Assembly (NCBI RefSeq): GCF_003074135.1
Contig: NZ_PPDK01000002.1
Location: 62,001 to 126,000, forward strand
Length of the DNA: 64,000 bases
Direction of reading: 5' to 3'
Origin: Euzebya tangerina
Lineage (GTDB): Bacteria; Actinomycetota; Nitriliruptoria; Euzebyales; Euzebyaceae
Shown: in pieces, positions 1-64,000 of the stretch
Layout of the letters: the number at the start of each line of letters is the position of its first letter
Numbering within the stretch: position 1 is the stretch's first letter
Program-made: the position numbers and the translations under genes
Notes under the pieces: generated by a model
Told to the model about the DNA's origin: nothing
Seen by the model: the letters and a program-made list of their open reading frames with translations, nothing else
Databases searched by the model: none

Positions 1-297
1 GATGAGAAGGCCGTCAAGAAGTGGCTGAAGCCGGCGGCCGGGCCGGTGCTCGACAGGATCACACCAGCGCTGGCGGGTTTGGATGCCTGGACCGCAGAGT
101 CGATCATGCCGGTCTTCGAGGAGGCCAAGGAGGCGCTCGACCTCGGCATGGGCAAGGTGATGCAACCGGTCCGTGTCCTGGTGACCGGCACGGCCGTCAG
201 CCCACCGCTTCCGGAGACCTTGGAGCTGCTGGATCAGCAGTGGGTGGTCGATCGCCTGGTCAGCGGACGCGACCGGGTGGCGGCGCCCGCTGATTGA
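1..297 (+). CDS. gltX: Glutamyl-tRNA synthetase, C-terminal end (partial)
   Basis: The visible 98 codons are open from the first base and end in TGA, so the 5' part of the gene lies outside the window. The translation matches the C-terminal helical anticodon-binding domain of bacterial glutamyl-tRNA synthetases. The diagnostic block is GKVMQPVRVLVTG followed by the short ETLELLD tail, which is where GltX proteins normally end. The enzyme attaches glutamate to tRNA in the cytosol. Genes for tRNA-Glu and tRNA-Gln lie about 8 kb downstream. The call rests on this one conserved block, so the family is fairly certain, but whether the enzyme also charges tRNA-Gln cannot be judged from the fragment. 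Confidence 0.85.
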   Translation, partial: DEKAVKKWLKPAAGPVLDRITPALAGLDAWTAESIMPVFEEAKEALDLGMGKVMQPVRVLVTGTAVSPPLPETLELLDQQWVVDRLVSGRDRVAAPAD

Positions 298-331
298 GCC
301 ATACGACCCAACGCAACCCCTTCCCGCAGCG

Positions 332-357
332 CCTGAGACCGACGGCCGACGGTCAGG
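332..357. terminator. Possible stem-loop between convergent genes
   Basis: Between the gltX stop and the convergent aldo/keto reductase stop there is an imperfect hairpin: CCT-GA-GACCG pairs with CGGTC-AGG around an 8-base loop, with a two-base bulge. There is no T-run, as is common in high-GC genomes. A bidirectional terminator is the likely role, but the stem is short. Confidence 0.3.
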
Positions 358-372
358 CCGGTCGGCTGCACC

Positions 373-1365
373 TCAGGTCCACGACCGCTCACCGCGCTGG
401 TGCCAGTACACCTCCGGATCCATGGCCTCGGGACGGGTCGCCGGTGCTGCGTTCCGGGCGTGCAGGTTCGAGCGCAGGTGGTCCTCGGTGAGCACGCCGA
501 GCAGGACGACGTCGGCCACGCCGTCGCGCATCGCCGCGGATAGCGCCGCCGCGTCCGGAGACGGGTCGCGGGGGGCCACGTCTGTCGCGTGATCCCCGGC
601 GGGGGTCAGCCGGCCGTTGGCCAGCGCCTCCTTGACGACGACCAGCAAGCCCGCCTCCCGGGCTCGTCGGAGGGCTGGGCCGGTTGACCGCTCCAGGAGG
701 TTCCACGTGGTCTGGACGGCATCGAACAGCGGCACTCCGCCGACCTCGACCTCGATGGCACGATCGATGATCGTCGGCTGGGACGGCCCGCTGGTGCTGA
801 GGCCGAGTGAGACACCCTGTTCCCGGAGTTCGGCCAACTCGGTGAGGACCGCCTGGTCATCCAGGACCGGGCTGTCCGGGGTGACCGAGTGGATCTGGTA
901 CAGGTCGGGCAGTCGACCGAGGGCGGCCAGGGTCTCGGTCCGCTGGCGTCGCAGGGTTTCGACGCCGTGATCTTTGACCTCATGCTCCTCGGCATCGACC
1001 TGCCAGTCGGCGACGTAGGTGTAGCCCCACTTGGAGGCCACGGTGATGTCGGTGGGTTGGCGGGTTTCCAACCAGCTGCCGAGGAACTCCTCGGCAGCTC
1101 CGTAGGAGCGCGCGGCGTCGACGTAGGTGATCCCGGCGCCGTAGGCGAGGTTCAGGATGTGGTGGGCGTGCTCCCTCATCGCCGCGCGATCGGTGTCCGG
1201 CAGGTCGGTGCCATGGCCGGTGGTGATGTAGCCCGGGCGGCCAAGTGCGGCCAGCCCGAGGCCCAGCCTGGCCGGCCCACCATCGAGGGCGCGGTTCGTC
1301 ACGACGAAGGGCGAGCGCGCCGGCAGGTCACCCGTCGCTGGTGCCCTGAGGGTCTCCTCATCCAT
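373..1365 (-). CDS. Aldo/keto reductase family oxidoreductase
   Basis: This 330-residue protein has the NAD(P)H-dependent aldo/keto reductase TIM-barrel pattern. The catalytic tetrad is visible as Asp83 and Tyr88 (in VDAARSYG), Lys112 (in ASKWGY) and His159 (in YQIHS). It would reduce carbonyls or oxidise alcohols in the cytosol; the substrate cannot be told from sequence. The ATG at 1363-1365 lies 8 nt after a CAGAGT box on the same strand, compatible with a leaderless start. It is divergent from the secreted carboxypeptidase gene and convergent with gltX. Family assignment is firm; physiological role is unknown. Confidence 0.85.
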   Translation of the reverse strand: MDEETLRAPATGDLPARSPFVVTNRALDGGPARLGLGLAALGRPGYITTGHGTDLPDTDRAAMREHAHHILNLAYGAGITYVDAARSYGAAEEFLGSWLETRQPTDITVASKWGYTYVADWQVDAEEHEVKDHGVETLRRQRTETLAALGRLPDLYQIHSVTPDSPVLDDQAVLTELAELREQGVSLGLSTSGPSQPTIIDRAIEVEVGGVPLFDAVQTTWNLLERSTGPALRRAREAGLLVVVKEALANGRLTPAGDHATDVAPRDPSPDAAALSAAMRDGVADVVLLGVLTEDHLRSNLHARNAAPATRPEAMDPEVYWHQRGERSWT

Positions 1366-1526
1366 TGGATGTCACTCTGCCACGCCCGTCCGAACGGACG
1401 ATCGAGATATCCACAGGGCGCTTGCTCGGTGTCACAGATTGCCTCTACGGTTCATCATGCCGCACACGGGGTGCGCCACGGGGAGTTGGTCCGGGTGCAA
1501 CCACGCCGAAACCGATCGGAGAACCG

Positions 1527-4500
1527 ATGGAACAGCTGACATCTGGACACCTGGGACGCCTGCTGGGGGTGGTCCTGCTGGTGGGCCTCCTCCTTCCAGG
1601 GATCGCCGTCGCGCAGCAGCCGGACGAGGGGCCCGACTCCGACCGACTGAACCCCGAGCTGCAGGCCGGTGTTCGCGCCGATGACATTCCGGATGTGCCC
1701 CAGCGCGACGCAACGGCCCCTGCGTCGTCGGAGTTCGCGCAGCCGGTGGCGGCCTTCGCCGGCGAGGGGTGCCCCCTCAGCCTGTACCCGGAGGATCCGG
1801 CCGATGCCGCAGCGGCGCTGGGCATCACGCCGTACCACGAGCTGGCGCCTCGCCTGTGTGAGGCGGCCGGCGCCTCGGCTCGTATCAGCCTCGAGGTGGG
1901 CGGCACCAGCGTCGAAGGCCGCGAGGTACCGGTCGTGACGATCACCCGGTCGTGGTCCGAGGAGTTGCGTGCGGCCAACGATGCGCTGCGAGACCTGTTG
2001 GTGGAAGACCCGGAGGCGGCTGCAGACCTCCGTGCGGAGGGTGGCTACGACGGCTATCGGCCAACCATCATGGCGATCTCCAACATCCACGGGGACGAGT
2101 ACGAGGGACTTGACGCCTCCCTCGACTTCGTCGAGTACCTGGTCGATGCGGAGCCGGACGCACCGATCGTGCAGAACACGGAGGGCCTGTCGGAGGAGGA
2201 GATCTCCGCGCTGCCGACGGTGACCGAGGTCCTGTCCGACTACGTCATCACGCTGATGCCGACGACCAACCCAGACGGCCGCGTCACGGGCCAGCGGAGG
2301 AACGCCAACGGGTTCGACCTGAACCGCGACCACATCACCGGCTCGCAGCCGGAGACGCGGATCATACGGGAGGTGATCACCGAGCAGCAGCCGATGCTGT
2401 TCCTGGACATCCACGGCTACGTCGGGCCCGGTGGCCTGATCGAGCCGACCACACCCCCGCACAACTTCGCCTACGAGTACGACCTGTACATCCAGGGCGC
2501 GCTGCCAACCGCGCTGTCGATGGAGTCAGAGGCCTTCCGCCGCCAGATCATCCCCGACGTGACCGGAGAGACGTCGACGAACATCCCGTATCGCGACCTC
2601 GAGCAGAGCTGGGACGACTGGCCCCCGATCTTCACGGCGATGTACGCCATCTTCCACGGGGGTAGCGGTCACACGGTCGAGATGCCGTCCCAGCCCGCCC
2701 TGGACGTGATCGGCCCGGCCGAGAGGGAACTTCGCGTGACCTCCAACACCGAGTTCGCTCGCGCCGCCATCGACGGCACGATCATCGAGGGGGTCAGCAG
2801 CCGGGACGCGCTGCTCGAGCGCCAGCTCGAGTGGCACCTGCGTGGCGTTGCGGGTGCGTCACAGAACAACGAGGCCCTGGTGGGCGAATTCGAGGGCTAT
2901 GACGAGCTCGACGTGTGGACCACCGACTACCCCGACGCCTACATCATCCCGGTCGGTGAGGCGCAGGAGAGCGACGCGGCGGCCGCGGTGCTCGTCGACG
3001 CGCTGCTCAGTCAACGGGTGGAGGTGACCCAGCTGGTCGAGCCGACGGAGATCCGCGGGACGGAGTACCCGGCCGGCACCTACGTGGTGAACATGCGACA
3101 GGCCAAGCGCGCCGTCGCTCAGACAATGCTCGACGTGGGCCAGGACATCACACCGCGCGGCATCGAGTTCATGTACGACATCTCGGGATGGAGTCATGCC
3201 GACCTCTGGGGTGCCACGGTCTTCAGGACGGGTACCGAGCCGGGCGGTCTCGACCCGGTCGGAACACCGGTCACCGAGACACCGGCCCTGGGGCAGGTCC
3301 TTCCGGGGCCAGCGGATGCCTACGCCTTCGAGCTCGTGGACGAGGCTGCCATCCGGACGCTGAACCGGCTGCTCGAGGCCGAGGTCACGATCCATCGCGC
3401 GCCGGACGGCCGGATGCTGGTGGCGCCCTCCGCCCGTCCGCTCATGCAGGAGATCGCCGTCGACGAGGACGTGACCTTCGTGCCGCTGGAAGGATTGCCG
3501 GATGGACGCCGCCAGGTCCTACCCACCACCGTGGGCACGACCAGCACCGGTCCGGACGCCTACGTGCTGTCTGAGATCCTCGGCTTCCCGACCATCCCGC
3601 TCGACGCGGCCGCCATCAACGACGGCGATGCACTGGACGACGCTGATGCGCTGCTGCTGGACGTCTTTCCCGAGGGAATGACAACGGCCGGCACCGACAA
3701 CATCAACGACTTCCTCGACGACGGTGGAGGCGCCGTGGCCAGCAACGGCGGTGTCGGGTTGCTCGACCAGTCCGACATCACCGTTCCAAGTCGGGTCTTC
3801 GTCGCCGGGCTCAGCAACGGCACCGTCCTGGTGGAGCAGCGAGACGACTCACCCGTCATGCCCGACCGGCCGGAACAGGATGTGACCTTCGCCTACCCGC
3901 CAACCGTCTTCACCGACGTGCCCGATGGCTGGAACACCGAGCAAACCGTCCTGCCCGGATCGGCCGGAGGTGTCTTCCGGGCCGGTCACTGGGCCCAGAA
4001 CGAGGAGGGGACCCTCGACCAGGCCGACTACGTCGGCGAGCCCCTGACGCTCTCCGGTGAGTTGGACATCGGTGGGCGCGTGGTCGTGACCGGCGCCGAT
4101 GTCACGTTCCGCGACCACACCAAGGGCCTGTACAAGGATCTGGCTGACTGGATCATCTGGACCACGATCGGTGAGGAGACGACCGCGGACCTCGGCGGTC
4201 CGCTCCCCGACATCGTGGAGCGGGTGTCGGGTGACAACCGCGTCGAGACCGCTGTTGAGCTCTCGCGGCGGGCGTACCCCGACAGTTCCGAGGTCGCCGT
4301 CATCGCTGCCGCGGGGACCTTCCCCGATGCACTGAGCGCCGGTCCCTACGCCGCGTCCCTCGATGCCCCGGTGCTGCTGACGGATACTGCGGACGTCCCC
4401 GACGTGCTCGTCGACGAGCTGCAGCGGCTGGACCCGTCGCAGATCGTGGTGATCGGCGGAACCGTGGCGGTGTCGGAGGATGCGGCATCTCTTCTGGATG

Positions 4501-5099
4501 AGATCGCTCCGGTCACGCGGATCGCCGGTCCGGATCGGTACAGCACCTCAGCGCTGGTCTCCCAGGCCTTCGCCGAACCGGGCGTCCGCGTCGTGCTGGC
4601 AACCGGCGAGGCCTTCCCCGACGCTCTGGCCGGCGGTGTGTTGGCCGGGGCAGGCGATGGACCGGTGCTGCTGACCCGTCCTGGGGACCTGCCCCAATCG
4701 ACAGCTGAGGAGTTGGCCCGCTTGGAACCCGCTGAGGTCCTTGTGATGGGCGGTCCGGCTGCGGTGGCGGACGAGACCGTCGCGGCCGTGGACACCGCCT
4801 CCGACACGACGGCACGGCGTATCGCGGGTGGCAACCGGTTCGAGACGGCGGTGGCGGCAGCCCGTGAACTCGGCCCGGTCGGCAGCGTGTACCTGGCGAC
4901 CGGGTCGGCCTTCGCCGATGCGCTGGCTGCCGTTCCGGTTGCGCTCCAGGCCAACGGTGCCATCTTGCTGGTGCAGCCGGATGCCGTCCCCGAACCGGTC
5001 ATGGCGCTCCTCGACGAGCTGGAACCGTTCGAGACCCTGATTCTCGGCGGAACGGCTGCCGTCTCCGCGGATGTGGAGGCGTCGCTCACGCCCGACTGA
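1527..5099 (+). CDS. Secreted M14-type zinc carboxypeptidase with three CWB2 repeats
   Basis: The start was set at the ATG at 1527 because it has GGAG just upstream and opens a signal peptide (residues 1-29, ending AVAQ); a longer in-frame extension to 1365 looks non-coding. The 1190-residue product has an M14 carboxypeptidase domain at about residues 130-390. Zinc ligands are His188 and Glu191 (HGDE) and His296 (LDIHGY), and a likely catalytic Glu385 lies in VEMPS. Residues about 395-890 match no family I recognise. The last 295 residues are three CWB2 repeats (VSGDNRVETA, IAGPDRYSTS, IAGGNRFETA), which hold proteins non-covalently on the cell wall. It probably trims peptides outside the cell. 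The same anchor type ends the two giant proteins at 49-64 kb. Confidence 0.88.
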   Translation: MEQLTSGHLGRLLGVVLLVGLLLPGIAVAQQPDEGPDSDRLNPELQAGVRADDIPDVPQRDATAPASSEFAQPVAAFAGEGCPLSLYPEDPADAAAALGITPYHELAPRLCEAAGASARISLEVGGTSVEGREVPVVTITRSWSEELRAANDALRDLLVEDPEAAADLRAEGGYDGYRPTIMAISNIHGDEYEGLDASLDFVEYLVDAEPDAPIVQNTEGLSEEEISALPTVTEVLSDYVITLMPTTNPDGRVTGQRRNANGFDLNRDHITGSQPETRIIREVITEQQPMLFLDIHGYVGPGGLIEPTTPPHNFAYEYDLYIQGALPTALSMESEAFRRQIIPDVTGETSTNIPYRDLEQSWDDWPPIFTAMYAIFHGGSGHTVEMPSQPALDVIGPAERELRVTSNTEFARAAIDGTIIEGVSSRDALLERQLEWHLRGVAGASQNNEALVGEFEGYDELDVWTTDYPDAYIIPVGEAQESDAAAAVLVDALLSQRVEVTQLVEPTEIRGTEYPAGTYVVNMRQAKRAVAQTMLDVGQDITPRGIEFMYDISGWSHADLWGATVFRTGTEPGGLDPVGTPVTETPALGQVLPGPADAYAFELVDEAAIRTLNRLLEAEVTIHRAPDGRMLVAPSARPLMQEIAVDEDVTFVPLEGLPDGRRQVLPTTVGTTSTGPDAYVLSEILGFPTIPLDAAAINDGDALDDADALLLDVFPEGMTTAGTDNINDFLDDGGGAVASNGGVGLLDQSDITVPSRVFVAGLSNGTVLVEQRDDSPVMPDRPEQDVTFAYPPTVFTDVPDGWNTEQTVLPGSAGGVFRAGHWAQNEEGTLDQADYVGEPLTLSGELDIGGRVVVTGADVTFRDHTKGLYKDLADWIIWTTIGEETTADLGGPLPDIVERVSGDNRVETAVELSRRAYPDSSEVAVIAAAGTFPDALSAGPYAASLDAPVLLTDTADVPDVLVDELQRLDPSQIVVIGGTVAVSEDAASLLDEIAPVTRIAGPDRYSTSALVSQAFAEPGVRVVLATGEAFPDALAGGVLAGAGDGPVLLTRPGDLPQSTAEELARLEPAEVLVMGGPAAVADETVAAVDTASDTTARRIAGGNRFETAVAAARELGPVGSVYLATGSAFADALAAVPVALQANGAILLVQPDAVPEPVMALLDELEPFETLILGGTAAVSADVEASLTPD

Positions 5100-5128
5100 T
5101 CCGGCGTCAGCCCCCGCTGTGGTGTGGA

Positions 5129-5144
5129 TCGAACACATGTTCTA
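5129..5144. promoter_or_regulatory. LexA-like SOS box overlapping the alkB-type promoter
   Basis: The sequence TCGAACACATGTTCTA matches the actinobacterial LexA operator TCGAAC-N4-GTTCGA at 11 of 12 positions outside the spacer. It overlaps the start of a TATAGT -10 box (5143-5148) that sits 7 nt before the ATG at 5156. LexA bound here would block RNA polymerase directly, so the downstream gene should be induced by DNA damage. Confidence 0.75.
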
Positions 5145-5155
5145 TAGTTCGGGGT

Positions 5156-5782
5156 ATGGCTCCAACTCTCGCGCCCAGCCGGCAAGGATCGCTGTTCGAC
5201 GCCGGTCATGCCCCCACCCATGATCCGTCCTTCGCCTCGCTCCGCCGGGAGCAGCTGACGCGGGGCGCCTGGGTCGACATCGCTCGTGGCTGGGCGCTGG
5301 GCCACGACGCTCTGTTCGAGCAGGTGCTCGACGCCGCCGACTGGGCAGTCCACCGGCGGGAGATGTTCGAGCAGATGGTCGACCAACCGCGGCTGTCCAC
5401 CAGTTGGGTGGGGGAGGAGTTGCCGCCGGGCCTTGCGGTCATTCGCCAGATGGCCACCGACCTCTCCTTGCGCTACGGGGCCAGGCTGGACCGCATCTCG
5501 GCGAACCTGTACCGCGACGGTCAGGACAGCGTTGCCTGGCACGGGGACACGCACCTGCGTGATCAGCCCACGGCGACCGTGGCCGTGGTCTCGCTGGGCT
5601 ACCCGAGGCCGTTCAAGCTCCGCCCCCGCGGGGGCGGCGAGTCCCTCAGCTGGCGTCTGGGGCAGGGTGACCTGGCCGTGATGGGCGGTACCTGCCAGCG
5701 GACCTGGCAGCACGCCGTGCCGAAGGTCGCCAAGGCCGGCCCCCGGATCTGTGTCATGTTCCGCACCGCGGACATCGGCTGA
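5156..5782 (+). CDS. alkB: AlkB-family 2-oxoglutarate/Fe(II) DNA dealkylase
   Basis: This 208-residue protein has the AlkB pattern. Asn117 and Tyr119 precede the iron site HxD (His129, Asp131), the distal iron ligand is His186 (TWQHAV), and the 2-oxoglutarate-binding arginines are Arg197 and Arg203 (RICVMFR, in the place of the usual RxNxTxR). AlkB enzymes oxidatively remove alkyl groups from N1-methyladenine and N3-methylcytosine. The ATG follows a -10 box by 7 nt with no ribosome-binding site, so translation is probably leaderless. The LexA-like box over the promoter supports a damage-response role. Alkyl repair genes in other bacteria are often under Ada control, so LexA control here would be notable. 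Confidence 0.88.
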   Translation: MAPTLAPSRQGSLFDAGHAPTHDPSFASLRREQLTRGAWVDIARGWALGHDALFEQVLDAADWAVHRREMFEQMVDQPRLSTSWVGEELPPGLAVIRQMATDLSLRYGARLDRISANLYRDGQDSVAWHGDTHLRDQPTATVAVVSLGYPRPFKLRPRGGGESLSWRLGQGDLAVMGGTCQRTWQHAVPKVAKAGPRICVMFRTADIG

Positions 5783-5807
5783 TCCTGGATCAACTAGCTT
5801 CGGAGTC

Positions 5808-6428
5808 ATGGAGTTCACAGAGGTCGTCCGCCGCCGCCGAATGGTCAGGGACTACGACCCCGACCGCGAGGTCAGCGACGACGTGGTCCGGCGGGCCTTG
5901 GAGGCTGCGATCCGTGCCCCCTCCGCCGGGTTCAGCCAGGGCTGGGACTTCCTGGTGCTCCGGACGGCCGAGGACCGTCAGCGGTACTGGGATGTGACGG
6001 CCGAGGACGGTGAGCCCGACACCTGGCTGACCGGCATGACGAAGGCACCCGTCCTGATCGTCTGCCTCGGCAACGAGGACGCCTACTACGACCGGTACGC
6101 CGAGCCGGACAAGGGCGGCCTCAGCCGAGAGGACAAGCACTGGCCGGTCGACTACTGGGACGTCGACACCGGCATGGCCGCGCTGTTGATCCTGCAGACG
6201 GCGGTGGACGAGGGGTTGGGCGGCTGCCTCTTCGGCGTCCCCGTCGACAAGCACGCTGCAGTTCGCGACGCCTTCGACATCCCGGCCAACCGGTCCTTCG
6301 TCGGCGTCGTCAGCCTCGGCTACCCGGCGCAGGACGAGACGCGACTGGGGAGTGATCGGACTCGCGACCGCCGGGGCGTCGCCGACGTCGCGCATGAGGG
6401 CCGCTTCGGCCGCCCACTCCGGTCCTGA
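5808..6428 (+). CDS. Nitroreductase-family FMN oxidoreductase
   Basis: This 206-residue protein begins with the nitroreductase N-terminal block (EVVRRRRMVRDYDPDREV) that contacts FMN phosphate, and continues with APSAGFSQGWDFLVL. The C-terminal EGLGGCLFGVP and VVSLGYPAQDE segments are also typical. Members reduce nitro compounds, quinones or flavins with NAD(P)H. The ATG at 5808 lies 7 nt after TAGCTT, so the start is probably leaderless and an upstream in-frame extension was rejected. It follows alkB by 25 nt on the same strand but appears to have its own promoter. Substrate unknown. Confidence 0.85.
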   Translation: MEFTEVVRRRRMVRDYDPDREVSDDVVRRALEAAIRAPSAGFSQGWDFLVLRTAEDRQRYWDVTAEDGEPDTWLTGMTKAPVLIVCLGNEDAYYDRYAEPDKGGLSREDKHWPVDYWDVDTGMAALLILQTAVDEGLGGCLFGVPVDKHAAVRDAFDIPANRSFVGVVSLGYPAQDETRLGSDRTRDRRGVADVAHEGRFGRPLRS

Positions 6429-6445
6429 CCCGGTCCGCGCACGCG

Positions 6446-6489
6446 GGTGTGTCACCGCTGAGCGCCACAGCAGGCAAACCCGACACACC
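6446..6489. terminator. Inverted repeat between convergent genes
   Basis: GGTGTGTC (6446-6453) and GACACACC (6482-6489) form a perfect 8-bp inverted repeat between the nitroreductase and VOC genes, which end towards each other. The loop is long (28 nt), so this is only a candidate bidirectional terminator. Confidence 0.35.
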
Positions 6490-6530
6490 TTGGCTCGGCC
6501 GCAGCCCCCGGAGCGTTGGCTGCCGACCGC

Positions 6531-6887
6531 TCAGTGGCGGTTCGACACGCAGAACTCGTTGCCCTCGGGGTCCTGCATCGTCGTCCAGGCCGTTCCCCAC
6601 TCCTCGTACGACCCGACGATCCTCGCCCCGAGTGAGGTCAGGCGCTCCACCTCGGCGTCACGGTCCTCGGCCGCCAGGTCGAGGTGCACCCGGTTCTTCA
6701 CCGTCCGTCCTTCGGGAACGGCGATGAACATCATCGGTGGGCCTGACGGCCCTGCGTCGATGCGCGTGAAGAACTGGCTCGGCGCCTGATCGGTGATCAG
6801 TGGCCGATCCAGGGCCTGGGACCAGAACGTGCCGACGACGTCGGCGTTTGCGCAGTCCACGGTGATGGCGGCGACGGACAGACTCAT
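6531..6887 (-). CDS. VOC (glyoxalase-like) superfamily protein
   Basis: This 118-residue protein shows the beta-alpha-beta-beta-beta layout of the vicinal oxygen chelate superfamily, most like the Glyoxalase_6 branch: a DVVGTFWSQALDRP helix, a central VHLDLAAEDRDAEV block and the terminal MQDPEGNEFCV. The start at 6887 is supported by AGGAG at good spacing upstream; a longer frame upstream overlaps the MerR gene and is not credible. It lies 52 nt downstream of the MerR gene and is likely co-transcribed with it, so it may act in binding or detoxifying the compound sensed by that regulator. Catalytic metal ligands are not obvious, so a binding or resistance role is possible. Confidence 0.8.
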   Translation of the reverse strand: MSLSVAAITVDCANADVVGTFWSQALDRPLITDQAPSQFFTRIDAGPSGPPMMFIAVPEGRTVKNRVHLDLAAEDRDAEVERLTSLGARIVGSYEEWGTAWTTMQDPEGNEFCVSNRH

Positions 6888-6939
6888 GATTGCTCCTTCG
6901 ATGCGACAGCGTGGCGGGGTAGAGGACGCGGTATCCGGC

Positions 6940-7794
6940 TCACGCGGTGGCCGCCGGGTCGGCGACGATCGGCCACAGGATCTGGGTTCGGAAGTCGGCT
7001 GGTGGGATCGTCGACTCCCCAGGAGCCGCGGGACCGACCAGGTACTGCTCCCGGACGTGCCGCTCGGCGCTCTCGGCGTGCCGTGCGACCCAGGCACCCA
7101 GTTGCGCATAGGTCTGTCCGATCGACTCGTAGCCACCGTGATGGGTCGCCGCCGCAACGGTCACGGTCGGCCAGGTCTGGACCACCACGCCCGGCGGCAG
7201 TGCGGAGCCGTCGACGGGCACGGCCACGGGGATGGCGGCGGTGATCTCCTCCTCCTCCAGCTCCACCCGCGGCGGGTAGAGCGCCATCGGCGGACCGGTC
7301 GGGACCGCACCACTGATCGCCAGCGCGCCGAAGAGCGTCCCGTAGGCGCCGTCCAGGAAGGCTCCGTAGTCCGCATCAGCCACCCGTCCCGTGACACCCA
7401 GGACGGTGTGCTGCTCCACGGTGCGGACGTGCACCGACGTCTGCAGCTCGGGTCGGCGCACGGCCTCCTGGAGCTCCTCGACGATCACGGTGACGGCGGC
7501 CAGGCGCTCACGCATGCGCTCCTCGTGTGCGGCGACGACCTTCCGGGTGACAGCGGGATCCCGCGCGTCGATCACCACGCGGATGTCCCTCAGGGGCACG
7601 TCGAGGTCCCGGAGCCGTTTGATGAGGACGGCGTCCGGCAGTTGGGAGACGCGGTAGTTGCGAAAGTTGCTGGAGGGGTCGATGTGCGCCGGGATCAGCA
7701 GGCCGCGTTCGTGGTAGGCGCGCAGCGCCTTGACCGAGACCAGGGATGCACGGGAGAACATCCCGATCGACATGAGTGGGTCATCTCCATCCAT
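6940..7794 (-). CDS. MerR-family regulator with GyrI-like effector domain
   Basis: The 284-residue product has an N-terminal MerR helix-turn-helix (residues about 8-75: SIGMFSRASLVSVKALRAYHERGLL), a dimerising coiled coil (about 85-120) and a C-terminal GyrI/SOUL-like ligand-binding domain (about 125-284). This is the BmrR/TipA type of architecture, which senses lipophilic cations or toxins. The promoter upstream has the 19-bp spacer and central dyad expected of a MerR autoregulated promoter. The ATG at 7794 lies 6 nt after the -10 box, so the mRNA is probably leaderless; an internal ATG at 7773 is an alternative. The downstream VOC gene is the likely co-regulated target. Confidence 0.85.
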   Translation of the reverse strand: MDGDDPLMSIGMFSRASLVSVKALRAYHERGLLIPAHIDPSSNFRNYRVSQLPDAVLIKRLRDLDVPLRDIRVVIDARDPAVTRKVVAAHEERMRERLAAVTVIVEELQEAVRRPELQTSVHVRTVEQHTVLGVTGRVADADYGAFLDGAYGTLFGALAISGAVPTGPPMALYPPRVELEEEEITAAIPVAVPVDGSALPPGVVVQTWPTVTVAAATHHGGYESIGQTYAQLGAWVARHAESAERHVREQYLVGPAAPGESTIPPADFRTQILWPIVADPAATA

Positions 7795-7800
7795 GTCCCC

Positions 7801-7831
7801 AGCGTCGGTGCTCCCCCCGGGGGAGAGTCAA
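7801..7831 (-). promoter_or_regulatory. MerR-type promoter/operator with 19-bp spacer
   Basis: Read on the minus strand, a TTGACT -35 box (7826-7831) is followed by exactly 19 bp and a GACGCT -10 box (7801-7806). The spacer contains a perfect dyad, CTCCCCC and GGGGGAG around one central base (7811-7825). An over-long 19-bp spacer with a dyad is the hallmark of promoters that MerR-family activators untwist. Confidence 0.75.
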
Positions 7832-7841
7832 GGAGCCATCG

Positions 7842-8219
7842 TCAAGACGGGTCCGGCAGCGGAGACAACAGCTCGAGCCGGTTGCCGAACGGGTCGTTCA
7901 CGTACACCCGGCGGAACCCGGGGAAGTTGCTGTCGGGCACCGCCTCCACCCCCGCCTGTTGCATAGCCTCGAGCACCTCGTCGAACCCGTCGCTGACCAG
8001 GATGCCCGGATGGGCTCGGCGGGCCGGGAGGAACGGATCCTCGGCGCCCAGGTGCAGCTCGAGCGAGCCGGAGCGGAACCAGCATCCGCCACGGGTGGCC
8101 AGTTCCGGCGGCTTGGCCACCTCGGTCAGGCCCAGCACGCCGCCGTAGAAGGCTCGTGCCCGATCCTCACCGCCGACCGGGATCGTCACCTGGACGTGAT
8201 GGAGGGCGAACGATGGCAT
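7842..8219 (-). CDS. VOC (glyoxalase/bleomycin resistance-like) protein
   Basis: This is a second VOC superfamily protein, 125 residues from the ATG at 8219 (a further in-frame ATG at 8240 is less likely). It begins FALHHVQVTIPVGGEDRARAFYGGVLGL, the classical first module with a metal-ligand-like HHV histidine, and ends YVNDPFGNRLELLSP, with the conserved DPFGNRLE block carrying the likely Glu ligand. It may bind or modify a small molecule. It ends 11 nt before the MerR-type promoter and is transcribed in the same direction as MerR, but the operator between them suggests separate units. It resembles the other VOC gene at 6531 only in fold. Confidence 0.85.
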   Translation of the reverse strand: MPSFALHHVQVTIPVGGEDRARAFYGGVLGLTEVAKPPELATRGGCWFRSGSLELHLGAEDPFLPARRAHPGILVSDGFDEVLEAMQQAGVEAVPDSNFPGFRRVYVNDPFGNRLELLSPLPDPS

Positions 8220-8302
8220 GCCTCCACAGTGGCAGTCCAACCAGGTGGCGACACCAACGAGCCCCCGCCTGTTCCAGGTGCGGAGCGGGCGGGGGCCAGT
8301 GG

Positions 8303-8376
8303 TAGTCCCGAGGAGATTCGAACTCCCGTTTCAGCCGTGAGAGGGCCGCGTCCTTGGCCAGCTAGACGACGGGACC
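8303..8376 (-). tRNA. tRNA-Glu (anticodon CTC)
   Basis: A full cloverleaf is visible on the minus strand. The acceptor GGTCCCG pairs with CGGGACT (the first pair is G-U), T8 is in place, the anticodon stem is CGGCC/GGCTG around loop CTCTCAC (anticodon CTC), and the T-arm has TTCGAAT. The discriminator is A and CCA is not encoded. It reads GAG codons. Confidence 0.93.
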
Positions 8377-8411
8377 AGGTATGTGATTGTCAGGTGATGG
8401 GCTCACCTTCG

Positions 8412-8483
8412 CTCGGGGAGAAGGACTTGAACCCTCAATAACTGGACCAGAACCAGTCGTGTTACCGATTACACCATCCCCGA
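8412..8483 (-). tRNA. tRNA-Gln (anticodon CTG)
   Basis: The cloverleaf on the minus strand has acceptor TCGGGGA/TCCCCGA, anticodon stem ACTGG/CCAGT around loop TTCTGGT (anticodon CTG) and the T-loop TTCAAGT. The discriminator is G and CCA is not encoded. It lies 35 nt upstream of tRNA-Glu and the two are probably one transcript. It reads CAG codons. Confidence 0.93.
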
Positions 8484-8562
8484 ATGGGAACGCCACCGTC
8501 CGAGGAGGAGGTAGCGGACACTTGAGACTAGCAGCGGCCCGTCCGGTCCTGCAACGTGACTC

Positions 8563-9354
8563 GTGACCGACGCCACCCTGGCAGGGTGGTCCGCCGTGAG
8601 CGTGTTTCTGATCGCCTTCCTCGGCGCCGTGTTGCCCTGTCTGGCCTGGTTGCGCTTCTTCTACACGCGCGACAAGTACGAGCCTGAGCCGCCGGCGCTC
8701 ATCGCGAAGCTGTTCGTGATCGGAGCTCTCCCCGTCGGGTTCCTCGCCGGGATCCTGAACACCATCGCGCTGCTGTTCCTCTCGGGCGGGCGCCTCGACG
8801 GACCGGCCGCCGTGGCGCAGTTCACCACGCTGGCCGTCGTCGTGGCCCCGATCACCGAGGAGACGCTCAAGTACCTGGGTGCCGGCCTCGGAACACGGCG
8901 GAGCAGGGCGTTCGACGAGCCGATGGACGGGATCATCTACGGCACCACGGTGGGCCTCGGCTTCGCCGCCGCGGAGACCATCGACTACCTCATCCAGGCG
9001 TATCAGGGATTCGGGCCGCTGGGCACACCGATCGGCTTCTGCGATCCAGGGGCGGGCTGCCTCCTGGTCGTGGCCTTCCTCCGCGGCATCGGCTCGGCGC
9101 TGCTCCATGCCACGGCTGGTGGCATCGCCGGGTACGGACTCTCCCGACGGCGGATCGATGGCCGGGGGCGCGCGGCGGCACTGCTCTGGATCGCCATCGC
9201 GATGGGCGTGCACGCCCTCTGGAACGGCGTGGCCTTCATCTCGCTGGTCGTGCCGGTCGCGATCTACGCGGTGCTGGTCCGCCGCGCGCTGCGGCGCTCA
9301 CCGTTCGTCGCTCGTGGTGTACGGCCGCTGCGCTCACCGCACCCACCGACGTGA
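8563..9354 (+). CDS. prsW: PrsW-family intramembrane metalloprotease
   Basis: This 263-residue polytopic membrane protein (about seven to eight hydrophobic segments) carries the PrsW/abortive-infection protease motifs: Glu99-Glu100 in ITEETLK, Glu138 in AAAETIDY, His182 in SALLHATAGG and His217 in MGVHALWNG, each within or next to membrane segments. PrsW of Bacillus cleaves the anti-sigma factor RsiW at site 1; in actinobacteria the substrates are mostly unknown. The start is GTG at 8563. It stands alone between the tRNA genes and a convergent membrane-protein gene, so no partner anti-sigma factor is seen here. Confidence 0.8.
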   Translation: MTDATLAGWSAVSVFLIAFLGAVLPCLAWLRFFYTRDKYEPEPPALIAKLFVIGALPVGFLAGILNTIALLFLSGGRLDGPAAVAQFTTLAVVVAPITEETLKYLGAGLGTRRSRAFDEPMDGIIYGTTVGLGFAAAETIDYLIQAYQGFGPLGTPIGFCDPGAGCLLVVAFLRGIGSALLHATAGGIAGYGLSRRRIDGRGRAAALLWIAIAMGVHALWNGVAFISLVVPVAIYAVLVRRALRRSPFVARGVRPLRSPHPPT

Positions 9355-9384
9355 CTGCGTGTCCGCTCGGTCGGAGTAGGCGGA

Positions 9385-9843
9385 TCAGGGGGACACGTCG
9401 GACGCGGCGCCCGCACGGTCCCCGCGTGCCAGCGCACGCCGTGCATCCGGCATCAGCAAGAGGCCGCCCAACACCACCGCCAGACCGATGCCGAGGGCAC
9501 TCACGACGCCGCGGTACTGCATGACACCGCTTGCGATCGCCAGTCCGGAGATGACCAGTCCCGCGAGCCACGCCCACCGTGCCCGTGCGCGAAGACCTGC
9601 GGCCAGGACGGCGAACAGCACCGTGCCGATGCCGAACGCCACCACCGCAGGGACGACGACCCGGTTCCCTCCGGGGCCGAGCGCGCTCAGCAGGGGGATC
9701 TCAACGCCGGCGTGAGCCACTGCCATGATCAGGCACCCGACAGCGGCGATCGCAGCCACCGACGCTGCGGCAATCAGCGACCTGGTGGACCCCGGAGCAG
9801 GACCGGTGAGAGGACGAGACGAGACCGATCCGGAGGTGTCCAT
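9385..9843 (-). CDS. Four-helix membrane protein of unknown function
   Basis: This 152-residue protein has a short polar N-terminus and four strongly hydrophobic segments (about residues 22-42, 60-82, 90-108 and 113-130), then a charged C-terminal tail (ARRALARGDRAG). No family is recognisable. The ATG at 9843 was chosen because it lies 7 nt after a TAGCGT box on the minus strand, a pattern seen at many starts in this window; an ATG 9 nt further upstream is possible. It is divergent from the small acidic protein at 9897, with only 53 nt between starts. Confidence 0.6.
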   Translation of the reverse strand: MDTSGSVSSRPLTGPAPGSTRSLIAAASVAAIAAVGCLIMAVAHAGVEIPLLSALGPGGNRVVVPAVVAFGIGTVLFAVLAAGLRARARWAWLAGLVISGLAIASGVMQYRGVVSALGIGLAVVLGGLLLMPDARRALARGDRAGAASDVSP

Positions 9844-9896
9844 CACCGCCACGCTATCGCCGTCGCGGTCGGTGCGGCGTCGGTAGAGTCCGCCGT

Positions 9897-10187
9897 GTGA
9901 CTGACGACATCACGGGCGCCCTGGGCGGAGACTCATCGGTCGATGACGAGGAGGACCAGGCGAGGTTCCAGCGGGTGAGCGCCCAACTCAAGGTCGCCTT
10001 CCAGGCCCTCTCCGGCTCGGACGCGGCTGGCTCCGACCTGCCCGACGAGGAGAAGCCGGAGTGGCACCGGCGGCTGATCGCCATCACCAACTCCTCCAAG
10101 CACGACCTCGCGACGGCGGAGAAGCGTCTGGAGCGCTACTGGGACGACTGGGAGGCGGTGACGGGGACCCGCCCAACCAGCCCCTAG
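9897..10187 (+). CDS. Small acidic protein of unknown function
   Basis: This 96-residue soluble protein is rich in Asp and Glu at the N-terminus (SVDDEEDQARF) and then looks helical (QLKVAFQALSG, LATAEKRLERYWDDWEAVTG). No family is recognised. The GTG at 9897 is 7 nt after TAGAGT (9884-9889), indicating a leaderless start. It overlaps the convergent cold-shock-like gene by 4 nt at its 3' end. Coding is supported by the promoter and by typical codon use; function cannot be stated. Confidence 0.55.
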   Translation: MTDDITGALGGDSSVDDEEDQARFQRVSAQLKVAFQALSGSDAAGSDLPDEEKPEWHRRLIAITNSSKHDLATAEKRLERYWDDWEAVTGTRPTSP

Positions 10188-10390
10188 AGCGAGACGATCT
10201 GCAGGTTCTCGACCGTCCTGTCGTCGTCTGTCCCCTCGAGATCGAACCGGACGCGCTGCCCGATCCGCAGCTCGAGGAGCCGCGACTCATCGAACGTCCG
10301 CGTGCCATAGGAGAGCTCCGTCAGGTCGTCCAGCACCAGCGTTCCGGTGCGCGTCTCACTGTCGAAGCTCTTGATGGTGCCCTGCGGCAT
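10184..10390 (-). CDS. Cold-shock-domain-like small protein
   Basis: This 68-residue protein begins MPQGTIKSFDSETRTGTLVL, which resembles the first strands of cold-shock (OB-fold) proteins, and ends in a beta-rich stretch (LRIGQRVRFDLEG, VENLQIVSL). The aromatic RNA-binding motifs of classical Csp proteins (KGFGFI, VFVHF) are not kept, so RNA binding is uncertain. The ATG at 10390 was chosen because the homology starts there; a longer frame upstream is out of character. It ends 4 nt inside the convergent acidic-protein gene and lies downstream of cofC on the same strand. Confidence 0.65.
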   Translation of the reverse strand: MPQGTIKSFDSETRTGTLVLDDLTELSYGTRTFDESRLLELRIGQRVRFDLEGTDDDRTVENLQIVSL

Positions 10391-10466
10391 CAGCTTGGTC
10401 CTGTCGTCGTCGGATGCAGAGGTCGGATGGCGAGGTCGGATGGAGGAGTCGGCTGGCGATCCCGGC

Positions 10467-11090
10467 TCAACTGTCCGTCGAGGATACGATGCGCCCGGCA
10501 GCGGTCCAACCGTGGACCCGCTCGAGGTCGGCCGGTCGGTCCAGGTCCAGGGCCAGCCCGGGGATCCACACCGCACGCGCCGGCACGCCCGCTCGCTCCG
10601 CCGCGGCCAGATGGCGCTCAGCCGAGTCCGGACCGAAGTGGGGCCCGATGGCATCCCCCGGTCGGCGGACCAGAGCCCCGGTGCCGCCGTCCGCGGTCGG
10701 GGCGACGACCACGCCGGTCGGAGCCGGCTGGAGCAGCGCGTCCAGGTCCTCGGGCACGACCAGTGGCAGGTCCGCCGGGAGCACGATCGAGGCCTCACCC
10801 TCGAGCATCTGGTCGGCCTGCCGTATGGCGTCGTTCAGCCCGGTCGTGGCAGGGGACTCCGGGACCACGGTGAACCCGTGATCCCGGGCCCAGGACGCCC
10901 CCACGTCATCGCCGGTCACCACCACGCAGCCGGCAACACCGGACGCACCCCGGACGGCTGCTGCCACGCGGGAGAAGGTCCGCCGCATCAACAGGGCCCG
11001 GTCAGCCTGCGACAGCGTCGGCGCCATCCGGGACTTCGAGCGTGCGATCGCCTTCAGCGGGATCACGGCCACGACGCTGGATGGGTTCAC
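10467..11090 (-). CDS. cofC: 2-phospho-L-lactate (or PEP) guanylyltransferase, F420 biosynthesis
   Basis: This 207-residue nucleotidyltransferase matches CofC/FbiD. The N-terminal VAVIPLKAIARSKSRMAP contains the conserved PxKxxxxSKxR NTP-binding pattern, and TTGLNDAIRQA, VLPADLPLV and the late ADLERVHGW are typical of the family. The enzyme activates 2-phospholactate or phosphoenolpyruvate with GTP in the route to coenzyme F420. The GTG at 11090 is 8 nt after TATGAT on the minus strand, suggesting a leaderless start. No other F420 biosynthesis gene is in the window, but a possible F420-type enzyme is at 38609. It is divergent from ddl. Confidence 0.88.
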   Translation of the reverse strand: MNPSSVVAVIPLKAIARSKSRMAPTLSQADRALLMRRTFSRVAAAVRGASGVAGCVVVTGDDVGASWARDHGFTVVPESPATTGLNDAIRQADQMLEGEASIVLPADLPLVVPEDLDALLQPAPTGVVVAPTADGGTGALVRRPGDAIGPHFGPDSAERHLAAAERAGVPARAVWIPGLALDLDRPADLERVHGWTAAGRIVSSTDS

Positions 11091-11157
11091 GGCCGCGGAT
11101 CATATTCCCCTTCCCACTACACTGCTGGCGCCGTCGACCCCCAGGAAGTGAGTCAGC

Positions 11158-12294
11158 ATGCCCGCCGAGGACACCACGCCGACCGCCGCGGATGTTCCGC
11201 GCCAGCGGGTCCTGGTCCTCTTCGGGGGGCGGTCCAGCGAACACGAGGTCTCCTGCCTCTCTGCGCGCGGCGTCCTGTGGGCCATCGACCGGGAGCGCTA
11301 CGACGTCGTGGCGGTGGGGATCACCAAGGACGGTCGCTGGGTGCTGATGCCGCAGGGCGTGCCGGCCACCAGGGAGGGCACGCTGCCGGCCGTGCCCTCC
11401 GGCGGGACCCTGGTCACGGTCGCCACCACCGAGGCAGGAACCGAGCTGCTGCAGCTGACGGAGGACGGCTCGGCCTCACTCGGCACGATCGACGTCTGCT
11501 TCCCGGTGCTGCACGGCCCCTACGGCGAGGACGGCACGATCCAGGGGTACCTGGCCAGCGCCGGCGTCCCCTACGTCGGTGCCGACGTCGCCGCCAGTGC
11601 CATCGCCGTGGACAAGCGGCAGATGAAGCACGTCTTCGCGGCCGCGGGTCTGCCCCAGGTCGCCCACGACGTGGTCATGCGCGAGGACTGGGATGCCGAC
11701 ACGGGCGCCGAGCTCGACCGGATCGAGGCCGCGCTCGAGTACCCGCTGTTCACCAAGCCCGCACGGCAGGGCTCGTCCATCGGGATCAACCGGGTTGCTG
11801 ACCGGGAGGCGTTGGCCGCCGGCGTGGTCGAGGCACTGGAGTACGACCGGGTCGTGATCATCGAGGAGGGCCTCGACGGTGTGCGCGAGCTCGAGTGCGG
11901 GGTCATCGGCAACGACACCATCGAGGTGACCGTGCCGGGGGAGACCCTCCACACCGGGGAGGCGTTCTACGACTTCGAGGCCAAGTACCTCGAGCCCGTC
12001 CAGCTGCAGTGTCCGGCCCGGGTGTCCGACGAGGTCGCGGAGGCGTGTCAGGACTTCGCTGCTCAGGCCTACCGGGCCATCGGGGCCCGCGGGATGGCCC
12101 GGGTCGACTTCTTCTACGACACCACCACGGACCGGTTGCTGGTGAACGAGATCAACACCATCCCGGGTCTGACCCCGCAGTCGATGTTCCCGCCCGTGTG
12201 GGCGGCCTCAGGCCTCGAGTTCAAGGACCTGATCGACCGACTGCTGTCGCTCGCCGTGGAGGCTGCAGAGGTCAGCGCGCACTACGCGCCCTGA
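11158..12294 (+). CDS. ddl: D-alanine--D-alanine ligase
   Basis: This 378-residue ATP-grasp enzyme joins two D-alanines for peptidoglycan precursors. It shows the Ddl N-terminal block VLFGGRSSEHEVSCLSARGV, the substrate-site VLHGPYGEDGTIQG, the ATP-grasp FTKPARQGSSIGINRV, and the C-terminal metal site RVDFFYD and VNEINTIPGLTPQSMFP. The ATG is preceded by AGGAAG, and a TACACT -10 box at 11118-11123 implies a leader of about 30 nt, unlike many neighbours. It heads the conserved actinobacterial ddl-thiL-recG-coaD region. Confidence 0.95.
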   Translation: MPAEDTTPTAADVPRQRVLVLFGGRSSEHEVSCLSARGVLWAIDRERYDVVAVGITKDGRWVLMPQGVPATREGTLPAVPSGGTLVTVATTEAGTELLQLTEDGSASLGTIDVCFPVLHGPYGEDGTIQGYLASAGVPYVGADVAASAIAVDKRQMKHVFAAAGLPQVAHDVVMREDWDADTGAELDRIEAALEYPLFTKPARQGSSIGINRVADREALAAGVVEALEYDRVVIIEEGLDGVRELECGVIGNDTIEVTVPGETLHTGEAFYDFEAKYLEPVQLQCPARVSDEVAEACQDFAAQAYRAIGARGMARVDFFYDTTTDRLLVNEINTIPGLTPQSMFPPVWAASGLEFKDLIDRLLSLAVEAAEVSAHYAP

Positions 12295-12300
12295 CCCGAC

Positions 12301-12340
12301 GAGGTGAGGTTCCCCGCTACGAGGTGAGGTTCCCCGCTAC
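12301..12340. repeat. Perfect tandem duplication of a 20-bp unit
   Basis: Two identical 20-base copies (GAGGTGAGGTTCCCCGCTAC) stand head to tail directly after the ddl stop, and a partial third copy (GAGGTCAGAGGT) runs into the 3' end of the convergent Lrp-type gene. The unit has no strong hairpin of its own. It lies where a terminator would be expected. Confidence 0.8.
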
Positions 12341-12344
12341 GAGG

Positions 12345-12578
12345 TCAGAGGTGCACCACCGGGCACGTGAGGGTCCGGTCGATGCCAGGGACCCCCTGGA
12401 TCTTCGCGACGACCATCCGTCCCAGCTCGTTGACGTCCTCCGCCTGTGCACGGACGACGACGTCGTAGGGACCGGTGACGTCCTCCGCGGCGACGACACC
12501 ATCGATCTTCGCCACGGCCTCGGCGACGTCGGCGGCCTTGCCGACCTCGGTCAGGATCAGGATGTAGGCAGAAACCAC
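12345..12578 (-). CDS. Stand-alone Lrp/AsnC ligand-binding (RAM) domain protein
   Basis: This 77-residue protein is only the effector domain of Lrp/AsnC regulators, without a helix-turn-helix: AYILILTEVGKAADVAEAVAKI, VTGPYDVVVRAQAED, ELGRMVVAKIQGVPGIDRTLTCPVV. Such single RAM proteins form beta-sheet dimers and higher rings and may bind amino acids. The start is GTG at 12578 with GAGAGG upstream. It follows the dodecin gene on the same strand after 35 nt, so the two are probably co-transcribed. It is not a DNA-binding regulator by itself. Confidence 0.85.
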   Translation of the reverse strand: MVSAYILILTEVGKAADVAEAVAKIDGVVAAEDVTGPYDVVVRAQAEDVNELGRMVVAKIQGVPGIDRTLTCPVVHL

Positions 12579-12613
12579 GGCGGATCCTCTCAGGCCGACA
12601 GGGGTCGGCCGCG

Positions 12614-12826
12614 CTAGACGGCGGGACGGTCGATCTCGAAGTACAGCCTGATCGTCGTGCGGAACTCCATCGTGTCGTCGGCGGTGACCGAAGCGCCGGT
12701 CGACAGCACGTCGAGACGCGTGATCCGACGGATCGTCCGGGCGGCCTCGCGTACAGCCTCACGGGCCGCATCGTCCCAACTGTGGTCCGACACACCTTCC
12801 AGTTCGATCGAGTTCAAGACAGGCAT
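12614..12826 (-). CDS. Dodecin-family flavin-binding protein
   Basis: This 70-residue protein matches dodecins: a short strand, a long helix (HSWDDAAREAVREAARTIRRI) and two long strands (RLDVLSTGASVT, EFRTTIRLYFEID). Dodecins assemble into hollow 12-mers that store riboflavin, FMN or CoA/FMN and protect them from light. The ATG at 12826 is only 34 bp from the divergent thiL start. A TAGGCT box on the minus strand lies 9 nt before the ATG. Confidence 0.8.
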   Translation of the reverse strand: MPVLNSIELEGVSDHSWDDAAREAVREAARTIRRITRLDVLSTGASVTADDTMEFRTTIRLYFEIDRPAV

Positions 12827-12835
12827 GGTCGGCGG

Positions 12836-12852
12836 AGCCTATCCCATACCAT
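12836..12852. promoter_or_regulatory. Overlapping back-to-back promoters of dodecin and thiL
   Basis: The dodecin -10 box (TAGGCT on the minus strand, 12836-12841) and the thiL -10 box (TACCAT, 12847-12852) are only 5 bp apart in a 34-bp intergenic space. Each promoter's -35 region must lie inside the other's start region, so the two can hardly be occupied at once. Confidence 0.5.
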
Positions 12853-12860
12853 CCGCGAGC

Positions 12861-13850
12861 ATGACCCCCGTCGGAGAGTTCAGCCGTCTCGCCGCCCTCA
12901 CCCCGCACCTCGCCAAGACCTCGGCGCGGGTCCCCGTGGGTGTGGGCGACGACGCGGCGGTCGTCCGGGTCGGCGAGACCGATGTGGTGATCTGCGTCGA
13001 CACGATCGTGGAGGGCGTCCACGTCGATCGAGACGTCTCGAGCCCCGAGGACATCGGCTGGAAGTCGATGGCGGTCAACTTGAGTGACATCGCGGCCATG
13101 GGGGCCGTGCCGCGCGCAGCCGTGGTGGGCCTCAACCGTCCGTCGACGCTGGATGAGGACGACATCGAAGCGCTCTATCGCGGGATGGCGCAGGCCGCCG
13201 CCCGACACGACTTCGAGGTGGTCGGGGGCGACACCGTCACCAGCACGGAGTGGTCGATCTCGGTCACGATGCTGGGGGAGATGCCGGCCGACACCGCACC
13301 GGTGACCCGCGGTGGCGCAGCGGCCGGGGACATCGTGATCCTGGTCGGGGAGATCGGCGCTGGCGCGGCCGCGCTCTGGGCCCGCGAGCACGAGCAGACC
13401 CCGTGGACCCACCACCTCTCCCGTCATCGTCGCCCCCGCCCGCTGGTCCGCACCGGTCCGGTCCTGGCCGGCCTCGGCGTCACCGCGATGATCGACATCA
13501 GTGATGGGGTCGGTATCGATGCCCGGCACATCTGTGATGCCTCCGACGTCAGCATGAACCTGATCGCCGAGGCCCTGGCGGTGGCGGTCGCCCCCGGCGT
13601 GGCCGATGTCGTCGGCGAGGGCTGGTTGACCACCGCCGTCGGCGGTGGCGAGGACTTCGCCCTCCTGGCCACCGTGCCGTCGGGGCAGTGGGCGACGCTG
13701 AAGGAGGAGGTGGCTGCCACGGGGGAGGCAGTGGCCCACCGGATCGGCGTCGTCGGTCCGCCGCCCGCCGAAGGCGAACCACGGGTGTTGCTGGAGGGCT
13801 CGGGGGATCTCAGCACACCGATCGACACGCTCGGCTACGACCACGGCTGA
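12861..13850 (+). CDS. thiL: Thiamine-monophosphate kinase
   Basis: The 329-residue protein phosphorylates thiamine monophosphate to the active cofactor with ATP. Family features in order are EFSRLAAL, GVGDDAAVV (the metal-binding Asp pair), VDTIVEGVHVDRD, WKSMAVNLSDIAAMGA, VGGDTVTS, MIDISDGV and the C-terminal GGGEDFALLATV. The ATG at 12861 sits 8 nt after TACCAT and matches the usual ThiL length; a longer upstream frame overlaps the dodecin gene. It is part of the conserved ddl-thiL-thiD-recG order. Confidence 0.95.
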   Translation: MTPVGEFSRLAALTPHLAKTSARVPVGVGDDAAVVRVGETDVVICVDTIVEGVHVDRDVSSPEDIGWKSMAVNLSDIAAMGAVPRAAVVGLNRPSTLDEDDIEALYRGMAQAAARHDFEVVGGDTVTSTEWSISVTMLGEMPADTAPVTRGGAAAGDIVILVGEIGAGAAALWAREHEQTPWTHHLSRHRRPRPLVRTGPVLAGLGVTAMIDISDGVGIDARHICDASDVSMNLIAEALAVAVAPGVADVVGEGWLTTAVGGGEDFALLATVPSGQWATLKEEVAATGEAVAHRIGVVGPPPAEGEPRVLLEGSGDLSTPIDTLGYDHG

Positions 13851-13855
13851 GCGCG

Positions 13856-13875
13856 CCGCGGCGTGGCTGCCGCGG
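13856..13875. terminator. GC hairpin between convergent thiL and gabD
   Basis: CCGCGGC and GCCGCGG form a perfect 7-bp stem around a 6-base loop, 6 nt after the thiL stop and 9 nt before the gabD stop. There is no T-run. Its position between convergent genes supports a bidirectional terminator. Confidence 0.55.
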
Positions 13876-13883
13876 GGCCGCCC

Positions 13884-15257
13884 CTACTCGGCGATCATCA
13901 CACTCTTGGTGTTGACGAACTCGAGGATCCCGTGGCCCCCGTGCTCACGGCCGTAGCCCGAGTCCTTCACCCCGCCGAACGGCATGTTCGGAATCGCCAT
14001 GTTGAAGCAGTTGATGTTGACCATGCCGGTGTCGAACTCCTCACGGGCCAGCTCCGTGGCCCGCTCGACGTCAGCTGAGAAGATCCCGCCGCCCAGACCG
14101 AATCGGGAGTCGTTGGCCACTCGCATGGCCTCGGTGTCGTCGGTCACCCGGATGAGCGAGGCCACGGGGCCGAACAGCTCCTCGTCGTAGGCGGGCATGC
14201 CGGGTGAGACGTCCTCGAGGACCGTCGCCGGGTAGAAGAAGCCCGGTCCCTCCGGCACGACCCCGCCGACGACCGCCGTGGCACCTGCGGTCACCGACGC
14301 GGCGACCTGCTCGTGCAGCGTGTCCCGCAGATCCTCCCGGGCGATCGGGCCCAGCTGGGTGTCGCGATCCATCGGGTCGCCCAACTGCTGGTTGCGGAAC
14401 TGCTCGGCGAGGGCCACGGCGAAGTCGTCGAAGACGGCGTCGGTGACCACGAACCGCTTGGCGGCCACACAGGTCTCCCCGTTGTTGTACAGCCGGCCCA
14501 TGGTGCAGGTCTTCACGGCCAGGTCGAGGTCGGCGTCGGAGAGGATGAGGTAGGCGTCGTTGGACCCGAGCTCCATCACCGACTTCTTCAGGTGTCGGCC
14601 GGCCTCCGCCGCCACAGCCTTGCCGGCACGGACGCTGCCGGTCAGGGTCACGCCGCGGATGGCGTCGTGTCCGATGAGCGCCGAGGTCTGCTCGTCGCTG
14701 GTGAGCAGGACCTGGAAGGCGTCATCGGGGACACCGGCCTCGCGGTACAGCCGTTGCAGCTCCAGAGCCGTTCCCCAGACGTTGGCGGCGTGCTTCAGCA
14801 GCACGGTGTTGCCGGCCGCGAGCTGGGAGACGCTGTAGCGAATCACCTGGTAGACCGGAAAGTTCCACGGCTGGATGCCCAGGATCACGCCCGTCGGCTG
14901 CTTGGTGACCACGGCGCGGCCACGATGGAAGGTGCGCTCCTCGTCGGCCAGCAGCTCGGCGGCGTTGTCCGCGGTGTAGTCGCAGATCGCGGCGCAGGAC
15001 GTGACCTCCTGCTTGGCGTGCCGTCGCGTCTTGCCCATCTCCGTGGTCATCAACGCGCTCAGGTCGTCGACGTGCTCGACCAGCACCTCGCCGATCCGCT
15101 TGACGATGGCCGCCCGCTCACCGACATCGGTACGCCGCCACTCCCCGAAGGCCGTGTGAGCCGTCTGCGCCATGGCTGCCGCCTCCTCGTCGGCGTGCAG
15201 CGTGTAGGTCTCGATGGCCTCGCCAGTGGTCGGGTTGATCGTGGTGTGGGTCGACAT
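13884..15257 (-). CDS. gabD: NAD(P)-dependent succinate-semialdehyde dehydrogenase (GabD type)
   Basis: This 457-residue aldehyde dehydrogenase has the short, NAD-dependent succinate-semialdehyde dehydrogenase form. The proton-path Glu229 lies in VMELGSNDAY, the nucleophile Cys263 in NNGETCVAAKRF, and the N-terminal block begins TINPTTGEAIETY. It oxidises succinate semialdehyde to succinate, feeding GABA-type degradation into the TCA cycle. The ATG at 15257 was chosen because it follows TACGGT by 7 nt and gives the family's usual length; an upstream frame is longer but lacks homology. It is divergent from the EcsC-family gene. Confidence 0.88.
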   Translation of the reverse strand: MSTHTTINPTTGEAIETYTLHADEEAAAMAQTAHTAFGEWRRTDVGERAAIVKRIGEVLVEHVDDLSALMTTEMGKTRRHAKQEVTSCAAICDYTADNAAELLADEERTFHRGRAVVTKQPTGVILGIQPWNFPVYQVIRYSVSQLAAGNTVLLKHAANVWGTALELQRLYREAGVPDDAFQVLLTSDEQTSALIGHDAIRGVTLTGSVRAGKAVAAEAGRHLKKSVMELGSNDAYLILSDADLDLAVKTCTMGRLYNNGETCVAAKRFVVTDAVFDDFAVALAEQFRNQQLGDPMDRDTQLGPIAREDLRDTLHEQVAASVTAGATAVVGGVVPEGPGFFYPATVLEDVSPGMPAYDEELFGPVASLIRVTDDTEAMRVANDSRFGLGGGIFSADVERATELAREEFDTGMVNINCFNMAIPNMPFGGVKDSGYGREHGGHGILEFVNTKSVMIAE

Positions 15258-15312
15258 GGGGGAGACCGTAGCCGACGGACCGGCGGTCGAAACAGCCCTA
15301 GTATCGAGGTCG

Positions 15313-16017
15313 ATGGCGACGGCGGACGGCAAGCGGTGGCGGCGGAGCGGCCAGGGCGATGTGGACACGCGGGAGGCCTCGATTCCCGAGGCGGTCGTCG
15401 TCGAGGTGCTCGACCGTCTGGTCGACGTCGGCGTCGACGGGATCGGCCCGCTCGACTCCGCGATCGAGGTCGCCGAGGCGGCCTTGGCGCTGGAGGCGAG
15501 CAGCGAACAGGCCATCACCCGGGTGATCGCCGATCACGTCAAGTTGGCAGCAGCGGAGGGGTTCGTGACCGGCCTCGGTGGCTTCATCACGCTACCGGTG
15601 GCGCTGCCCGCGAACGTCGCGGCCTACCAGGTCCTCGCCACTCGGATGGTGGCGGCCATCGCCCACATCCGCGGGCATGACGTCACGCAGGAGTCCACCC
15701 AGACCGCCATCCTCTTCCTGCTCTCGGGCGATGACGCGCCGGAGGTGCTGAAGCGCGCCGGGGTCACGCCCAGGCTGAGCTCCCTCACGACGGCGGCTCT
15801 CAAGGACCTCCCGCCGGGTGTGCTGGCCGCGGTGAACAAGGCGATCGCGTTCCGGATGCTGGTGCAGGTCGGCGAGAAGGGGCTGGCCCGCTTCGGCCGC
15901 TTCGTCCCGGGGGTCGGCGGCGTGCTGGGTGGGGGCGTGGATGCCTGGATGATCCGCAAGCTCGGCATCCGGGCTCGCGAGGAGCTCCCGATCGACGCCA
16001 CGACCCGCCGCGCCTGA
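15313..16017 (+). CDS. EcsC-family protein
   Basis: This 234-residue protein fits the EcsC family (named after the third gene of the Bacillus ecs locus; biochemical role unknown). Visible features are a helical N-terminal part, a hydrophobic glycine-rich middle ([21 protein letters not shown]), and [22 protein letters not shown] near the C-terminus, which suggests membrane association. The ATG at 15313 lies 8 nt after TAGTAT (15299-15304), consistent with a leaderless start. It lies 53 nt upstream of thiD on the same strand, but thiD has its own -10 box. Confidence 0.78.
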
Positions 16018-16070
16018 CCTGTGTCAGAGGTCCGCCGTTCCTCTGTGATGGGACCGATACCGTTGGCGGT

Positions 16071-16877
16071 ATGCCCGACCAGCAGTCGCCGCCCGTCGCC
16101 CTGACGATCGCCGGGTCGGACTCCGGCGGCGGAGCCGGCATCCAGGCCGACCTGAAGACCTTCCAGGAACTCGACGTCTTCGGCACCTCGGTCATCGTCG
16201 CCCTGACCGCTCAGAACACCGTCGGCGTCCACGGCGTCCACGCCGTCCCGCCGACCTTCGTCACCGCGCAGCTCGACGCCGTCGCCACCGACATCCGCCC
16301 CGCGGCGACCAAGACCGGGATGTTGGCCTCCAGCCAGCTGATCAGGGTCGTCACCGAGGGGATCCGCCGCCACGAGTTGGACAACGTGGTCGTCGACCCG
16401 GTCGCGGTGTCCAAGCACGGTGACTCCCTCCTGGCCCCCGAGGCCACCCAGACCCTGGTCTCCGAGCTGCTGCCGCTGGCGACCGTCGTCACGCCCAACC
16501 TGGGGGAGGTCGAGCTGCTGACCGGCGTCACGGTCACGGGCATCGCCGACCTCCCACGGGCCGCGGAGGCCGTGCTCGCCCTGGGCCCATCGTGGGTCCT
16601 GGTCAAGGGTGGGCATCTGCCCGACAACGACGACGCCGTCGACCTGCTGGCCGGCGGTGGCCAGACGATCGAGGTCCGCTCCACCCGGTGTGACTCGACC
16701 GACACCCACGGCACGGGGTGCACCCTCTCCTCCGCCATCGCCGCCAACCTCGCCAAGGGGATGAACGTGCCCACCGCGGTGAACGAGGCCAAGACCTACA
16801 TCACCGGGGCCATCCAGCGGGGCATCCGACTGGGCGCCGGCATCGGCCCGGTCGACCACGGCTGGCGGCGCCGCTAG
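16071..16877 (+). CDS. thiD: Hydroxymethylpyrimidine/phosphomethylpyrimidine kinase
   Basis: This 268-residue ribokinase-fold enzyme phosphorylates HMP and then HMP-phosphate in thiamine biosynthesis. It has the substrate loop [26 protein letters not shown], the [13 protein letters not shown] block and the catalytic anion-hole [20 protein letters not shown]. The ATG follows TACCGT (16058-16063) by 7 nt. No TPP riboswitch is present upstream; only 53 nt separate it from the previous gene. Together with thiL 2 kb upstream it suggests local clustering of thiamine genes. Confidence 0.95.
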
Positions 16878-16914
16878 GGCCGCGCCGTCGCACCCCTCCG
16901 GTAGCGTGTCGGCT

Positions 16915-19059
16915 GTGGAGCTGAGTCTCGAGGACCCGGTCGGCAGGGTGCCCGGTGTGACGGGCAAGCTGCAGTCCGTCCTGGCCCAGCCACCCTTCAT
17001 CGTCACCACCGTCCGGGACCTCATCTGGTACCTGCCCCGCCAGGACGCCTACAAGGATCTCGGCGCCACCCAGCCCGTCGCCGACATGGTGGTCGGTGAG
17101 CCCGCCACGGTCATCGGCACGATCCACCGCTGGGAGCGCGTCTTCCCCAAGAAGCGAGGCCGCGGCGGCAAGCAGCTGACCATCCAACGCGCCCACGTCC
17201 GCGACGACCAGGGTGGCCGCCTGACCGTGGCCTTCTTCAACCAGCCGCGGCTGCCCACCCGCCACTCCGAGGGGTCGCAGGTGGCGATCAGCGGCACCGT
17301 CGAGAACTTCCGCGGTCAGCTGCAGCTGAAGGGCCCCAAGCTGGTCGGGCTCGACGGCAGCGACGGCGCGGAGCCGCTCACGGACGGACACCTCCAGCCG
17401 GTCTACCGGGCCACGGAGAAGCTCGGCTCACCTCGCATCGCACGTCTGATCGCCGAGGCGCTCGCGCTGCTGCCTCCGCTGGTCGACCACCTGCCGGAGG
17501 AGCTGCGCAACCGCCACGAGCTGGCCCGACTCGATTGGGCCATCCGTGCCATCCACCAGCCAGCCGACGGCGCCGATCTGCGCTTGGCCCGGCAGCGCCT
17601 GGTCTACGACGAACTGCTCGGCCTGCAGTTGGTCCTGCAACGCCGCCGACGTGAGCTGGAGGAGCACGCCAAGGGCCTGATCAACGCCCCGGCCGCGGGC
17701 GGCGCCGTCGATGCCTTTCGCGCCACGCTGCCCTTCGACCCGACCGGCGATCAGCAACGGGCGTTCGACCAGCTGGATGCCGACCTCGCCTCCGAAGCGC
17801 CGATGCACCGGCTGCTCCAGGGCGATGTGGGCACCGGCAAGACGATCGTCGCCGCCCACGCCATGCTGCGCGCCGTCGACGCCGGACGACAGGCGGTGCT
17901 GATGGCCCCGACCCAGGTCCTCGCCGAGCAGCACCTCACCACGTTCTCCGACCTGCTCGCTCGGACCGTCATCCCCCGGCTCGGCCGACCGCCACGGCTG
18001 CGGATCCTGAGCGCCAACCTGACCAAGGCCCAACGTGCAACGGTCCTGCAGGAGACCATCACCGGCGAGTGCGACCTCCTGATCGGCACGCACGCGGTGC
18101 TCGAGGACAACGTCGTCTTCGCCGACCTGGGTGTGGTCGTGATCGACGAGCAGCACCGCTTCGGCGTCGGCCATCGTGCCACCCTGGCCAGCAAGCGGGA
18201 TGACGGCGCGACCCCGGACGTGCTCGTCATGACTGCCACACCGATCCCGCGGTCGCTCGCCCTGACGATGTACGGGGACCTCGACGTCACCGTCCTACGG
18301 ACCCGCCCGGGAGCCGACACCATCACGGTCACCACCACGGTCCTGGCCACTGACTCGCCGCGGCGTGAGAAGCTCTACGACTTCGTCCGAGCCGAGCTCG
18401 ACGCCGGGCGGAAGGCCTACGTCGTCTGCCCCCTTATCGAGGAGTCGGAGGCCCTGGAGGGCGTGACAGCGGCGACGGTGATGTACGAGGAGCTCGCCTC
18501 CGGCCCCTTCGCGGGGTACGAGGTCGGGCTGATGCACGGCCGTATGGCCGCCGAGGACCGGGACGCCGTGATGGCGGCCTTCCGAGACGGCTCGGTCCCG
18601 CTCCTGGTCGCCACCACCGTCATCGAGGTCGGTGTCAGCGTCGACGAGGCCTCGGTCATGATCATCGAGGACGCGGACCGCTTCGGCATCTCCCAGCTCC
18701 ACCAGCTGCGTGGGCGGCTGTTCCGAGGCCACCCGACGAACTACTGCGTGCTCTTCTCCGCCGACCCGGTCGACAACCCGCGCTTGGAGGCGCTCGCAAC
18801 CTCTGACGACGGGTTCGAGTTGGCGGAGGAGGACCTGCGTCTGCGCCGCGAGGGCAAGATCCTCGACACCGCACAGACGGGGGAGACCGACCTGCGCATC
18901 GCCTCGCTGATCGCCGACGTCGACGTCGTCGCCACGACGCGGGACGATGCCCGCGAGCTGCTCGAGGACGACACCAGCCTGTCCCGCCATCCGGCCATGG
19001 CCGCGGAGCTGCGACGCCGGTACGACCCCGAGGACCTCGCCGCGCTGGAAGCAGGCTGA
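16915..19059 (+). CDS. recG: ATP-dependent DNA helicase RecG
   Basis: This 714-residue superfamily 2 helicase remodels stalled replication forks and branched DNA. It has the N-terminal wedge (OB fold, about residues 60-150), Walker A GDVGTGKT, the DEQH box (VVIDEQHRFGVGHR), motif III MTATPIPRSLALTMYGD, the C-terminal helicase motifs VATTVIEVGVSVD and QLHQLRGRLFRG, and the TRG-like end. The GTG at 16915 lies 7 nt after TAGCGT (16902-16907); a GTG at 16906 overlaps that box and was rejected. The stop overlaps the rsmD ATG by one base (TGATG), which indicates translational coupling. Confidence 0.95.
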   Translation: MELSLEDPVGRVPGVTGKLQSVLAQPPFIVTTVRDLIWYLPRQDAYKDLGATQPVADMVVGEPATVIGTIHRWERVFPKKRGRGGKQLTIQRAHVRDDQGGRLTVAFFNQPRLPTRHSEGSQVAISGTVENFRGQLQLKGPKLVGLDGSDGAEPLTDGHLQPVYRATEKLGSPRIARLIAEALALLPPLVDHLPEELRNRHELARLDWAIRAIHQPADGADLRLARQRLVYDELLGLQLVLQRRRRELEEHAKGLINAPAAGGAVDAFRATLPFDPTGDQQRAFDQLDADLASEAPMHRLLQGDVGTGKTIVAAHAMLRAVDAGRQAVLMAPTQVLAEQHLTTFSDLLARTVIPRLGRPPRLRILSANLTKAQRATVLQETITGECDLLIGTHAVLEDNVVFADLGVVVIDEQHRFGVGHRATLASKRDDGATPDVLVMTATPIPRSLALTMYGDLDVTVLRTRPGADTITVTTTVLATDSPRREKLYDFVRAELDAGRKAYVVCPLIEESEALEGVTAATVMYEELASGPFAGYEVGLMHGRMAAEDRDAVMAAFRDGSVPLLVATTVIEVGVSVDEASVMIIEDADRFGISQLHQLRGRLFRGHPTNYCVLFSADPVDNPRLEALATSDDGFELAEEDLRLRREGKILDTAQTGETDLRIASLIADVDVVATTRDDARELLEDDTSLSRHPAMAAELRRRYDPEDLAALEAG

Positions 19060-19625
19060 TGCCCCGGGTCATCGCCGGGACGGCGGGGGGCCGTCGCCTG
19101 GCCGCGCCGCCCGGCCCGTCCACTCGTCCGACGGCCGATCGGGTCAAGGAGGCCATGTTCTCAAGCCTTGGTGACGTCACCGATGCGGTCGTCCTCGACC
19201 TCTTCGCCGGCTCGGGCGGGCTGGGTATCGAAGCGCTCTCGCGAGGGGCGGCATCCGCGGTGTTCGTGGAGCAGAGCAGGCGCATCAGCGACGTGGTCGG
19301 TGCGAACCTCGCGGCGGCCGGCCTCGCCGACCTCGGCACGGTGCTGACGGTCGACGCCGCCCGGTTCTGTCGCGCCCCCGCCGGCTATGGCATCACCGCA
19401 CGGTTCGACCTCCTCCTGATCGACCCGCCCTATGCCGTCGCCCACGACGACATCGCACAGCTGGTCAGGGATCTCCGGCGTGCCGGTGCGCTAGGTTCCG
19501 ACCCGCGGGTCGTCCTGGAGCGGAACCGCACAGCCGGCCGCGATCCGCTGCCAGGGCTGACCCACGACCGCGAGCGCCGCTACGGCGACACGACACTGCA
19601 CTACTACCGCTCACCACCAACCTGA
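19059..19625 (+). CDS. rsmD: 16S rRNA (guanine966-N2)-methyltransferase
   Basis: This 188-residue SAM-dependent methyltransferase modifies G966 of 16S rRNA during 30S assembly. It has the RsmD N-terminus VIAGTAGGRRL and RPTADRVKEAMFSSL, the SAM-binding DLFAGSGGLGIEALSRGA, and the catalytic DPPY at residues 122-125. It is coupled to recG and followed by coaD after 17 nt; recG-rsmD-coaD is a common actinobacterial order. Confidence 0.95.
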   Translation: MPRVIAGTAGGRRLAAPPGPSTRPTADRVKEAMFSSLGDVTDAVVLDLFAGSGGLGIEALSRGAASAVFVEQSRRISDVVGANLAAAGLADLGTVLTVDAARFCRAPAGYGITARFDLLLIDPPYAVAHDDIAQLVRDLRRAGALGSDPRVVLERNRTAGRDPLPGLTHDRERRYGDTTLHYYRSPPT

Positions 19626-19642
19626 CAGGAACCACCCACTCC

Positions 19643-20137
19643 ATGACCGTCCACGCCGTCTGCCCCGGCTCGTTCGACCCCGTCACCCACGGGCACCTGG
19701 ACGTGATCCGCCGCGCCAGCCTGACGTTCGACCGGGTCACCGTGGCCTGCATGCGCAACGTCTCGAAGCGTGGGGGGCTCTTCGACCTCGATGACCGCCT
19801 GGCCATGCTGAAGGAGGTCACCAGCGACCTGCCGAACGTCGAGCTGGCCGTCTTCAAGGGACTGCTGGTGGAGTTCGCAGACGAGCACGGCATCGACGTC
19901 ATCATCAAGGGCCTGCGCGCCGTCAGTGACTTCGAGTACGAGTTGCAGATGGCGCAGATGAACCGTTCCATCGGTCACATCGAGACGATGTTCCTCTCCG
20001 CCAATCCCGAGCACTCGTTCCTGTCGTCCTCCCTGGTCAAGGAAGTGGCCCGCTTCGGCGGTGATGTCAGCGACTTCGTCCCGCCGCTGGTGGCCGAACG
20101 GCTGGCTGACAGATACCGGACGGATGAGGCAACCTAG
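19643..20137 (+). CDS. coaD: Phosphopantetheine adenylyltransferase
   Basis: This 164-residue enzyme adenylates 4'-phosphopantetheine in coenzyme A synthesis. It shows the nucleotidyltransferase loop PGSFDPVTHGHLDVI (with the HxGH motif as THGH), the RNVSKRG loop, KGLRAVSDFEYELQMAQMN and the C-terminal LSSSLVKEVARFGGDVS in place of the usual ISSTxxRE. Length is standard. It ends 4 nt before the next gene's start. Confidence 0.95.
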   Translation: MTVHAVCPGSFDPVTHGHLDVIRRASLTFDRVTVACMRNVSKRGGLFDLDDRLAMLKEVTSDLPNVELAVFKGLLVEFADEHGIDVIIKGLRAVSDFEYELQMAQMNRSIGHIETMFLSANPEHSFLSSSLVKEVARFGGDVSDFVPPLVAERLADRYRTDEAT

Positions 20138-20141
20138 GGTC

Positions 20142-20744
20142 ATGGATCTGGATGCCGCCCTCACTGCGCTCGACCGCCAGATGGTCGAGGCGCGTCCGGT
20201 GCCGCTCTCGGCATCGGTGATGGTGAACAAGGACGAACTGGAACAGATTTCGGCCGCGATCAAGGCCGCTCTCCCCGAGGAGATCCGGCAGGCCAAGTGG
20301 GTCCTGAAGGAGCGGGACCAACTCCTGGCCCAAGCCTCCCGAGACGCCGAACAGATCGTGGCCGACGGGCAGCTCGAGCGCGACCGCATGTTGTCCGAGA
20401 CCGAGATCGTGCGCGAAGCCCAGCGGGAGGCGCAGCGGATCGTCGACCGAGCCAGCGAGGAGGGCCGGAAGCTGCACCACGAGGCCGAGAACTTCGTCGA
20501 TGCCAAGCTGGCCGACTTCGAGGCCATGCTCCAGAAGACCTTGAGCACCGTCGCCCGGGGCCGCGACCGGCTGCAGGGCCGTCAGCCGGGCATGGATCCT
20601 CTGGACACGGATCGAGGTGAGGATCCGACCATCCCGGGCGGCATCCCCATGGACGGGCGCGCCGAGTCCACCGAGCCCGACGGCCTGACCGAGGACAGCT
20701 CCCGCAAGGTCGCCAAGTTCTTCGACCACAACGAGGCGCTCTAG
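20142..20744 (+). CDS. Coiled-coil (DivIVA/SepIVA-like) protein
   Basis: This 200-residue protein is dominated by a long charged helix (about residues 30-145: EQISAAIKAALPEE, LLAQASRDAEQIVADG, EAQREAQRIVDRASEEG), followed by a disordered acidic tail ending SRKVAKFFDHNEAL. The pattern resembles actinobacterial DivIVA-related or ATP-synthase-b-like cytoskeletal proteins found downstream of coaD, such as SepIVA, which acts in septum and envelope growth. The ATG at 20142, 4 nt after the coaD stop, is the likely start; 20124 would overlap coaD. Function is inferred only from shape and context. Confidence 0.65.
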   Translation: MDLDAALTALDRQMVEARPVPLSASVMVNKDELEQISAAIKAALPEEIRQAKWVLKERDQLLAQASRDAEQIVADGQLERDRMLSETEIVREAQREAQRIVDRASEEGRKLHHEAENFVDAKLADFEAMLQKTLSTVARGRDRLQGRQPGMDPLDTDRGEDPTIPGGIPMDGRAESTEPDGLTEDSSRKVAKFFDHNEAL

Positions 20745-20804
20745 CCGCACCTCGTCCAGCCGCCCCCGGGGTGCCGACGCCGTGTCCACCGGGACGGCGC
20801 AAGC

Positions 20805-20810
20805 TATGAT
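20805..20810 (+). promoter_or_regulatory. -10 box for the DUF177-rpmF-rnc operon
   Basis: TATGAT at 20805-20810 is close to the -10 consensus and would start transcription near 20817, giving a leader of about 88 nt before the DUF177 start. No good -35 box is visible. Unlike many genes in this window, this operon seems to have a real 5' leader, perhaps for control of ribosomal-protein synthesis. Confidence 0.5.
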
Positions 20811-20904
20811 TGCGGACCTTGCGCGGAACGCGACCGCACTGGTGCGCCCGCACACGCCGGATCCTGCGACCTCGAGCTCACGAAGGCACGACTGACGACG
20901 GCCC

Positions 20905-21447
20905 ATGGCCACTGATCTTCCCGAGCTGGACTCGACCACGGTTGAGGTCAGCGCACTACTTGATTCACCGGGCGCGACGCGCCCGGTGGATTTGCGTGTC
21001 GGCGTACCCAAGGGATTCGAGATCCCGCTCGCCACACTCGGTGACGTCGTCACCATCAGCGGGCAGCTCGACGCCCTGGTCGACGGGGTCCTCCTCCGTG
21101 GTGCCGTTCGCGTGGACGCCACCACCCGGTGCGCCCTCTGCCTGACGGAGCTCACCACCGACGAGATCCGCGCGGACGTGGCCGAGCTGTTCACCGAGCC
21201 CTCGACCGCCGAGGAGCCGGAGGACGTGGAAGAGGGCTATGAGGTCGTGGACGGCACCATCGACGTGGACGCCCTCATCCGCGATGCGCTCGCGGCCGCC
21301 GCCGACCCCTCCCCGCGATGCCGGCCGGACTGCGCGGGCCTGTGCCCGACCTGCGGGATCGACCGCAACACCGGAAGCTGTGCCTGCTCCGAGGAGCTCA
21401 TCGACGATCGCTGGGCAGTCCTCGAAACCTTGGAGCTGGACACCTAG
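20905..21447 (+). CDS. DUF177 (YceD-like) protein
   Basis: This 180-residue protein belongs to the DUF177/YceD family that is nearly always encoded just upstream of rpmF. It has the N-terminal VSALLDSPGATRPVDL region, RCALCLTEL in the middle, an acidic segment, and a C-terminal cysteine cluster (CRPDCAGLCPTCG) that may bind zinc. In other bacteria the gene is linked with 23S rRNA processing and 50S assembly. It precedes rpmF by 58 nt, and the two are probably co-transcribed from the TATGAT promoter. Confidence 0.88.
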   Translation: MATDLPELDSTTVEVSALLDSPGATRPVDLRVGVPKGFEIPLATLGDVVTISGQLDALVDGVLLRGAVRVDATTRCALCLTELTTDEIRADVAELFTEPSTAEEPEDVEEGYEVVDGTIDVDALIRDALAAAADPSPRCRPDCAGLCPTCGIDRNTGSCACSEELIDDRWAVLETLELDT

Positions 21448-21505
21448 GCCCACACCGCGGCCCAGCCCAGATCACTGACCACCCCACCAACCAGGAGAGC
21501 CTCTC

Positions 21506-21688
21506 ATGGCCGTACCGAAGCGAAAGAAGTCCCGGAGCCGCACCCGGCACCGCAAGGCGCAGTGGATGAAGACATCCCCGCCGACCATCACGCGGTGCTC
21601 GCAGTGCGGCGCTGACACCAAGCCCCACACGGTGTGTGCGACCTGTGGCACCTACCGCGGCCGCCAGGTCGTCGAGCCGCGTCCCTAG
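21506..21688 (+). CDS. rpmF: Ribosomal protein bL32
   Basis: This 60-residue 50S subunit protein has the classical start MAVPKRKKSRSRTRHRKAQW and a zinc ribbon with cysteines in CSQCG and CATCG. The zinc-binding (C+) form is kept. The ATG has GGAGAG upstream at good spacing. It lies between DUF177 and rnc in the usual order. Confidence 0.97.
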   Translation: MAVPKRKKSRSRTRHRKAQWMKTSPPTITRCSQCGADTKPHTVCATCGTYRGRQVVEPRP

Positions 21689-21705
21689 GCCCTGTCACCA
21701 CCGGC

Positions 21706-22572
21706 ATGCCAGACCACTCACGGATGAGCGACGCTCAGTCCGTGATGTACTCGCGCGGAGACGACGCCCGGGACGACCGTGAGCCAGCCGGCGACACCAG
21801 CCCTCCGACGGCCACCCGCACGGCGGAGGAAGCGGCGCTCGAGGACGTGCTCGGCGTCGTCTTCGACGACGTCGAACTGCTCCGGCAGGCTCTGACCCAC
21901 CGCAGCTACGCCTTCGAGGCCGGCGGCATCGGGGACAACGAACGCCTCGAGTTCCTCGGTGATGCGGTGCTCGGCCTGGTCGTCACCGACGAGATCTACA
22001 CCACACTGCCCGAGAGCGCCGAAGGCCGTCTGGCGAAGGTCCGCGCCGCTGCTGTGAACACCATCAGCCTGGCCGAGGTCGCGCGCGACATCGGCATCGG
22101 CGACGCCGTCCGCTTGGGGGTCGGCGAGCAGCAGTCCGGCGGTCGGACCAAGGACTCGATCCTGGCCAACACGATGGAGGCCATCCTGGGCGCTGTGTAC
22201 CTGGACGACGGCATCGAGACTGCGCGTGAGGTCGTGCTGCGGCTGTTCCGGCCGATGCTCGAGGACATCGTGACCCGTCGCGAGTCGCTGGACTACAAGA
22301 CCTCCCTCCAGGAGCTCACCGCCGCCGAGTTGAACCAGATGCCCAGCTACCACCTGACCGACACCGGACCGGACCACGCCAAGGAGTTCACCGCCCACGT
22401 GGTCATCAACGGGGAGAGCCTGGGTTCCGGCATCGGCCGCAGCAAGAAGGAAGCTGAGCAGGGTGCCGCCCGCGAGGCGTTCAGACTTCTGAGGCAACGC
22501 CACGGCACCGGCGCATCGGCGCCCGCCACTCCACCATCCGCACCAACCGAATCAGCGAAGGATCGTCCGTGA
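21706..22572 (+). CDS. rnc: Ribonuclease III
   Basis: This 288-residue endonuclease cuts double-stranded RNA in rRNA maturation and mRNA decay. The nuclease signature ERLEFLGDAVLGLVV carries the catalytic acidic residues, the second site is DSILANTMEAILGAVYLDDG, and a double-stranded RNA-binding domain follows (KTSLQELTAAELNQMPSYHL to KKEAEQGAAREAF). The N-terminal 60 residues and the C-terminal 25 are disordered extensions. The start is uncertain: 21706 (18 nt after rpmF) was chosen, and 21724 and 21745 are alternatives without better ribosome sites. Its stop overlaps the next start by 4 nt. Confidence 0.92.
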   Translation: MPDHSRMSDAQSVMYSRGDDARDDREPAGDTSPPTATRTAEEAALEDVLGVVFDDVELLRQALTHRSYAFEAGGIGDNERLEFLGDAVLGLVVTDEIYTTLPESAEGRLAKVRAAAVNTISLAEVARDIGIGDAVRLGVGEQQSGGRTKDSILANTMEAILGAVYLDDGIETAREVVLRLFRPMLEDIVTRRESLDYKTSLQELTAAELNQMPSYHLTDTGPDHAKEFTAHVVINGESLGSGIGRSKKEAEQGAAREAFRLLRQRHGTGASAPATPPSAPTESAKDRP

Positions 22573-23402
22573 CCCAACTGCCCGAGGTCGAAGTACTCAA
22601 GCGTGACCTGGAGAAGGAAATCGTCGGGAAGAAGGTCAAGGACGTCTGGCTGTCCCCGGCCGACCTGTGCAAGCGGCACGGCACCATCAAGGACTTCTCC
22701 CAGACGCTCTCGGACCGCAAGATCCTCGAGTTGGAGCGCCGTGGCACGCTGCTGCTGTTCGGACTCGATGAGGACAAGACCCTCGTCGTGATCCCGGGCA
22801 CGCGTGCCCGGATGAGCAAGGAGACGGCCAACGAGGACCGGCTGCCCCTGACCCGCATGACGATGACCTTCACCACGGGCGGGTCGTTGCACTATCACGA
22901 CGCCGAACCCGACGGGGAGTTGTTCGTGATCGACACCGATCAGGTGGCCGACCTTCCGGAGCTGCAGAACCTCGGGATGGACCCGCTGGCGGAGCCGATC
23001 CCGTGGCCGGTGTTCGCTCAGGCCCTGACCGACCGCGCGGACATGATGAAGGCCGTCATGGCCGACGACTCCTTCGTCGTCGGGCTCGGGGACATCTACT
23101 CCGACGAGATCCTCTTCGAGGCCGGGCTTGCGCCCAGCCGGGAGTCCGCCACCCTGTCGAGCCAGGAGGTCCGTCGCCTGCACCGGGCGATCCTCGAGGT
23201 CATCTACGAGGCCATCAAGCAAGGTGGCACCGACCAGCTCTCGGAGGAGTACCCCGAGGGGTTCCTGCCCTACGACGAGGTCGACCACCTCAAGATCTAC
23301 GGTCGTGAGGGTCAGCCCGACGCCCGATCCCGCGCGACCATCGAGTACGGCAAGATCGGGAAGGGTCTGTACGCCTACTACTCGCCGAAGACGCAGACGT
23401 AG
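22569..23402 (+). CDS. Fpg/MutM-like protein lacking catalytic and zinc residues
   Basis: This 277-residue protein occupies the mutM position between rnc and smc and keeps the Fpg fold: the N-terminal LPEVEVLKRDLEKEIVGKK, a helix-two-turn-helix region (VVGLGDIYSDEILFEAGLAPSR) and the C-terminal LKIYGREGQP. However, the catalytic N-terminal Pro-Glu is Thr2-Gln3, the hairpin lysine is Thr60, the lesion-sensing DPRRFG motif is DAEPDG (111-116), the catalytic Asn is Asp175, and all four zinc-finger cysteines are replaced (Asp251, Ser254, and YYSPKT at the end). The frame is intact and coupled to rnc by a 4-nt overlap. It is unlikely to be a normal 8-oxoguanine glycosylase; a DNA-binding or regulatory role is inferred. 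Confidence 0.85.
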   Translation: MTQLPEVEVLKRDLEKEIVGKKVKDVWLSPADLCKRHGTIKDFSQTLSDRKILELERRGTLLLFGLDEDKTLVVIPGTRARMSKETANEDRLPLTRMTMTFTTGGSLHYHDAEPDGELFVIDTDQVADLPELQNLGMDPLAEPIPWPVFAQALTDRADMMKAVMADDSFVVGLGDIYSDEILFEAGLAPSRESATLSSQEVRRLHRAILEVIYEAIKQGGTDQLSEEYPEGFLPYDEVDHLKIYGREGQPDARSRATIEYGKIGKGLYAYYSPKTQT

Positions 23403-23429
23403 CAGGTCTTCGTCGACGCTGAGGTGTCC

Positions 23430-23506
23430 GTCCGGGGTCGTCAGCATGGTTACGCCTCCGCGAACCCCTTTTGAGCATCGGCTCCACCACGCCGCCGCCC
23501 CCGGAC
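23430..23506. repeat. Structured intergenic element, copy A
   Basis: This 77-nt element has 21-nt arms (23430-23450 and 23486-23506) that can pair and a 35-nt loop that is nearly identical to that of copy B at 35075. The loop holds a small conserved hairpin (GAGC-ATCG-GCTC on the plus strand). It starts 28 nt after the stop of the Fpg-like gene and lies between convergent genes. As minus-strand RNA, two of the four stem mismatches become G-U pairs. It may be a 3' UTR or terminator element or a mobile small repeat. Confidence 0.7.
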
Positions 23507-23562
23507 TGTCCTCCCGCAGCCCGTTCCGACAACCCCTCACGGGTGACTACGGGCAGTAGGCG

Positions 23563-23967
23563 TCAGACGGAGATGAGGAGGGCGGCGCCGATGGCTCCAA
23601 GCCAGGCGCAGACGAGGAGTGGGAAGAAGCGGAGGGGTGGGGTTTCCGGGTTCTCGTGGACGGCCAGGCGGTGACGGGCCTGCCAGTAACCGAGCGCCGC
23701 ACCGCCGGCCACCGCCACGATCGTGACCAGCGGGCTTGAGGCCCGCTCACCCGGCTCGGCGATCAATCGGTTGGCCGCGACGGACAGGACCAGGCCGATC
23801 CAGCCGTAGCCGACGAACCAGCCGTAGGCGGCAGCAGTGGCCCAGTTCCGGCGGGCCTGCTCGCTCATCGGTCGACCGTGTCGGTTCCAGATGCGGCCGG
23901 TGATCCGACCAGCCCGCCGGACCCGGGGTTGGGAGTCCGCGTCGACCTGATCTGGCCGGTCAGTCAC
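23563..23967 (-). CDS. Small membrane protein of unknown function
   Basis: This 134-residue protein has a charged N-terminus (RVRRAGRITGRIWNRHGRPM) and three hydrophobic segments (about residues 44-66, 78-94 and 113-132). No family is recognised. Its GTG start overlaps the stop of the upstream alpha/beta hydrolase gene (GTGA), so the two are translationally coupled and probably act together. The hydrolase also has an N-terminal membrane segment, so both may sit in the inner membrane. Confidence 0.6.
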   Translation of the reverse strand: MTDRPDQVDADSQPRVRRAGRITGRIWNRHGRPMSEQARRNWATAAAYGWFVGYGWIGLVLSVAANRLIAEPGERASSPLVTIVAVAGGAALGYWQARHRLAVHENPETPPLRFFPLLVCAWLGAIGAALLISV

Positions 23968-24983
23968 AGGCGATCGGTGATGTAGGCCACCGACTGCTGC
24001 AGCGCGGCATTGAACTCCGTGGCGTTCGCGGCCGCGGCGTCGTGGTCCCCCTCGACTTCGGTGATCAGTGCGTGCGGGATCCTGGCCGCCAACTCGAGCT
24101 GGGAGGTCAGCGGGACCAGTCGGTCCCGAGTGGTGACGATCACAGCGGCCGGCCGGTCCATGCCGCCGATCCAGCCTCGCGAGTCGAAGCGGCCGAGCTC
24201 CCGCCCGGCCTCCGAGACGTCCTCGGCGTCACCCCGCTCGATCTCACCGACCAGCCAGGGGATCGGCGGTGCCGCGTCCTCCATCTCGGGGCTGATGACC
24301 GGGGTGATGCTGACCGGAAGCTTGCCCCGAAGCTGCGCCACCAGAGCCCACTCGAGCCAGGACCTCGGCAGCAGCCTGGTCCCGACCTGGTACACCGACA
24401 TCCAGCGCCACTGGGCGCCGCTGAGCGGCCCGAAGCGGAACTCCGACGCGGTCGAGCACAGAACCACGCCCGCGACGACGTCGGGGTGACGCTGCCACAG
24501 CAGCTGGGTGATCGGGCCACCCATCGAGAAGCCGACGATGATGCTCGGGCCGAGATCGAGGTGGCGGATGAGGGCTGCGACGTCGTCAGCAACGTCCGCC
24601 AGGCGGAACGGCGAGGAGTGGCGGGTCCCACGACCGTGTCCACGATGATCGGGCGCGATCACCCGGGCCAGCTTCCCCATCTCCTCGTAGTTCGTGAACC
24701 AGTTGAGGTCGGCCGATGCCAGCCACCCGTGCAGCAGCACGATCGGGGGATGATCGGCTCCGTGCGCCGGGCCGGGATGGTCGCGGACGAACATCTCCCC
24801 GCGATCAGGGATCGGGATGATCTTGGCCTCGGGCAGCCCCGGTGGGGGGTTGAGTGTGTCCAGGCCGTCGATCGGTTGACGCGAACGACCGGTCAACCAG
24901 GTGACCAGCGCCGAACCGGCCGTCGTGCCGACCACCCCTCCCGCGAGCGCAGCGAGGACGATCCGTTGTCGCGCGGTGGGCAT
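23964..24983 (-). CDS. Membrane-anchored alpha/beta hydrolase
   Basis: This 339-residue protein has an N-terminal hydrophobic anchor (about residues 7-30, LAALAGGVVGTTAGSALVTW) and an alpha/beta hydrolase domain. The oxyanion region is LLHGWLAS, the nucleophile elbow is GFSMGG (Ser153), the acid is probably the Asp in TTRDRLVP, and the base is the His in EGDHDAA. It is likely an esterase or lipase-type enzyme facing the outside; the substrate is unknown. The ATG at 24983 is 6 nt after TAGACC on the minus strand. It is coupled to the small membrane-protein gene downstream. Confidence 0.82.
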   Translation of the reverse strand: MPTARQRIVLAALAGGVVGTTAGSALVTWLTGRSRQPIDGLDTLNPPPGLPEAKIIPIPDRGEMFVRDHPGPAHGADHPPIVLLHGWLASADLNWFTNYEEMGKLARVIAPDHRGHGRGTRHSSPFRLADVADDVAALIRHLDLGPSIIVGFSMGGPITQLLWQRHPDVVAGVVLCSTASEFRFGPLSGAQWRWMSVYQVGTRLLPRSWLEWALVAQLRGKLPVSITPVISPEMEDAAPPIPWLVGEIERGDAEDVSEAGRELGRFDSRGWIGGMDRPAAVIVTTRDRLVPLTSQLELAARIPHALITEVEGDHDAAAANATEFNAALQQSVAYITDRL

Positions 24984-24999
24984 TGCGGAGGTCTAACCC

Positions 25000-25029
25000 T
25001 TGTCTCATCGGGAGCATTCGGCGTATAGT
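25000..25029 (+). promoter_or_regulatory. Sigma-70-type promoter for the 72-residue coiled-coil gene
   Basis: TTGTCT (25000-25005) and TATAGT (25024-25029) are separated by 18 bp, one of the best full promoters in the window. Transcription would begin near 25036, leaving a leader of about 130 nt before the ATG at 25169. The leader is G/C-rich; no known riboswitch is recognised in it. Confidence 0.6.
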
Positions 25030-25168
25030 TCCAGGCAACGCGCCGCCGGTCGTGTGGTGCGTGCGTTTCGAGGGTACGAGCGCGTCACCCCGACGACCAC
25101 ATCTGAAGCTGGTCACACGACCCACCCAAATCGCCCCCACTCCACACCTCGCTAGGAGACAGCCACAC

Positions 25169-25387
25169 ATGAAGGCCATCGTCGGTTCCTGGGACACCGT
25201 CCCCCACAAGTTGCTCGCCGAGCTGACAGCGCTGCGGACGAAGGTGGCCCAACTCAAGGCTGAGATCGATGAGCTGCAGGCCGAGAACGCGATGCTGCGT
25301 GAGGTCCAGGCCGGGTCGCTGAGCGTCGCCGAGAACGTGCTGGAAACCCCGTTGGACGACAAGGCGCTGGCCAGCACCTCCGCGTAG
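25169..25387 (+). CDS. Short coiled-coil protein upstream of smc
   Basis: This 72-residue protein has a leucine-zipper-like helix (residues about 14-48: LLAELTALRTKVAQL, EIDELQAENAMLREV) and a flexible acidic tail. No family is recognised. The ATG at 25169 is preceded by TAGGAGA, a good ribosome site, and a strong promoter lies 140 nt upstream; a longer upstream frame is not credible. The short zipper suggests a dimer or an adaptor. Its place directly before smc may mean a link to chromosome organisation, but that is a guess. Confidence 0.65.
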   Translation: MKAIVGSWDTVPHKLLAELTALRTKVAQLKAEIDELQAENAMLREVQAGSLSVAENVLETPLDDKALASTSA

Positions 25388-25493
25388 CGTCATCGCAGCG
25401 CTGTAGCAGTCGACTGACGGGGGGCACCCGGTCGCTTGGGCGGCCGAGCCTCCACGGAGTTCGGTGTGCGGACTCCTAGACTCCGATCCCACC

Positions 25494-28400
25494 GTGTATC
25501 TCAAATCCGTGCAGATCCGAGGGTTCAAGTCCTTTGCAGACAAGACCCAACTGGACTTCGAGCCAGGCATCACCGTCATCGTCGGGCCGAACGGGTCGGG
25601 CAAGTCCAACATCGTCGACGCGCTGACGTGGTCGATGGGCACACGCAGTGCCAAGGACCTGCGCGGTGGCCAGATGGCCGACGTCATCTTCGCCGGTGCG
25701 AAGAGCCGGAAGGCGATGGGCCGCGCGGCTGTGCAGATCACGATCGACAACGCCGATCAGAGCCTGCCGATCGAGTTCAGCGAGGTCACAGTCGGCCGGG
25801 CGATGTTCGCCAGTGGCGAGAACGCCTACTCGATCAACGACGTCGACTGTCGCCAACTGGACGTCGCCGAACTGCTCAGCGACACGGGCCTCGGGCGTGA
25901 GACCCACACGATCGTCGGTCAGGGTCGGATCGATGCGGTCCTGAACGCCCGACCGGAGGAGCGCCGCGCGTTCATCGAGGAGGCCGCCGGAATCCTGAAG
26001 CACCGCCGCCGCAAGGAACGGGCGCTGCGGAAGCTGAAGCAGATGGACGGCCACCTGGAGCGACTGGTCGATGTGCTGGGGGAGATGAAGCGACAGCTGC
26101 GACCGCTCGAGCGCCAGGCGGAGGCCGCGCAGAAGCACCAAGAGCTCTCCGACCAGCTGGCGGCCATCCGGGTCGATCGGGGCCTGCGGGATCTGGCTGC
26201 GCTGCTGGTGCGGTGGAACGACGAGCTCGAGGATCCCGAGCAGGCGACGGCCCGTCTGGCCGGGCTGGAGGAGTCCCTCGCCGCGCTGCGCGGTTCGGAG
26301 CGTGCCATCTCGCGCGAGCTCTCCGAGCTCAGCCCCGCCGTCCGGCAGGCCACCGAGACCCAGTTCGGGCTGGCCAACTTGGCTGAACGTGCGGCCGGTG
26401 TGGTCGAGCGGATCGTGGAGCGCCGGAACGGACTGACGGAGGCGGCCGAGGAACCGATCGCCGGCCGCCCGCCAGAGGAGCTGCGGGCCGACGCCGACCG
26501 GGCGGGCGCTGAGCTGGCCGAGGTGCAGGACCGCGTGCAGCGCACCGCCGCAGAGCTCGACGCGGCGCGACAGGCCACCGCCGCGGCCGAGCAGGCCCGG
26601 CGGGCGCACGAGCAGGCGGCAGCGGCCGAGGCCCGCCGGCTGGCCGAGTCACGTGAGCGGCAGATTCGGTGGGAAGGGGAGCTGGCGACGCTGCGCTCCT
26701 CCCTGGGGCAGGCCAACGCCGAGTTGGGTCGCCTCGACTCCCAACTCCAGGCGCAGGACGACCGTGCCACCGAACTCGAGGCCGATGCCATCGCGGTCAA
26801 CGAGCAGATCGGTCGCCTCGATGCGCTGCAGCCCGAGCTCGCCGACGCGCTGCGTGGGCTGCGCGAACGGCGCAGCAAGCTGCAGAAGGCCGCATCCGAT
26901 GCTGCTGTGGCCGAGCGAGAGCTGGAACGGCGCCGCGCGTCGCTGGAGGCACGCGCTGACGCGCTCTTCGCGGCCTCCGCAGAGCCTGGGACAGGTGCGG
27001 CGCAGCTGGCAGCCGCGGCCGACGAGGGCCGGATCGAGGGAGTCCTCGGACCGCTGGCCTCGCTGGTCACGGTCGAGGAGGGGTTCGCTGCCGCCGTCTC
27101 AGCCGCCCTCGGCCCGGTGGCTGACGCGACCGTCGTCCACGGCCGCACCGCCGCCGAGGGTGCACTGGGCTTCGTCGCAGACGCCGACGTCGGACGGGCA
27201 CTGCTGTTGGTCGCCGGCTCCCCCCACATCCAGCCCGAGCAGCCGTCGCTGGACTCCATCGGCGCGCGTCCGCTCGGCGAGCTGATCGACGGGCCCGCCG
27301 ACGTGGTCGCCGCCGTGCGTCGCGCGCTGGCCGGCGCCTACATCTGCGACGACCTGGCCGCCGCCTGTCGCCTGGCCGACACCCGACCCGATCTGATCTT
27401 CGTCACCCCGGACGGCGAGTTGGCCGGCGCTCGCGGACACGCTGGCGGTGGCGCCGCCGCCCACACGGCGGTCCTGGCTCGGGCGGCCGCGGAAGAGGCC
27501 AAGGCCCAGGCCGACGCCCTGGCCAGCGATCTCGGGGTAGCCCACCGTCGGGTGGGCGATGCCGACCGCGCGGTAGAGGACATCGCCGAGGATCTCCAGG
27601 CCGCGCAGGCATCGATGCAGGAGTCCGACGCCCAGATCACGGCCGCAGCCGAGCGCATGGGGCGGCTGCGCAAGGAATTGAAGCGCTGCGAGGCCGAACG
27701 GGAGCAGATCCGGCGACAGCACGATCAGATCAGCCGGCAGGCCGAGGATCGCGCGACCCGCATCGCGGCTCTGGAGGAGCGGGGGCCGCAGACCCCCGAG
27801 CGCGATCCGCGGTTCGAGGGCGTTCCCACCGGGGACCTCGAAGCAGAGCGTCTGGACGATGCGCTCGTCGCGGCCCGGGAGGGCGAGGTCCAAGCTCGAC
27901 TGGCCGCCTCATCCGCGGCGCAGGACGCCGACGAGCTGCAGCGGCGGATCGCCGAACTCCTCACCGAGGCCGACCGTGTCGAGGCCCAACTGGCCGAGCG
28001 CCGTCGGCGCCAGGCGGCGCGTCTGGCTGCCATCGCCCGGTGCGACGAGTTGGAGGGCGTGGCCCGCAGCGTTCACCAGCGGGCACAGGACTCGCGGGTG
28101 GCAGCTGCTGCGGAGCGCGACCGGCTGGAGGACGCCAGGTCCGAGCAGCAACGCCAGCTGGGTGTCGTCCGGGCACGGGCTGCTGAGCTCGACGCCGATC
28201 TCGCCACCGAGAAGGACAACCGCCACCGCGAGGATCTGATCCGTCAGGAGTTGGGCCTGCAGATCGAAGGGGTCCGTGGGCGCCTCCGCGAGTTGGGGAT
28301 CACCGATGCCGACGCGCAGGTCACCGAACGGGGTGATGATCTCGTCGCCGGCGGCGAGGAGCGCAACGCCGAGTTGGCCGAGGCCGAGGATGGCTTGGCT

Positions 28401-29051
28401 CGCAAGATCGGGCTGCTCGGCACGGTCAATCCCCTCGCGCTCGAGGAGTTCCACGCCCTCAAGGAGCGGCACGCCTTCATGACCGACCAGTTGGCGGACC
28501 TGCGCTCATCGAAGGCCGACCTGTTGCGCGTGGTCGAGGCGGTGGACGTTCGCATCCGTGACGTGTTCGAGGCCGCCTTCGACGACGTCGCCCACCACTT
28601 CGAGCGCATCTTCCCGATGCTCTTTCCCGGCGGATCCGGCAAGCTGATCCTGACCGAGCCAGACGACATGCTCACGACCGGGGTGGAGGTGGAAGCTCGA
28701 CCCCCTGGCAAGAAGGTCAAGCGGCTCAGCCTGCTCAGCGGTGGCGAACGGTCGCTGACCGCGCTCGCGGTGCTGTTCGCGATCTTCGCCGCTCGTCCCT
28801 CACCCTTCTACGTGCTGGACGAGGTCGAAGCCGCGTTGGATGATGCGAACCTCGGTCGCTTCCTGGCGGTCCTCGACGACTTCCGTGGGACGAGCCAGTG
28901 GATCATCGTCAGCCACCAACGCCGGACCATGGAGGTCGCCGACATGATCTACGGGGTGTCGATGGACTCGAGCGGCGTCAGCAAGGTCATCAGCCGCAAG
29001 CTGGAGCGATCGGGTCTGGTTGGTGCTGGTGCGGCGCCACCGCGCGGCTGA
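25494..29051 (+). CDS. smc: Chromosome segregation protein SMC
   Basis: This 1185-residue ATPase condenses and segregates the chromosome with ScpA and ScpB. The N-terminal YLKSVQIRGFKSFADKT leads into Walker A (GPNGSGKSNIVDAL); long coiled-coil arms flank a hinge at about residues 500-640 (GVLGPLASLVTVEEGF, GHAGGGAA); the C-terminal head has the signature LSGGERSLTALAVLFAI and Walker B FYVLDEVEAALDD. The GTG at 25494 was chosen because homology begins there; a TAGACT box is 11 nt upstream. Length is normal. scpA and scpB are not in the window. Confidence 0.96.
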   Translation: MYLKSVQIRGFKSFADKTQLDFEPGITVIVGPNGSGKSNIVDALTWSMGTRSAKDLRGGQMADVIFAGAKSRKAMGRAAVQITIDNADQSLPIEFSEVTVGRAMFASGENAYSINDVDCRQLDVAELLSDTGLGRETHTIVGQGRIDAVLNARPEERRAFIEEAAGILKHRRRKERALRKLKQMDGHLERLVDVLGEMKRQLRPLERQAEAAQKHQELSDQLAAIRVDRGLRDLAALLVRWNDELEDPEQATARLAGLEESLAALRGSERAISRELSELSPAVRQATETQFGLANLAERAAGVVERIVERRNGLTEAAEEPIAGRPPEELRADADRAGAELAEVQDRVQRTAAELDAARQATAAAEQARRAHEQAAAAEARRLAESRERQIRWEGELATLRSSLGQANAELGRLDSQLQAQDDRATELEADAIAVNEQIGRLDALQPELADALRGLRERRSKLQKAASDAAVAERELERRRASLEARADALFAASAEPGTGAAQLAAAADEGRIEGVLGPLASLVTVEEGFAAAVSAALGPVADATVVHGRTAAEGALGFVADADVGRALLLVAGSPHIQPEQPSLDSIGARPLGELIDGPADVVAAVRRALAGAYICDDLAAACRLADTRPDLIFVTPDGELAGARGHAGGGAAAHTAVLARAAAEEAKAQADALASDLGVAHRRVGDADRAVEDIAEDLQAAQASMQESDAQITAAAERMGRLRKELKRCEAEREQIRRQHDQISRQAEDRATRIAALEERGPQTPERDPRFEGVPTGDLEAERLDDALVAAREGEVQARLAASSAAQDADELQRRIAELLTEADRVEAQLAERRRRQAARLAAIARCDELEGVARSVHQRAQDSRVAAAAERDRLEDARSEQQRQLGVVRARAAELDADLATEKDNRHREDLIRQELGLQIEGVRGRLRELGITDADAQVTERGDDLVAGGEERNAELAEAEDGLARKIGLLGTVNPLALEEFHALKERHAFMTDQLADLRSSKADLLRVVEAVDVRIRDVFEAAFDDVAHHFERIFPMLFPGGSGKLILTEPDDMLTTGVEVEARPPGKKVKRLSLLSGGERSLTALAVLFAIFAARPSPFYVLDEVEAALDDANLGRFLAVLDDFRGTSQWIIVSHQRRTMEVADMIYGVSMDSSGVSKVISRKLERSGLVGAGAAPPRG

Positions 29052-29141
29052 GTCTGCGGAAAACCGGTCAAGTTTCGCCACAATCGGCCGATACTCCTCT
29101 CTGCACACCCCTGTTCTCTCACCTGTGAGGTCCGTTTCGTC

Positions 29142-29309
29142 ATGAAGAAGTTTGCCTGCGGCGATGTTGTCCCTGGTTGCGACGCCACCTTCGAGGGGGA
29201 GACGGTCCAGGCCATCCTCAGTCAGGTGGGCATCCACGCCCGGGACGGACATGGCATCAACCAGGTGACCGACGACCTGATCCAGTCGGTCACGGACAAC
29301 ATCCACTGA
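29142..29309 (+). CDS. DUF1059 family small protein
   Basis: This 55-codon gene encodes MKKFACGDVVPGCDATFEG followed by ETVQAILSQVGIHARDGHG and a helical end. It matches the DUF1059 family of small proteins, with the two characteristic cysteines (Cys6, Cys13) that could bind a metal or form a disulphide, and a His-rich segment (HARDGHG). The function of the family is unknown. It follows smc by 90 nt, and the EAL gene begins 6 nt after its stop, so the two are probably one operon. Confidence 0.85.
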   Translation: MKKFACGDVVPGCDATFEGETVQAILSQVGIHARDGHGINQVTDDLIQSVTDNIH

Positions 29310-29314
29310 CACCA

Positions 29315-30472
29315 GTGGACCAGCCCGGGGACGAGACGGTGCACCTCGAGACACCTGTCGGGACGGACGCCCGGGACCTCCCCCGGGCCGACCGGCCCTA
29401 CACGCCGACGCGGGATGAGATCCTGGCCGTGTGCCGGGACAACAACCTGCTGTCCCACGTGGCTCAGCCGATCATCGATCTCGGCCGGGGCACCATCGTC
29501 GGGTTCGAGGTTCTCGCTCGGTTCTTGCAGGGCTCACCCGATACCTGGTTCGCGGCGGCGACATCCCACGGGCTCGCCGCACAGCTTGATGCGATCGCGC
29601 TGCGCAAGGCGCTGCACTGGTTGCCGGACCTGCCCCGCAACACCTTCCTCACCGTCAACATCGAGCCGCACAGCCTGCTGGATGAGGCCGTCCAGGCCGT
29701 CTTCCGGGAACACGGCAACCTCGATCGGCTGGTCGTCGAGCTGACCGAGCACTCCAAGATCGGCAGCTTCGCCAGCCTTCGCAAGCCGATCGAGCAGCTG
29801 CGTGCAGCAGGTGCGATGATCGCTGCCGACGACGTCGGGTCCGGCTACGCCGGCATGCAGATGCTGCTCGAGATGCGGCCACAGATCGTCAAGATCGATG
29901 GCTCGCTCGTCTCCGGCATCGACCGGGACCCTGCGAAGCGGGCCGTCGTCCGCATGTTGGGTGAGTTGGCCGGACGGATCGACGCGTGGGTGCTGGCGGA
30001 GGGGATCGAGCGCGAGGAGGAGCTCACGGAGATCATGCGGCTCGGTGTCCCGCTCGCGCAGGGCTTCTATCTGCGCCGACCGCAGACACCCTTCGACACG
30101 GCCATGTCGCTGCAGACCACCGCTCTGATCCGAGGACAGGCCGCCCAGCTGTCAGCTCGTGAGCAGGTCAGCAGCATCATGGACGTGGTGCCGCTGGTTC
30201 CCTCCTCCACCGAACCGCCCGACCAGGTCACCGCCGTCGAGGTCAACGCCTACAGCCGGCCGTACGCGCTCCTCCACCGCGGCGAGCGGGTCATCAGTCC
30301 GCTCGTGGTCCAGTCGACGGAGTACATCTCCGACGTGGCCAAGCGCGTCGTCGGTCGTGCCGGCGAGCTGACACCGGTCATCGTCGTGGACGTCAACGGC
30401 CGGGCCCAGGGCATCGTGCGCCCCCGACAGCTCCTGAGTGCGCTGGCTGACCGGATCACCACCGAGCAGTAG
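29315..30472 (+). CDS. EAL-domain c-di-GMP phosphodiesterase with C-terminal CBS-like domain
   Basis: The 385-residue protein has an EAL domain at about residues 45-275. The catalytic set looks complete: Glu65 in GFEVLAR (EVL instead of EAL), Asn in LTVNIEP, Glu in VVELTEH, the Asp pair in AADDVGSGYA, Lys in VKIDGSL, Glu in LAEGIE and Gln in AQGFYL. It should hydrolyse cyclic di-GMP. The loop is DDVG rather than DDFG. The last 95 residues resemble a single CBS module (VVQSTEYISDVAKRV, PVIVVDVNGRAQGIVR), which may sense nucleotides. The GTG at 29315 follows DUF1059 by 5 nt; GTG 29339, with GGGGA upstream, is the alternative start. Confidence 0.85.
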   Translation: MDQPGDETVHLETPVGTDARDLPRADRPYTPTRDEILAVCRDNNLLSHVAQPIIDLGRGTIVGFEVLARFLQGSPDTWFAAATSHGLAAQLDAIALRKALHWLPDLPRNTFLTVNIEPHSLLDEAVQAVFREHGNLDRLVVELTEHSKIGSFASLRKPIEQLRAAGAMIAADDVGSGYAGMQMLLEMRPQIVKIDGSLVSGIDRDPAKRAVVRMLGELAGRIDAWVLAEGIEREEELTEIMRLGVPLAQGFYLRRPQTPFDTAMSLQTTALIRGQAAQLSAREQVSSIMDVVPLVPSSTEPPDQVTAVEVNAYSRPYALLHRGERVISPLVVQSTEYISDVAKRVVGRAGELTPVIVVDVNGRAQGIVRPRQLLSALADRITTEQ

Positions 30473-30512
30473 CGCCTAACGCTGTCAGGGCCGCCGGGTA
30501 GCCTGCTCGGCT

Positions 30513-31718
30513 ATGGAACTCATCATCGTCCTGCCCATCGTCGCGGTGATCATCCTGATCGTCGTCGCCGGGCTCTTCGTCGGGCGTCGACGCGGCACCG
30601 GTACCGGCGACGGGGCGGTCGGCGACACCCCACCGGCAGGTGACACGCTGACGCGGGACGACGTCACGACCCGCGAAGAGACTGCCGACGGCATCGAGCC
30701 CGGGCCGCCGGACACAGACGTTGATCCGTACCCCGGCGGTCCCGACCTGCTCATCGAGGACGAGCCGGTGATCGAGGAGGTCACGCTGACGCTTGGTCAG
30801 CGGTTCCGCCTGCGGCTGGCCAAGGCGTCAGGAGCGCTTGGTAGCAACCTGCGCGGCATCTTCTCAGCCGGCCTGGACGAGGACGCCTGGGAGGAGTTGG
30901 AGGAAGCCCTCATCGCTGCCGACGTCGGGGTCGAGGCCACGCTCGAGCTGGTCGAGGGTCTCCGCAACCGCGTCAAGGACGAGGGCATCACCGACGGCGA
31001 GGCGGCGCTGGCGCTGCTGAAGGAGGTGCTCCGCCTCGAGCTCGGCATCGCCGATCGGTCCATGGCCCGGCGTGAGGACGGGCCAACCGTGTGGCTCTTC
31101 ACCGGCGTCAACGGCACCGGCAAGACCACCTCCATCGGCAAGTTGGCGAAGCGGCACGTCGACGCCGGCGAGTCCGTGGTGCTGGCGGCCGCTGACACCT
31201 TCCGTGCCGCCGCCAGCGAACAGCTCGGCGTCTGGGGCGAGCGCGCGGGCGCCCGCGTGGTCCGCCAGGACGAGGGCGCCGACCCGGCCGCAGTAGCCTT
31301 CGACGGCTGGCAGGCAGCCTCGGCCGCGGGCGCCGACCTGCTGATGATCGACACGGCTGGTCGGCTGCAGAACAAGAAGGAGCTGATGGCGGAGCTGTCC
31401 AAGGTCAAGCGCGTCGTCACCCGCGAGTCCGAGCAGTTGGACGAGGTCCTGCTGGTGATCGACGCCACGACGGGCCAGAACGGACTCTCGCAGGCCCAGG
31501 CCTTCACCGACGCCGTCGACGTCACCGGCGTGGTCCTGACCAAGCTGGACGGCACCGCGAAAGGCGGGATCGTCATCGCGATCCAGCGAGCACTGGACAT
31601 CCCGGTCAAGCTGGTGGGACTGGGCGAGGGCATCGACGATCTGGCCGAGTTCGACCCCGACGCCTTCATCGACGCGCTGTTCGCCGAGGTCGCCCCAGAC
31701 GCGGACAACGCGTCGTAG
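30513..31718 (+). CDS. ftsY: Signal recognition particle receptor FtsY
   Basis: This 401-residue GTPase docks SRP-bound ribosomes at the membrane. It starts with a membrane anchor (MELIIVLPIVAVIILIVVAG), then an acidic linker, the N domain, and the G domain with GVNGTGKTTSIGKLA, AADTFRAAA, DTAGRLQN, TKLDGTAKGG and the closing GLGEGIDDLAEFDP. The ATG is 8 nt after TAGCCT (30499-30504). The direct membrane helix is the actinobacterial form. ffh follows 1.8 kb downstream, with two genes inserted between them. Confidence 0.96.
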   Translation: MELIIVLPIVAVIILIVVAGLFVGRRRGTGTGDGAVGDTPPAGDTLTRDDVTTREETADGIEPGPPDTDVDPYPGGPDLLIEDEPVIEEVTLTLGQRFRLRLAKASGALGSNLRGIFSAGLDEDAWEELEEALIAADVGVEATLELVEGLRNRVKDEGITDGEAALALLKEVLRLELGIADRSMARREDGPTVWLFTGVNGTGKTTSIGKLAKRHVDAGESVVLAAADTFRAAASEQLGVWGERAGARVVRQDEGADPAAVAFDGWQAASAAGADLLMIDTAGRLQNKKELMAELSKVKRVVTRESEQLDEVLLVIDATTGQNGLSQAQAFTDAVDVTGVVLTKLDGTAKGGIVIAIQRALDIPVKLVGLGEGIDDLAEFDPDAFIDALFAEVAPDADNAS

Positions 31719-31730
31719 ACGGACCCGCAC

Positions 31731-32642
31731 GTGCCCTCGATCGACCAGCTTGATGCGGACGAGGTCCGAGACGCACTGGCGTTGCTCGGGCTGGACGATC
31801 CCGGGTCGACGCACACGGCCCGGCGCCTGCTCCGCGAGCAACTGATCGCGCCAGGAATGGTCGCCGACCTGGTCAGTCGCGCGGAGGATGTCACGGCCGA
31901 GGTGTTCCGAACCGTCGCGATCGATGGTGCCGCCTCCGTGGAGGACCTGATCGGCCGCGGCTGGGCCGGGCGGGGTCGACTTCCTGCGCCCCTCGACTGG
32001 CTGCAGCGCCGCGCACTGGTGATCGTGGGGGACGAGGGGCTGGTGCACGCCACCGATGAGGCCAGACACGGCTACGCCACGCTGACGTTCGATCTGCCAC
32101 CGGCCGAGGACGTGGACGTCGATGCGCTGGAGGAGCCACCACCTGAACCGACGGCCCCGCTGCTGATCGAGGAGGCCCGGACAGTGGTGATCGCGCCCAC
32201 GCAGGCGGCGCTCGACCGGGCAGCGGCTGTGCCTGGCGCCGCACTGCGGACGGTCGCTGACACCGTGGCGATCTCCTCCCGGCCACCCCTGGTGGTGCAG
32301 TCGGCACTCGAATCGGCCGGGGCCGAGGTCAGCGCGGCACACGGCATCACCGTGTCCGAGCGGGAGATGACGTTGCCCGGGGCGGAGGAGGAGGCGGTCG
32401 GGCCACGTGCCATCCGACAGCTGGTGTCGCGTGCGCTGCAAGAGCAGCGCCAGTTGCGTCTGGAGTACTTCGCTTCCTCCCGCGGCGGGCAGGCCACCGA
32501 ACGCGTGGTCGATCCGTGGGCGTTCGAGGACGATTTGCTGCGGGGGTACTGCCATCTCCGCAGTGCGGAGCGAGCCTTCGCAGTCGATCGGATCGGCCGT
32601 GCCCGTCTGCTGGCGACCGCGGTGTCGCACCGGCCCGAGTGA
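31731..32642 (+). CDS. WYL-domain protein
   Basis: This 303-residue protein ends in a WYL-type domain (LRLEYFASSRGGQATERVVDPWAFEDD, then LRGYCHLRSAERAFAVDRIGRARL), a fold that binds nucleic acid or nucleotide ligands in regulators such as PafBC and DriD. The N-terminal 130 residues are helical without an obvious helix-turn-helix, followed by an acidic Pro-rich linker. It starts with GTG 12 nt after ftsY and ends 4 nt before the GNAT gene, so the three are one transcript. Its place between ftsY and ffh is unusual. Whether it binds DNA is unclear. Confidence 0.75.
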   Translation: MPSIDQLDADEVRDALALLGLDDPGSTHTARRLLREQLIAPGMVADLVSRAEDVTAEVFRTVAIDGAASVEDLIGRGWAGRGRLPAPLDWLQRRALVIVGDEGLVHATDEARHGYATLTFDLPPAEDVDVDALEEPPPEPTAPLLIEEARTVVIAPTQAALDRAAAVPGAALRTVADTVAISSRPPLVVQSALESAGAEVSAAHGITVSEREMTLPGAEEEAVGPRAIRQLVSRALQEQRQLRLEYFASSRGGQATERVVDPWAFEDDLLRGYCHLRSAERAFAVDRIGRARLLATAVSHRPE

Positions 32643-32646
32643 AGCG

Positions 32647-33474
32647 GTGTCTGGCGACGTGAGCATCGAGCAGGATGGCGGGGTGGACGAGGCTCCGGGG
32701 CATCCCAGTGGACTGTCCACCGAGGCGATGGTCCGGCGAGTTCAGAGCTTCGACTCGGTCTTCTACGACCGGATCGCAGAGCAGGTCACGGACCTCCCCT
32801 TCGGCGTCGCCAGGCTGACCCCCGAGCTACCCCGGGTCTACTCCATCAACGGCGTGGAGGTCACCAAGCCGGCTGCGCTGAGCGAGGTGCTGCGAGCGAC
32901 CGAGGTGGTCATGACGACGGCCGAGATGCGGCATCGGCTTGTCTTCACCAGCGTCCCGGAGGTGGCGTGGACCCTCGGACCCGGCCTGACCGACCGGGGG
33001 TGGTCCATGTCGCGCACCGTGTACATGGTGCACGACGGCGTGACCGAGCCGCTGGTCTCGCCGCTCGGCTTCGACCTGGTCGACATCGAGCGCTGGACTG
33101 CGGTCTCGGCCGCGTTCACCGCCGACAACGAGTGGGGCAGGTCCGCGCCGGTCCAGGCGGACATGGTCGGCCGGGACCGTCGGGTCGCGGAGCGGATCGA
33201 CACGACCTTCGTGTTGTCGAGCAACGGGCAGGCCGGCTGTCACGTGTACCGGGGTGCAGGCACCGCCCAGATCGAGCAGGTCCACGTCCTCAGTGAGGCC
33301 CGTGGGCACGGACACGGTACCGGGCTGCTGGCGAAGGCCCTGCAGGTCGCAGCAAACGAGCGATTGACCTTCCTCATCGCCGACGCCGACGACTGGCCGC
33401 GACAGTGGTATGAGCGGTGGGGCTTCGTGGCGGTGGCGTCGGCCTGGGAGTGGCTGCGTCTGCCGACCGAGTGA
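32647..33474 (+). CDS. GNAT-family N-acetyltransferase
   Basis: The 275-residue protein has a C-terminal GNAT domain. The acetyl-CoA loop is EARGHGHGTGLLAKAL, preceded by the strand IEQVHVLS and followed by FLIADADDWPRQWYERWGFVAV, the usual end. The N-terminal half may be a second degenerate GNAT fold. The GTG at 32647, 4 nt after the WYL stop, was chosen for coupling; GTG at 32659 or 32683 are alternatives. Substrate unknown. It lies just before ffh. Confidence 0.78.
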   Translation: MSGDVSIEQDGGVDEAPGHPSGLSTEAMVRRVQSFDSVFYDRIAEQVTDLPFGVARLTPELPRVYSINGVEVTKPAALSEVLRATEVVMTTAEMRHRLVFTSVPEVAWTLGPGLTDRGWSMSRTVYMVHDGVTEPLVSPLGFDLVDIERWTAVSAAFTADNEWGRSAPVQADMVGRDRRVAERIDTTFVLSSNGQAGCHVYRGAGTAQIEQVHVLSEARGHGHGTGLLAKALQVAANERLTFLIADADDWPRQWYERWGFVAVASAWEWLRLPTE

Positions 33475-33517
33475 GCGGTCGAGTGAGCTGAGGTGCGCCG
33501 GTAGGGTGGGTGGCCTC

Positions 33518-35041
33518 ATGTTTGATGCCCTCCAGGACCGTCTCGACGCCGTCTTCGACCGCTTCCGCAGCTCCAAGTCCCTCTCCGAGGACCAGGTCGC
33601 CGAGGGGCTGCGCGAAATCCGCCTGGCCCTGCTCGAAGCCGACGTGAACTTCAAGGTCGTCAAGACCTTCACGGGGCGGATCAAGGAGCGGGCTGTCGGC
33701 AGCGAGGTGTCCGAGGCACTCGATCCCGGCCAGCAGATCATCAAGATCGTCAACGAGGAACTGGTCACGATCCTGGGTGAGCAGTCGGCGGCCCTCGACC
33801 TCGGCTCGGCGTCTCCGGCCGTCATCATGCTGGCGGGTCTGCAGGGCGCCGGTAAGACCACGGCGGCCGGGAAGCTGGCCAAGCTGTTGAAGAGCAAGGG
33901 TCGATCCGTGGTCCTGGTGGCGTGTGACCTGCAGCGCCCCGCAGCGGTCCGTCAGTTGCAGGTCCTGGGGGAGCGGGTCGGCGTTCCGGTGTTCGCTCCG
34001 AAGACGGAGGGCGACCCGGTCGAGGTGGCTGAGAATGCCATCGCCGAGGCCAAGCGGCTGGGTGCCAGCGTCGTCATCGTGGACACCGCCGGCCGGACCA
34101 ACATCGATGAGGAGATGATGCAGCAGGCCGCCGACATCAAGGCGGCCGTGAACCCGGCAGAGACCCTCTTCGTCATCGACGCGATGATCGGTCAGGAGGC
34201 GGTCAACGTCGCGAGGGCCTTCCAAGAGGCAGTGGACTTCACGGGGGTGATCCTCTCCAAGCTGGACGGTGACGCCCGTGGTGGCGCCGCCCTGTCGGTG
34301 GCTGAGGTCACCGGCCGACCCATCAAGTACGCCTCCGTCGGTGAGAAGCTCGAGGAGTTCGAAGCCTTCCACCCCGACCGCATGGCCGGTCGGATCCTCG
34401 GCATGGGTGACGTCCTGACGCTGATCGAGAAGGCCGAGGCCGTCTACGAGGAGGGCCAGCAGGAGGAGATGGCCCAGCAACTGCTCTCAGGGCAGTTCAC
34501 GCTGGAGGACTTCCTCAGCCAGCTGCAGTCGGTCCGGCAGATGGGACCCATCGGCAAGCTGATGGAGATGATCCCCGGCATGGGCAAGGCCATGAAGGAG
34601 GCCCAGGCGGAGATCGACGAGGACGACCTCAAGCGCATCGAGGCGATCATCCAGTCCATGACGCTGGAGGAGCGTCGCAACCCCGACATCCTGAACGGGA
34701 AGCGGAAGAAGCGGATCGCGCGCGGATGCGGCCGGTCGGCCCAGGAGATCAACGAACTGCTGCGCTCCTACAAGGAGATGCGCAAGATGATGAAGAACCT
34801 GGGCCCCATGATGGGCGCCATGGGCGGGGGCGGCGGCACGATCAGTCAGGCCCGGGCGCTGCGCAAGATGCAGAAGGAGCTCGGCGGCGGGGGCGACATG
34901 TTGGAGCAGCTCGCGGCCCTGTCCGGGGATGACCCGATGGCGATGGCCGGCATGGGCGGCCCGCCGAGCGGCTCGGGCAACAAGCCGGTCCCGCGCCGGA
35001 ACAAGAAGGTGCCGAAGCGCAAGAAGAAGAAGCGTCGGTAA
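33518..35041 (+). CDS. ffh: Signal recognition particle protein Ffh (SRP54)
   Basis: The 507-residue GTPase binds signal peptides and 4.5S RNA. It has the N domain, Walker A GLQGAGKTTAAGKLA, DLQRPAAVRQL, DTAGRTNID, SKLDGDARGG and the methionine-rich M domain (PGMGKAMKEA, RRNPDILNGKRKKRIARGCGR, YKEMRKMMKNLGPMMGAM), ending in a strongly basic tail. The ATG at 33518 fits the normal N-terminus (MFDALQDRLDAVF); TAGGGT lies 10 nt upstream. In many actinobacteria rpsP-rimM-trmD-rplS follows; here it does not. Confidence 0.96.
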   Translation: MFDALQDRLDAVFDRFRSSKSLSEDQVAEGLREIRLALLEADVNFKVVKTFTGRIKERAVGSEVSEALDPGQQIIKIVNEELVTILGEQSAALDLGSASPAVIMLAGLQGAGKTTAAGKLAKLLKSKGRSVVLVACDLQRPAAVRQLQVLGERVGVPVFAPKTEGDPVEVAENAIAEAKRLGASVVIVDTAGRTNIDEEMMQQAADIKAAVNPAETLFVIDAMIGQEAVNVARAFQEAVDFTGVILSKLDGDARGGAALSVAEVTGRPIKYASVGEKLEEFEAFHPDRMAGRILGMGDVLTLIEKAEAVYEEGQQEEMAQQLLSGQFTLEDFLSQLQSVRQMGPIGKLMEMIPGMGKAMKEAQAEIDEDDLKRIEAIIQSMTLEERRNPDILNGKRKKRIARGCGRSAQEINELLRSYKEMRKMMKNLGPMMGAMGGGGGTISQARALRKMQKELGGGGDMLEQLAALSGDDPMAMAGMGGPPSGSGNKPVPRRNKKVPKRKKKKRR

Positions 35042-35074
35042 CCCGTCGCTCGCCGGTTCTGCAGCGGGGTCTCC

Positions 35075-35152
35075 GCTCCGGGGGGCGGTGCATGGTTCCG
35101 CCTCAGCGACCCCTTTTGAGCATCGGCTCCACCACGCACCGCCCCCCGGAGC
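35075..35152. repeat. Structured intergenic element, copy B
   Basis: This 78-nt element has 22-nt arms (35075-35096 and 35131-35152) that pair with a single A-C mismatch as plus-strand RNA, or with a G-U pair instead as minus-strand RNA. The 34-nt loop is nearly identical to that of copy A at 23430, while several stem pairs differ in a compensating way (the base of the GC run is G-C in A and C-G in B). It begins 34 nt after the ffh stop, much as copy A follows the Fpg-like gene. Confidence 0.75.
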
Positions 35153-35197
35153 TGGCGTTCCAGAGTCTCGATGGTCACGACCTGCCATGATCGGCTT

Positions 35198-35977
35198 GTG
35201 GACAGTGCGACCGGCGGCGAGGGCAATGCGGCAGGCCTGTCATTCGATCGGATCGCCGATCGGTATGAGGAGACCAGGGGTGGGGTCGAGCGGGGGGTGC
35301 GGTATGTGCCGACGATGCTCCCGTTCATCGATATGAGTCGGCCGGTGCTGGAGGTCGGCGTGGGGACCGGGGCGGTGGCGTCGCCCCTGGCCGAGGCCGG
35401 GTTGGACGTGGTGGGTCTGGATCTGAGCCCGGAGATGCTGCGGGTGGCGGCCGGTCGCCTGGACAGCCTGGTGTGTGGGGATGGCAGTCGGCTGCCGTTC
35501 GCCCCAGGCGCATTCGGGACGGTCGTGGCGGTGTGGGCGGTGCACGTCATCGGTGATACCCAGCGGCTGGCGGGGGAGGTCGCGCGGGTCCTGTCGACCG
35601 GCGGGCGGTTCCTCGTCGTCTCCAGCACCCCTGACCAGGACGGCACCGACGTGACCGACATCGCCTACGGGTTGGCTCGCGACCTCGGGCGCGGGTGGGA
35701 CCGGTCCGCGGAGTTGGCGGAGGTCCTGCGGCCGGCTGGCCTGATGTGGGAGGGGGATCACCGGTTGGAGCCGTGGGAGGACTCGTTGTCTCCGGCTGCG
35801 GCCATCGAGGGCATCGAGCAGCGCATCTGGTCGATGCTCTGGGATCTGGACCAGCCGACGTGGGATGCGGTGGTCGAGCCGGTGGCGGCCCGGCTTCGCG
35901 CGTTGCCCGAGCAGGATCGTGGTCGCCCGCGTCATCAATGGCATGTGCTGTCGGTCTACCGATCTGCGGACGGGTGA
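35198..35977 (+). CDS. Class I SAM-dependent methyltransferase
   Basis: The 259-residue protein has the Rossmann-type methyltransferase core: SFDRIADRYEETRGG, motif I VLEVGVGTGAVASPLAEAG, GLDLSPEMLRVAAGR, AVWAVHVIGDTQRLAGEVARVL and FLVVSSTP. It resembles small-molecule or ubiquinone-type methyltransferases; the substrate is unknown. The GTG at 35198 lies 6 nt after CATGAT; an ATG at 35171 would add nine residues. It is the first gene beyond the conserved SRP region. Confidence 0.82.
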   Translation: MDSATGGEGNAAGLSFDRIADRYEETRGGVERGVRYVPTMLPFIDMSRPVLEVGVGTGAVASPLAEAGLDVVGLDLSPEMLRVAAGRLDSLVCGDGSRLPFAPGAFGTVVAVWAVHVIGDTQRLAGEVARVLSTGGRFLVVSSTPDQDGTDVTDIAYGLARDLGRGWDRSAELAEVLRPAGLMWEGDHRLEPWEDSLSPAAAIEGIEQRIWSMLWDLDQPTWDAVVEPVAARLRALPEQDRGRPRHQWHVLSVYRSADG

Positions 35978-35998
35978 CCCGCCACCTACGGTCGAGAT

Positions 35999-37786
35999 AT
36001 GGAAGGGGCGGAGGACCAGGATCGTCGTCGTTGGTCTGCCGCCTCCTGGGTGATCGTCGCCGCACTCGTGCTCGTGGTCGGATGGGTGGCCGCGGGCAGC
36101 AACGGCGGCGACTTCGGCCCGCCGGTTCCGACGGAGCCTCCCGCTGGAGCGCCTCAGACCGTGGAGTTGACCGTCACGGCGCGGCTGGACGGTCCGCTGG
36201 CTGACGACCTCGTCGTCGAGGGCTCGGGCTTCGACGGTTGGCCGTTGCGGGCACGAGTCGGGGACGCCCTGCTGAGACCCCAGACGCTGCTGCTGCGAGC
36301 CCGCTCCGACCGTCCTGTCGACCTTCCGGATGGTGTCCTCCCGCCCCCGGAGTCGGTCCTGGACGGGTTGGGGGCGTGGACGATCGATGATGCCACCGGG
36401 TTCGGCGTGGCTCTGGGTGCCGCGCAACCGCGGATGGTCATGGCGGCGGACGATCCCGATCTGGTCGACGTGGAGCTTCCGGCAGGTCGTGTCCACCCTG
36501 CGGTGCCGACCGTCGTGACCATGTGGCTCGGCCATCCCGAGATCACCGGACCGGACGACAGCTGGCGCCTGGACGTCCCGTTCGGCGACTCGACGTTGGT
36601 CGTGGACGTCGAGATCACACCGAGCGCGGCAAACCTGGCGTCCTTGCCCTTCCGGCCACTCGAGGACGTGGCCGGCGAGGTGCTGCCGGTTCCCGACATC
36701 GGCTCGGCCAGGCCGGCGCTGATCGGCAACGGCCGGCCGGTCTGGATCGCCAACACCGAGGAGCACGGGATCACCGTTGTGGACGCCCGCTCACCCTCCA
36801 GTCCCACGGGCGTCGTCGATCTGGTCCGCTGGTGCCCGGGGACCGAGGGGTTCATCGCGGCGGAGTACAGCCAGTACGACGCCACCGGGGAGATCCTGAA
36901 CCCAGTCGAGGGGCCTGGCCTGGCCACGTACACCGGCGCGGTCAGCGACATCGGGGAGTTCGCGCTGGATGGTGGCCGGGCAGGAAGCCTCCGTGAGGCG
37001 CTCCGCATCGTGGAGGCACACGGCGGCTACACCTTCGATGACGGCGGCTTGTCGAGCGGACCGTGGTTGGCCTGCACTCCACCCGACGGACCGCACGGGG
37101 ATCCGGCCGATGACGACAGCGTGCCGTTCGACATCTCGCTCTTCCCGGAGGCGCCCCTGTCGATCGTCCCCTCGATCGGGACCAGCACCGTCGTCCGTGC
37201 CGACGTGCACCTGGAGCCGGACGGTACGGGCTATCTGTGCGCCACCGATTCGGATGGTGTGTGGGCGTGCCGCGGCGAGGATGTTGTCGCGGTCGATGTC
37301 TCGCACCGCACCCCGGACTGGTCCTTCGATCGAGGTCGCAGGGCGGTCGAAGGCCCCGTCGTCATCGGGGCCATGGTGGACGGGGTCGTCAGCGAGCTCT
37401 GGCGCACTCTTCCGGTGGAGCCGGTGCCAGATCCCAGCGACGCGCCCATCTCGACCGTGGCGGTGTGGCAGGCCTTCAGGCCCGTCGAGGACCTGCCCAA
37501 CGACTGCAGCCAGTGGGTCGAGGACTGCCTCGGGATGGCTTCGGTGATAGGCCTGAACATCCTCACGGCCGACGGTCCACTCGATGGTCAGGACTGGGAC
37601 GGGTCGTTGCCCGACGGGTGGGTGGGGACGCTGGCCGCCGGAACGAGCGGGCCGCGTGAGTGGGAGCAGCCCGTGGTCGACGATGCCAACATCGACGGCC
37701 TGACCGAGGGCGACCTCGTCGCCCTGCGGATGATCGGTCCGTACGGCGGCGTTCGGGTCGAGCCGCTGCCTGGCGGCGCCGGTTGA
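35999..37786 (+). CDS. Membrane-anchored extracytoplasmic protein of unknown function
   Basis: The 595-residue product has a basic N-terminus, one transmembrane segment (about residues 14-33, WVIVAALVLVVGWVAAG) and a large soluble part that is probably outside the cell. A Pro-rich linker follows the anchor, and beta-rich segments continue (VELTVTARLDGPLADDLVVEGSGF). Paired cysteines occur in the distal half (ATDSDGVWACRGED, NDCSQWVEDCLG), suggesting disulphides. No family is recognised. The ATG is 6 nt after TACGGT (35987-35992), so the start is probably leaderless. Confidence 0.6.
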   Translation: MEGAEDQDRRRWSAASWVIVAALVLVVGWVAAGSNGGDFGPPVPTEPPAGAPQTVELTVTARLDGPLADDLVVEGSGFDGWPLRARVGDALLRPQTLLLRARSDRPVDLPDGVLPPPESVLDGLGAWTIDDATGFGVALGAAQPRMVMAADDPDLVDVELPAGRVHPAVPTVVTMWLGHPEITGPDDSWRLDVPFGDSTLVVDVEITPSAANLASLPFRPLEDVAGEVLPVPDIGSARPALIGNGRPVWIANTEEHGITVVDARSPSSPTGVVDLVRWCPGTEGFIAAEYSQYDATGEILNPVEGPGLATYTGAVSDIGEFALDGGRAGSLREALRIVEAHGGYTFDDGGLSSGPWLACTPPDGPHGDPADDDSVPFDISLFPEAPLSIVPSIGTSTVVRADVHLEPDGTGYLCATDSDGVWACRGEDVVAVDVSHRTPDWSFDRGRRAVEGPVVIGAMVDGVVSELWRTLPVEPVPDPSDAPISTVAVWQAFRPVEDLPNDCSQWVEDCLGMASVIGLNILTADGPLDGQDWDGSLPDGWVGTLAAGTSGPREWEQPVVDDANIDGLTEGDLVALRMIGPYGGVRVEPLPGGAG

Positions 37787-37823
37787 GGTGTGGTGCGGCG
37801 TCGGCGGCGGGTAAGAGGACAAC

Positions 37824-38471
37824 ATGACCGATGCTGTTCTTGCCAACGCTCATGTCCTCGTCGTCGGCGGCACCGGTGTGATCGGAAAGGCAGTCGCTGG
37901 TCACACCGCGTCGGCCGGCGCCCGCGTGACGCTCACCAGCCGCAGCGCCGACGACGCATCCTCGGCTGCCGGCGAGTTCGAGGGCGACGTCTCCGGCGTG
38001 GCCTACGACGCGACCGATCACGCCACCGTGTCGAACCTGACCGACGGCGGTCCGTTCGACCACGTCGTCATCACGGCTGCAGCGCTGTCCTTCGACAGCC
38101 TGACCGACATCGACTCGGGCGTCCTCGACGACCTGGTTGCCTCGAAGCTGCTGGGGACGATGTGGACCGCACGGCACCTCCGATCCCACGTCGACGACAA
38201 GGGCAGCATGCTGTTCGTCTCCGGAATGCTGTCGCGTCGACCGACGCAGGCAGCGCCGCTGGCCGCGGTCAACGGTGCCATCGAGTCGCTCGGCAAGGCC
38301 CTGGCCCACGAGTACGCGCCGCTGCGGGTCAACGTCGTGTCACCAGGCGGGATCGGCACGGAGGGACTGGGCGGTCACACCGGTGCACCGGGTGACGTGG
38401 CTGCGCTGGTGACCGCCACACTCGCAAACCCCTGGATCAACGGGACGGTGCTCGACATCCACGGTGGCTAG
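37824..38471 (+). CDS. Atypical short-chain dehydrogenase/reductase family protein
   Basis: The 215-residue protein has the SDR nucleotide-binding start VLVVGGTGVIGKAVA, the VVITAAAL strand (in place of NNAG), a serine strand MLFVSGMLSRRP and the C-terminal VNVVSPGGIGTE. The YxxxK active-site pair is not present: the matching helix reads LAAVNGAIESLGKAL. It is also shorter than the usual 250 residues. It may bind NAD(P) without classical catalysis, or belong to the divergent SDR branch with this AVNGA helix. The ATG is preceded by AGAGG. Confidence 0.78.
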   Translation: MTDAVLANAHVLVVGGTGVIGKAVAGHTASAGARVTLTSRSADDASSAAGEFEGDVSGVAYDATDHATVSNLTDGGPFDHVVITAAALSFDSLTDIDSGVLDDLVASKLLGTMWTARHLRSHVDDKGSMLFVSGMLSRRPTQAAPLAAVNGAIESLGKALAHEYAPLRVNVVSPGGIGTEGLGGHTGAPGDVAALVTATLANPWINGTVLDIHGG

Positions 38472-38608
38472 CGGTCCGACCCGACCGGTCGTCAGCGAGC
38501 AGCTTCTGCGGCCGTCTCGATGCCGACCGACTCCTCAAGCGTGGGGGTCTTGATCCGTCGTGCCACCTCCGCGACCCCTATCGCGGATGTCGAAGACTGG
38601 AGGGCGAC

Positions 38609-39139
38609 TCAGATCGGGTCGATCGCCTCTGTGGTCGCGAAGGTGAACCGGGTGACGTCGGTCGGAAAACTGGTCCACGCGAGGACCTTGAGCGGCCGGA
38701 TGATCCGGAGACCACCGGCGATCTCATCAGACCAGGCGTCTGGCTCTGGCTCGTAGCCGGCAGCGCCGTACTTGGCGATGAAGGCGGCCGAGAGTGTCTG
38801 CCCCAGCGCGCCGGTCACCGGTGTGGACATGACGGACTGCCCGTCAATGATGACGGCCTTCTCACCATCCTCGAGGTGGAGCGTGACCGCTGGGTTCTCG
38901 TTCACGTTCTGGACATGCCGGGTGGTTGGTGCGCCGTCGTACCAGAACGCGCCGTCGACCCACACCCCCCACCGCGGGACGGAGTGTGGTCGGCCGTCGG
39001 GCCGAGTCGACGACAGCCAGTAGTGCTGCGCCGCAACCAATCTCTCCTCGACCGAACTCCAGGTGAGAAGGCCGTCATCGGTGTCCGGGACGCCATACCC
39101 GTCGGGCATGTCGGGTCGGTCAATGCTCGCGTCGCTCAT
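38609..39139 (-). CDS. PPOX-class (pyridoxamine 5'-phosphate oxidase-like) flavin/F420 protein
   Basis: The 176-residue protein has the split-barrel pattern of PPOX-class proteins: YWLSSTRPDGRPHSVPRWGVWVDGAFWYDG, then TTRHVQNVNENPAVTLHLEDGEKAVIIDG. Actinobacterial members often use F420 or bind heme or FMN; cofC in this window shows that F420 is probably made. The ATG at 39139 is 6 nt after TATCCT on the minus strand. The frame stays open for 38 further codons after its TGA stop (see findings). Substrate unknown. Confidence 0.8.
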   Translation of the reverse strand: MSDASIDRPDMPDGYGVPDTDDGLLTWSSVEERLVAAQHYWLSSTRPDGRPHSVPRWGVWVDGAFWYDGAPTTRHVQNVNENPAVTLHLEDGEKAVIIDGQSVMSTPVTGALGQTLSAAFIAKYGAAGYEPEPDAWSDEIAGGLRIIRPLKVLAWTSFPTDVTRFTFATTEAIDPI

Positions 39140-39212
39140 GGGCAGAGGATACGAATGGGGTGCGACACACTATGGTCACACACCCGACCAACCCGACCAC
39201 ATGAGGAGTGAC

Positions 39213-39530
39213 ATGGGGTTCATCGACGACGTCAAGCGGTGGCTGGGCCGAGAAGCAGCAGACGCCAAGGAGTGGGTCGACGCATCGGTGGAACGGGGAC
39301 ACGACGAACTGGACCAGGCCGAGCGTCGATTGTCCGACGACCCGTCAACCCGGATGGCCGCGCTCCAGGACGACATCGCAGCCAACGACCAGGCCTTCGA
39401 CTCGCTGCGAGACAAGGCGGATGCGGCGCTGGCCCGGCCGCAGGCGGACGCCGACCTGGTCGAGGACGGGGTCGAGGAGACTGCATCCGTCGAGGCTCAG
39501 GAGGGCAGGGACCAACCGGGTGGCCCGTAG
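39213..39530 (+). CDS. Small charged helical protein of unknown function
   Basis: The 105-residue protein is highly charged and predicted helical (FIDDVKRWLGREAADAKEW, VERGHDELDQAERRL), with an acidic Asp/Glu-rich end. No family is recognised. The ATG at 39213 has GAGGAG upstream; a TATGGT box at 39169-39174 could be its promoter. It overlaps the start of the M24 gene by 11 nt, which points to co-expression with the osmolyte island. Confidence 0.5.
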   Translation: MGFIDDVKRWLGREAADAKEWVDASVERGHDELDQAERRLSDDPSTRMAALQDDIAANDQAFDSLRDKADAALARPQADADLVEDGVEETASVEAQEGRDQPGGP

Positions 39531-40866
39531 GGTCGCACGCAGCCTTCACGACGCGGCCGCTCGAGTCGGTCCCGCGTCGGCAGGTAGCGCCCAGGTCGCA
39601 TCCGCGGAGGACGATCTGGCCGGTGGTGCCCTCCACCACCTGAACCTCGGTCCCGGAGCTGCCTTGGAGGCCGAGTGGCAAGCCGCCGGCCTGACCCTGC
39701 CGGACCTGCCCGCCATGCGCACCTACCGCCGCTCCCGCGTGGTGCGCCAACTGCAGCTGATGGGCTACGACGGGATCCTCCTGATGGACCCCATGAACAT
39801 CCGGTACGCCACCGACGCCACCAACATGCAGGTCTGGGTGATGCACAACGGCGCCCGATACGCCTGGGTGGGTGCCGATGGCCACACGATCCTGTGGGAG
39901 TTCGCGGGCTGCGAGTTCCTGGCCGGCCATAGCCACATCGTCGACGAGATCCGCCCGGCCATCGCCGCCACCTACTTCGCCGCCGGCCCGCGCCACCGCG
40001 AACAGGCAGCCCGCTTCAGCCAGGAGTTGCTCGACGTCATGGACCACCGCCCGGGCGCTCGCCGGCGGATCGCGATCGACCAGTGCCACCAGTTGGGGTA
40101 CCAGGCCTTCGCTGATGCAGGCGTCGAGGTCGGCTCGGGCCAGGAGGTGATGGAGCTGGCCCGATCGATCAAGGACGCCGAGGAGATCAACGCGATGCGG
40201 TGCGCCGTTCACGCGTGCCAGGCCACCATGACGGACATGCACCAGAGCCTGCAGCCCGGTCTGACCGAGCGGGAGGTGTGGGCCGGTCTGCACGCCGGCA
40301 ACATCGCGCGGGCGGGGGAGTGGATCGAGACCCAGATCCTGTCATCAGGGCCGCGGACCAACCCATGGATGCAGGAGGCGAGCAGCCGGGTCATCGAACC
40401 AGGTGACCTGGTGGCCTACGACACCGACCTGGTGGGGGCGTACGGCATGATGGTGGACATCTCGAGGACCTGGCGGTGTGGCGGCGGGCGCCCCTCCGGC
40501 ACACAGCGGACGGTTCACGCCCTGGCACAGGAGCAGATCGAGCGCAACATCGCGTTGCTGACGCCGGGCCGAACCTTCCGGGAGCTGACCTTCCAGGCCT
40601 GGACACCGCCGATCGAGACCTACCGGCACTACAGCGTGCTGTTCCACGGCGTCGGCCAGTGCGACGAGCAGCCGGAGATCTACTTCCCGGCGGAGTGGGA
40701 GCGGTGGGGATATGACGGTGTCGTCGAGCCGGGCATGGTCTTCACGGTCGAGGCGTTCGTCGGGCCCAGGGCGGGTGGGGAGGGCGTGAAGCTGGAGAAC
40801 CAGGTTCTGGTCACCGAGCAGGGCCCGGAGCTGCTGACCCACTTCCCGCTGGACCTCACCGGGTAG
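39520..40866 (+). CDS. M24-family metalloprotein resembling DMSP lyase DddP
   Basis: The 448-residue protein has the pita-bread fold of the M24 family. Metal-site residues by position are Asp301 and Asp303 (DTD), Asp313 (MVDIS), His376 (LFHGVG), Glu411 (TVEAF) and Glu426 (KLENQ); Tyr371 and Asp382 flank the histidine. This spacing matches the DMSP lyase DddP as I remember its structure (295, 297, 307, 371, 406, 421, with 366 and 377), allowing a constant offset of 5-6. DddP splits dimethylsulfoniopropionate into dimethyl sulfide and acrylate. A creatinase-like or other M24 activity is the main alternative. The GTG at 39520 is the only upstream start that gives the full family length. Methylated-osmolyte genes follow. 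Confidence 0.8.
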   Translation: MARRVARSLHDAAARVGPASAGSAQVASAEDDLAGGALHHLNLGPGAALEAEWQAAGLTLPDLPAMRTYRRSRVVRQLQLMGYDGILLMDPMNIRYATDATNMQVWVMHNGARYAWVGADGHTILWEFAGCEFLAGHSHIVDEIRPAIAATYFAAGPRHREQAARFSQELLDVMDHRPGARRRIAIDQCHQLGYQAFADAGVEVGSGQEVMELARSIKDAEEINAMRCAVHACQATMTDMHQSLQPGLTEREVWAGLHAGNIARAGEWIETQILSSGPRTNPWMQEASSRVIEPGDLVAYDTDLVGAYGMMVDISRTWRCGGGRPSGTQRTVHALAQEQIERNIALLTPGRTFRELTFQAWTPPIETYRHYSVLFHGVGQCDEQPEIYFPAEWERWGYDGVVEPGMVFTVEAFVGPRAGGEGVKLENQVLVTEQGPELLTHFPLDLTG

Positions 40867-40879
40867 ACCGGACGGGGGC

Positions 40880-42208
40880 TCAGCCGGCGACGCTGAAGGA
40901 GCTGTCCGGGTTGATCTCTCGATTACGGGCAAACGTCCCGAGGTTCATCTCGAGCCCCGTCCAGCGGCCGGTGACCCGCAACGGCGCGGCGTCGTGATCG
41001 TGGCCGGCCTCGACGGCCGTGATCAGCTCAGCCATGCAGTGCCCCACGACGCCGGCGTTCTTGAACTGGTTGCCGGACGTGCCGATGGCCACGTAGAAGC
41101 CATCCAGATCGGTGCGGTCGTAGATCGGGATCCAGTCGTCGGAGACGTCGTAGAGGTCCGCGACACCCTGGCGTCGGTTGGGCACCCCGACATCGGGCAT
41201 CCGCCGTGCCAGCCGCATCACCTGCGTGGTGAACTGGGCCTCGGTCACCGAGCGGTTGAACTCGTCCGGATCCTCCACCCACTCCCGCTCATCGCACGCC
41301 GGGTCGGTCGAGCCGACCAGGATGTGATTGCCGGCCTGGGGGCGGAAGTAGACACCGGAGGCGGTGTCGGCGACGACGCTGCCTCGGTGATCGAAGTCCA
41401 GCTGTTCAGGCACCGGGACGTGGTGCGACTCGTGCCGTAGCGGCTGGGTGACGATCCGCATGGTGCCCTCCAGACCGGCCATCGCATTGACCCGGGCGGA
41501 GTGGGGGCCAGCAGCGTTGACCACCACCCGGGCGGCCACCCCGGAGCCGTCCTCGAAGGTGACCCCGCGCACCTGGCCCTCGTGGCTGTCCACCGAGGTG
41601 ACGCGGGTTCCGAACCGGAATCGCCCGCCCTGTGCCTCGGCGGCCCGCTGGAGGTTGTGCGCCGCCAACTGGGGATCGTCGACGTACCCGGCGTCCGGTG
41701 ACCAGATCGCGCCTTCCACCTGGTCGATGGCCTCAGCGCCGAACGCCTCGTCGTCGACAGCTGTTGCGGCACCGAAGGCGCCCAGGTCCAGCTCTGGCAT
41801 CCGCGCGGCCAGCCCGGCGGTGTCCAGGTCCTCGTAGGGCACGCCGATCCGGTCGAACAGCGGGAGGACGGTGTGGTGATGGCCACTGGCGTCCTTCAGC
41901 AGCAACATGCCGCACTGGACCAGCTGAGCCAGACCGCGCTCGTCGACGTCGCCGATGTGCTCCGCCCAGTTGAGCCAGTAGTGCAGCCCCTCCCAGGACA
42001 TCGCGACCCCGTCATGCGTCGAGTAGGTGAAGCGGACGATGGCGCTCGAGCTGCTGGTCGAGCCGTACCCCGCGGCCGGGCCCGCGTCCACGTTCAGCGT
42101 CGTCCAGCCACGACGTGCCAGCTCGTAGCCGATGGAGGCCCCGATCACGCCAGCTCCGATGATGACGGCCTCGACCTCGTCATGGGGCTTGCTCAGCCGC
42201 ACGATCAC
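40880..42208 (-). CDS. DAO-type FAD-dependent oxidoreductase (sarcosine oxidase-like)
   Basis: The 442-residue flavoprotein has the FAD-binding VIIGAGVIGASIGYELARRG (residues 15-34), GSTSSSSAIVRF, VVNAAGPHS, and the C-terminal FYVAIGTSGNQFKNAGVVG that closes the flavin site. It belongs to the D-amino-acid oxidase / sarcosine oxidase subunit beta superfamily and probably oxidises a secondary or tertiary amine such as sarcosine. The GTG at 42208 was chosen because GGAG lies 5 nt upstream; a longer upstream frame runs into the IclR promoter. It is divergent from the IclR gene and convergent with the M24 gene. Confidence 0.85.
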   Translation of the reverse strand: MIVRLSKPHDEVEAVIIGAGVIGASIGYELARRGWTTLNVDAGPAAGYGSTSSSSAIVRFTYSTHDGVAMSWEGLHYWLNWAEHIGDVDERGLAQLVQCGMLLLKDASGHHHTVLPLFDRIGVPYEDLDTAGLAARMPELDLGAFGAATAVDDEAFGAEAIDQVEGAIWSPDAGYVDDPQLAAHNLQRAAEAQGGRFRFGTRVTSVDSHEGQVRGVTFEDGSGVAARVVVNAAGPHSARVNAMAGLEGTMRIVTQPLRHESHHVPVPEQLDFDHRGSVVADTASGVYFRPQAGNHILVGSTDPACDEREWVEDPDEFNRSVTEAQFTTQVMRLARRMPDVGVPNRRQGVADLYDVSDDWIPIYDRTDLDGFYVAIGTSGNQFKNAGVVGHCMAELITAVEAGHDHDAAPLRVTGRWTGLEMNLGTFARNREINPDSSFSVAG

Positions 42209-42235
42209 CCTTTCTCCACGGGGAGCGCGTTGCCA

Positions 42236-42276
42236 GCATACGGGAATAGCTGGACAGACTCCTGCATACCGGTAAC
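42236..42276. promoter_or_regulatory. Candidate IclR operator: two direct repeats between divergent genes
   Basis: GCATACGGGAA (42236-42246) and GCATACCGGTAA (42264-42275) are near-identical direct repeats spaced 28 bp apart in the 69-bp space between the FAD oxidase and IclR genes. The second contains the palindrome TACCGGTA. Their position fits autoregulation and control of both directions by the IclR protein. Confidence 0.4.
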
Positions 42277-42277
42277 G

Positions 42278-43114
42278 ATGACCGCTGCGATGGCTCCCGT
42301 CCAGTCCGTTCTTCGATCCTGGTCCTTGCTGACCAAGGTGGCAGAGCACGCCGACCAGCCGCTCGGCCTGGTTGGGCTGGCCGAAGCGGTCGACCTGCCG
42401 ACCAGCACGGCGGCTCGGCTGCTGTCCACCCTCGAGGCGGTGGAGGCGGTGCGCCGTGACGAGCGAGGGGTCTACCGGATCGGCCCGACCATCGCCGCCA
42501 TCGGCTCCTCCCTCGACGCCGAACCGACCCTTCGCACGGTCGCACATCCACATATGGTCGAGCTGGTCGCGCTGACCGACGAAGCGGTGGGTCTTGCCGT
42601 TCGGGTCGCCCACGAGACCGTCACCATCGCCCAGGTCGATGCCCCGCGGTCGGTGCAGGCAGAGGACTGGTCGGGCAGCCGGTGGCCGCTGCACCTGGGG
42701 GGCTCCGGCGACGTGCTCATGACGACCTGGGATCGCGCGGACATCCACCGGCATCTGGTCGAGGTGGCGGGCTTGGACGAGGCGGGTGCGGCCCGTGTCC
42801 GATCCCGCATCGACACCGCACGAACCTCCGGCGTCGCGTGGAGTCGCGGTGACTACGTGGCGGACCTCTCGAGCGTGGCCGCACCGATCCTCGACGGCAC
42901 CCGGCGCGCCGTGGCTGCCCTCTACGTGTACGGGCCGTCCTATCGGTTCCCCGACCCGGACACGAGGGTGCGGGTGGAAGAGTTGCTGCGGGACCGGGCA
43001 CAGCGCGTCTCGGCGGCCTGGACCGCTCGACGCGGTTGGTCACGGCGTGCGACGGACCAACCGAACCCAATTGCCGCACCCGGCGAGGACTCCGGCCCGG
43101 GAGGCCGGTCGTGA
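42278..43114 (+). CDS. IclR-family transcriptional regulator
   Basis: The 278-residue protein has the N-terminal winged helix (SVLRSWSLLTKVAEHADQPLG, AEAVDLPTSTAARLLSTLEA, VYRIGPTIAAIGSSL) and the IclR effector domain (AVRVAHETVTIAQVDAP, PLHLGGSGDVLM, GVAWSRGDYVADLSSVAAPI). IclR regulators sense small catabolic substrates. It overlaps the MttB-family gene by 4 nt (GTGA), so it is the first gene of the catabolic operon, and it is divergent from the FAD oxidase. It likely controls both. The ATG at 42278 was preferred; 42290 is possible. Confidence 0.88.
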   Translation: MTAAMAPVQSVLRSWSLLTKVAEHADQPLGLVGLAEAVDLPTSTAARLLSTLEAVEAVRRDERGVYRIGPTIAAIGSSLDAEPTLRTVAHPHMVELVALTDEAVGLAVRVAHETVTIAQVDAPRSVQAEDWSGSRWPLHLGGSGDVLMTTWDRADIHRHLVEVAGLDEAGAARVRSRIDTARTSGVAWSRGDYVADLSSVAAPILDGTRRAVAALYVYGPSYRFPDPDTRVRVEELLRDRAQRVSAAWTARRGWSRRATDQPNPIAAPGEDSGPGGRS

Positions 43115-44646
43115 CGGCGCGCGTCGGCCGTGCCGGCCGCCGGGCGCGCCGTCGTGACCGAGTGTCCGGCCCGGCCCAGCCGCCCTACCGCTCGCTCCGC
43201 CGTCATCTGGCCCCGGTCGACGCGGTCAGCGCCGACCAGTTGGAGGCGATCCACCAAGCCGCACTGCAGGTCCTGGACCGCACGGGCATCGACTTCCTGC
43301 ACCCCGAGGCCCAGCGGCGTTGGCGGGAGGCGGGGGCGTCGGTGGACGGTGCGAGGGTGCGTCTGGAAGCCGCACTGGTGGAGGGCCTGGTCTCCCTGGC
43401 GCCGGCGTCCTTCACCCTCCACGCCCGCAACCCGGCACACGACGTGGTGCTCGGCGGCGATGCCGTGGTCTTCGGGTCGGTGTCCAGCGCCCCGTACGTC
43501 GGCGATGAAGCCGGCGGCCGCAGGAGCGGCACCCAGGAGGACTTCGAGAACCTGGTCCGGCTCAGCCAGACCCTCAACGCCATCCACCTGCACGGGGGCT
43601 ACCCGGTCGAGCCGATCTCGTGGCACCCGTCGGTCCGACATCTGCACGCGACGATGTCGCTGCTGACCCTGTCCGACAAGCCCATCGCGGGCTACAGCCT
43701 GGGGGCGCAGCGCAACATCGACTGCCTGGAGATGGTGCGGATCGCGCGTCAGGTGGACGACGCAACGATCGAGGCCGAGCCGTCGATCCACACAGTCATC
43801 AACTCCAGCTCACCGCTGCGCTACGACCACCCCATGATCGAGGGGATCCTCGAGTTCTCCGGTCGCAACCAGATCGTCATCATCACCCCCTTCACGCTGG
43901 CCGGCGCGATGGCACCGGTGACCATCGCGGGAGCGCTGGTCCAGCAGCACGCCGAGGCGCTGGCCGGAATCGCCTTCACCCAACTCGTCCGAGCCGGGGC
44001 CCCGGTCATGTACGGCGGCTTCACGAGCAACGTCGACATGCAGTCCGGCTCACCCGCGTTCGGGACACCGGAGTTCATGCGGGCGGCGCTCGTCGGCGGC
44101 CAGCTGGCGCGGCGGCTGGGGGTGCCCTACCGCTCCTCCAACGTGTGCGCAGCCAACGCCGTCGACGCTCAGGCGGCCTACGAGAGCGTCTTCAGCCTCT
44201 GGGGAGCGGTCATGGGTGGTGCCAACCTCATCTTCCACGGCGCCGGGTGGATGGAGGGTGGGTTGCGCGCCTCGTTCGAGAAGATGGTGCTGGACGCCGA
44301 CCTGCTGCAGATGGTCGCGGCCTTCCTCCAGCCGCTGGAGGTCGACACCACCACGCTGGCGGTGGACGCCATCGATGAGGTCGGTCCGGGCGGCCACTTC
44401 TTCGGGGTTCAACACACCCAGGATCGCTTCCGCACCGCCTTCTTCGCGCCGCTGGTCTCGGATTGGCGGAACTTCGAGGCGTGGGAGGAGGCGGGCAGCC
44501 CGACCGCACTGGATCACGCCACGCGGCTGGTGGAGGAGTTCGGCGCTGCCTACGTCCAACCAGCACTTCCCGCCGAGGTGCATGAGGAGTTGGAGGCCTT
44601 CGTCGCCCGCCGAGTCGCCGAGGGCGGCGTTGCCACGGACTACTGA
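43111..44646 (+). CDS. MttB-family (trimethylamine/betaine) methyltransferase, non-pyrrolysine
   Basis: The 511-residue protein matches the MttB superfamily. Family blocks are ALQVLDRTGIDFLHPEA, DVVLGGDAVVFGS, LNAIHLHGGYPVEP, VINSSSPLRYDHPMIEGILEF, PFTLAGAMAPVTIAGAL and MYGGFTSNVDMQSGSPAFGTPE. No in-frame stop interrupts it, so it is of the non-pyrrolysine type. Characterised members (MtgB, MtpB, MtcB) demethylate glycine betaine, proline betaine or carnitine onto a corrinoid protein; no corrinoid partner is visible here. The GTG at 43111 overlaps the iclR stop and has GGGAGG upstream. It probably starts breakdown of a quaternary amine. Confidence 0.85.
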   Translation: MTARVGRAGRRARRRDRVSGPAQPPYRSLRRHLAPVDAVSADQLEAIHQAALQVLDRTGIDFLHPEAQRRWREAGASVDGARVRLEAALVEGLVSLAPASFTLHARNPAHDVVLGGDAVVFGSVSSAPYVGDEAGGRRSGTQEDFENLVRLSQTLNAIHLHGGYPVEPISWHPSVRHLHATMSLLTLSDKPIAGYSLGAQRNIDCLEMVRIARQVDDATIEAEPSIHTVINSSSPLRYDHPMIEGILEFSGRNQIVIITPFTLAGAMAPVTIAGALVQQHAEALAGIAFTQLVRAGAPVMYGGFTSNVDMQSGSPAFGTPEFMRAALVGGQLARRLGVPYRSSNVCAANAVDAQAAYESVFSLWGAVMGGANLIFHGAGWMEGGLRASFEKMVLDADLLQMVAAFLQPLEVDTTTLAVDAIDEVGPGGHFFGVQHTQDRFRTAFFAPLVSDWRNFEAWEEAGSPTALDHATRLVEEFGAAYVQPALPAEVHEELEAFVARRVAEGGVATDY

Positions 44647-44686
44647 CGGGGGATCACCGAGCAGCGACAGAACCGGAGCGCAGAGG

Positions 44687-47182
44687 ATGAGAGAGCGAGC
44701 ACAGGTCGTCGTGATCGGTGGTGGCGTGGTCGGCGCCAGTGTGCTGTACCACCTGACCACCGTCGGTCTGACCGACTGCCTGCTCATCGAGCGCAGCGAG
44801 CTGACGTCCGGCTCGACGTGGCACGCCGCGGGCGGCATGCACACCCTGAACGGCGACCCCAACGTGGCGGCGTTGCAGCAGTACACCGTGGGGCTGTACG
44901 CCGAGATCGAGCGGATCAGCGGCCAGGACTGCGGCATCCACCTCTCCGGCGGCTTGATGCTGGCCGACTCCGCCGAGCGGATGGACTGGCTGCGCATGGC
45001 CCATGCCCGTGGCCGGTACCTCGGCATGGACACCGAGCTGATCAGCGTCGCCGAAGCCAAGGAGATCCTGCCGTTCATGGACGAGCAGTACTTCGTCGGT
45101 GCGCTGTACGACCCCATGGAGGGTCACGTCGACCCCTCCGGCGTGACCTACGCCTACGCCAAGGCGGCCCAGATCGGCGGGGCCGAGGTCGTCCAGCACA
45201 CGCGTGTGCAGGCGATCACCCAGCGGCCGGACGGGCTGTGGGATCTCGACTGCGGCGACGCCGGCAGCGTCACCTGCGAGCACATCGTCAACGCCGGCGG
45301 TCTGTGGGCCCGCGAGGTCGGGCGGATGTGCGGCATCGAGCTGCCGGTGCTCGCCATGGAGCACATGTACCTGCTGACCGAGCGGGTGCCGCAGTTGGCC
45401 GACCTGGATGTCCGTGACGGCCGGGCGATCGGGCTGCATGCGATGGACTTCGCCGGTGAGGTGTACATGCGGCGCGAGGGTGACGGGCTGCTGCTCGGCA
45501 CCTACGAGCCGAACGGTGTGCCATGGTCACCCCACACCACACCCTGGGACTTCGGCCACCAATTGCTCCCCCCCGACCTCGAGCGCATCGGCGACAACCT
45601 GGAGCGAGCGTTCGCGCACTTCCCCATCTTCGCGGAGGTGGGGATCAAGCAGGTCATCAACGGGCCCTTCACGTTCGCCCCCGACGGCAACCCGCTGGTC
45701 GGGCCGATCCGCGGTCAGCGTGGTCACTGGGTGGCCTGTGGGGTCATGGCCGGCCTGTCGCAGGGTGGGGGCGTCGGGCTGGCGCTGGCGAACTGGATCG
45801 CCACAGGTGACCCGGGCTTCGACGTCTGGGGGATGGACGTCGCGCGCTTCGGGGACTTCGCCACACCGGCCTACACCGACGCGCGGGTGCGCGAGAACTA
45901 CGGTCGGCGCTTCCGGATCCTCTATCCCAACGAGGAGCTCACTGCCGCCCGGCCGCTGCTGACCTCCCCGCTGTACGACCGATTGGATCGGGCAGGGGCG
46001 GTCTGGGGGGCTGCCTACGGCTTGGAGTACGCCCGCTGGTTCATGCCGGATCCGGGCGGCAGGGACGGCACCTCGGGCAGCGATGGCACTCCTGGTGGTG
46101 CCCGGATCGAGACCCCGACCCTGCGCCGCTCCGATGCCTGGGACAGCGTGGCTGCGGAGAGCGCTGCGGTTCGTGACGGCGTCGGCATGATCGAGACCAC
46201 GGGGTTCGCGAAGTTCACGTTCTCCGGGCCCGGCGCCCGGCTCTTCCTGGACCGGCTGCTGGCCGGCCGCATCCCGGCTCCCGGTCGGATCGCGTTGTGC
46301 CCGATGCTCAACACCGCAGGCAAGCTGATCGGCGACTTCACGGTTGCCGGCCTGCCGGAGGAGGGCGGGCCCGAGCGGTTCATGCTCTTCGGGTCCGGGC
46401 CGGCCGAGCGGTACTACGAGCGGCACTTCGATGCCCACCTGCCGGCCGACGGCTCCGTGACCTACAGGCCCCACGGGCCGAACCTGTGCGGCCTGTCGAT
46501 CGCCGGGCCTCGGTCGCGGGAGCTGTTGGCCGCCGTCGCACGCGAGGATGTCTCCGGCGACGCGTTCCGCTTCATGGACCTGCAGCGGCTGAAGATCGGC
46601 ATGGTCCCGGTCCTCGCGGGCCGACTGACCTTCACCGGCGACCTTGGCTATGAGTTCTGGGTCGAGCCGGCCTACGCAGGCCTGCTGTTCGACGTCCTGA
46701 TGGCGGCGGGGGAGCCGCTGGGGCTGCGCCTCTTCGGCGCCTCGGCGCTGGACTCGCTGCGGCTGGAGAAGTCCTTCGGCGCCTGGGCGACCGAGTACCG
46801 CCCCATCTACGACCCGTTCGAGGCTGGTCTGGGGTCCTTCATCAAGCTGGACAAGGGTCCGTTCATCGGCGCCGAGGCGGCTGCAGCCGTCGCTGAGGCC
46901 GGGCCCGACCGTCGTCTGGTCACGTTCGTGGTGGATGCGGTGGACGCGGACTGCGTCGGCGACGAGCCGATCTGGCATGACGGTGAGGTCGTCGGCTGGG
47001 TGACCTCCGGCGGGTACGCCCACGCATCGGCCGCATCGGTGGCGCTTGGCTACATCCCCGCGGAGTTGGCTCGGTCAGCGGGTGCCGGCACCTTCGAGAT
47101 CGAGGTCGTCGGGAACCGGCGTCCGGCGACGCGTGTGGAGACGTGTCTGTTCGACCCCGCTGGCACGCGGATGCGCGCCTAG
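44687..47182 (+). CDS. Dimethylglycine/sarcosine dehydrogenase-like FAD and folate protein
   Basis: The 831-residue protein has two halves. The first (about 1-400) is a DAO-type FAD domain with VVVIGGGVVGASVLYHL and GSTWHAAGGMH, where His46 matches the histidine that binds FAD covalently in dimethylglycine dehydrogenase. The second (about 440-831) is a GcvT-like folate domain (GVGMIETTGFAKFTFSGPGA, GYEFWVEPAYAGLLFDVLM, RLEKSFGAWATEYRP, GYIPAEL). It should oxidatively demethylate dimethylglycine or sarcosine and hand the methyl group to tetrahydrofolate. GGAG lies 9 nt before the ATG at 44687. It is the third gene of the iclR-mttB operon. Confidence 0.88.
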   Translation: MRERAQVVVIGGGVVGASVLYHLTTVGLTDCLLIERSELTSGSTWHAAGGMHTLNGDPNVAALQQYTVGLYAEIERISGQDCGIHLSGGLMLADSAERMDWLRMAHARGRYLGMDTELISVAEAKEILPFMDEQYFVGALYDPMEGHVDPSGVTYAYAKAAQIGGAEVVQHTRVQAITQRPDGLWDLDCGDAGSVTCEHIVNAGGLWAREVGRMCGIELPVLAMEHMYLLTERVPQLADLDVRDGRAIGLHAMDFAGEVYMRREGDGLLLGTYEPNGVPWSPHTTPWDFGHQLLPPDLERIGDNLERAFAHFPIFAEVGIKQVINGPFTFAPDGNPLVGPIRGQRGHWVACGVMAGLSQGGGVGLALANWIATGDPGFDVWGMDVARFGDFATPAYTDARVRENYGRRFRILYPNEELTAARPLLTSPLYDRLDRAGAVWGAAYGLEYARWFMPDPGGRDGTSGSDGTPGGARIETPTLRRSDAWDSVAAESAAVRDGVGMIETTGFAKFTFSGPGARLFLDRLLAGRIPAPGRIALCPMLNTAGKLIGDFTVAGLPEEGGPERFMLFGSGPAERYYERHFDAHLPADGSVTYRPHGPNLCGLSIAGPRSRELLAAVAREDVSGDAFRFMDLQRLKIGMVPVLAGRLTFTGDLGYEFWVEPAYAGLLFDVLMAAGEPLGLRLFGASALDSLRLEKSFGAWATEYRPIYDPFEAGLGSFIKLDKGPFIGAEAAAAVAEAGPDRRLVTFVVDAVDADCVGDEPIWHDGEVVGWVTSGGYAHASAASVALGYIPAELARSAGAGTFEIEVVGNRRPATRVETCLFDPAGTRMRA

Positions 47183-47191
47183 CCGCCCGCC

Positions 47192-47536
47192 TCAGCCCCA
47201 GCCCCACTCGTGCAGCGCATGGTCGTCGATGCCGAAGTGGTGGGCGATCTCATGGACGACGGTGATCGCCACCTCCTCCACCAACTGCTCGTGGGTGTCG
47301 CAGAAGTCGCACAGCGCCAGTCGGTAGATCGTGATGCGGTCCGGTAGGACGCCGGCGTAGAACTCCCGCTCGGTCAGCGGGATGCCCTCGTACAGGCCGA
47401 GGATGTCTGGCTCGTCGGGGTTGGCGTCCTCGACCAGCACCACGACGTTGTCGAGCAGGTCGAACAGCTCGTCGGGCACTCGGTCGAGTCCCTCTCCGAC
47501 CAGCTCCTCGAACGCCGCTTCCGGTATGGGCTCCAC
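47192..47536 (-). CDS. Zincin-like metallopeptidase family protein
   Basis: The 114-residue protein has the HExxH zinc motif in VVHEIAHHFGIDD (HEIAHHFGID at residues 95-104) and the family's N-terminal region FEELVGEGLDRVPDELFDLLDNV. It fits the small zincin family (TTHA0227-like, PF06262), whose substrates are unknown. A pair of cysteines (LCDFCD) lies before the active site. It begins 30 nt after the alpha/beta hydrolase on the same strand, so they are probably co-transcribed. Confidence 0.85.
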   Translation of the reverse strand: MEPIPEAAFEELVGEGLDRVPDELFDLLDNVVVLVEDANPDEPDILGLYEGIPLTEREFYAGVLPDRITIYRLALCDFCDTHEQLVEEVAITVVHEIAHHFGIDDHALHEWGWG

Positions 47537-47566
47537 CAGCTCCAGTCTTGCGGCTCCCCGGTTCAG

Positions 47567-48433
47567 CTACACCCTCGGCTCCTCGAGCAGGACCTCGTGG
47601 AGGAACGCGGCCGCCCGTTGCGCGAACCACTCCGCGTGCTCGTCGTGCACCAGCAGCGAGCCCCCGGGGAGGCTCTCGAACGTGGTGGAGCCTGCGAACT
47701 GCGAGGCCATCACGCGAGCCTTCTCCGCCGGGAAGAACGGATCCTGCGCACCCCACAGCAACAGCGTTGGCATCGAGAGGTCACGCTGGACGGCGGCCAG
47801 TTCGTCGACGTCGTCCAGGTTGAAGGTCTCCAGGACCGTGAACTGGCTGTCCCACAGGACGTCGTCCTCGAGCAGCGGTCGGACGAAGAGGTCGTGGAAC
47901 TCACCATCGAGATGCCCCACGTCCGCCACGGTCCCACCGAACAGCAACCGGCTGCGTCGCAACGGCCCCAGTCCGATGGCACGCCGAAACAGTGCGTGCG
48001 CCCCTGGGAGCCTCGTCCCATGGACGAACATGCCGAGCTGCCAGGAGTTGTGGCCCGGGATCTCCGTGCCGGACAGGACCAGAGCCGTCACGTGTTCGGG
48101 CCGCGCGGACGCCACCCGGCGGGCGACCATGCCACCGCTGTTCTGTCCGAACAGCGCCACGCCGGTCAGGCTGAGCTGGTCCATGACGGCCTGGACGGAT
48201 TCGACGTGCCCGCGGATGGACAGCGGAGTGGCTGCGGTGGCCACCGAGCCGCCTGCACCGGGCAGGTCGATCACATGGCACGTGAACTCCTCCGACAGCG
48301 TGGGCACCACGCCACGCCAGGTGTCGCCGTTCAGCGGCCAGCCATGGATGAACAGCAGGTCGGGGCCTGCTCCGGAGCGCCGGTAGGCGACCTCGGTGTG
48401 GCCGATGTCGATCATCGTGCTGTTGTCCTTCAC
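47567..48433 (-). CDS. Alpha/beta hydrolase (epoxide hydrolase/dehalogenase-like)
   Basis: The 288-residue protein has the oxyanion segment FIHGWPLNGDTW, the nucleophile elbow GQNSGG (Ser99), the acid in LLWGAQDPFFP and the His in LVHDEHAEW. A serine nucleophile indicates an esterase or C-C hydrolase rather than a dehalogenase. The GTG at 48433 has AGAGG upstream; ATG at 48415 is possible. It is divergent from an MmyB-type regulator with a palindrome between them, so it is the likely regulatory target. Confidence 0.83.
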   Translation of the reverse strand: MKDNSTMIDIGHTEVAYRRSGAGPDLLFIHGWPLNGDTWRGVVPTLSEEFTCHVIDLPGAGGSVATAATPLSIRGHVESVQAVMDQLSLTGVALFGQNSGGMVARRVASARPEHVTALVLSGTEIPGHNSWQLGMFVHGTRLPGAHALFRRAIGLGPLRRSRLLFGGTVADVGHLDGEFHDLFVRPLLEDDVLWDSQFTVLETFNLDDVDELAAVQRDLSMPTLLLWGAQDPFFPAEKARVMASQFAGSTTFESLPGGSLLVHDEHAEWFAQRAAAFLHEVLLEEPRV

Positions 48434-48499
48434 GGGGCACCTCTCCGGTGGTCGGTTGCTGCGGACACCAGTGACGGTATGAAGCCGGACAGGACTCGT

Positions 48500-48520
48500 C
48501 ACCTACCCACGAGGTAGGTG
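48500..48520. promoter_or_regulatory. Palindromic operator candidate between hydrolase and MmyB-type regulator
   Basis: CACCTACC (48500-48507) and GGTAGGTG (48513-48520) form a perfect 8-bp inverted repeat around 5 bases. It lies 22 bp upstream of the regulator's -10 box (TACGAT, 48542-48547), at the expected -35 region, and 67 bp upstream of the hydrolase start. Confidence 0.6.
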
Positions 48521-48555
48521 CAGGCCGCGGACCTCTGGCCATACGATCCGCCGGG

Positions 48556-49386
48556 ATGGACGCCGCCGCAGGTCACGCAGGAGCCTCGACCGGTCAGGAC
48601 CGGGTCTTCCCGGCGCTGCTCAAGTACTGGCGCGGCCATCGCGGCCACAGCCAGTTGGACCTCGCCCTGATCGCCGATGTCTCCTCACGACACATCAGCT
48701 TCCTGGAGACCGGGCGGTCCCGTCCGAGCGAGCAGATGGTTCGCTGGCTCGCCGAGGCGCTGGACGTCCCTCTGCGGGACCGCAACGAGCTGCTGCGCGC
48801 TGCGGGCTTCCCGGCGCAGTACCCCGACGTCGACGTGGACGAGGCGTTGGCGGGGCCCGTGGGGGAGGCCGTGACGATGATGCTCGAGGGACACGACCCC
48901 TTCCCCATGATCGTCGTCGATCGCCTCTACCGGGTGTACCGGGCGAACCGGTCGGCCCGGATGCTGTTGGGCGCGCTCGGAGCCGCAGATGTTCGCGGCC
49001 TCAACCTGATCGAGCTGCTCTTCGCGCCAGGCGTGAAAGCGCTGATCGAGGACTGGGAGGGCACCGCAGGGGTGGTTCTTCGCCGACTGCAACGCGAGTC
49101 CCTGCACCGGCCACAGGACGCTGACCTGGCCCAGCTGCTGGCCGACCTGCTCGACACCGACGGGATACCCGAGCAGTGGCTGACACCCGCCCTGGCCGAG
49201 CCGAATCAACCGGTCCTTCCCATCGCCTTCCGACTCGGCGCACAGAGCCTGTCATTTCTGACGGCCATCACCACGTTCAGTGCCCCGCAGAACCTGACCC
49301 TCGACGAGTTGCAGATCGAGAGCTGGTTCCCGGCCGACGATTCGACCCGGGCCTTCTGTCAGGAGCTGCTGAGCACCGACGGGTGA
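48556..49386 (+). CDS. XRE-family regulator with MmyB-like ligand domain
   Basis: The 276-residue protein has an N-terminal helix-turn-helix (LIADVSSRHISFLETGRSRPSEQMVRWLAEALDVPL reads as one block, about residues 36-71) and a C-terminal MmyB-like ligand-binding domain (MIVVDRLYRVYRANRSA, LNLIELLFAPGVKALIEDWE, LTLDELQIESWFPADDSTR). Such regulators commonly control a divergent oxidoreductase or hydrolase. The ATG is 8 nt after TACGAT, suggesting a leaderless start. Confidence 0.87.
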   Translation: MDAAAGHAGASTGQDRVFPALLKYWRGHRGHSQLDLALIADVSSRHISFLETGRSRPSEQMVRWLAEALDVPLRDRNELLRAAGFPAQYPDVDVDEALAGPVGEAVTMMLEGHDPFPMIVVDRLYRVYRANRSARMLLGALGAADVRGLNLIELLFAPGVKALIEDWEGTAGVVLRRLQRESLHRPQDADLAQLLADLLDTDGIPEQWLTPALAEPNQPVLPIAFRLGAQSLSFLTAITTFSAPQNLTLDELQIESWFPADDSTRAFCQELLSTDG

Positions 49387-49417
49387 GCGAACCCACCCGC
49401 CGGTGTCCTGGCAGATC

Positions 49418-52400
49418 TCACTCCTCGGTCGGGTTGGCCACTGACGGCTGGTTGGCCACCGAGGCGATCGTCTGGGCGACCTCCTCGGACACCGCGTTGG
49501 TGCCACCGACGATTCTGACGGTGTCGATCGGGCCGGAGTTGGCGGCGACCAGGTCGAGGATCTCGGGAGAACCGGCCGGGTTCTCACCGTGAACCAGGGC
49601 CACGGTCTGACCGAGGGCACCGATGACGGGGCCCGTCGTCAGTGCGTCAGGCCAGTTGAGGCCGGTCGCAACCCACAGGACCGACTGGTCGAGTCCGAGC
49701 TCGACGCCTTCGTCGTACAGCAGCGCCAGCGTCTCGTACCGGGTCGTTCCGGCGATCCGGCGGATGTCGTAGCCCAGGGCCAGGATCTCGGCCTCGACCT
49801 CTTCGCTGACCGCCGCGGTCCCGCCGACGATCACGACTTCGGAGGCACCGGACACGGCCAGCGCGTCGATGGTCTCCTGCGGCAGCCGTTGGGCGTTCAC
49901 CAGCAGGATCGGACGCTGGGTGAAGGCAGCCTGTGAGGAGACGCCCAAGGCGTCCGGCCAGCCGCGGAGCGGGTCGGCGTTCTCGCCCTCGGTGATGTAG
50001 ACGGTGGTGGGGTCTGGCGCCGCCAGGGCGTCACGGACCAGGCGCGCGGTGTCGAAGCGGTTGACGCCGCCGATTCGTTCGGTGGCGAGACCGAGGTCAC
50101 GAACCTGCTGCTCGGCCAGCGAGGATACGGCTGCCTCGCCACCGAGGATCAGCGCGTTGGTTGCCCCCAGGCGCTGGATCTCCGCGGCCGTGTCGGCCGT
50201 CAGCTCAGCCGTGGCCGTCAGCAGGATCGGAGCCTCGAGCTGACGGGCGATGGTGGCGCCCGCAAGGGCGTCGGCGTAGTTGTCGGCGCGCGCCAGGACC
50301 ACCCAGGGCGTTTCCTCCGGGTACCCACGCTGGGAGATCAGGATGGCCGTCGTGATCCGGGTCGGGCCAGCGATTCGCTCGATGTCGAAGCCGGGGTCAC
50401 CCGGGTTGGTCGGACCCGTCGGGTCGGTGGGGTTGGTCGGGCCCGTCGGGTTCTGGGGATCCGTTGGATCGGTCGGGTCAGTGGGGTCGGTCGGGTCGGT
50501 GGGGTCGGTCGGGTCAGTCGGGTCGGTTGGGTCGGACGGGTCGGTGGGGTCGGTGGGGTCGGTGGGGTCGGTGGGGTCGGTGGGGTCGGTGGGGTCGGTC
50601 GGGTCGGTGGGGTCGGTCGGGTCGGTCGGGCCCGGAGTGACCGTGACGGTCACGGTGACCGTGTCACGAGCACCGTTGTCGTCCACGACGTCGTAGGTGA
50701 AGGTGTCGGTGCCCTCTGCGTCCGCATCGGCGGTGTACACCAGCCGACCGTTGACCACCCGGACCGTTGCGCCAGCCGGACTGCTGATCGACGCCGGGTC
50801 GATGGTGAGCACGTCGCCGTTGTCGTCACGGTCGTTGGCGAGGACGTCGATCCCCACCGACCGGCCGGCCTCGACGGTGGCGGCGTCGTCATCGCCGACC
50901 GGTGCGACGTTCGGGATCGTGATGATCAGGTTCGCCGTGTCGGTGCCGCCGTGGCCGTCGCTGATGCGATAGCGCACGCGGACGGTCCCCTCGAGTGGTC
51001 CGGGGGAGTAGCTGATGCTCCCGTCGGGGTTGACGGTGGCGGCGCCGCCGCCGATCACCTGGATGCTGGTGACCGATAGCGCATCGCCGTTCGGGTCGGC
51101 GTCGTTGTCGAGCACCGGTACGGTCACGGACTCGCCGACCGCGATCGTCACCTGGTCATCGCCCGCCGTGGGCGCGACGTTCGCAACGGTGACGGTGACC
51201 GTGGCCGTGTCGGTGTTGCCGCTGCCGTCGGTGACCGTGTAGGTGAACGTGTCCTCGCCCGAGAAGCCTGCAGCTGGGGTGTAGACGACCCGGTCGCCGA
51301 CGATCTGGACCGAGCCGGTCGTGCTGCTCGTGTTCGTCGCGGTGACGGCCAGGCCGTTGCCGGCGGCGTCGAGGTCATTGCCGAGTACGGGGATCGACAC
51401 GGTCGTCGGGGGCTGGCCCGCTGCGTAGCCGGCCACTGCTGCACTGTCGTCGACGGCGACCAGGGGGACATCGCCGACGCTGATGGTGACGGTTGCGGTG
51501 TCGGTGCCGCCGTCACCGTCGTCGACCTGGTAGGTGAAGGTGTCGACACCGTCGAACCCGGGGTCGGGGCTGTAGGTTGCGACGCCGCCCGAGTCGATCG
51601 TGACGGTGCCGTTGCTGGGCTGGGTCACGACGCTGAACGTCAGCGTGTCGGTGTTGGAGTCGGTGTCGTTGGCGGCCAGGTCCACGACCGCGGCCGTGTT
51701 CTCGTCCGTCGATGCGGAGTCGTTCCCGGCCACCGGCGCCGCGTTCGGCACGGTCACGGTGACCTGCGCGGTTGCCGTGTCCTCTCCGTCGCTCACCTCG
51801 TAGGTGAAGGTGTCGGTGCCCTTGAAGGTCGGGTCCGGTGTGTATCGCACCTCGCCGCCCCCGGTGATGACGGTGCTGCCGCCGGCGGGGTCGCTCACGC
51901 CGACGATGGCCAGCGTGTCGCTGTTGGAGTCGGTGTCGTTGGCAAGGACGTCGATGACGACCGAGGCTCCGGGTGTGGTTGCCTCGTCGTCATCCCGAGC
52001 GATCGGCGCCGCATTGGTGACCGTGACGGTCACGGTGGCCGTTGCGGTGTCGCCGCTGCCGTCGGTCGTGGTGTAGCTGAAGGTGTCGGTGCCCGCGAAC
52101 CCAGCCGCTGGTGTGTAGACGACCTCGTCGCCGTCGGTCACCACCGTGCCGGCCGTGTCGGCCGTGTCGACCGAGGTCAGGGCGAGGCCGTTGCCGGCTG
52201 GATCGTCGTCGTTGTCCAGGACGGCGATGCGCACCGAGGTCGGTATGTCGCTGGCGCCGAAGCTGGCCACGGTCGCGGCGTCCGGGTTCGCACCTGGCGG
52301 GACGTTGTCCACGGTGATGTCAACCCGGCGGGTGACCGTGCCGCCGTCCCCGTCGCTCACCTCGTAGACGAACGAGTCCGGTCCGCTGTAGCCAGGGTCG

Positions 52401-55400
52401 GGGGAGTAGGTGGCCACGCCGCCGACGATTGACAGCGTTCCGTTGGAGGGCTGGGCGTCGATCGAGAAGCTCAGCGGGTCGCCGTTGGGGTCGGTGACCC
52501 CGTCGGTGAGGTCGATCGGCAGGTCCGTGTTCTCAGTCGTCGTCCGTTCCCAGGGGTTGGGGCCGTCGACCACGGGTGGTGCGTTCGACACGGTGACCGT
52601 CACGGTGGCGGTGTCGGTGCCGGTGTCGAAGTCCCTGACGTCGTAGGTGAAGGTGTCGACACCCTTGAACCCGGCGGCCGGGGTGTAGGTGATCCCGCCC
52701 AGACCGGCGATGGCGGAGCCATTGGACGGCGTGCCCACCGAGGACACGGCGATGGTGTCACTGTTGGAGTCGGTGTCGTTCGCCACCACGTCGATGGCGA
52801 CCTCGGTCCCGGGCGTGGTCGTCGCCGCGTCGTCCCGGGCGATGGGCGCCAGGTTGAACACGGTCACGCGCACCGAGGCCGTGGCGGTGTCGCCACTGCC
52901 GTCGGTGACGGTGTAGGTCAGCGTGTCGGTGCCCTTGAAGCCAGCCGCGGGGCTGTACACGACCTCGGACCCGTCGACGACCGCGGTGCCGCTGGTCGAG
53001 TCGGTGGCGATCGAGGTCAGGCTCAGACCGTTGCCGGCCGGGTCCCGATCGTTGGCCAGGACCGGGATGCGGACCTCCGTCGGGCTCTGGCCGACGCCGT
53101 ACCCGTCGAGGCTGGCCGTGTCATCGGCCGGGGCAGGTGGGACGTTGTCAACCGTCACGGTGATCGTCCAGTCCAAGACACCACCGTCGCCGTCGTCGAA
53201 GCGGATCGTGATGGTGTCCGTCCCCGTGAACCCATCAGCGGGGGTGTAGGTCAGGGTGCCGTCGGGGTTGATCACGGCGACGCCATGGTCGGGGCCGTCG
53301 GTGATGGTTCGGGTCAACGGGTCGCCGTTGGGATCGCTGACGGCGGCGTCGAGGTCCACGGCGACCGGCGTGTTCTCCGGGGTTGACTGCGACGCGTCCA
53401 CGGCGCCCGTCGCCACGGGAGCGGCGTTGGCGACCGTGACGGTGACCGTTGCCGTGTCAGTGCCCGTGTCGCCGTCGGAGATGCCATAGTCGACGGTGTC
53501 GGTGCCCTTGAACCCGTCCGTGGGGGTGTAGGTGATGGTGCCGTCGGAGTGGTCGACGACGGTCCCGTTGGCGGGGGTGCCGACCGATGTGACCACGAGG
53601 GTGTCGGTGTTGGAGTCGGTGTCGTTGGCCAGCAGGTCGACGGTCACGCTGGTGTTCAGGGCGGTGGAGGCGGCGTCGTCGCGGGCGATCGGGGCGGCGT
53701 TGGCCACCGTGATCGTGATGGTGGCCCGGTCACGGTTCCCGGAGCCGTCGACCACGATGTACTCGACGGTGTCGGTGCCCTTGAACCCGGGAGCAGGGGT
53801 GTAGGTGACGTCGTCGCCAGTGATGATGGCGGTGCCGGTTGTGGTGTCGGTGTCGATGGAGTCGAGCGACAGGCCGTTGCCGGCTGGATCGAGGTCGTTG
53901 GTCAGCACGTCCACGGTGACGGAGGGGGGCGTGTCGCCGGTGGCGTAGCTGCCGACCGTTGCCTGGTCAGTGTTGGCAACGACGGGCACGTCCAACACCG
54001 TGACCGTGACGGTGCGCGTGACGGTGCCGCCGTCGCCATCGTCAACCAGGTAGGTGAAGACGTCGAAGCCGGCGAACCCGGGATCCGGCGTGTACACGGC
54101 ATCACCGTCAGGGTCGATGGTCACCGATCCGTTGGGCGGTCCCGTGACCAGGGAGTAGGTCAAGGGGTCGCCGTTGGGGTCGAAGACCCCGCTCGTCAGA
54201 TCAATCGTCGCTGGGGTGTTCTCCGTCGTGGTCGCACCCAGGTCGCCACCACGGATGATGGGGTTGGCGTTGTCGACCGAGACGGCCACAGTTGCTGTGT
54301 CCGTGCCGCCATCGCCGTCGGAGACGGTGTAGGTGAAGGTGTCGGTTCCCTTGAAGGCCGGGTCGGGGGTGTAGGTGATGACGCCGTTGCCGCCATCGGT
54401 CACGGTGCCGTCGGTGGGCGTGCTGACCGCGGTGACCACGAGCGTGTCGGTGTTGGAGTCGGTGTCGTTGCCCAGCACCGTGATGTCGACCGTCGTGCCC
54501 TCGGTCGTGGTCGCGATGTCATCGCGGGCGATGGGAGCGGCGTTGGGGACGGTGATGGTCACGGTTGCGGTCGCGGTGTTGCCGGAGCCGTCGATGAGGC
54601 GATAGCTGACGGTGTCGGTGCCCTTGAACCCGGGAGCCGGGGTGTAGCTGATGTCGTCGCCACTGGTGTCCGCGGTACCGGTGGTGCCGTCGGTGTCGAT
54701 GGAGTCGAGGGACAGGCCGTTGCCGGCGGGGTCCAGGTCGTTGTCGAGGACCGGAATGCTCACCGGGGGGTTGGGCTGTCCGGCCGCGACACCGGTCACG
54801 GTGACGGTGTCATCGACCGCGGTCGGGGGGACGTCGGTGACGGTGACGGTGACGGTGCGGATGGTGGTGCCACCGGCGTTGTCAGAGACCGTGTAGGTGA
54901 ACGTGTCGGTGCCCGCGAAGCCGGGGTTCGGGGTGTAGGTGACGACGCCTCCGACGATGCTGGCGGTGCCGTCGTCCGGCTGCTGGCCGATGCCGAAGGT
55001 GAGGGGGTCACCGTTGGGATCGCTGGCGCCCACGGTCACGTCGATGTCGACGGGGGTGTTCTCCGGGGTGGTGGCGGCTGTGGGGCCGTCGGTCACGGTG
55101 GGGACGGCATTGGCGACGGTCACGGTGACGGTTGCGGTGTCGGTGCCGGTGTCGCCGTCGCTGATCTGGTAGGTGGCGGTGTCGGTTCCGCGGTACCCGT
55201 CGGCGGGGGTGTAGGTGATGGTGCCGTCGGTGTGGTCGACGACGGTGCCATTTGCGGGCGTGCCGACCGATGTGACGACCAGGGTGTCGGTGTCGGAGTC
55301 GGTGTCGTTGGCCAGCAGGTCGATGGTGACGCTGGTGTTCAGCGTGGTGGAGGCGGCGTCGTCCCGGGCGATGGGAGCGGCGTTGGGGACGGTGATGGTC

Positions 55401-58400
55401 ACGGTTGCGGTCGCGGTGTTGCCGGAGCCGTCGATGAGGCGATAGCTGACGGTGTCGGTGCCCTTGAACCCGGGAGCCGGGGTGTAGCTGATGTCGTCGC
55501 CACTGGTGTCCGCGGTACCGGTGGTGCCGTCGGTGTCGATGGACTCCAGCGACAGGCCGTTGCCGGCGGGGTCCAGGTCGTTGTCGAGGACCGGAATGCT
55601 CACTGGGGGGTTGGGCTGACCGGCCGCGACACCGGTCACGGTGACGGTGTCATCGACCGCGGTCGGGGGGACGTCGGTGACCGTGACGGTGACGGTTGCG
55701 CTGGAGATACCGCCATCGCCGTCGCTGACCCGATAGGTGAACGTGTCGGTTCCGCTGAAGCCGGCGAGCGGCGTGTACGTCGCCTCCCCCGCAGGGGTGA
55801 TGCTGACGGAGCCACCGGCAGGAGAGGCCCCAAGGCTGTAGGTGAGGGCGTCACCGTTGACATCGCTGTCGCCGACGGTCAGGTCGATCGTCGTCGGGGT
55901 GTTCTCCGGGGTCGTCGCCGCGTCGTCAGCGGCCACCGGAGCGGCGTTGGCGACCGAGACGGTGACCACCGCTGTGTCCGTCGCGCTATCAGCGTCACTG
56001 AGGGTGTAGCCGAATGTGTCCGTTCCCTTGAACCCACCTGCCGGGGTGTAGGTGATCACACCAGCCGGGCCGGCCACCGCCGTGCCGTTGCTGGGTGCGT
56101 CGACGGCCGTGACGGTGAGTGCATCACCGTTCGGGTCGGTGTCGTTGCTGAGGACGTCGATGTCCACCGCGGTTGCGTTGGTGGTCGAGGCACTGTCGTC
56201 ATCCGCGACGGGGGCAGCGTTGTCCACGGTCACGGTGACCGTGGCGGATGCGGTTCCGCCATCGCCATCGACGACCTGGTAGGTGAAGGTGTCGGTGCCC
56301 TTGAAGCCGGCGGCGGCCTCGTACCGGATGCTGCCGTCGGGGTTGATGCCCACCGTCCCGGCGGCGCCGCCAAGACCTGTGATGGTCAGTGTGTCGCCGT
56401 TGGGATCGGCGTCGTTGTCGAGGACGGGGATGTCCACCTGACCTCCGCCTGCTACCGACGCGCTGTCGGCTCCGGCAGTCGGTACCGCGTTCGGGACGAT
56501 GACGCGGACAGTCGCAGTGTCGCTGCCACCGGCGCTGTCGGAGATCGTGTAGCCAAACGTGGCTGTCCCCACGAAGTTCGCGTCAGGGGTGAAGTCGACG
56601 GTGTCGTCCGGATTCAGCGCGGCCGTACCGCCCGTCGCGGTCCCGATCGCGCTGACGGTCAGCGTCAAGCCGTTCGGGCTGATGTCGTTGCCGAGGAGCG
56701 CGGCGCCCGTCAGGGCAGCTGGCAGCGTCCCGGGCGCCGGGTTCGGCAGCGTGAAGACATCGTCGCGGGCCACCGGCGCGTCGGCGGACACGACGACGCT
56801 GACCGTGGCGCTCGCGGTTCCGCCGCGGCCGTCGGCGATCCCATAGGTGAAGCTGTCCGTCCCGACGTAGTCGGCTGGCGGTGTGTAGGTCACGGTGCCG
56901 TCGCCGTCGTCGACGATCGTGCCGCCGCTGTCACTGGTGGTGTCGACACTGGTCACGACGATCGTGTCACCGTTGGCGTCGGTGTCGTTGGCGACCACAT
57001 CGATGGTGACGGTGGTCGGCGTCTCTGCGCCGCCGTACGCCGCAACACCGGCGGTGTCGTCCTGGGCGTCCGGCGTGGCGTTGGCCACGGTGACGGTGAT
57101 GGTGGCGGTGTCGGTGCCACCGTCGCCGTCGCTGACCTGGTAGGTCACGACGTACTCGCCCACGAAGCCGCTTGGTGGCGTCACGGTGACGTTCCCGGCG
57201 CCGTCGACGAGAGCGGAGCCCCCACCTGGGGCCTCCACGATGGAGACGGTCAGCGGTGTCCCGTTGGGGTCGGAGTCGTTGTCGAGCACCGTCACGACGA
57301 CCGGTGTGTCGGCGGCGGTCGAGGCGCTGTCGTCGACCGCGATCGGGTCGGCGTTGGCGACGGTGACCGTGACGGCGGCAGTGTCGGTCCCGCCGTTGCC
57401 GTCGCTCACGGTGTAGGTGAAGCCACCGGTGCCGACGAAGTCCGTATCCGGCGTGAAGACCGGCGTTCCGTCTGCGCCGATGGCGACCGAGCCACCGACC
57501 ACACCGGTGACACCGGCGACGACGAGGGTGTCGCCGTTGGCGTCGGCGTCGTTGGCCAGGACGTCGATCGGGGTCGCCGTGTCAAACGGGACGGCGGCCG
57601 TGTCGTCGGTGGCGTCCGGAGCGGCGTTCGCCACGGTGACGGTGACGGTCTCGGTGAGCGTCGAGCCGGAGGCGTCCCGCACGGTGTAGGTGAAGGTGAC
57701 GTCGCCAGCGACACCGTCAGCCGGGGTGAAGATGACCTGGTCGCCTGAGATCGTCGCCGATCCGTCAGCGGGATCGACGGTGACGCTGATGACGGCAAGT
57801 GGGCCGGTGTTGCCAGGGGCCGCATCGTTGGCCAGGACGTTGATGGTGACCGGGGTGGCGTGGTCGGTCAGGACCGAGTCGGGCGAGGTGACGGGCGGCA
57901 CCTGGGTCACGGTCAGGGCGACCGTGGCCGTGTCCGTCCCGCCGTTGCCGTCATCGACGCTGTAGGCGAAGGTCACCGTCACGGTGTCGGGGTCGGCATC
58001 GCCGAGGAGGCCGGGCTCGTAGCTGATGGTCCCGTCGCCGTTGTCCGTCACCCCGGCTGGCGGGTTGCTGATCGTGACGGTGAGACCGTCGCCGTTGGCG
58101 TCAGTGTCGTTGACCAGCAGGTCCAGGGTGATCGTCTCACCCTCCTCCACCGAGCCGGCGTCGTTGCGCGCGATCGGAGCGGCGTTGTCGACGGTGACGG
58201 TGAGGGTGCCGGTGTCGGTGAGGCCCTGCTCGTCGGTGACGGTGTAGGTCACCGTGTCGGTCCCGGCGAAGCCAGCGTCAGGTGTGTAGACCAGCTCGCC
58301 ATCCACGATCCCGGCGGTCCCGCCTGCGGGGTCTGAGACAGCGGAGAGCAGCAGGGCTGCGTCATCGCCATCGGGGTCGGTGTCGTTGGCCACCACGTCG

Positions 58401-60385
58401 GTCGTGACGGCGGTGTTCGTTGCGGTCGTGGCGGAGTCGTCGGTGGCCACCGGAGGCTGCCCGAGGTCCACCGTGACCGGACCGGTGCTGTCATCACTCG
58501 GGTCGGGGTCCTCGTTGTCACCCTCGACGGTCGCGACGTTGTCGAGCGGACCGGTGGTGCCGCCGTCGACGGTGGCGGCGATCGTGACGCTGGTGCTGTC
58601 CCCGGCGGCAAGCGCGCCAAGTGCACAGGTCACCGTGGAGCCGATCTGGCTGCACGCCGGGGAGGCATTCGTGACGGTCACGCCGGCGGGCAGCGTGTCG
58701 GTGACGATGACGGCGGGGTCGTCGTCTGGGCCGGCGTTGGCGACGTCGATGGTCCAGGTGATGGTGTCGCCGACGGTGACGACGTCGGCCGGGTCGGCGG
58801 TCTTGATGACCGACAGATCGCTCTCGCGGCGCACGACCGTGGTGACGGTCTCGCTGGTGTCCTGGATCTCCGTTCCGGTCGTTCCGACGTAGCGGACGCG
58901 AGCCCGGTTGTCGATGTTCGTGGCGTTCGGGACGGTGTCGATGATCTCGACGCGGAAGGAGACGGTCGTCGTCTCGTCGCTGGCGATCGTCCCGCCGTCG
59001 GTGTCATCCGCCCCGTCGCCGAGTCGAACGGTCAACACGTCATCGACGACCTCGGCCTGGTCGGCGTCGACCGTCTCGGTCTTGGCGCCGGCATTCACGC
59101 CGTTGTTGATCGTGATCGAGCCAGGGACCAGTGTGGTGAACTCGGGCAGCGGGTCGGTGAGGACCACCTCCCGCGCGTCATCGATCCCCTCTCCTGGGGC
59201 TGGCAGGAAGTTGGAGACCTCGATGCTGTACTCGATGATGTCTCCGGGTTCCGCGTCGCCGCCATTCAGGTCCGTGCCGACCTTCTGCACGTCGACGTTC
59301 GGCTGGAACAGGTCCGTCGCGAACGTCATGACGCCGGGGTAGTAGCCGTCGCCGTTCGTGTCGAAGGTGACGGTGGCGGAGGTGGCACCGTTGGCCAGCA
59401 CACCGTCCGCCGAGACGCGGTCCAGGTCCATGGCCAGCTGGTTGACGTGGTTGGGGTTCTTCGCGGTGGCGTGGCTGCCGCTCTCGCTGATGGTGGAGTT
59501 GAAGAAGTTGTTGGACGGGTTGACCGCATCGGTCAGTGTGGTGGTGTTCAGGGCCAGGGAGTCGCCGCCGAGGCCGTCGTCGCCCTCCCATGCCAGTACA
59601 CCGATGCGGGTCCGTACAGGGCCGCGGCCGGGCGTCTGAAACCCAGAGACGTCGACTGGGACCGCGCCTCCGGTCGCGGCGACCAACTCGAGGCCGTCGA
59701 AGATCGTCAGGTTGCGCGGGGGCTGGGTGAGGTCGCGGTAGACGATCTGGATCGACCAGCCGCCGTACCCCGTCTGCCCGGTTCGCGCCTGGACGTTGGC
59801 CACGCCATACGTGCCGTCTCCGGCCGCTTGGACGACGGAGGTGATGTCGGCGAAGCCCTGGAACCCCTGGTTGTTACCCGATGGCAGGGTGTTGAGCTCA
59901 TCGGCGGTGACGGTCGAGTAGCCGGCGATCGGCGTACGCAGACGCACCGTGTCCCGAGCAGCGGGATCTGGCGCGGTCGTGGTGGTCTGGCCTTCGTTGT
60001 ATCCGGCGCCCCAGTACAGGCCGGCCCACAGCACCTCAGCGTCGTCGGGGAGGTCCAGATCTGCCGTCGAGGAGTTGAAGGTGCTGGCGTCACCATCGAC
60101 ATCGATGTTGACCATGCTGAAGCTGTTGTTGGTCTCGTTGTCGTTGCCCGCCTGTGTCGGCGCACACCGGGTGTTGCTGGTGGGGCAGGTCAGGACGGCA
60201 TTGCCGATCTGCGCGATGTCGCCCTGCGCGTCTGCGGAGAACCGGACCGAGAAGTCGTCCGGGTCGATCTGAGCACCCGCAGGGGCGGCCACTCCTGCGA
60301 GCAGCAACGCAGTGCAGAACAGGCTGATGGCCAGTGCGGTGGCGAGGCGCACGAGCGGGGTTCGGGAGTTGGGATCGGTAGACAT
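49418..60385 (-). CDS. Giant cell-surface protein with about 28 tandem-95-type repeats and CWB2 anchors
   Basis: The 3655-residue product starts with a signal peptide (ATALAISLFCTALLLAGVAA, cleaved near residue 39; ATG at 60385 chosen for this reason). A unique N-terminal domain (about 40-330) is followed by two DUF11-like domains and about 28 Ig/cadherin-like repeats of about 95 residues. These begin APIARDD or similar, carry DxDxNGD calcium-type loops, and end YTVSDGxGGTDTATVTVTV. In the second half they follow a three-domain pattern. A Pro-Thr-Asp linker of 25 tripeptides leads to three CWB2 repeats (IAGPTRITTA, IGGVNRFDTA, IAGTTRYETL). It is probably a long, calcium-stiffened adhesin or coat fibre. 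The upstream 174 bp separate it from its paralogue. Confidence 0.9.
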   Translation of the reverse strand: MSTDPNSRTPLVRLATALAISLFCTALLLAGVAAPAGAQIDPDDFSVRFSADAQGDIAQIGNAVLTCPTSNTRCAPTQAGNDNETNNSFSMVNIDVDGDASTFNSSTADLDLPDDAEVLWAGLYWGAGYNEGQTTTTAPDPAARDTVRLRTPIAGYSTVTADELNTLPSGNNQGFQGFADITSVVQAAGDGTYGVANVQARTGQTGYGGWSIQIVYRDLTQPPRNLTIFDGLELVAATGGAVPVDVSGFQTPGRGPVRTRIGVLAWEGDDGLGGDSLALNTTTLTDAVNPSNNFFNSTISESGSHATAKNPNHVNQLAMDLDRVSADGVLANGATSATVTFDTNGDGYYPGVMTFATDLFQPNVDVQKVGTDLNGGDAEPGDIIEYSIEVSNFLPAPGEGIDDAREVVLTDPLPEFTTLVPGSITINNGVNAGAKTETVDADQAEVVDDVLTVRLGDGADDTDGGTIASDETTTVSFRVEIIDTVPNATNIDNRARVRYVGTTGTEIQDTSETVTTVVRRESDLSVIKTADPADVVTVGDTITWTIDVANAGPDDDPAVIVTDTLPAGVTVTNASPACSQIGSTVTCALGALAAGDSTSVTIAATVDGGTTGPLDNVATVEGDNEDPDPSDDSTGPVTVDLGQPPVATDDSATTATNTAVTTDVVANDTDPDGDDAALLLSAVSDPAGGTAGIVDGELVYTPDAGFAGTDTVTYTVTDEQGLTDTGTLTVTVDNAAPIARNDAGSVEEGETITLDLLVNDTDANGDGLTVTISNPPAGVTDNGDGTISYEPGLLGDADPDTVTVTFAYSVDDGNGGTDTATVALTVTQVPPVTSPDSVLTDHATPVTINVLANDAAPGNTGPLAVISVTVDPADGSATISGDQVIFTPADGVAGDVTFTYTVRDASGSTLTETVTVTVANAAPDATDDTAAVPFDTATPIDVLANDADANGDTLVVAGVTGVVGGSVAIGADGTPVFTPDTDFVGTGGFTYTVSDGNGGTDTAAVTVTVANADPIAVDDSASTAADTPVVVTVLDNDSDPNGTPLTVSIVEAPGGGSALVDGAGNVTVTPPSGFVGEYVVTYQVSDGDGGTDTATITVTVANATPDAQDDTAGVAAYGGAETPTTVTIDVVANDTDANGDTIVVTSVDTTSDSGGTIVDDGDGTVTYTPPADYVGTDSFTYGIADGRGGTASATVSVVVSADAPVARDDVFTLPNPAPGTLPAALTGAALLGNDISPNGLTLTVSAIGTATGGTAALNPDDTVDFTPDANFVGTATFGYTISDSAGGSDTATVRVIVPNAVPTAGADSASVAGGGQVDIPVLDNDADPNGDTLTITGLGGAAGTVGINPDGSIRYEAAAGFKGTDTFTYQVVDGDGGTASATVTVTVDNAAPVADDDSASTTNATAVDIDVLSNDTDPNGDALTVTAVDAPSNGTAVAGPAGVITYTPAGGFKGTDTFGYTLSDADSATDTAVVTVSVANAAPVAADDAATTPENTPTTIDLTVGDSDVNGDALTYSLGASPAGGSVSITPAGEATYTPLAGFSGTDTFTYRVSDGDGGISSATVTVTVTDVPPTAVDDTVTVTGVAAGQPNPPVSIPVLDNDLDPAGNGLSLESIDTDGTTGTADTSGDDISYTPAPGFKGTDTVSYRLIDGSGNTATATVTITVPNAAPIARDDAASTTLNTSVTIDLLANDTDSDTDTLVVTSVGTPANGTVVDHTDGTITYTPADGYRGTDTATYQISDGDTGTDTATVTVTVANAVPTVTDGPTAATTPENTPVDIDVTVGASDPNGDPLTFGIGQQPDDGTASIVGGVVTYTPNPGFAGTDTFTYTVSDNAGGTTIRTVTVTVTDVPPTAVDDTVTVTGVAAGQPNPPVSIPVLDNDLDPAGNGLSLDSIDTDGTTGTADTSGDDISYTPAPGFKGTDTVSYRLIDGSGNTATATVTITVPNAAPIARDDIATTTEGTTVDITVLGNDTDSNTDTLVVTAVSTPTDGTVTDGGNGVITYTPDPAFKGTDTFTYTVSDGDGGTDTATVAVSVDNANPIIRGGDLGATTTENTPATIDLTSGVFDPNGDPLTYSLVTGPPNGSVTIDPDGDAVYTPDPGFAGFDVFTYLVDDGDGGTVTRTVTVTVLDVPVVANTDQATVGSYATGDTPPSVTVDVLTNDLDPAGNGLSLDSIDTDTTTGTAIITGDDVTYTPAPGFKGTDTVEYIVVDGSGNRDRATITITVANAAPIARDDAASTALNTSVTVDLLANDTDSNTDTLVVTSVGTPANGTVVDHSDGTITYTPTDGFKGTDTVDYGISDGDTGTDTATVTVTVANAAPVATGAVDASQSTPENTPVAVDLDAAVSDPNGDPLTRTITDGPDHGVAVINPDGTLTYTPADGFTGTDTITIRFDDGDGGVLDWTITVTVDNVPPAPADDTASLDGYGVGQSPTEVRIPVLANDRDPAGNGLSLTSIATDSTSGTAVVDGSEVVYSPAAGFKGTDTLTYTVTDGSGDTATASVRVTVFNLAPIARDDAATTTPGTEVAIDVVANDTDSNSDTIAVSSVGTPSNGSAIAGLGGITYTPAAGFKGVDTFTYDVRDFDTGTDTATVTVTVSNAPPVVDGPNPWERTTTENTDLPIDLTDGVTDPNGDPLSFSIDAQPSNGTLSIVGGVATYSPDPGYSGPDSFVYEVSDGDGGTVTRRVDITVDNVPPGANPDAATVASFGASDIPTSVRIAVLDNDDDPAGNGLALTSVDTADTAGTVVTDGDEVVYTPAAGFAGTDTFSYTTTDGSGDTATATVTVTVTNAAPIARDDDEATTPGASVVIDVLANDTDSNSDTLAIVGVSDPAGGSTVITGGGEVRYTPDPTFKGTDTFTYEVSDGEDTATAQVTVTVPNAAPVAGNDSASTDENTAAVVDLAANDTDSNTDTLTFSVVTQPSNGTVTIDSGGVATYSPDPGFDGVDTFTYQVDDGDGGTDTATVTISVGDVPLVAVDDSAAVAGYAAGQPPTTVSIPVLGNDLDAAGNGLAVTATNTSSTTGSVQIVGDRVVYTPAAGFSGEDTFTYTVTDGSGNTDTATVTVTVANVAPTAGDDQVTIAVGESVTVPVLDNDADPNGDALSVTSIQVIGGGAATVNPDGSISYSPGPLEGTVRVRYRISDGHGGTDTANLIITIPNVAPVGDDDAATVEAGRSVGIDVLANDRDDNGDVLTIDPASISSPAGATVRVVNGRLVYTADADAEGTDTFTYDVVDDNGARDTVTVTVTVTPGPTDPTDPTDPTDPTDPTDPTDPTDPTDPTDPSDPTDPTDPTDPTDPTDPTDPTDPTDPQNPTGPTNPTDPTGPTNPGDPGFDIERIAGPTRITTAILISQRGYPEETPWVVLARADNYADALAGATIARQLEAPILLTATAELTADTAAEIQRLGATNALILGGEAAVSSLAEQQVRDLGLATERIGGVNRFDTARLVRDALAAPDPTTVYITEGENADPLRGWPDALGVSSQAAFTQRPILLVNAQRLPQETIDALAVSGASEVVIVGGTAAVSEEVEAEILALGYDIRRIAGTTRYETLALLYDEGVELGLDQSVLWVATGLNWPDALTTGPVIGALGQTVALVHGENPAGSPEILDLVAANSGPIDTVRIVGGTNAVSEEVAQTIASVANQPSVANPTEE
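50405..50629 (-). repeat. Nine-base tandem repeat coding a Pro-Thr-Asp linker
   Basis: Twenty-five in-frame nonamers of the type CCNACCGAC (read on the minus strand) code for Pro-x-x tripeptides, mostly PTD, with PSD, PQN, PTG and PTN variants at the ends. The array is long and nearly pure, so it should change length by replication slippage in whole codons. It separates the Ig-like repeats from the wall-binding domain. Confidence 0.9.
54525..54857 (-). repeat. Near-identical intragenic repeat, copy 1
   Basis: This stretch codes for one complete repeat domain (PPTAVDDTVTVTGVAAGQPN onward). It is the same as the stretch exactly 840 bp away at 55365, with 5 differences in the 300 aligned bases checked, far closer than other repeats in the gene. 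It indicates a recent duplication or gene conversion. Confidence 0.85.
55365..55697 (-). repeat. Near-identical intragenic repeat, copy 2
   Basis: This is the partner of the repeat at 54525, in the same phase and 840 bp (280 codons, three domains) away. Differences cluster in two short patches; the rest is base-for-base identical. Sequence beyond the repeat borders diverges at once. Confidence 0.85.
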
Positions 60386-60511
60386 GAGCACGTTTCGAGG
60401 GAAGTGGGCGTCACTCCACGACCTCGACAGAAACGCGGCGGTGCTGTAGGCGTCTCGATCAGGTCCGAGCAAAGTTGATCACAAGGGACTAGCCCCATGT
60501 GACCAGGTGTG

Positions 60512-60540
60512 GGGCCGACACAGAACGGTCGTGCCGGCCC
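60512..60540 (-). terminator. Hairpin after the second giant gene
   Basis: On the minus strand GGGCCGGCAC pairs with GTGTCGGCCC (9 Watson-Crick pairs plus one G-U) around a 9-base loop, about 20 nt after the stop at 60560. It could end transcription of the upstream giant gene before the next one starts; no T-run follows. The 174-bp gap also holds the leader of the next gene, for which no clear promoter is visible. Confidence 0.5.
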
Positions 60541-60559
60541 GCTTCAGCCCGCGTCGCGG

Positions 60560-63500
60560 TCAGCCGTCGCCGTTCGCGGCGGCCGCGATGGCGGCCTCGA
60601 CCTCCTCGGTCACCGCGTTGGTCCCGCCCACGATCCGGATCGTCTCGATCGGCCCGGAGTTGGCCGCCACCAGGTCCAGGATCTCGGGTGATCCCGCGGG
60701 GTCCTGGCCGTTGACGAGGGCGACGGTGTCGCCGAGGGCACCGATGACCGGGCCGGTCGTCAGGGCGTCGGGCCAGTTCAGACCGGTCGCCACCCAGAGG
60801 ACCGATTGGTCGAGGCCCAACTCGACGCCCTCGTCGTAGAGCAACGAGAGGGTCTCGTATCGGGTCGTGCCGGCGATCCGTCGGATCGAGTAGCCGAGGT
60901 CAGCGATCTGCTGCTCCACCTCGCTGCTGACGGCAGCGGTCCCGCCGACGATGACGACGTCGGTGGCCCCGGACGCCGTGAGGGCGTCGATGGTCTCCTG
61001 CGGCAGGCGTTCGGCATTGACCAGCAGGATGGGTCGCTGGGTGAAGGCCGCCTGGGACGAGACGCCGAGGGCGTCGGGCCACCCGCGCAGGGGGTCGGCG
61101 TTCTCCCCTTCGGTGATGTAGACCGTGGTCGGGTCGGGCTCAGCCAGCCCGTCACGCACCAGTCTGGCCGTGTCGAAGCGGTTGACGCCACCGATGCGCT
61201 CCACGGTCTCGATCTGGTCGAGGCCGGCCAGTTGCGCCGCGGCGTTCGCCGAGACGGCTGCCTCACCGCCCAGGATCAAGGCGTTGGTGGCACCGAGTCG
61301 TCGGATCTCCTCGGCGGTGTCGCCGCTGAGCTCCTCGGTCGGCGTGAGCAGGATCGGTGCCTCGAGCTGCCGAGCGATCGTGGCGCCGGCCAGCGCATCG
61401 GCGTAATTGTCCGCGCGGGCGACGACCACCCACCGGGTCTGGCCGGGGTAGGCCAGTTGGGAGATCAGCACGGCGGTCTGGATGCGGGTGTCGCCCGCGA
61501 TCCGCTCGATGGCCGCGCCCGGCTCACCTGGATCCGCCGGCTCACCTGGATCCACCGGGTCGACCGGATTCACCGGATCGACCGGGCCGGCTTCAACGGT
61601 CACGGTGACGGTCACGGTGGTCCGTGCGCCGTCGTCGTCGACGACGTCGTAGGTGAAGGTGTCGGTTCCCACGAAGTCCTGATCCGGCGTGTAGACCAGC
61701 TGGCCGTCGACAACGCTGACCGTGCCGCCGGAGGGCTGGCCCAGCGTTGCCGGGTCGATGGTGAGGGGATCGCCGTTGGGGTCGGTGTCGTTGTCGAGCA
61801 CCGGAATCGTGACCGGGTCGCCGCTGACGACCGTGATGGTGTCGTCCCCGCCGGTCGGTGGACGGTTGGGAATGGTGATCGTGAGGGTCGCCGTACTCGT
61901 TCCGCCCTGACCGTCACTGACGGTGTAGGTGATGCGCACCGTGCCCTGACCAGGGCCGGGGGAGTAGGTGATCGTGCCGTCGCCGTTGACCCGAGCGGTG
62001 CCGCCACCGACGACCTGACCGATCGTGATGGTCAGGGGATCGCCGTTGGGGTCGACGTCGTTGGTCAGGACGTCCACCCGCACCGACTGGCCGGGCTCGG
62101 CCGTGACGCTGTCGCCCACTGCACGGGGGGGCAGGTTGCGGACCGTGATGGTCACCGTCGTCGTGGCGGTGCTGCCGCTGCCGTCGGTGAGGCGATAGGT
62201 GAACGTGTCGACACCACGGAACCCGGGAGCCGGGGAGTACTGGATGGTGTTGCCGACGATCTCGGGTGAGCCGCGCGTTCCGCTGGTGCTGATGCTCGTC
62301 AGGGTCAGGCCGTTGCCGGCCGGGTCCAGGTCGTTGCCCAGCACCTCGATGGTGATGCGGGTCGGGGTCTGGCCGGCGGCGTAGCCGTCCATGGTCCGGC
62401 GGTCCGGCACGGCGACGGCTGGGACGTCGCCGACCGCGACGGTGACCGTGGCCGTCGTGATGCCACCGTCCCCGTCGTCCACCTGGTAGGTGAAGGTGTC
62501 GGTGCCGGCGAAGCCCGGATTCGGGGTGTATGTGGCCACACCTGAGGGGCTGATCGTCACCGTCCCGTTCGCCGGGTCCGAGACCACGGACCACGTCAGC
62601 GGATCCCCGTTGGGGTCGCTGTCGTTGGCGGCGAGGTTGATCGCCGTGGCCGTGTTCTCGTCGGTGGTCGCCGAGTCGTTGCCGGCCACGGGTGCCGCGT
62701 TCGGAACGGTGACGGTGACGGTGGCGCTGGCCTGGTCCTCGCCGTCGTCCACCTGGTAGGTGAAGGTGTCCGTGCCCTTGAACGAGGCATCAGGGGTGTA
62801 GGTGACGGTCCCATCGGCGGTGATGGTCGCGGTCCCGCCCGCCGGGTCGCTGACCGATGCGATGGTCAGGGTGTCGGAGTTGGAGTCGGTATCGTTGCCG
62901 AGGACGTTGATCGTCACCGGCGTATCGGGCGCTGTCGACCGCTCGTCGTCCCGGGCGATCGGGACGGCGTTGCGGACCGTGATCGTCACCGTCCCGGTCG
63001 AGAGGTCACCGCTGCCGTCGGTCACGACGTAGGTGAGGGTGTCGGTCCCCTTGAAGCCCGCGGGTGGCGTGTAGATGAGGTCGTCGCCGTCGACGACGAC
63101 CGCTCCAGACGTAGAGGTCGTGTCCACCGACGTCAGCGAGAGGCCGTTGCCGGCGTCGTCATCGTCGTTGCCGAGCACGTCGACCCGAACTGAGGTGGCC
63201 GGTTCACCGGGGCCGTAGCTGTCAACGGCCGCGTCGTCGTCGTTGGCCACGGGTGCGACGTTGGTCACCGTGATGACGACGGTGCGGGTGATGACACCCC
63301 CGTCGCCATCGTCGATGACGTACACGAACGAGTCGTCGCCGTCGTAGCCGGGGTCGGGGGTGTAGGTGGCCACACCGTCCGTGAGATCCACGGTGCCGTT
63401 GGCCGGTTCGGTGTCGATCGTGAACGTCAGCGGGTCGCCGTTGGGGTCGGTGACGCCGTCGGCCAGGTCGACCTCGACCGCGGTGTTCTCCGGTGTGGTG

Positions 63501-64000
63501 ACCGCAACCGGGTCGCGGCCGTCCACCACGGGTGGTGCGTTCGGGACGGTGACCGAGACGGTGGCCGTGTCGGTGCCGGTGTCGCCGTCGCTGACCTGGT
63601 AGGAGAAGGTGTCCGTCCCCTTGAACGTTGCTGCGGGGGTGTAGGTGATCCCATCCGGCCCGATCTCTGCCGTGCCGCCGGCCGGGTCACCCACCGCGGC
63701 GACGGTCAGGGTGTCGGCGTTGGAATCGGTGTCGTTGGCCAACACGTCGATCAGGACAGGACTGGCGACGGTGGTCGTCGCCGTGTCGGACCTGGCGATT
63801 GGCGCCAGGTTGAACACGCGGACCTCGACGGTGGCCGTGTCCTCATCGCCTGAGCCGTCCACGACCGTGTAGCTGAAGGTGTCGGTGCCCTTGAACCCCG
63901 GGGGTGGGGTGTAGACGACGTCGTCGCCGTCGATCAGGGCTGTGCCGGTCGTCGAGTCCGTCCTGAGTGATTGCACGGTCAGACCGTTGCCGGCCGCGTC
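60560..64000 (-). CDS. Second giant tandem-repeat surface protein with CWB2 anchors (partial)
   Basis: The frame is open to the right edge, so the N-terminus is missing; 1146 residues are visible. They comprise one partial and eight whole repeats of the same three-type pattern, a short linker (VDPVNPVDPVDPGEP) and three CWB2 repeats. Domain order matches the last nine repeats of the neighbouring giant protein one for one, and the CWB2 blocks are nearly identical in sequence (for example DPTTVYITEGENADPLRGWP in both). The two genes arose by tandem duplication. The main difference is the linker, which lacks the long Pro-Thr-Asp array. The role is presumably wall-bound adhesion or coat formation. 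Confidence 0.9.
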   Translation of the reverse strand, partial: DAAGNGLTVQSLRTDSTTGTALIDGDDVVYTPPPGFKGTDTFSYTVVDGSGDEDTATVEVRVFNLAPIARSDTATTTVASPVLIDVLANDTDSNADTLTVAAVGDPAGGTAEIGPDGITYTPAATFKGTDTFSYQVSDGDTGTDTATVSVTVPNAPPVVDGRDPVAVTTPENTAVEVDLADGVTDPNGDPLTFTIDTEPANGTVDLTDGVATYTPDPGYDGDDSFVYVIDDGDGGVITRTVVITVTNVAPVANDDDAAVDSYGPGEPATSVRVDVLGNDDDDAGNGLSLTSVDTTSTSGAVVVDGDDLIYTPPAGFKGTDTLTYVVTDGSGDLSTGTVTITVRNAVPIARDDERSTAPDTPVTINVLGNDTDSNSDTLTIASVSDPAGGTATITADGTVTYTPDASFKGTDTFTYQVDDGEDQASATVTVTVPNAAPVAGNDSATTDENTATAINLAANDSDPNGDPLTWSVVSDPANGTVTISPSGVATYTPNPGFAGTDTFTYQVDDGDGGITTATVTVAVGDVPAVAVPDRRTMDGYAAGQTPTRITIEVLGNDLDPAGNGLTLTSISTSGTRGSPEIVGNTIQYSPAPGFRGVDTFTYRLTDGSGSTATTTVTITVRNLPPRAVGDSVTAEPGQSVRVDVLTNDVDPNGDPLTITIGQVVGGGTARVNGDGTITYSPGPGQGTVRITYTVSDGQGGTSTATLTITIPNRPPTGGDDTITVVSGDPVTIPVLDNDTDPNGDPLTIDPATLGQPSGGTVSVVDGQLVYTPDQDFVGTDTFTYDVVDDDGARTTVTVTVTVEAGPVDPVNPVDPVDPGEPADPGEPGAAIERIAGDTRIQTAVLISQLAYPGQTRWVVVARADNYADALAGATIARQLEAPILLTPTEELSGDTAEEIRRLGATNALILGGEAAVSANAAAQLAGLDQIETVERIGGVNRFDTARLVRDGLAEPDPTTVYITEGENADPLRGWPDALGVSSQAAFTQRPILLVNAERLPQETIDALTASGATDVVIVGGTAAVSSEVEQQIADLGYSIRRIAGTTRYETLSLLYDEGVELGLDQSVLWVATGLNWPDALTTGPVIGALGDTVALVNGQDPAGSPEILDLVAANSGPIETIRIVGGTNAVTEEVEAAIAAAANGDG

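Follow-up and report, generated by a model that had tools for sequence, protein, structure and literature searches.

In E. coli, alkB forms an operon with ada and is under Ada control. SOS control of alkB is documented in two actinobacteria. The alkB gene of S. venezuelae (vnz_32390) carries a LexA ChIP-seq peak and shows an 11-fold RNA-seq change after exposure to mitomycin C, with a LexA site reported at −20 and listed as GGTTACGCTGGATC (PMC9380542). In M. tuberculosis, Rv1000c, a putative AlkB, is counted among the SOS-box genes, and its control by LexA is supported by transcriptomics, proteomics and the presence of an SOS box (PMC8151990, PMC7911356); its induction by mitomycin C is RecA-dependent, with a part of the induction persisting in the absence of RecA and PafBC (PMC8151990), and it is induced 8-fold by moxifloxacin (PMC7911356). 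The lexA gene of the same organism is both SOS-regulated and leaderless, its transcription and translation starts being coincident (PMC2897130).

The alkB gene analysed here, from an actinobacterium of the class Nitriliruptoria, is with high probability a further member of this group: an SOS-regulon gene repressed by LexA, released upon DNA damage, transcribed without a leader and encoding an AlkB/ALKBH3-like enzyme. It resembles Rv1000c as an SOS-boxed putative AlkB, a likeness that does not derive from computed orthology, and the lexA gene of M. tuberculosis as a leaderless gene of SOS type, the known case in that organism being lexA and not alkB.

Architecture of the alkB locus

The features of the locus are given below in the coordinates of the window, i.e. 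the whole 64 000-nucleotide stretch of DNA that was analysed.

5129–5144, plus strand: predicted LexA operator (SOS box), TCGAACACATGTTCTA, read from the sequence
5130–5143, plus strand: 14 bp core of the operator, CGAACACATGTTCT, with one mismatch to the perfect palindrome CGAAC-N4-GTTCG
5143–5148, plus strand: −10 promoter element TATAGT, of the TANNNT class, overlapping the operator
5149–5155, plus strand: spacer TCGGGGT, seven bases, from the −10 element to the ATG
5156–5782, plus strand: alkB, Fe(II)/2-oxoglutarate dioxygenase of 208 amino acids, with a predicted leaderless start at ATG 5156
5808–6428, plus strand: nitroreductase-family gene (PF00881, E = 4.8e-23), with a likely start at ATG 5808

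The operator is of the CGAAC-N4-GTTCG type and is located 12 nt upstream of the alkB start codon. The single altered base of its core, the last one (G to T), is at the same time the first T of the −10 element, and the resulting GTTCT junction is common to all four genomes of the genus. The first-pass annotation had described an operator overlapping a −10 element that ends 7 nt before the ATG (5156–5158), and both this layout and its coordinates agree with the sequence. The operator also matches the LexA consensus of S. venezuelae, tCGAAC-N4-GNNCGa (PMC9380542); whereas the alkB site of that organism is degenerate, the operator described here is close to perfect and merges with the −10 element. 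The gene directly upstream (1365–5099), on the same strand as alkB, encodes a large zinc carboxypeptidase of family M14 that contains three cell-wall-binding repeats of type 2.

Since ATG 5156 is the first ATG, GTG or TTG codon after the in-frame stop, the start of alkB is not a choice among several. The −10 element precedes it by 7 nt, leaving no room for a Shine–Dalgarno sequence, as expected for a leaderless transcript. No −35 element could be recognized, and a scan with the σ70 consensus gave no full promoter at alkB.

The encoded protein matches the AlkB-type family PF13532 with 61.2 bits (curated cut-off 31.2; E = 2.1e-16), in keeping with the initial identification of the gene, and aligns with human ALKBH3 in a search of PDB sequences (E = 4.6e-11); the NCBIfam search returned no family for it. 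Residues His129, Asp131, His186, Arg197 and Arg203 are invariant in an alignment of 28 homologues and correspond to the residues that bind iron and 2-oxoglutarate in AlkB enzymes, namely the HxD…H iron ligands and two arginines, one binding 2-oxoglutarate and the other of AlkB type. The AlphaFold model (pLDDT 89, pTM 0.87) displays the AlkB fold, superposing best on ALKBH3 (Z = 22.3 over 177 residues, r.m.s.d. 2.3), followed by ALKBH2 (Z = 20.8) and E. coli AlkB (Z = 18.6). The family assignment suggests 1-methyladenine and 3-methylcytosine in DNA as likely substrates.

The likely start of the nitroreductase gene is found 25 nt past the alkB stop codon, and no terminator was found in a search between the two genes; the nitroreductase gene may be read through from the alkB promoter. 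A conserved alkB–nitroreductase operon was considered and rejected, as the nitroreductase gene adjoins alkB in no other homologous locus. Its presence here is probably incidental.

The operator in the genome and among homologues

Within the window the operator motif, allowing two mismatches, is no commoner than expected by chance (11 occurrences against 9.7 expected), and the window by itself therefore proves little. A genome-wide scan for the same operator, as proposed in the first-pass annotation, was more informative: the pattern CGAACNNNNGTTYK occurs at 21 places, against four for a reversed-pattern control, and the sites include those of recA and lexA. The genome encodes one LexA, with two operators upstream of its gene, while recA has one. 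Further operators precede a polymerase of PolIII-alpha type with a PHP domain (DnaE2-like), a UvrD-type helicase, a DEDD exonuclease/UvrC-like gene and a radical SAM gene of the Rv2578c type, the last with a 14-mer identical to that of alkB (L005:1501–1514; G000 C1:2277675–2277688, minus strand). By eye, the order of box, −10 element, 7 nt and start codon is common to four of these genes, namely alkB and the UvrD-like, DEDD-exonuclease/UvrC-like and radical SAM genes. As far as can be judged from its sequence, the genome carries a normal actinobacterial SOS regulon, of which alkB is a predicted member.

Some additional sites were noted in the course of the scan. The radical SAM gene, with its start 7 nt after the −10 element, is predicted to be a second leaderless SOS gene. 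A perfect operator, CGAACATGTGTTCG, is located between two divergent open frames (L001:1501–1514; G000 C1:770933–770946), neither of which has a Pfam match and which are possible unknown SOS genes. Several perfect-palindrome matches, for example CGAACTCGAGTTCG at loci L017 and L018, fall within long open frames and probably reflect coding sequence, not operators.

The conservation of the operator was assessed in homologues drawn from two sources, 44 loci obtained by scanning species genomes and 60 relatives of the genome of the window; after removal of duplicates these gave 70 actinobacterial alkB genes. A perfect operator is present within 150 nt upstream of 35 of these 70 genes, compared with 0.09% of control windows drawn from the same loci, and an operator with at most one mismatch is present in 47 of the 70, compared with 1.2% of control windows; the homologues are related and thus not independent, and a few loci (L091, L062) were too truncated, or matched too far along, to be assessed. 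The boxed homologues span Nitriliruptoria, Acidimicrobiia, Pseudonocardia and others, the operator being lost in one sister family.

The distance between the operator and the −10 element varies across homologues from a one-base overlap to 11 bases, with a single outlier at 22. A −10-like hexamer (TANNNT) nevertheless precedes the start by 6–8 nt in 43 of the 44 boxed homologues whose start is usable, compared with a mean of 1.0 and a maximum of five in shuffles. The gap between the −10 element and the start is thus kept while the operator slides, indicating that the leaderless arrangement persists in loci where the operator has moved. Judging from these counts, the conserved unit is a putative leaderless promoter whose −10 element is overlapped or flanked by a predicted LexA operator.

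Proposed control of alkB and competing readings

In the undamaged cell, a LexA dimer bound to 5129–5144 would cover the upstream edge of the −10 element and exclude RNA polymerase. Upon damage, RecA would form filaments on single-stranded DNA and promote the self-cleavage of LexA, freeing the operator, and transcription would then initiate on the A of ATG 5156 or an adjacent base, yielding a leaderless mRNA. The AlkB/ALKBH3-like product would oxidatively remove the methyl group from N1-methyladenine and N3-methylcytosine. The repression of alkB by LexA and its release on damage, as anticipated from the sequence of the locus, is very probable, being strongly supported by the excess of genomic sites (21 against four), by the operators at recA and lexA, and by the 47 boxed homologues.

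Chance could in principle have produced the palindrome, with alkB being constitutive or responding to an Ada-type regulator alone. The chance-level frequency of the motif within the window and the existence of an Ada gene in the genome would agree with this, but it is hardly credible in view of the operators at recA and lexA and of the identical 14-mer at another SOS-type gene of the same genome; indeed, the recurrence of the operator in 47 of 70 homologues, against 1.2% of control windows, makes a chance origin untenable. The only gene with an Ada Zn-binding domain in the genome is an Ada-HTH-AlkA fusion on another contig (C1:1199562), near the start of which no LexA operator was found; alkB neither adjoins ada nor is co-transcribed with it, so that in this genome alkB is physically separated from the Ada-type response. 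In E. coli, with which the AlkB fold and catalytic residues are shared, alkB is joined with ada, whereas here it stands apart behind a LexA operator while Ada is fused to AlkA elsewhere.

The Ada-AlkA protein might still act in combination with LexA. Under such dual control, LexA would repress alkB and an alkylation-specific activator, or another damage regulator, would allow alkylating agents to induce the gene beyond the SOS response. Genes with an Ada Zn-binding domain occur in this genome and in 30 of 61 that were searched, and the AlkB of M. tuberculosis is still made after mitomycin C treatment in the absence of RecA and PafBC (PMC8151990), but inspection of the upstream sequences by eye revealed no conserved element beyond the operator and the −10, and we consider this arrangement unlikely. 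Less likely still is a transcription start further upstream, giving a short 5′ leader that contains the operator. The lack of a recognizable −35 element would be compatible with such a start, but the −10/start gap held at 6–8 nt despite the sliding operator, together with the lack of space for a Shine–Dalgarno sequence after the −10, argues against it. The leaderless start proposed in the first-pass annotation is thus strongly supported, as inferred from the position of the −10 element, and LexA control of a leaderless alkB is the preferred reading.

The same annotation had regarded SOS control as a different wiring of alkylation repair, which holds relative to E. coli only: with such control already documented in Streptomyces and M. 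tuberculosis, the locus is a well supported ordinary case and not a new wiring. It deepens a known fact and overturns nothing. Across the phylum, outside the E. coli paradigm, direct reversal of alkylation appears to be coupled to the general SOS alarm as well as to the Ada response, through a conserved layout in which the operator lies on or beside the −10 element and the start codon is at about +1.

Operator loss and degenerate boxes among relatives

Five alkB homologues from a family of the same order (f3; genomes G014, G016, G017, G018 and G027; loci L076, L078, L079, L084 and L089) have no operator upstream, and SOS control of alkB is therefore not universal in the order. By eye, all five retain a TANNNT hexamer about 7 nt upstream of a start. 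Canonical operators are still present at lexA in four of the five genomes; in the fifth, whose assembly is 83% complete, no match to LexA was obtained. In a maximum-likelihood tree, built on one short protein and with weakly supported deep forks, the five homologues cluster together (support 92/92) within the boxed ones, which suggests a single loss of the operator. Whether an SOS-controlled leaderless alkB was the ancestral actinobacterial state, from which this sister family departed by losing the operator alone, with the promoter and the LexA specificity retained, is in our estimate an evenly balanced question; if so, the family would show, in nature, a repair gene before and after its exit from the SOS regulon.

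In most of the Streptomyces and Micromonospora homologues the box is degenerate and carries two or three mismatches. Boxes such as CGTACACCTGTACC occupy a constant position ahead of the −10 element in Micromonospora (L038, L043, L044, L045 and L047) and in Streptomyces (L050 and L055), a hint of an altered LexA preference or of another regulator.
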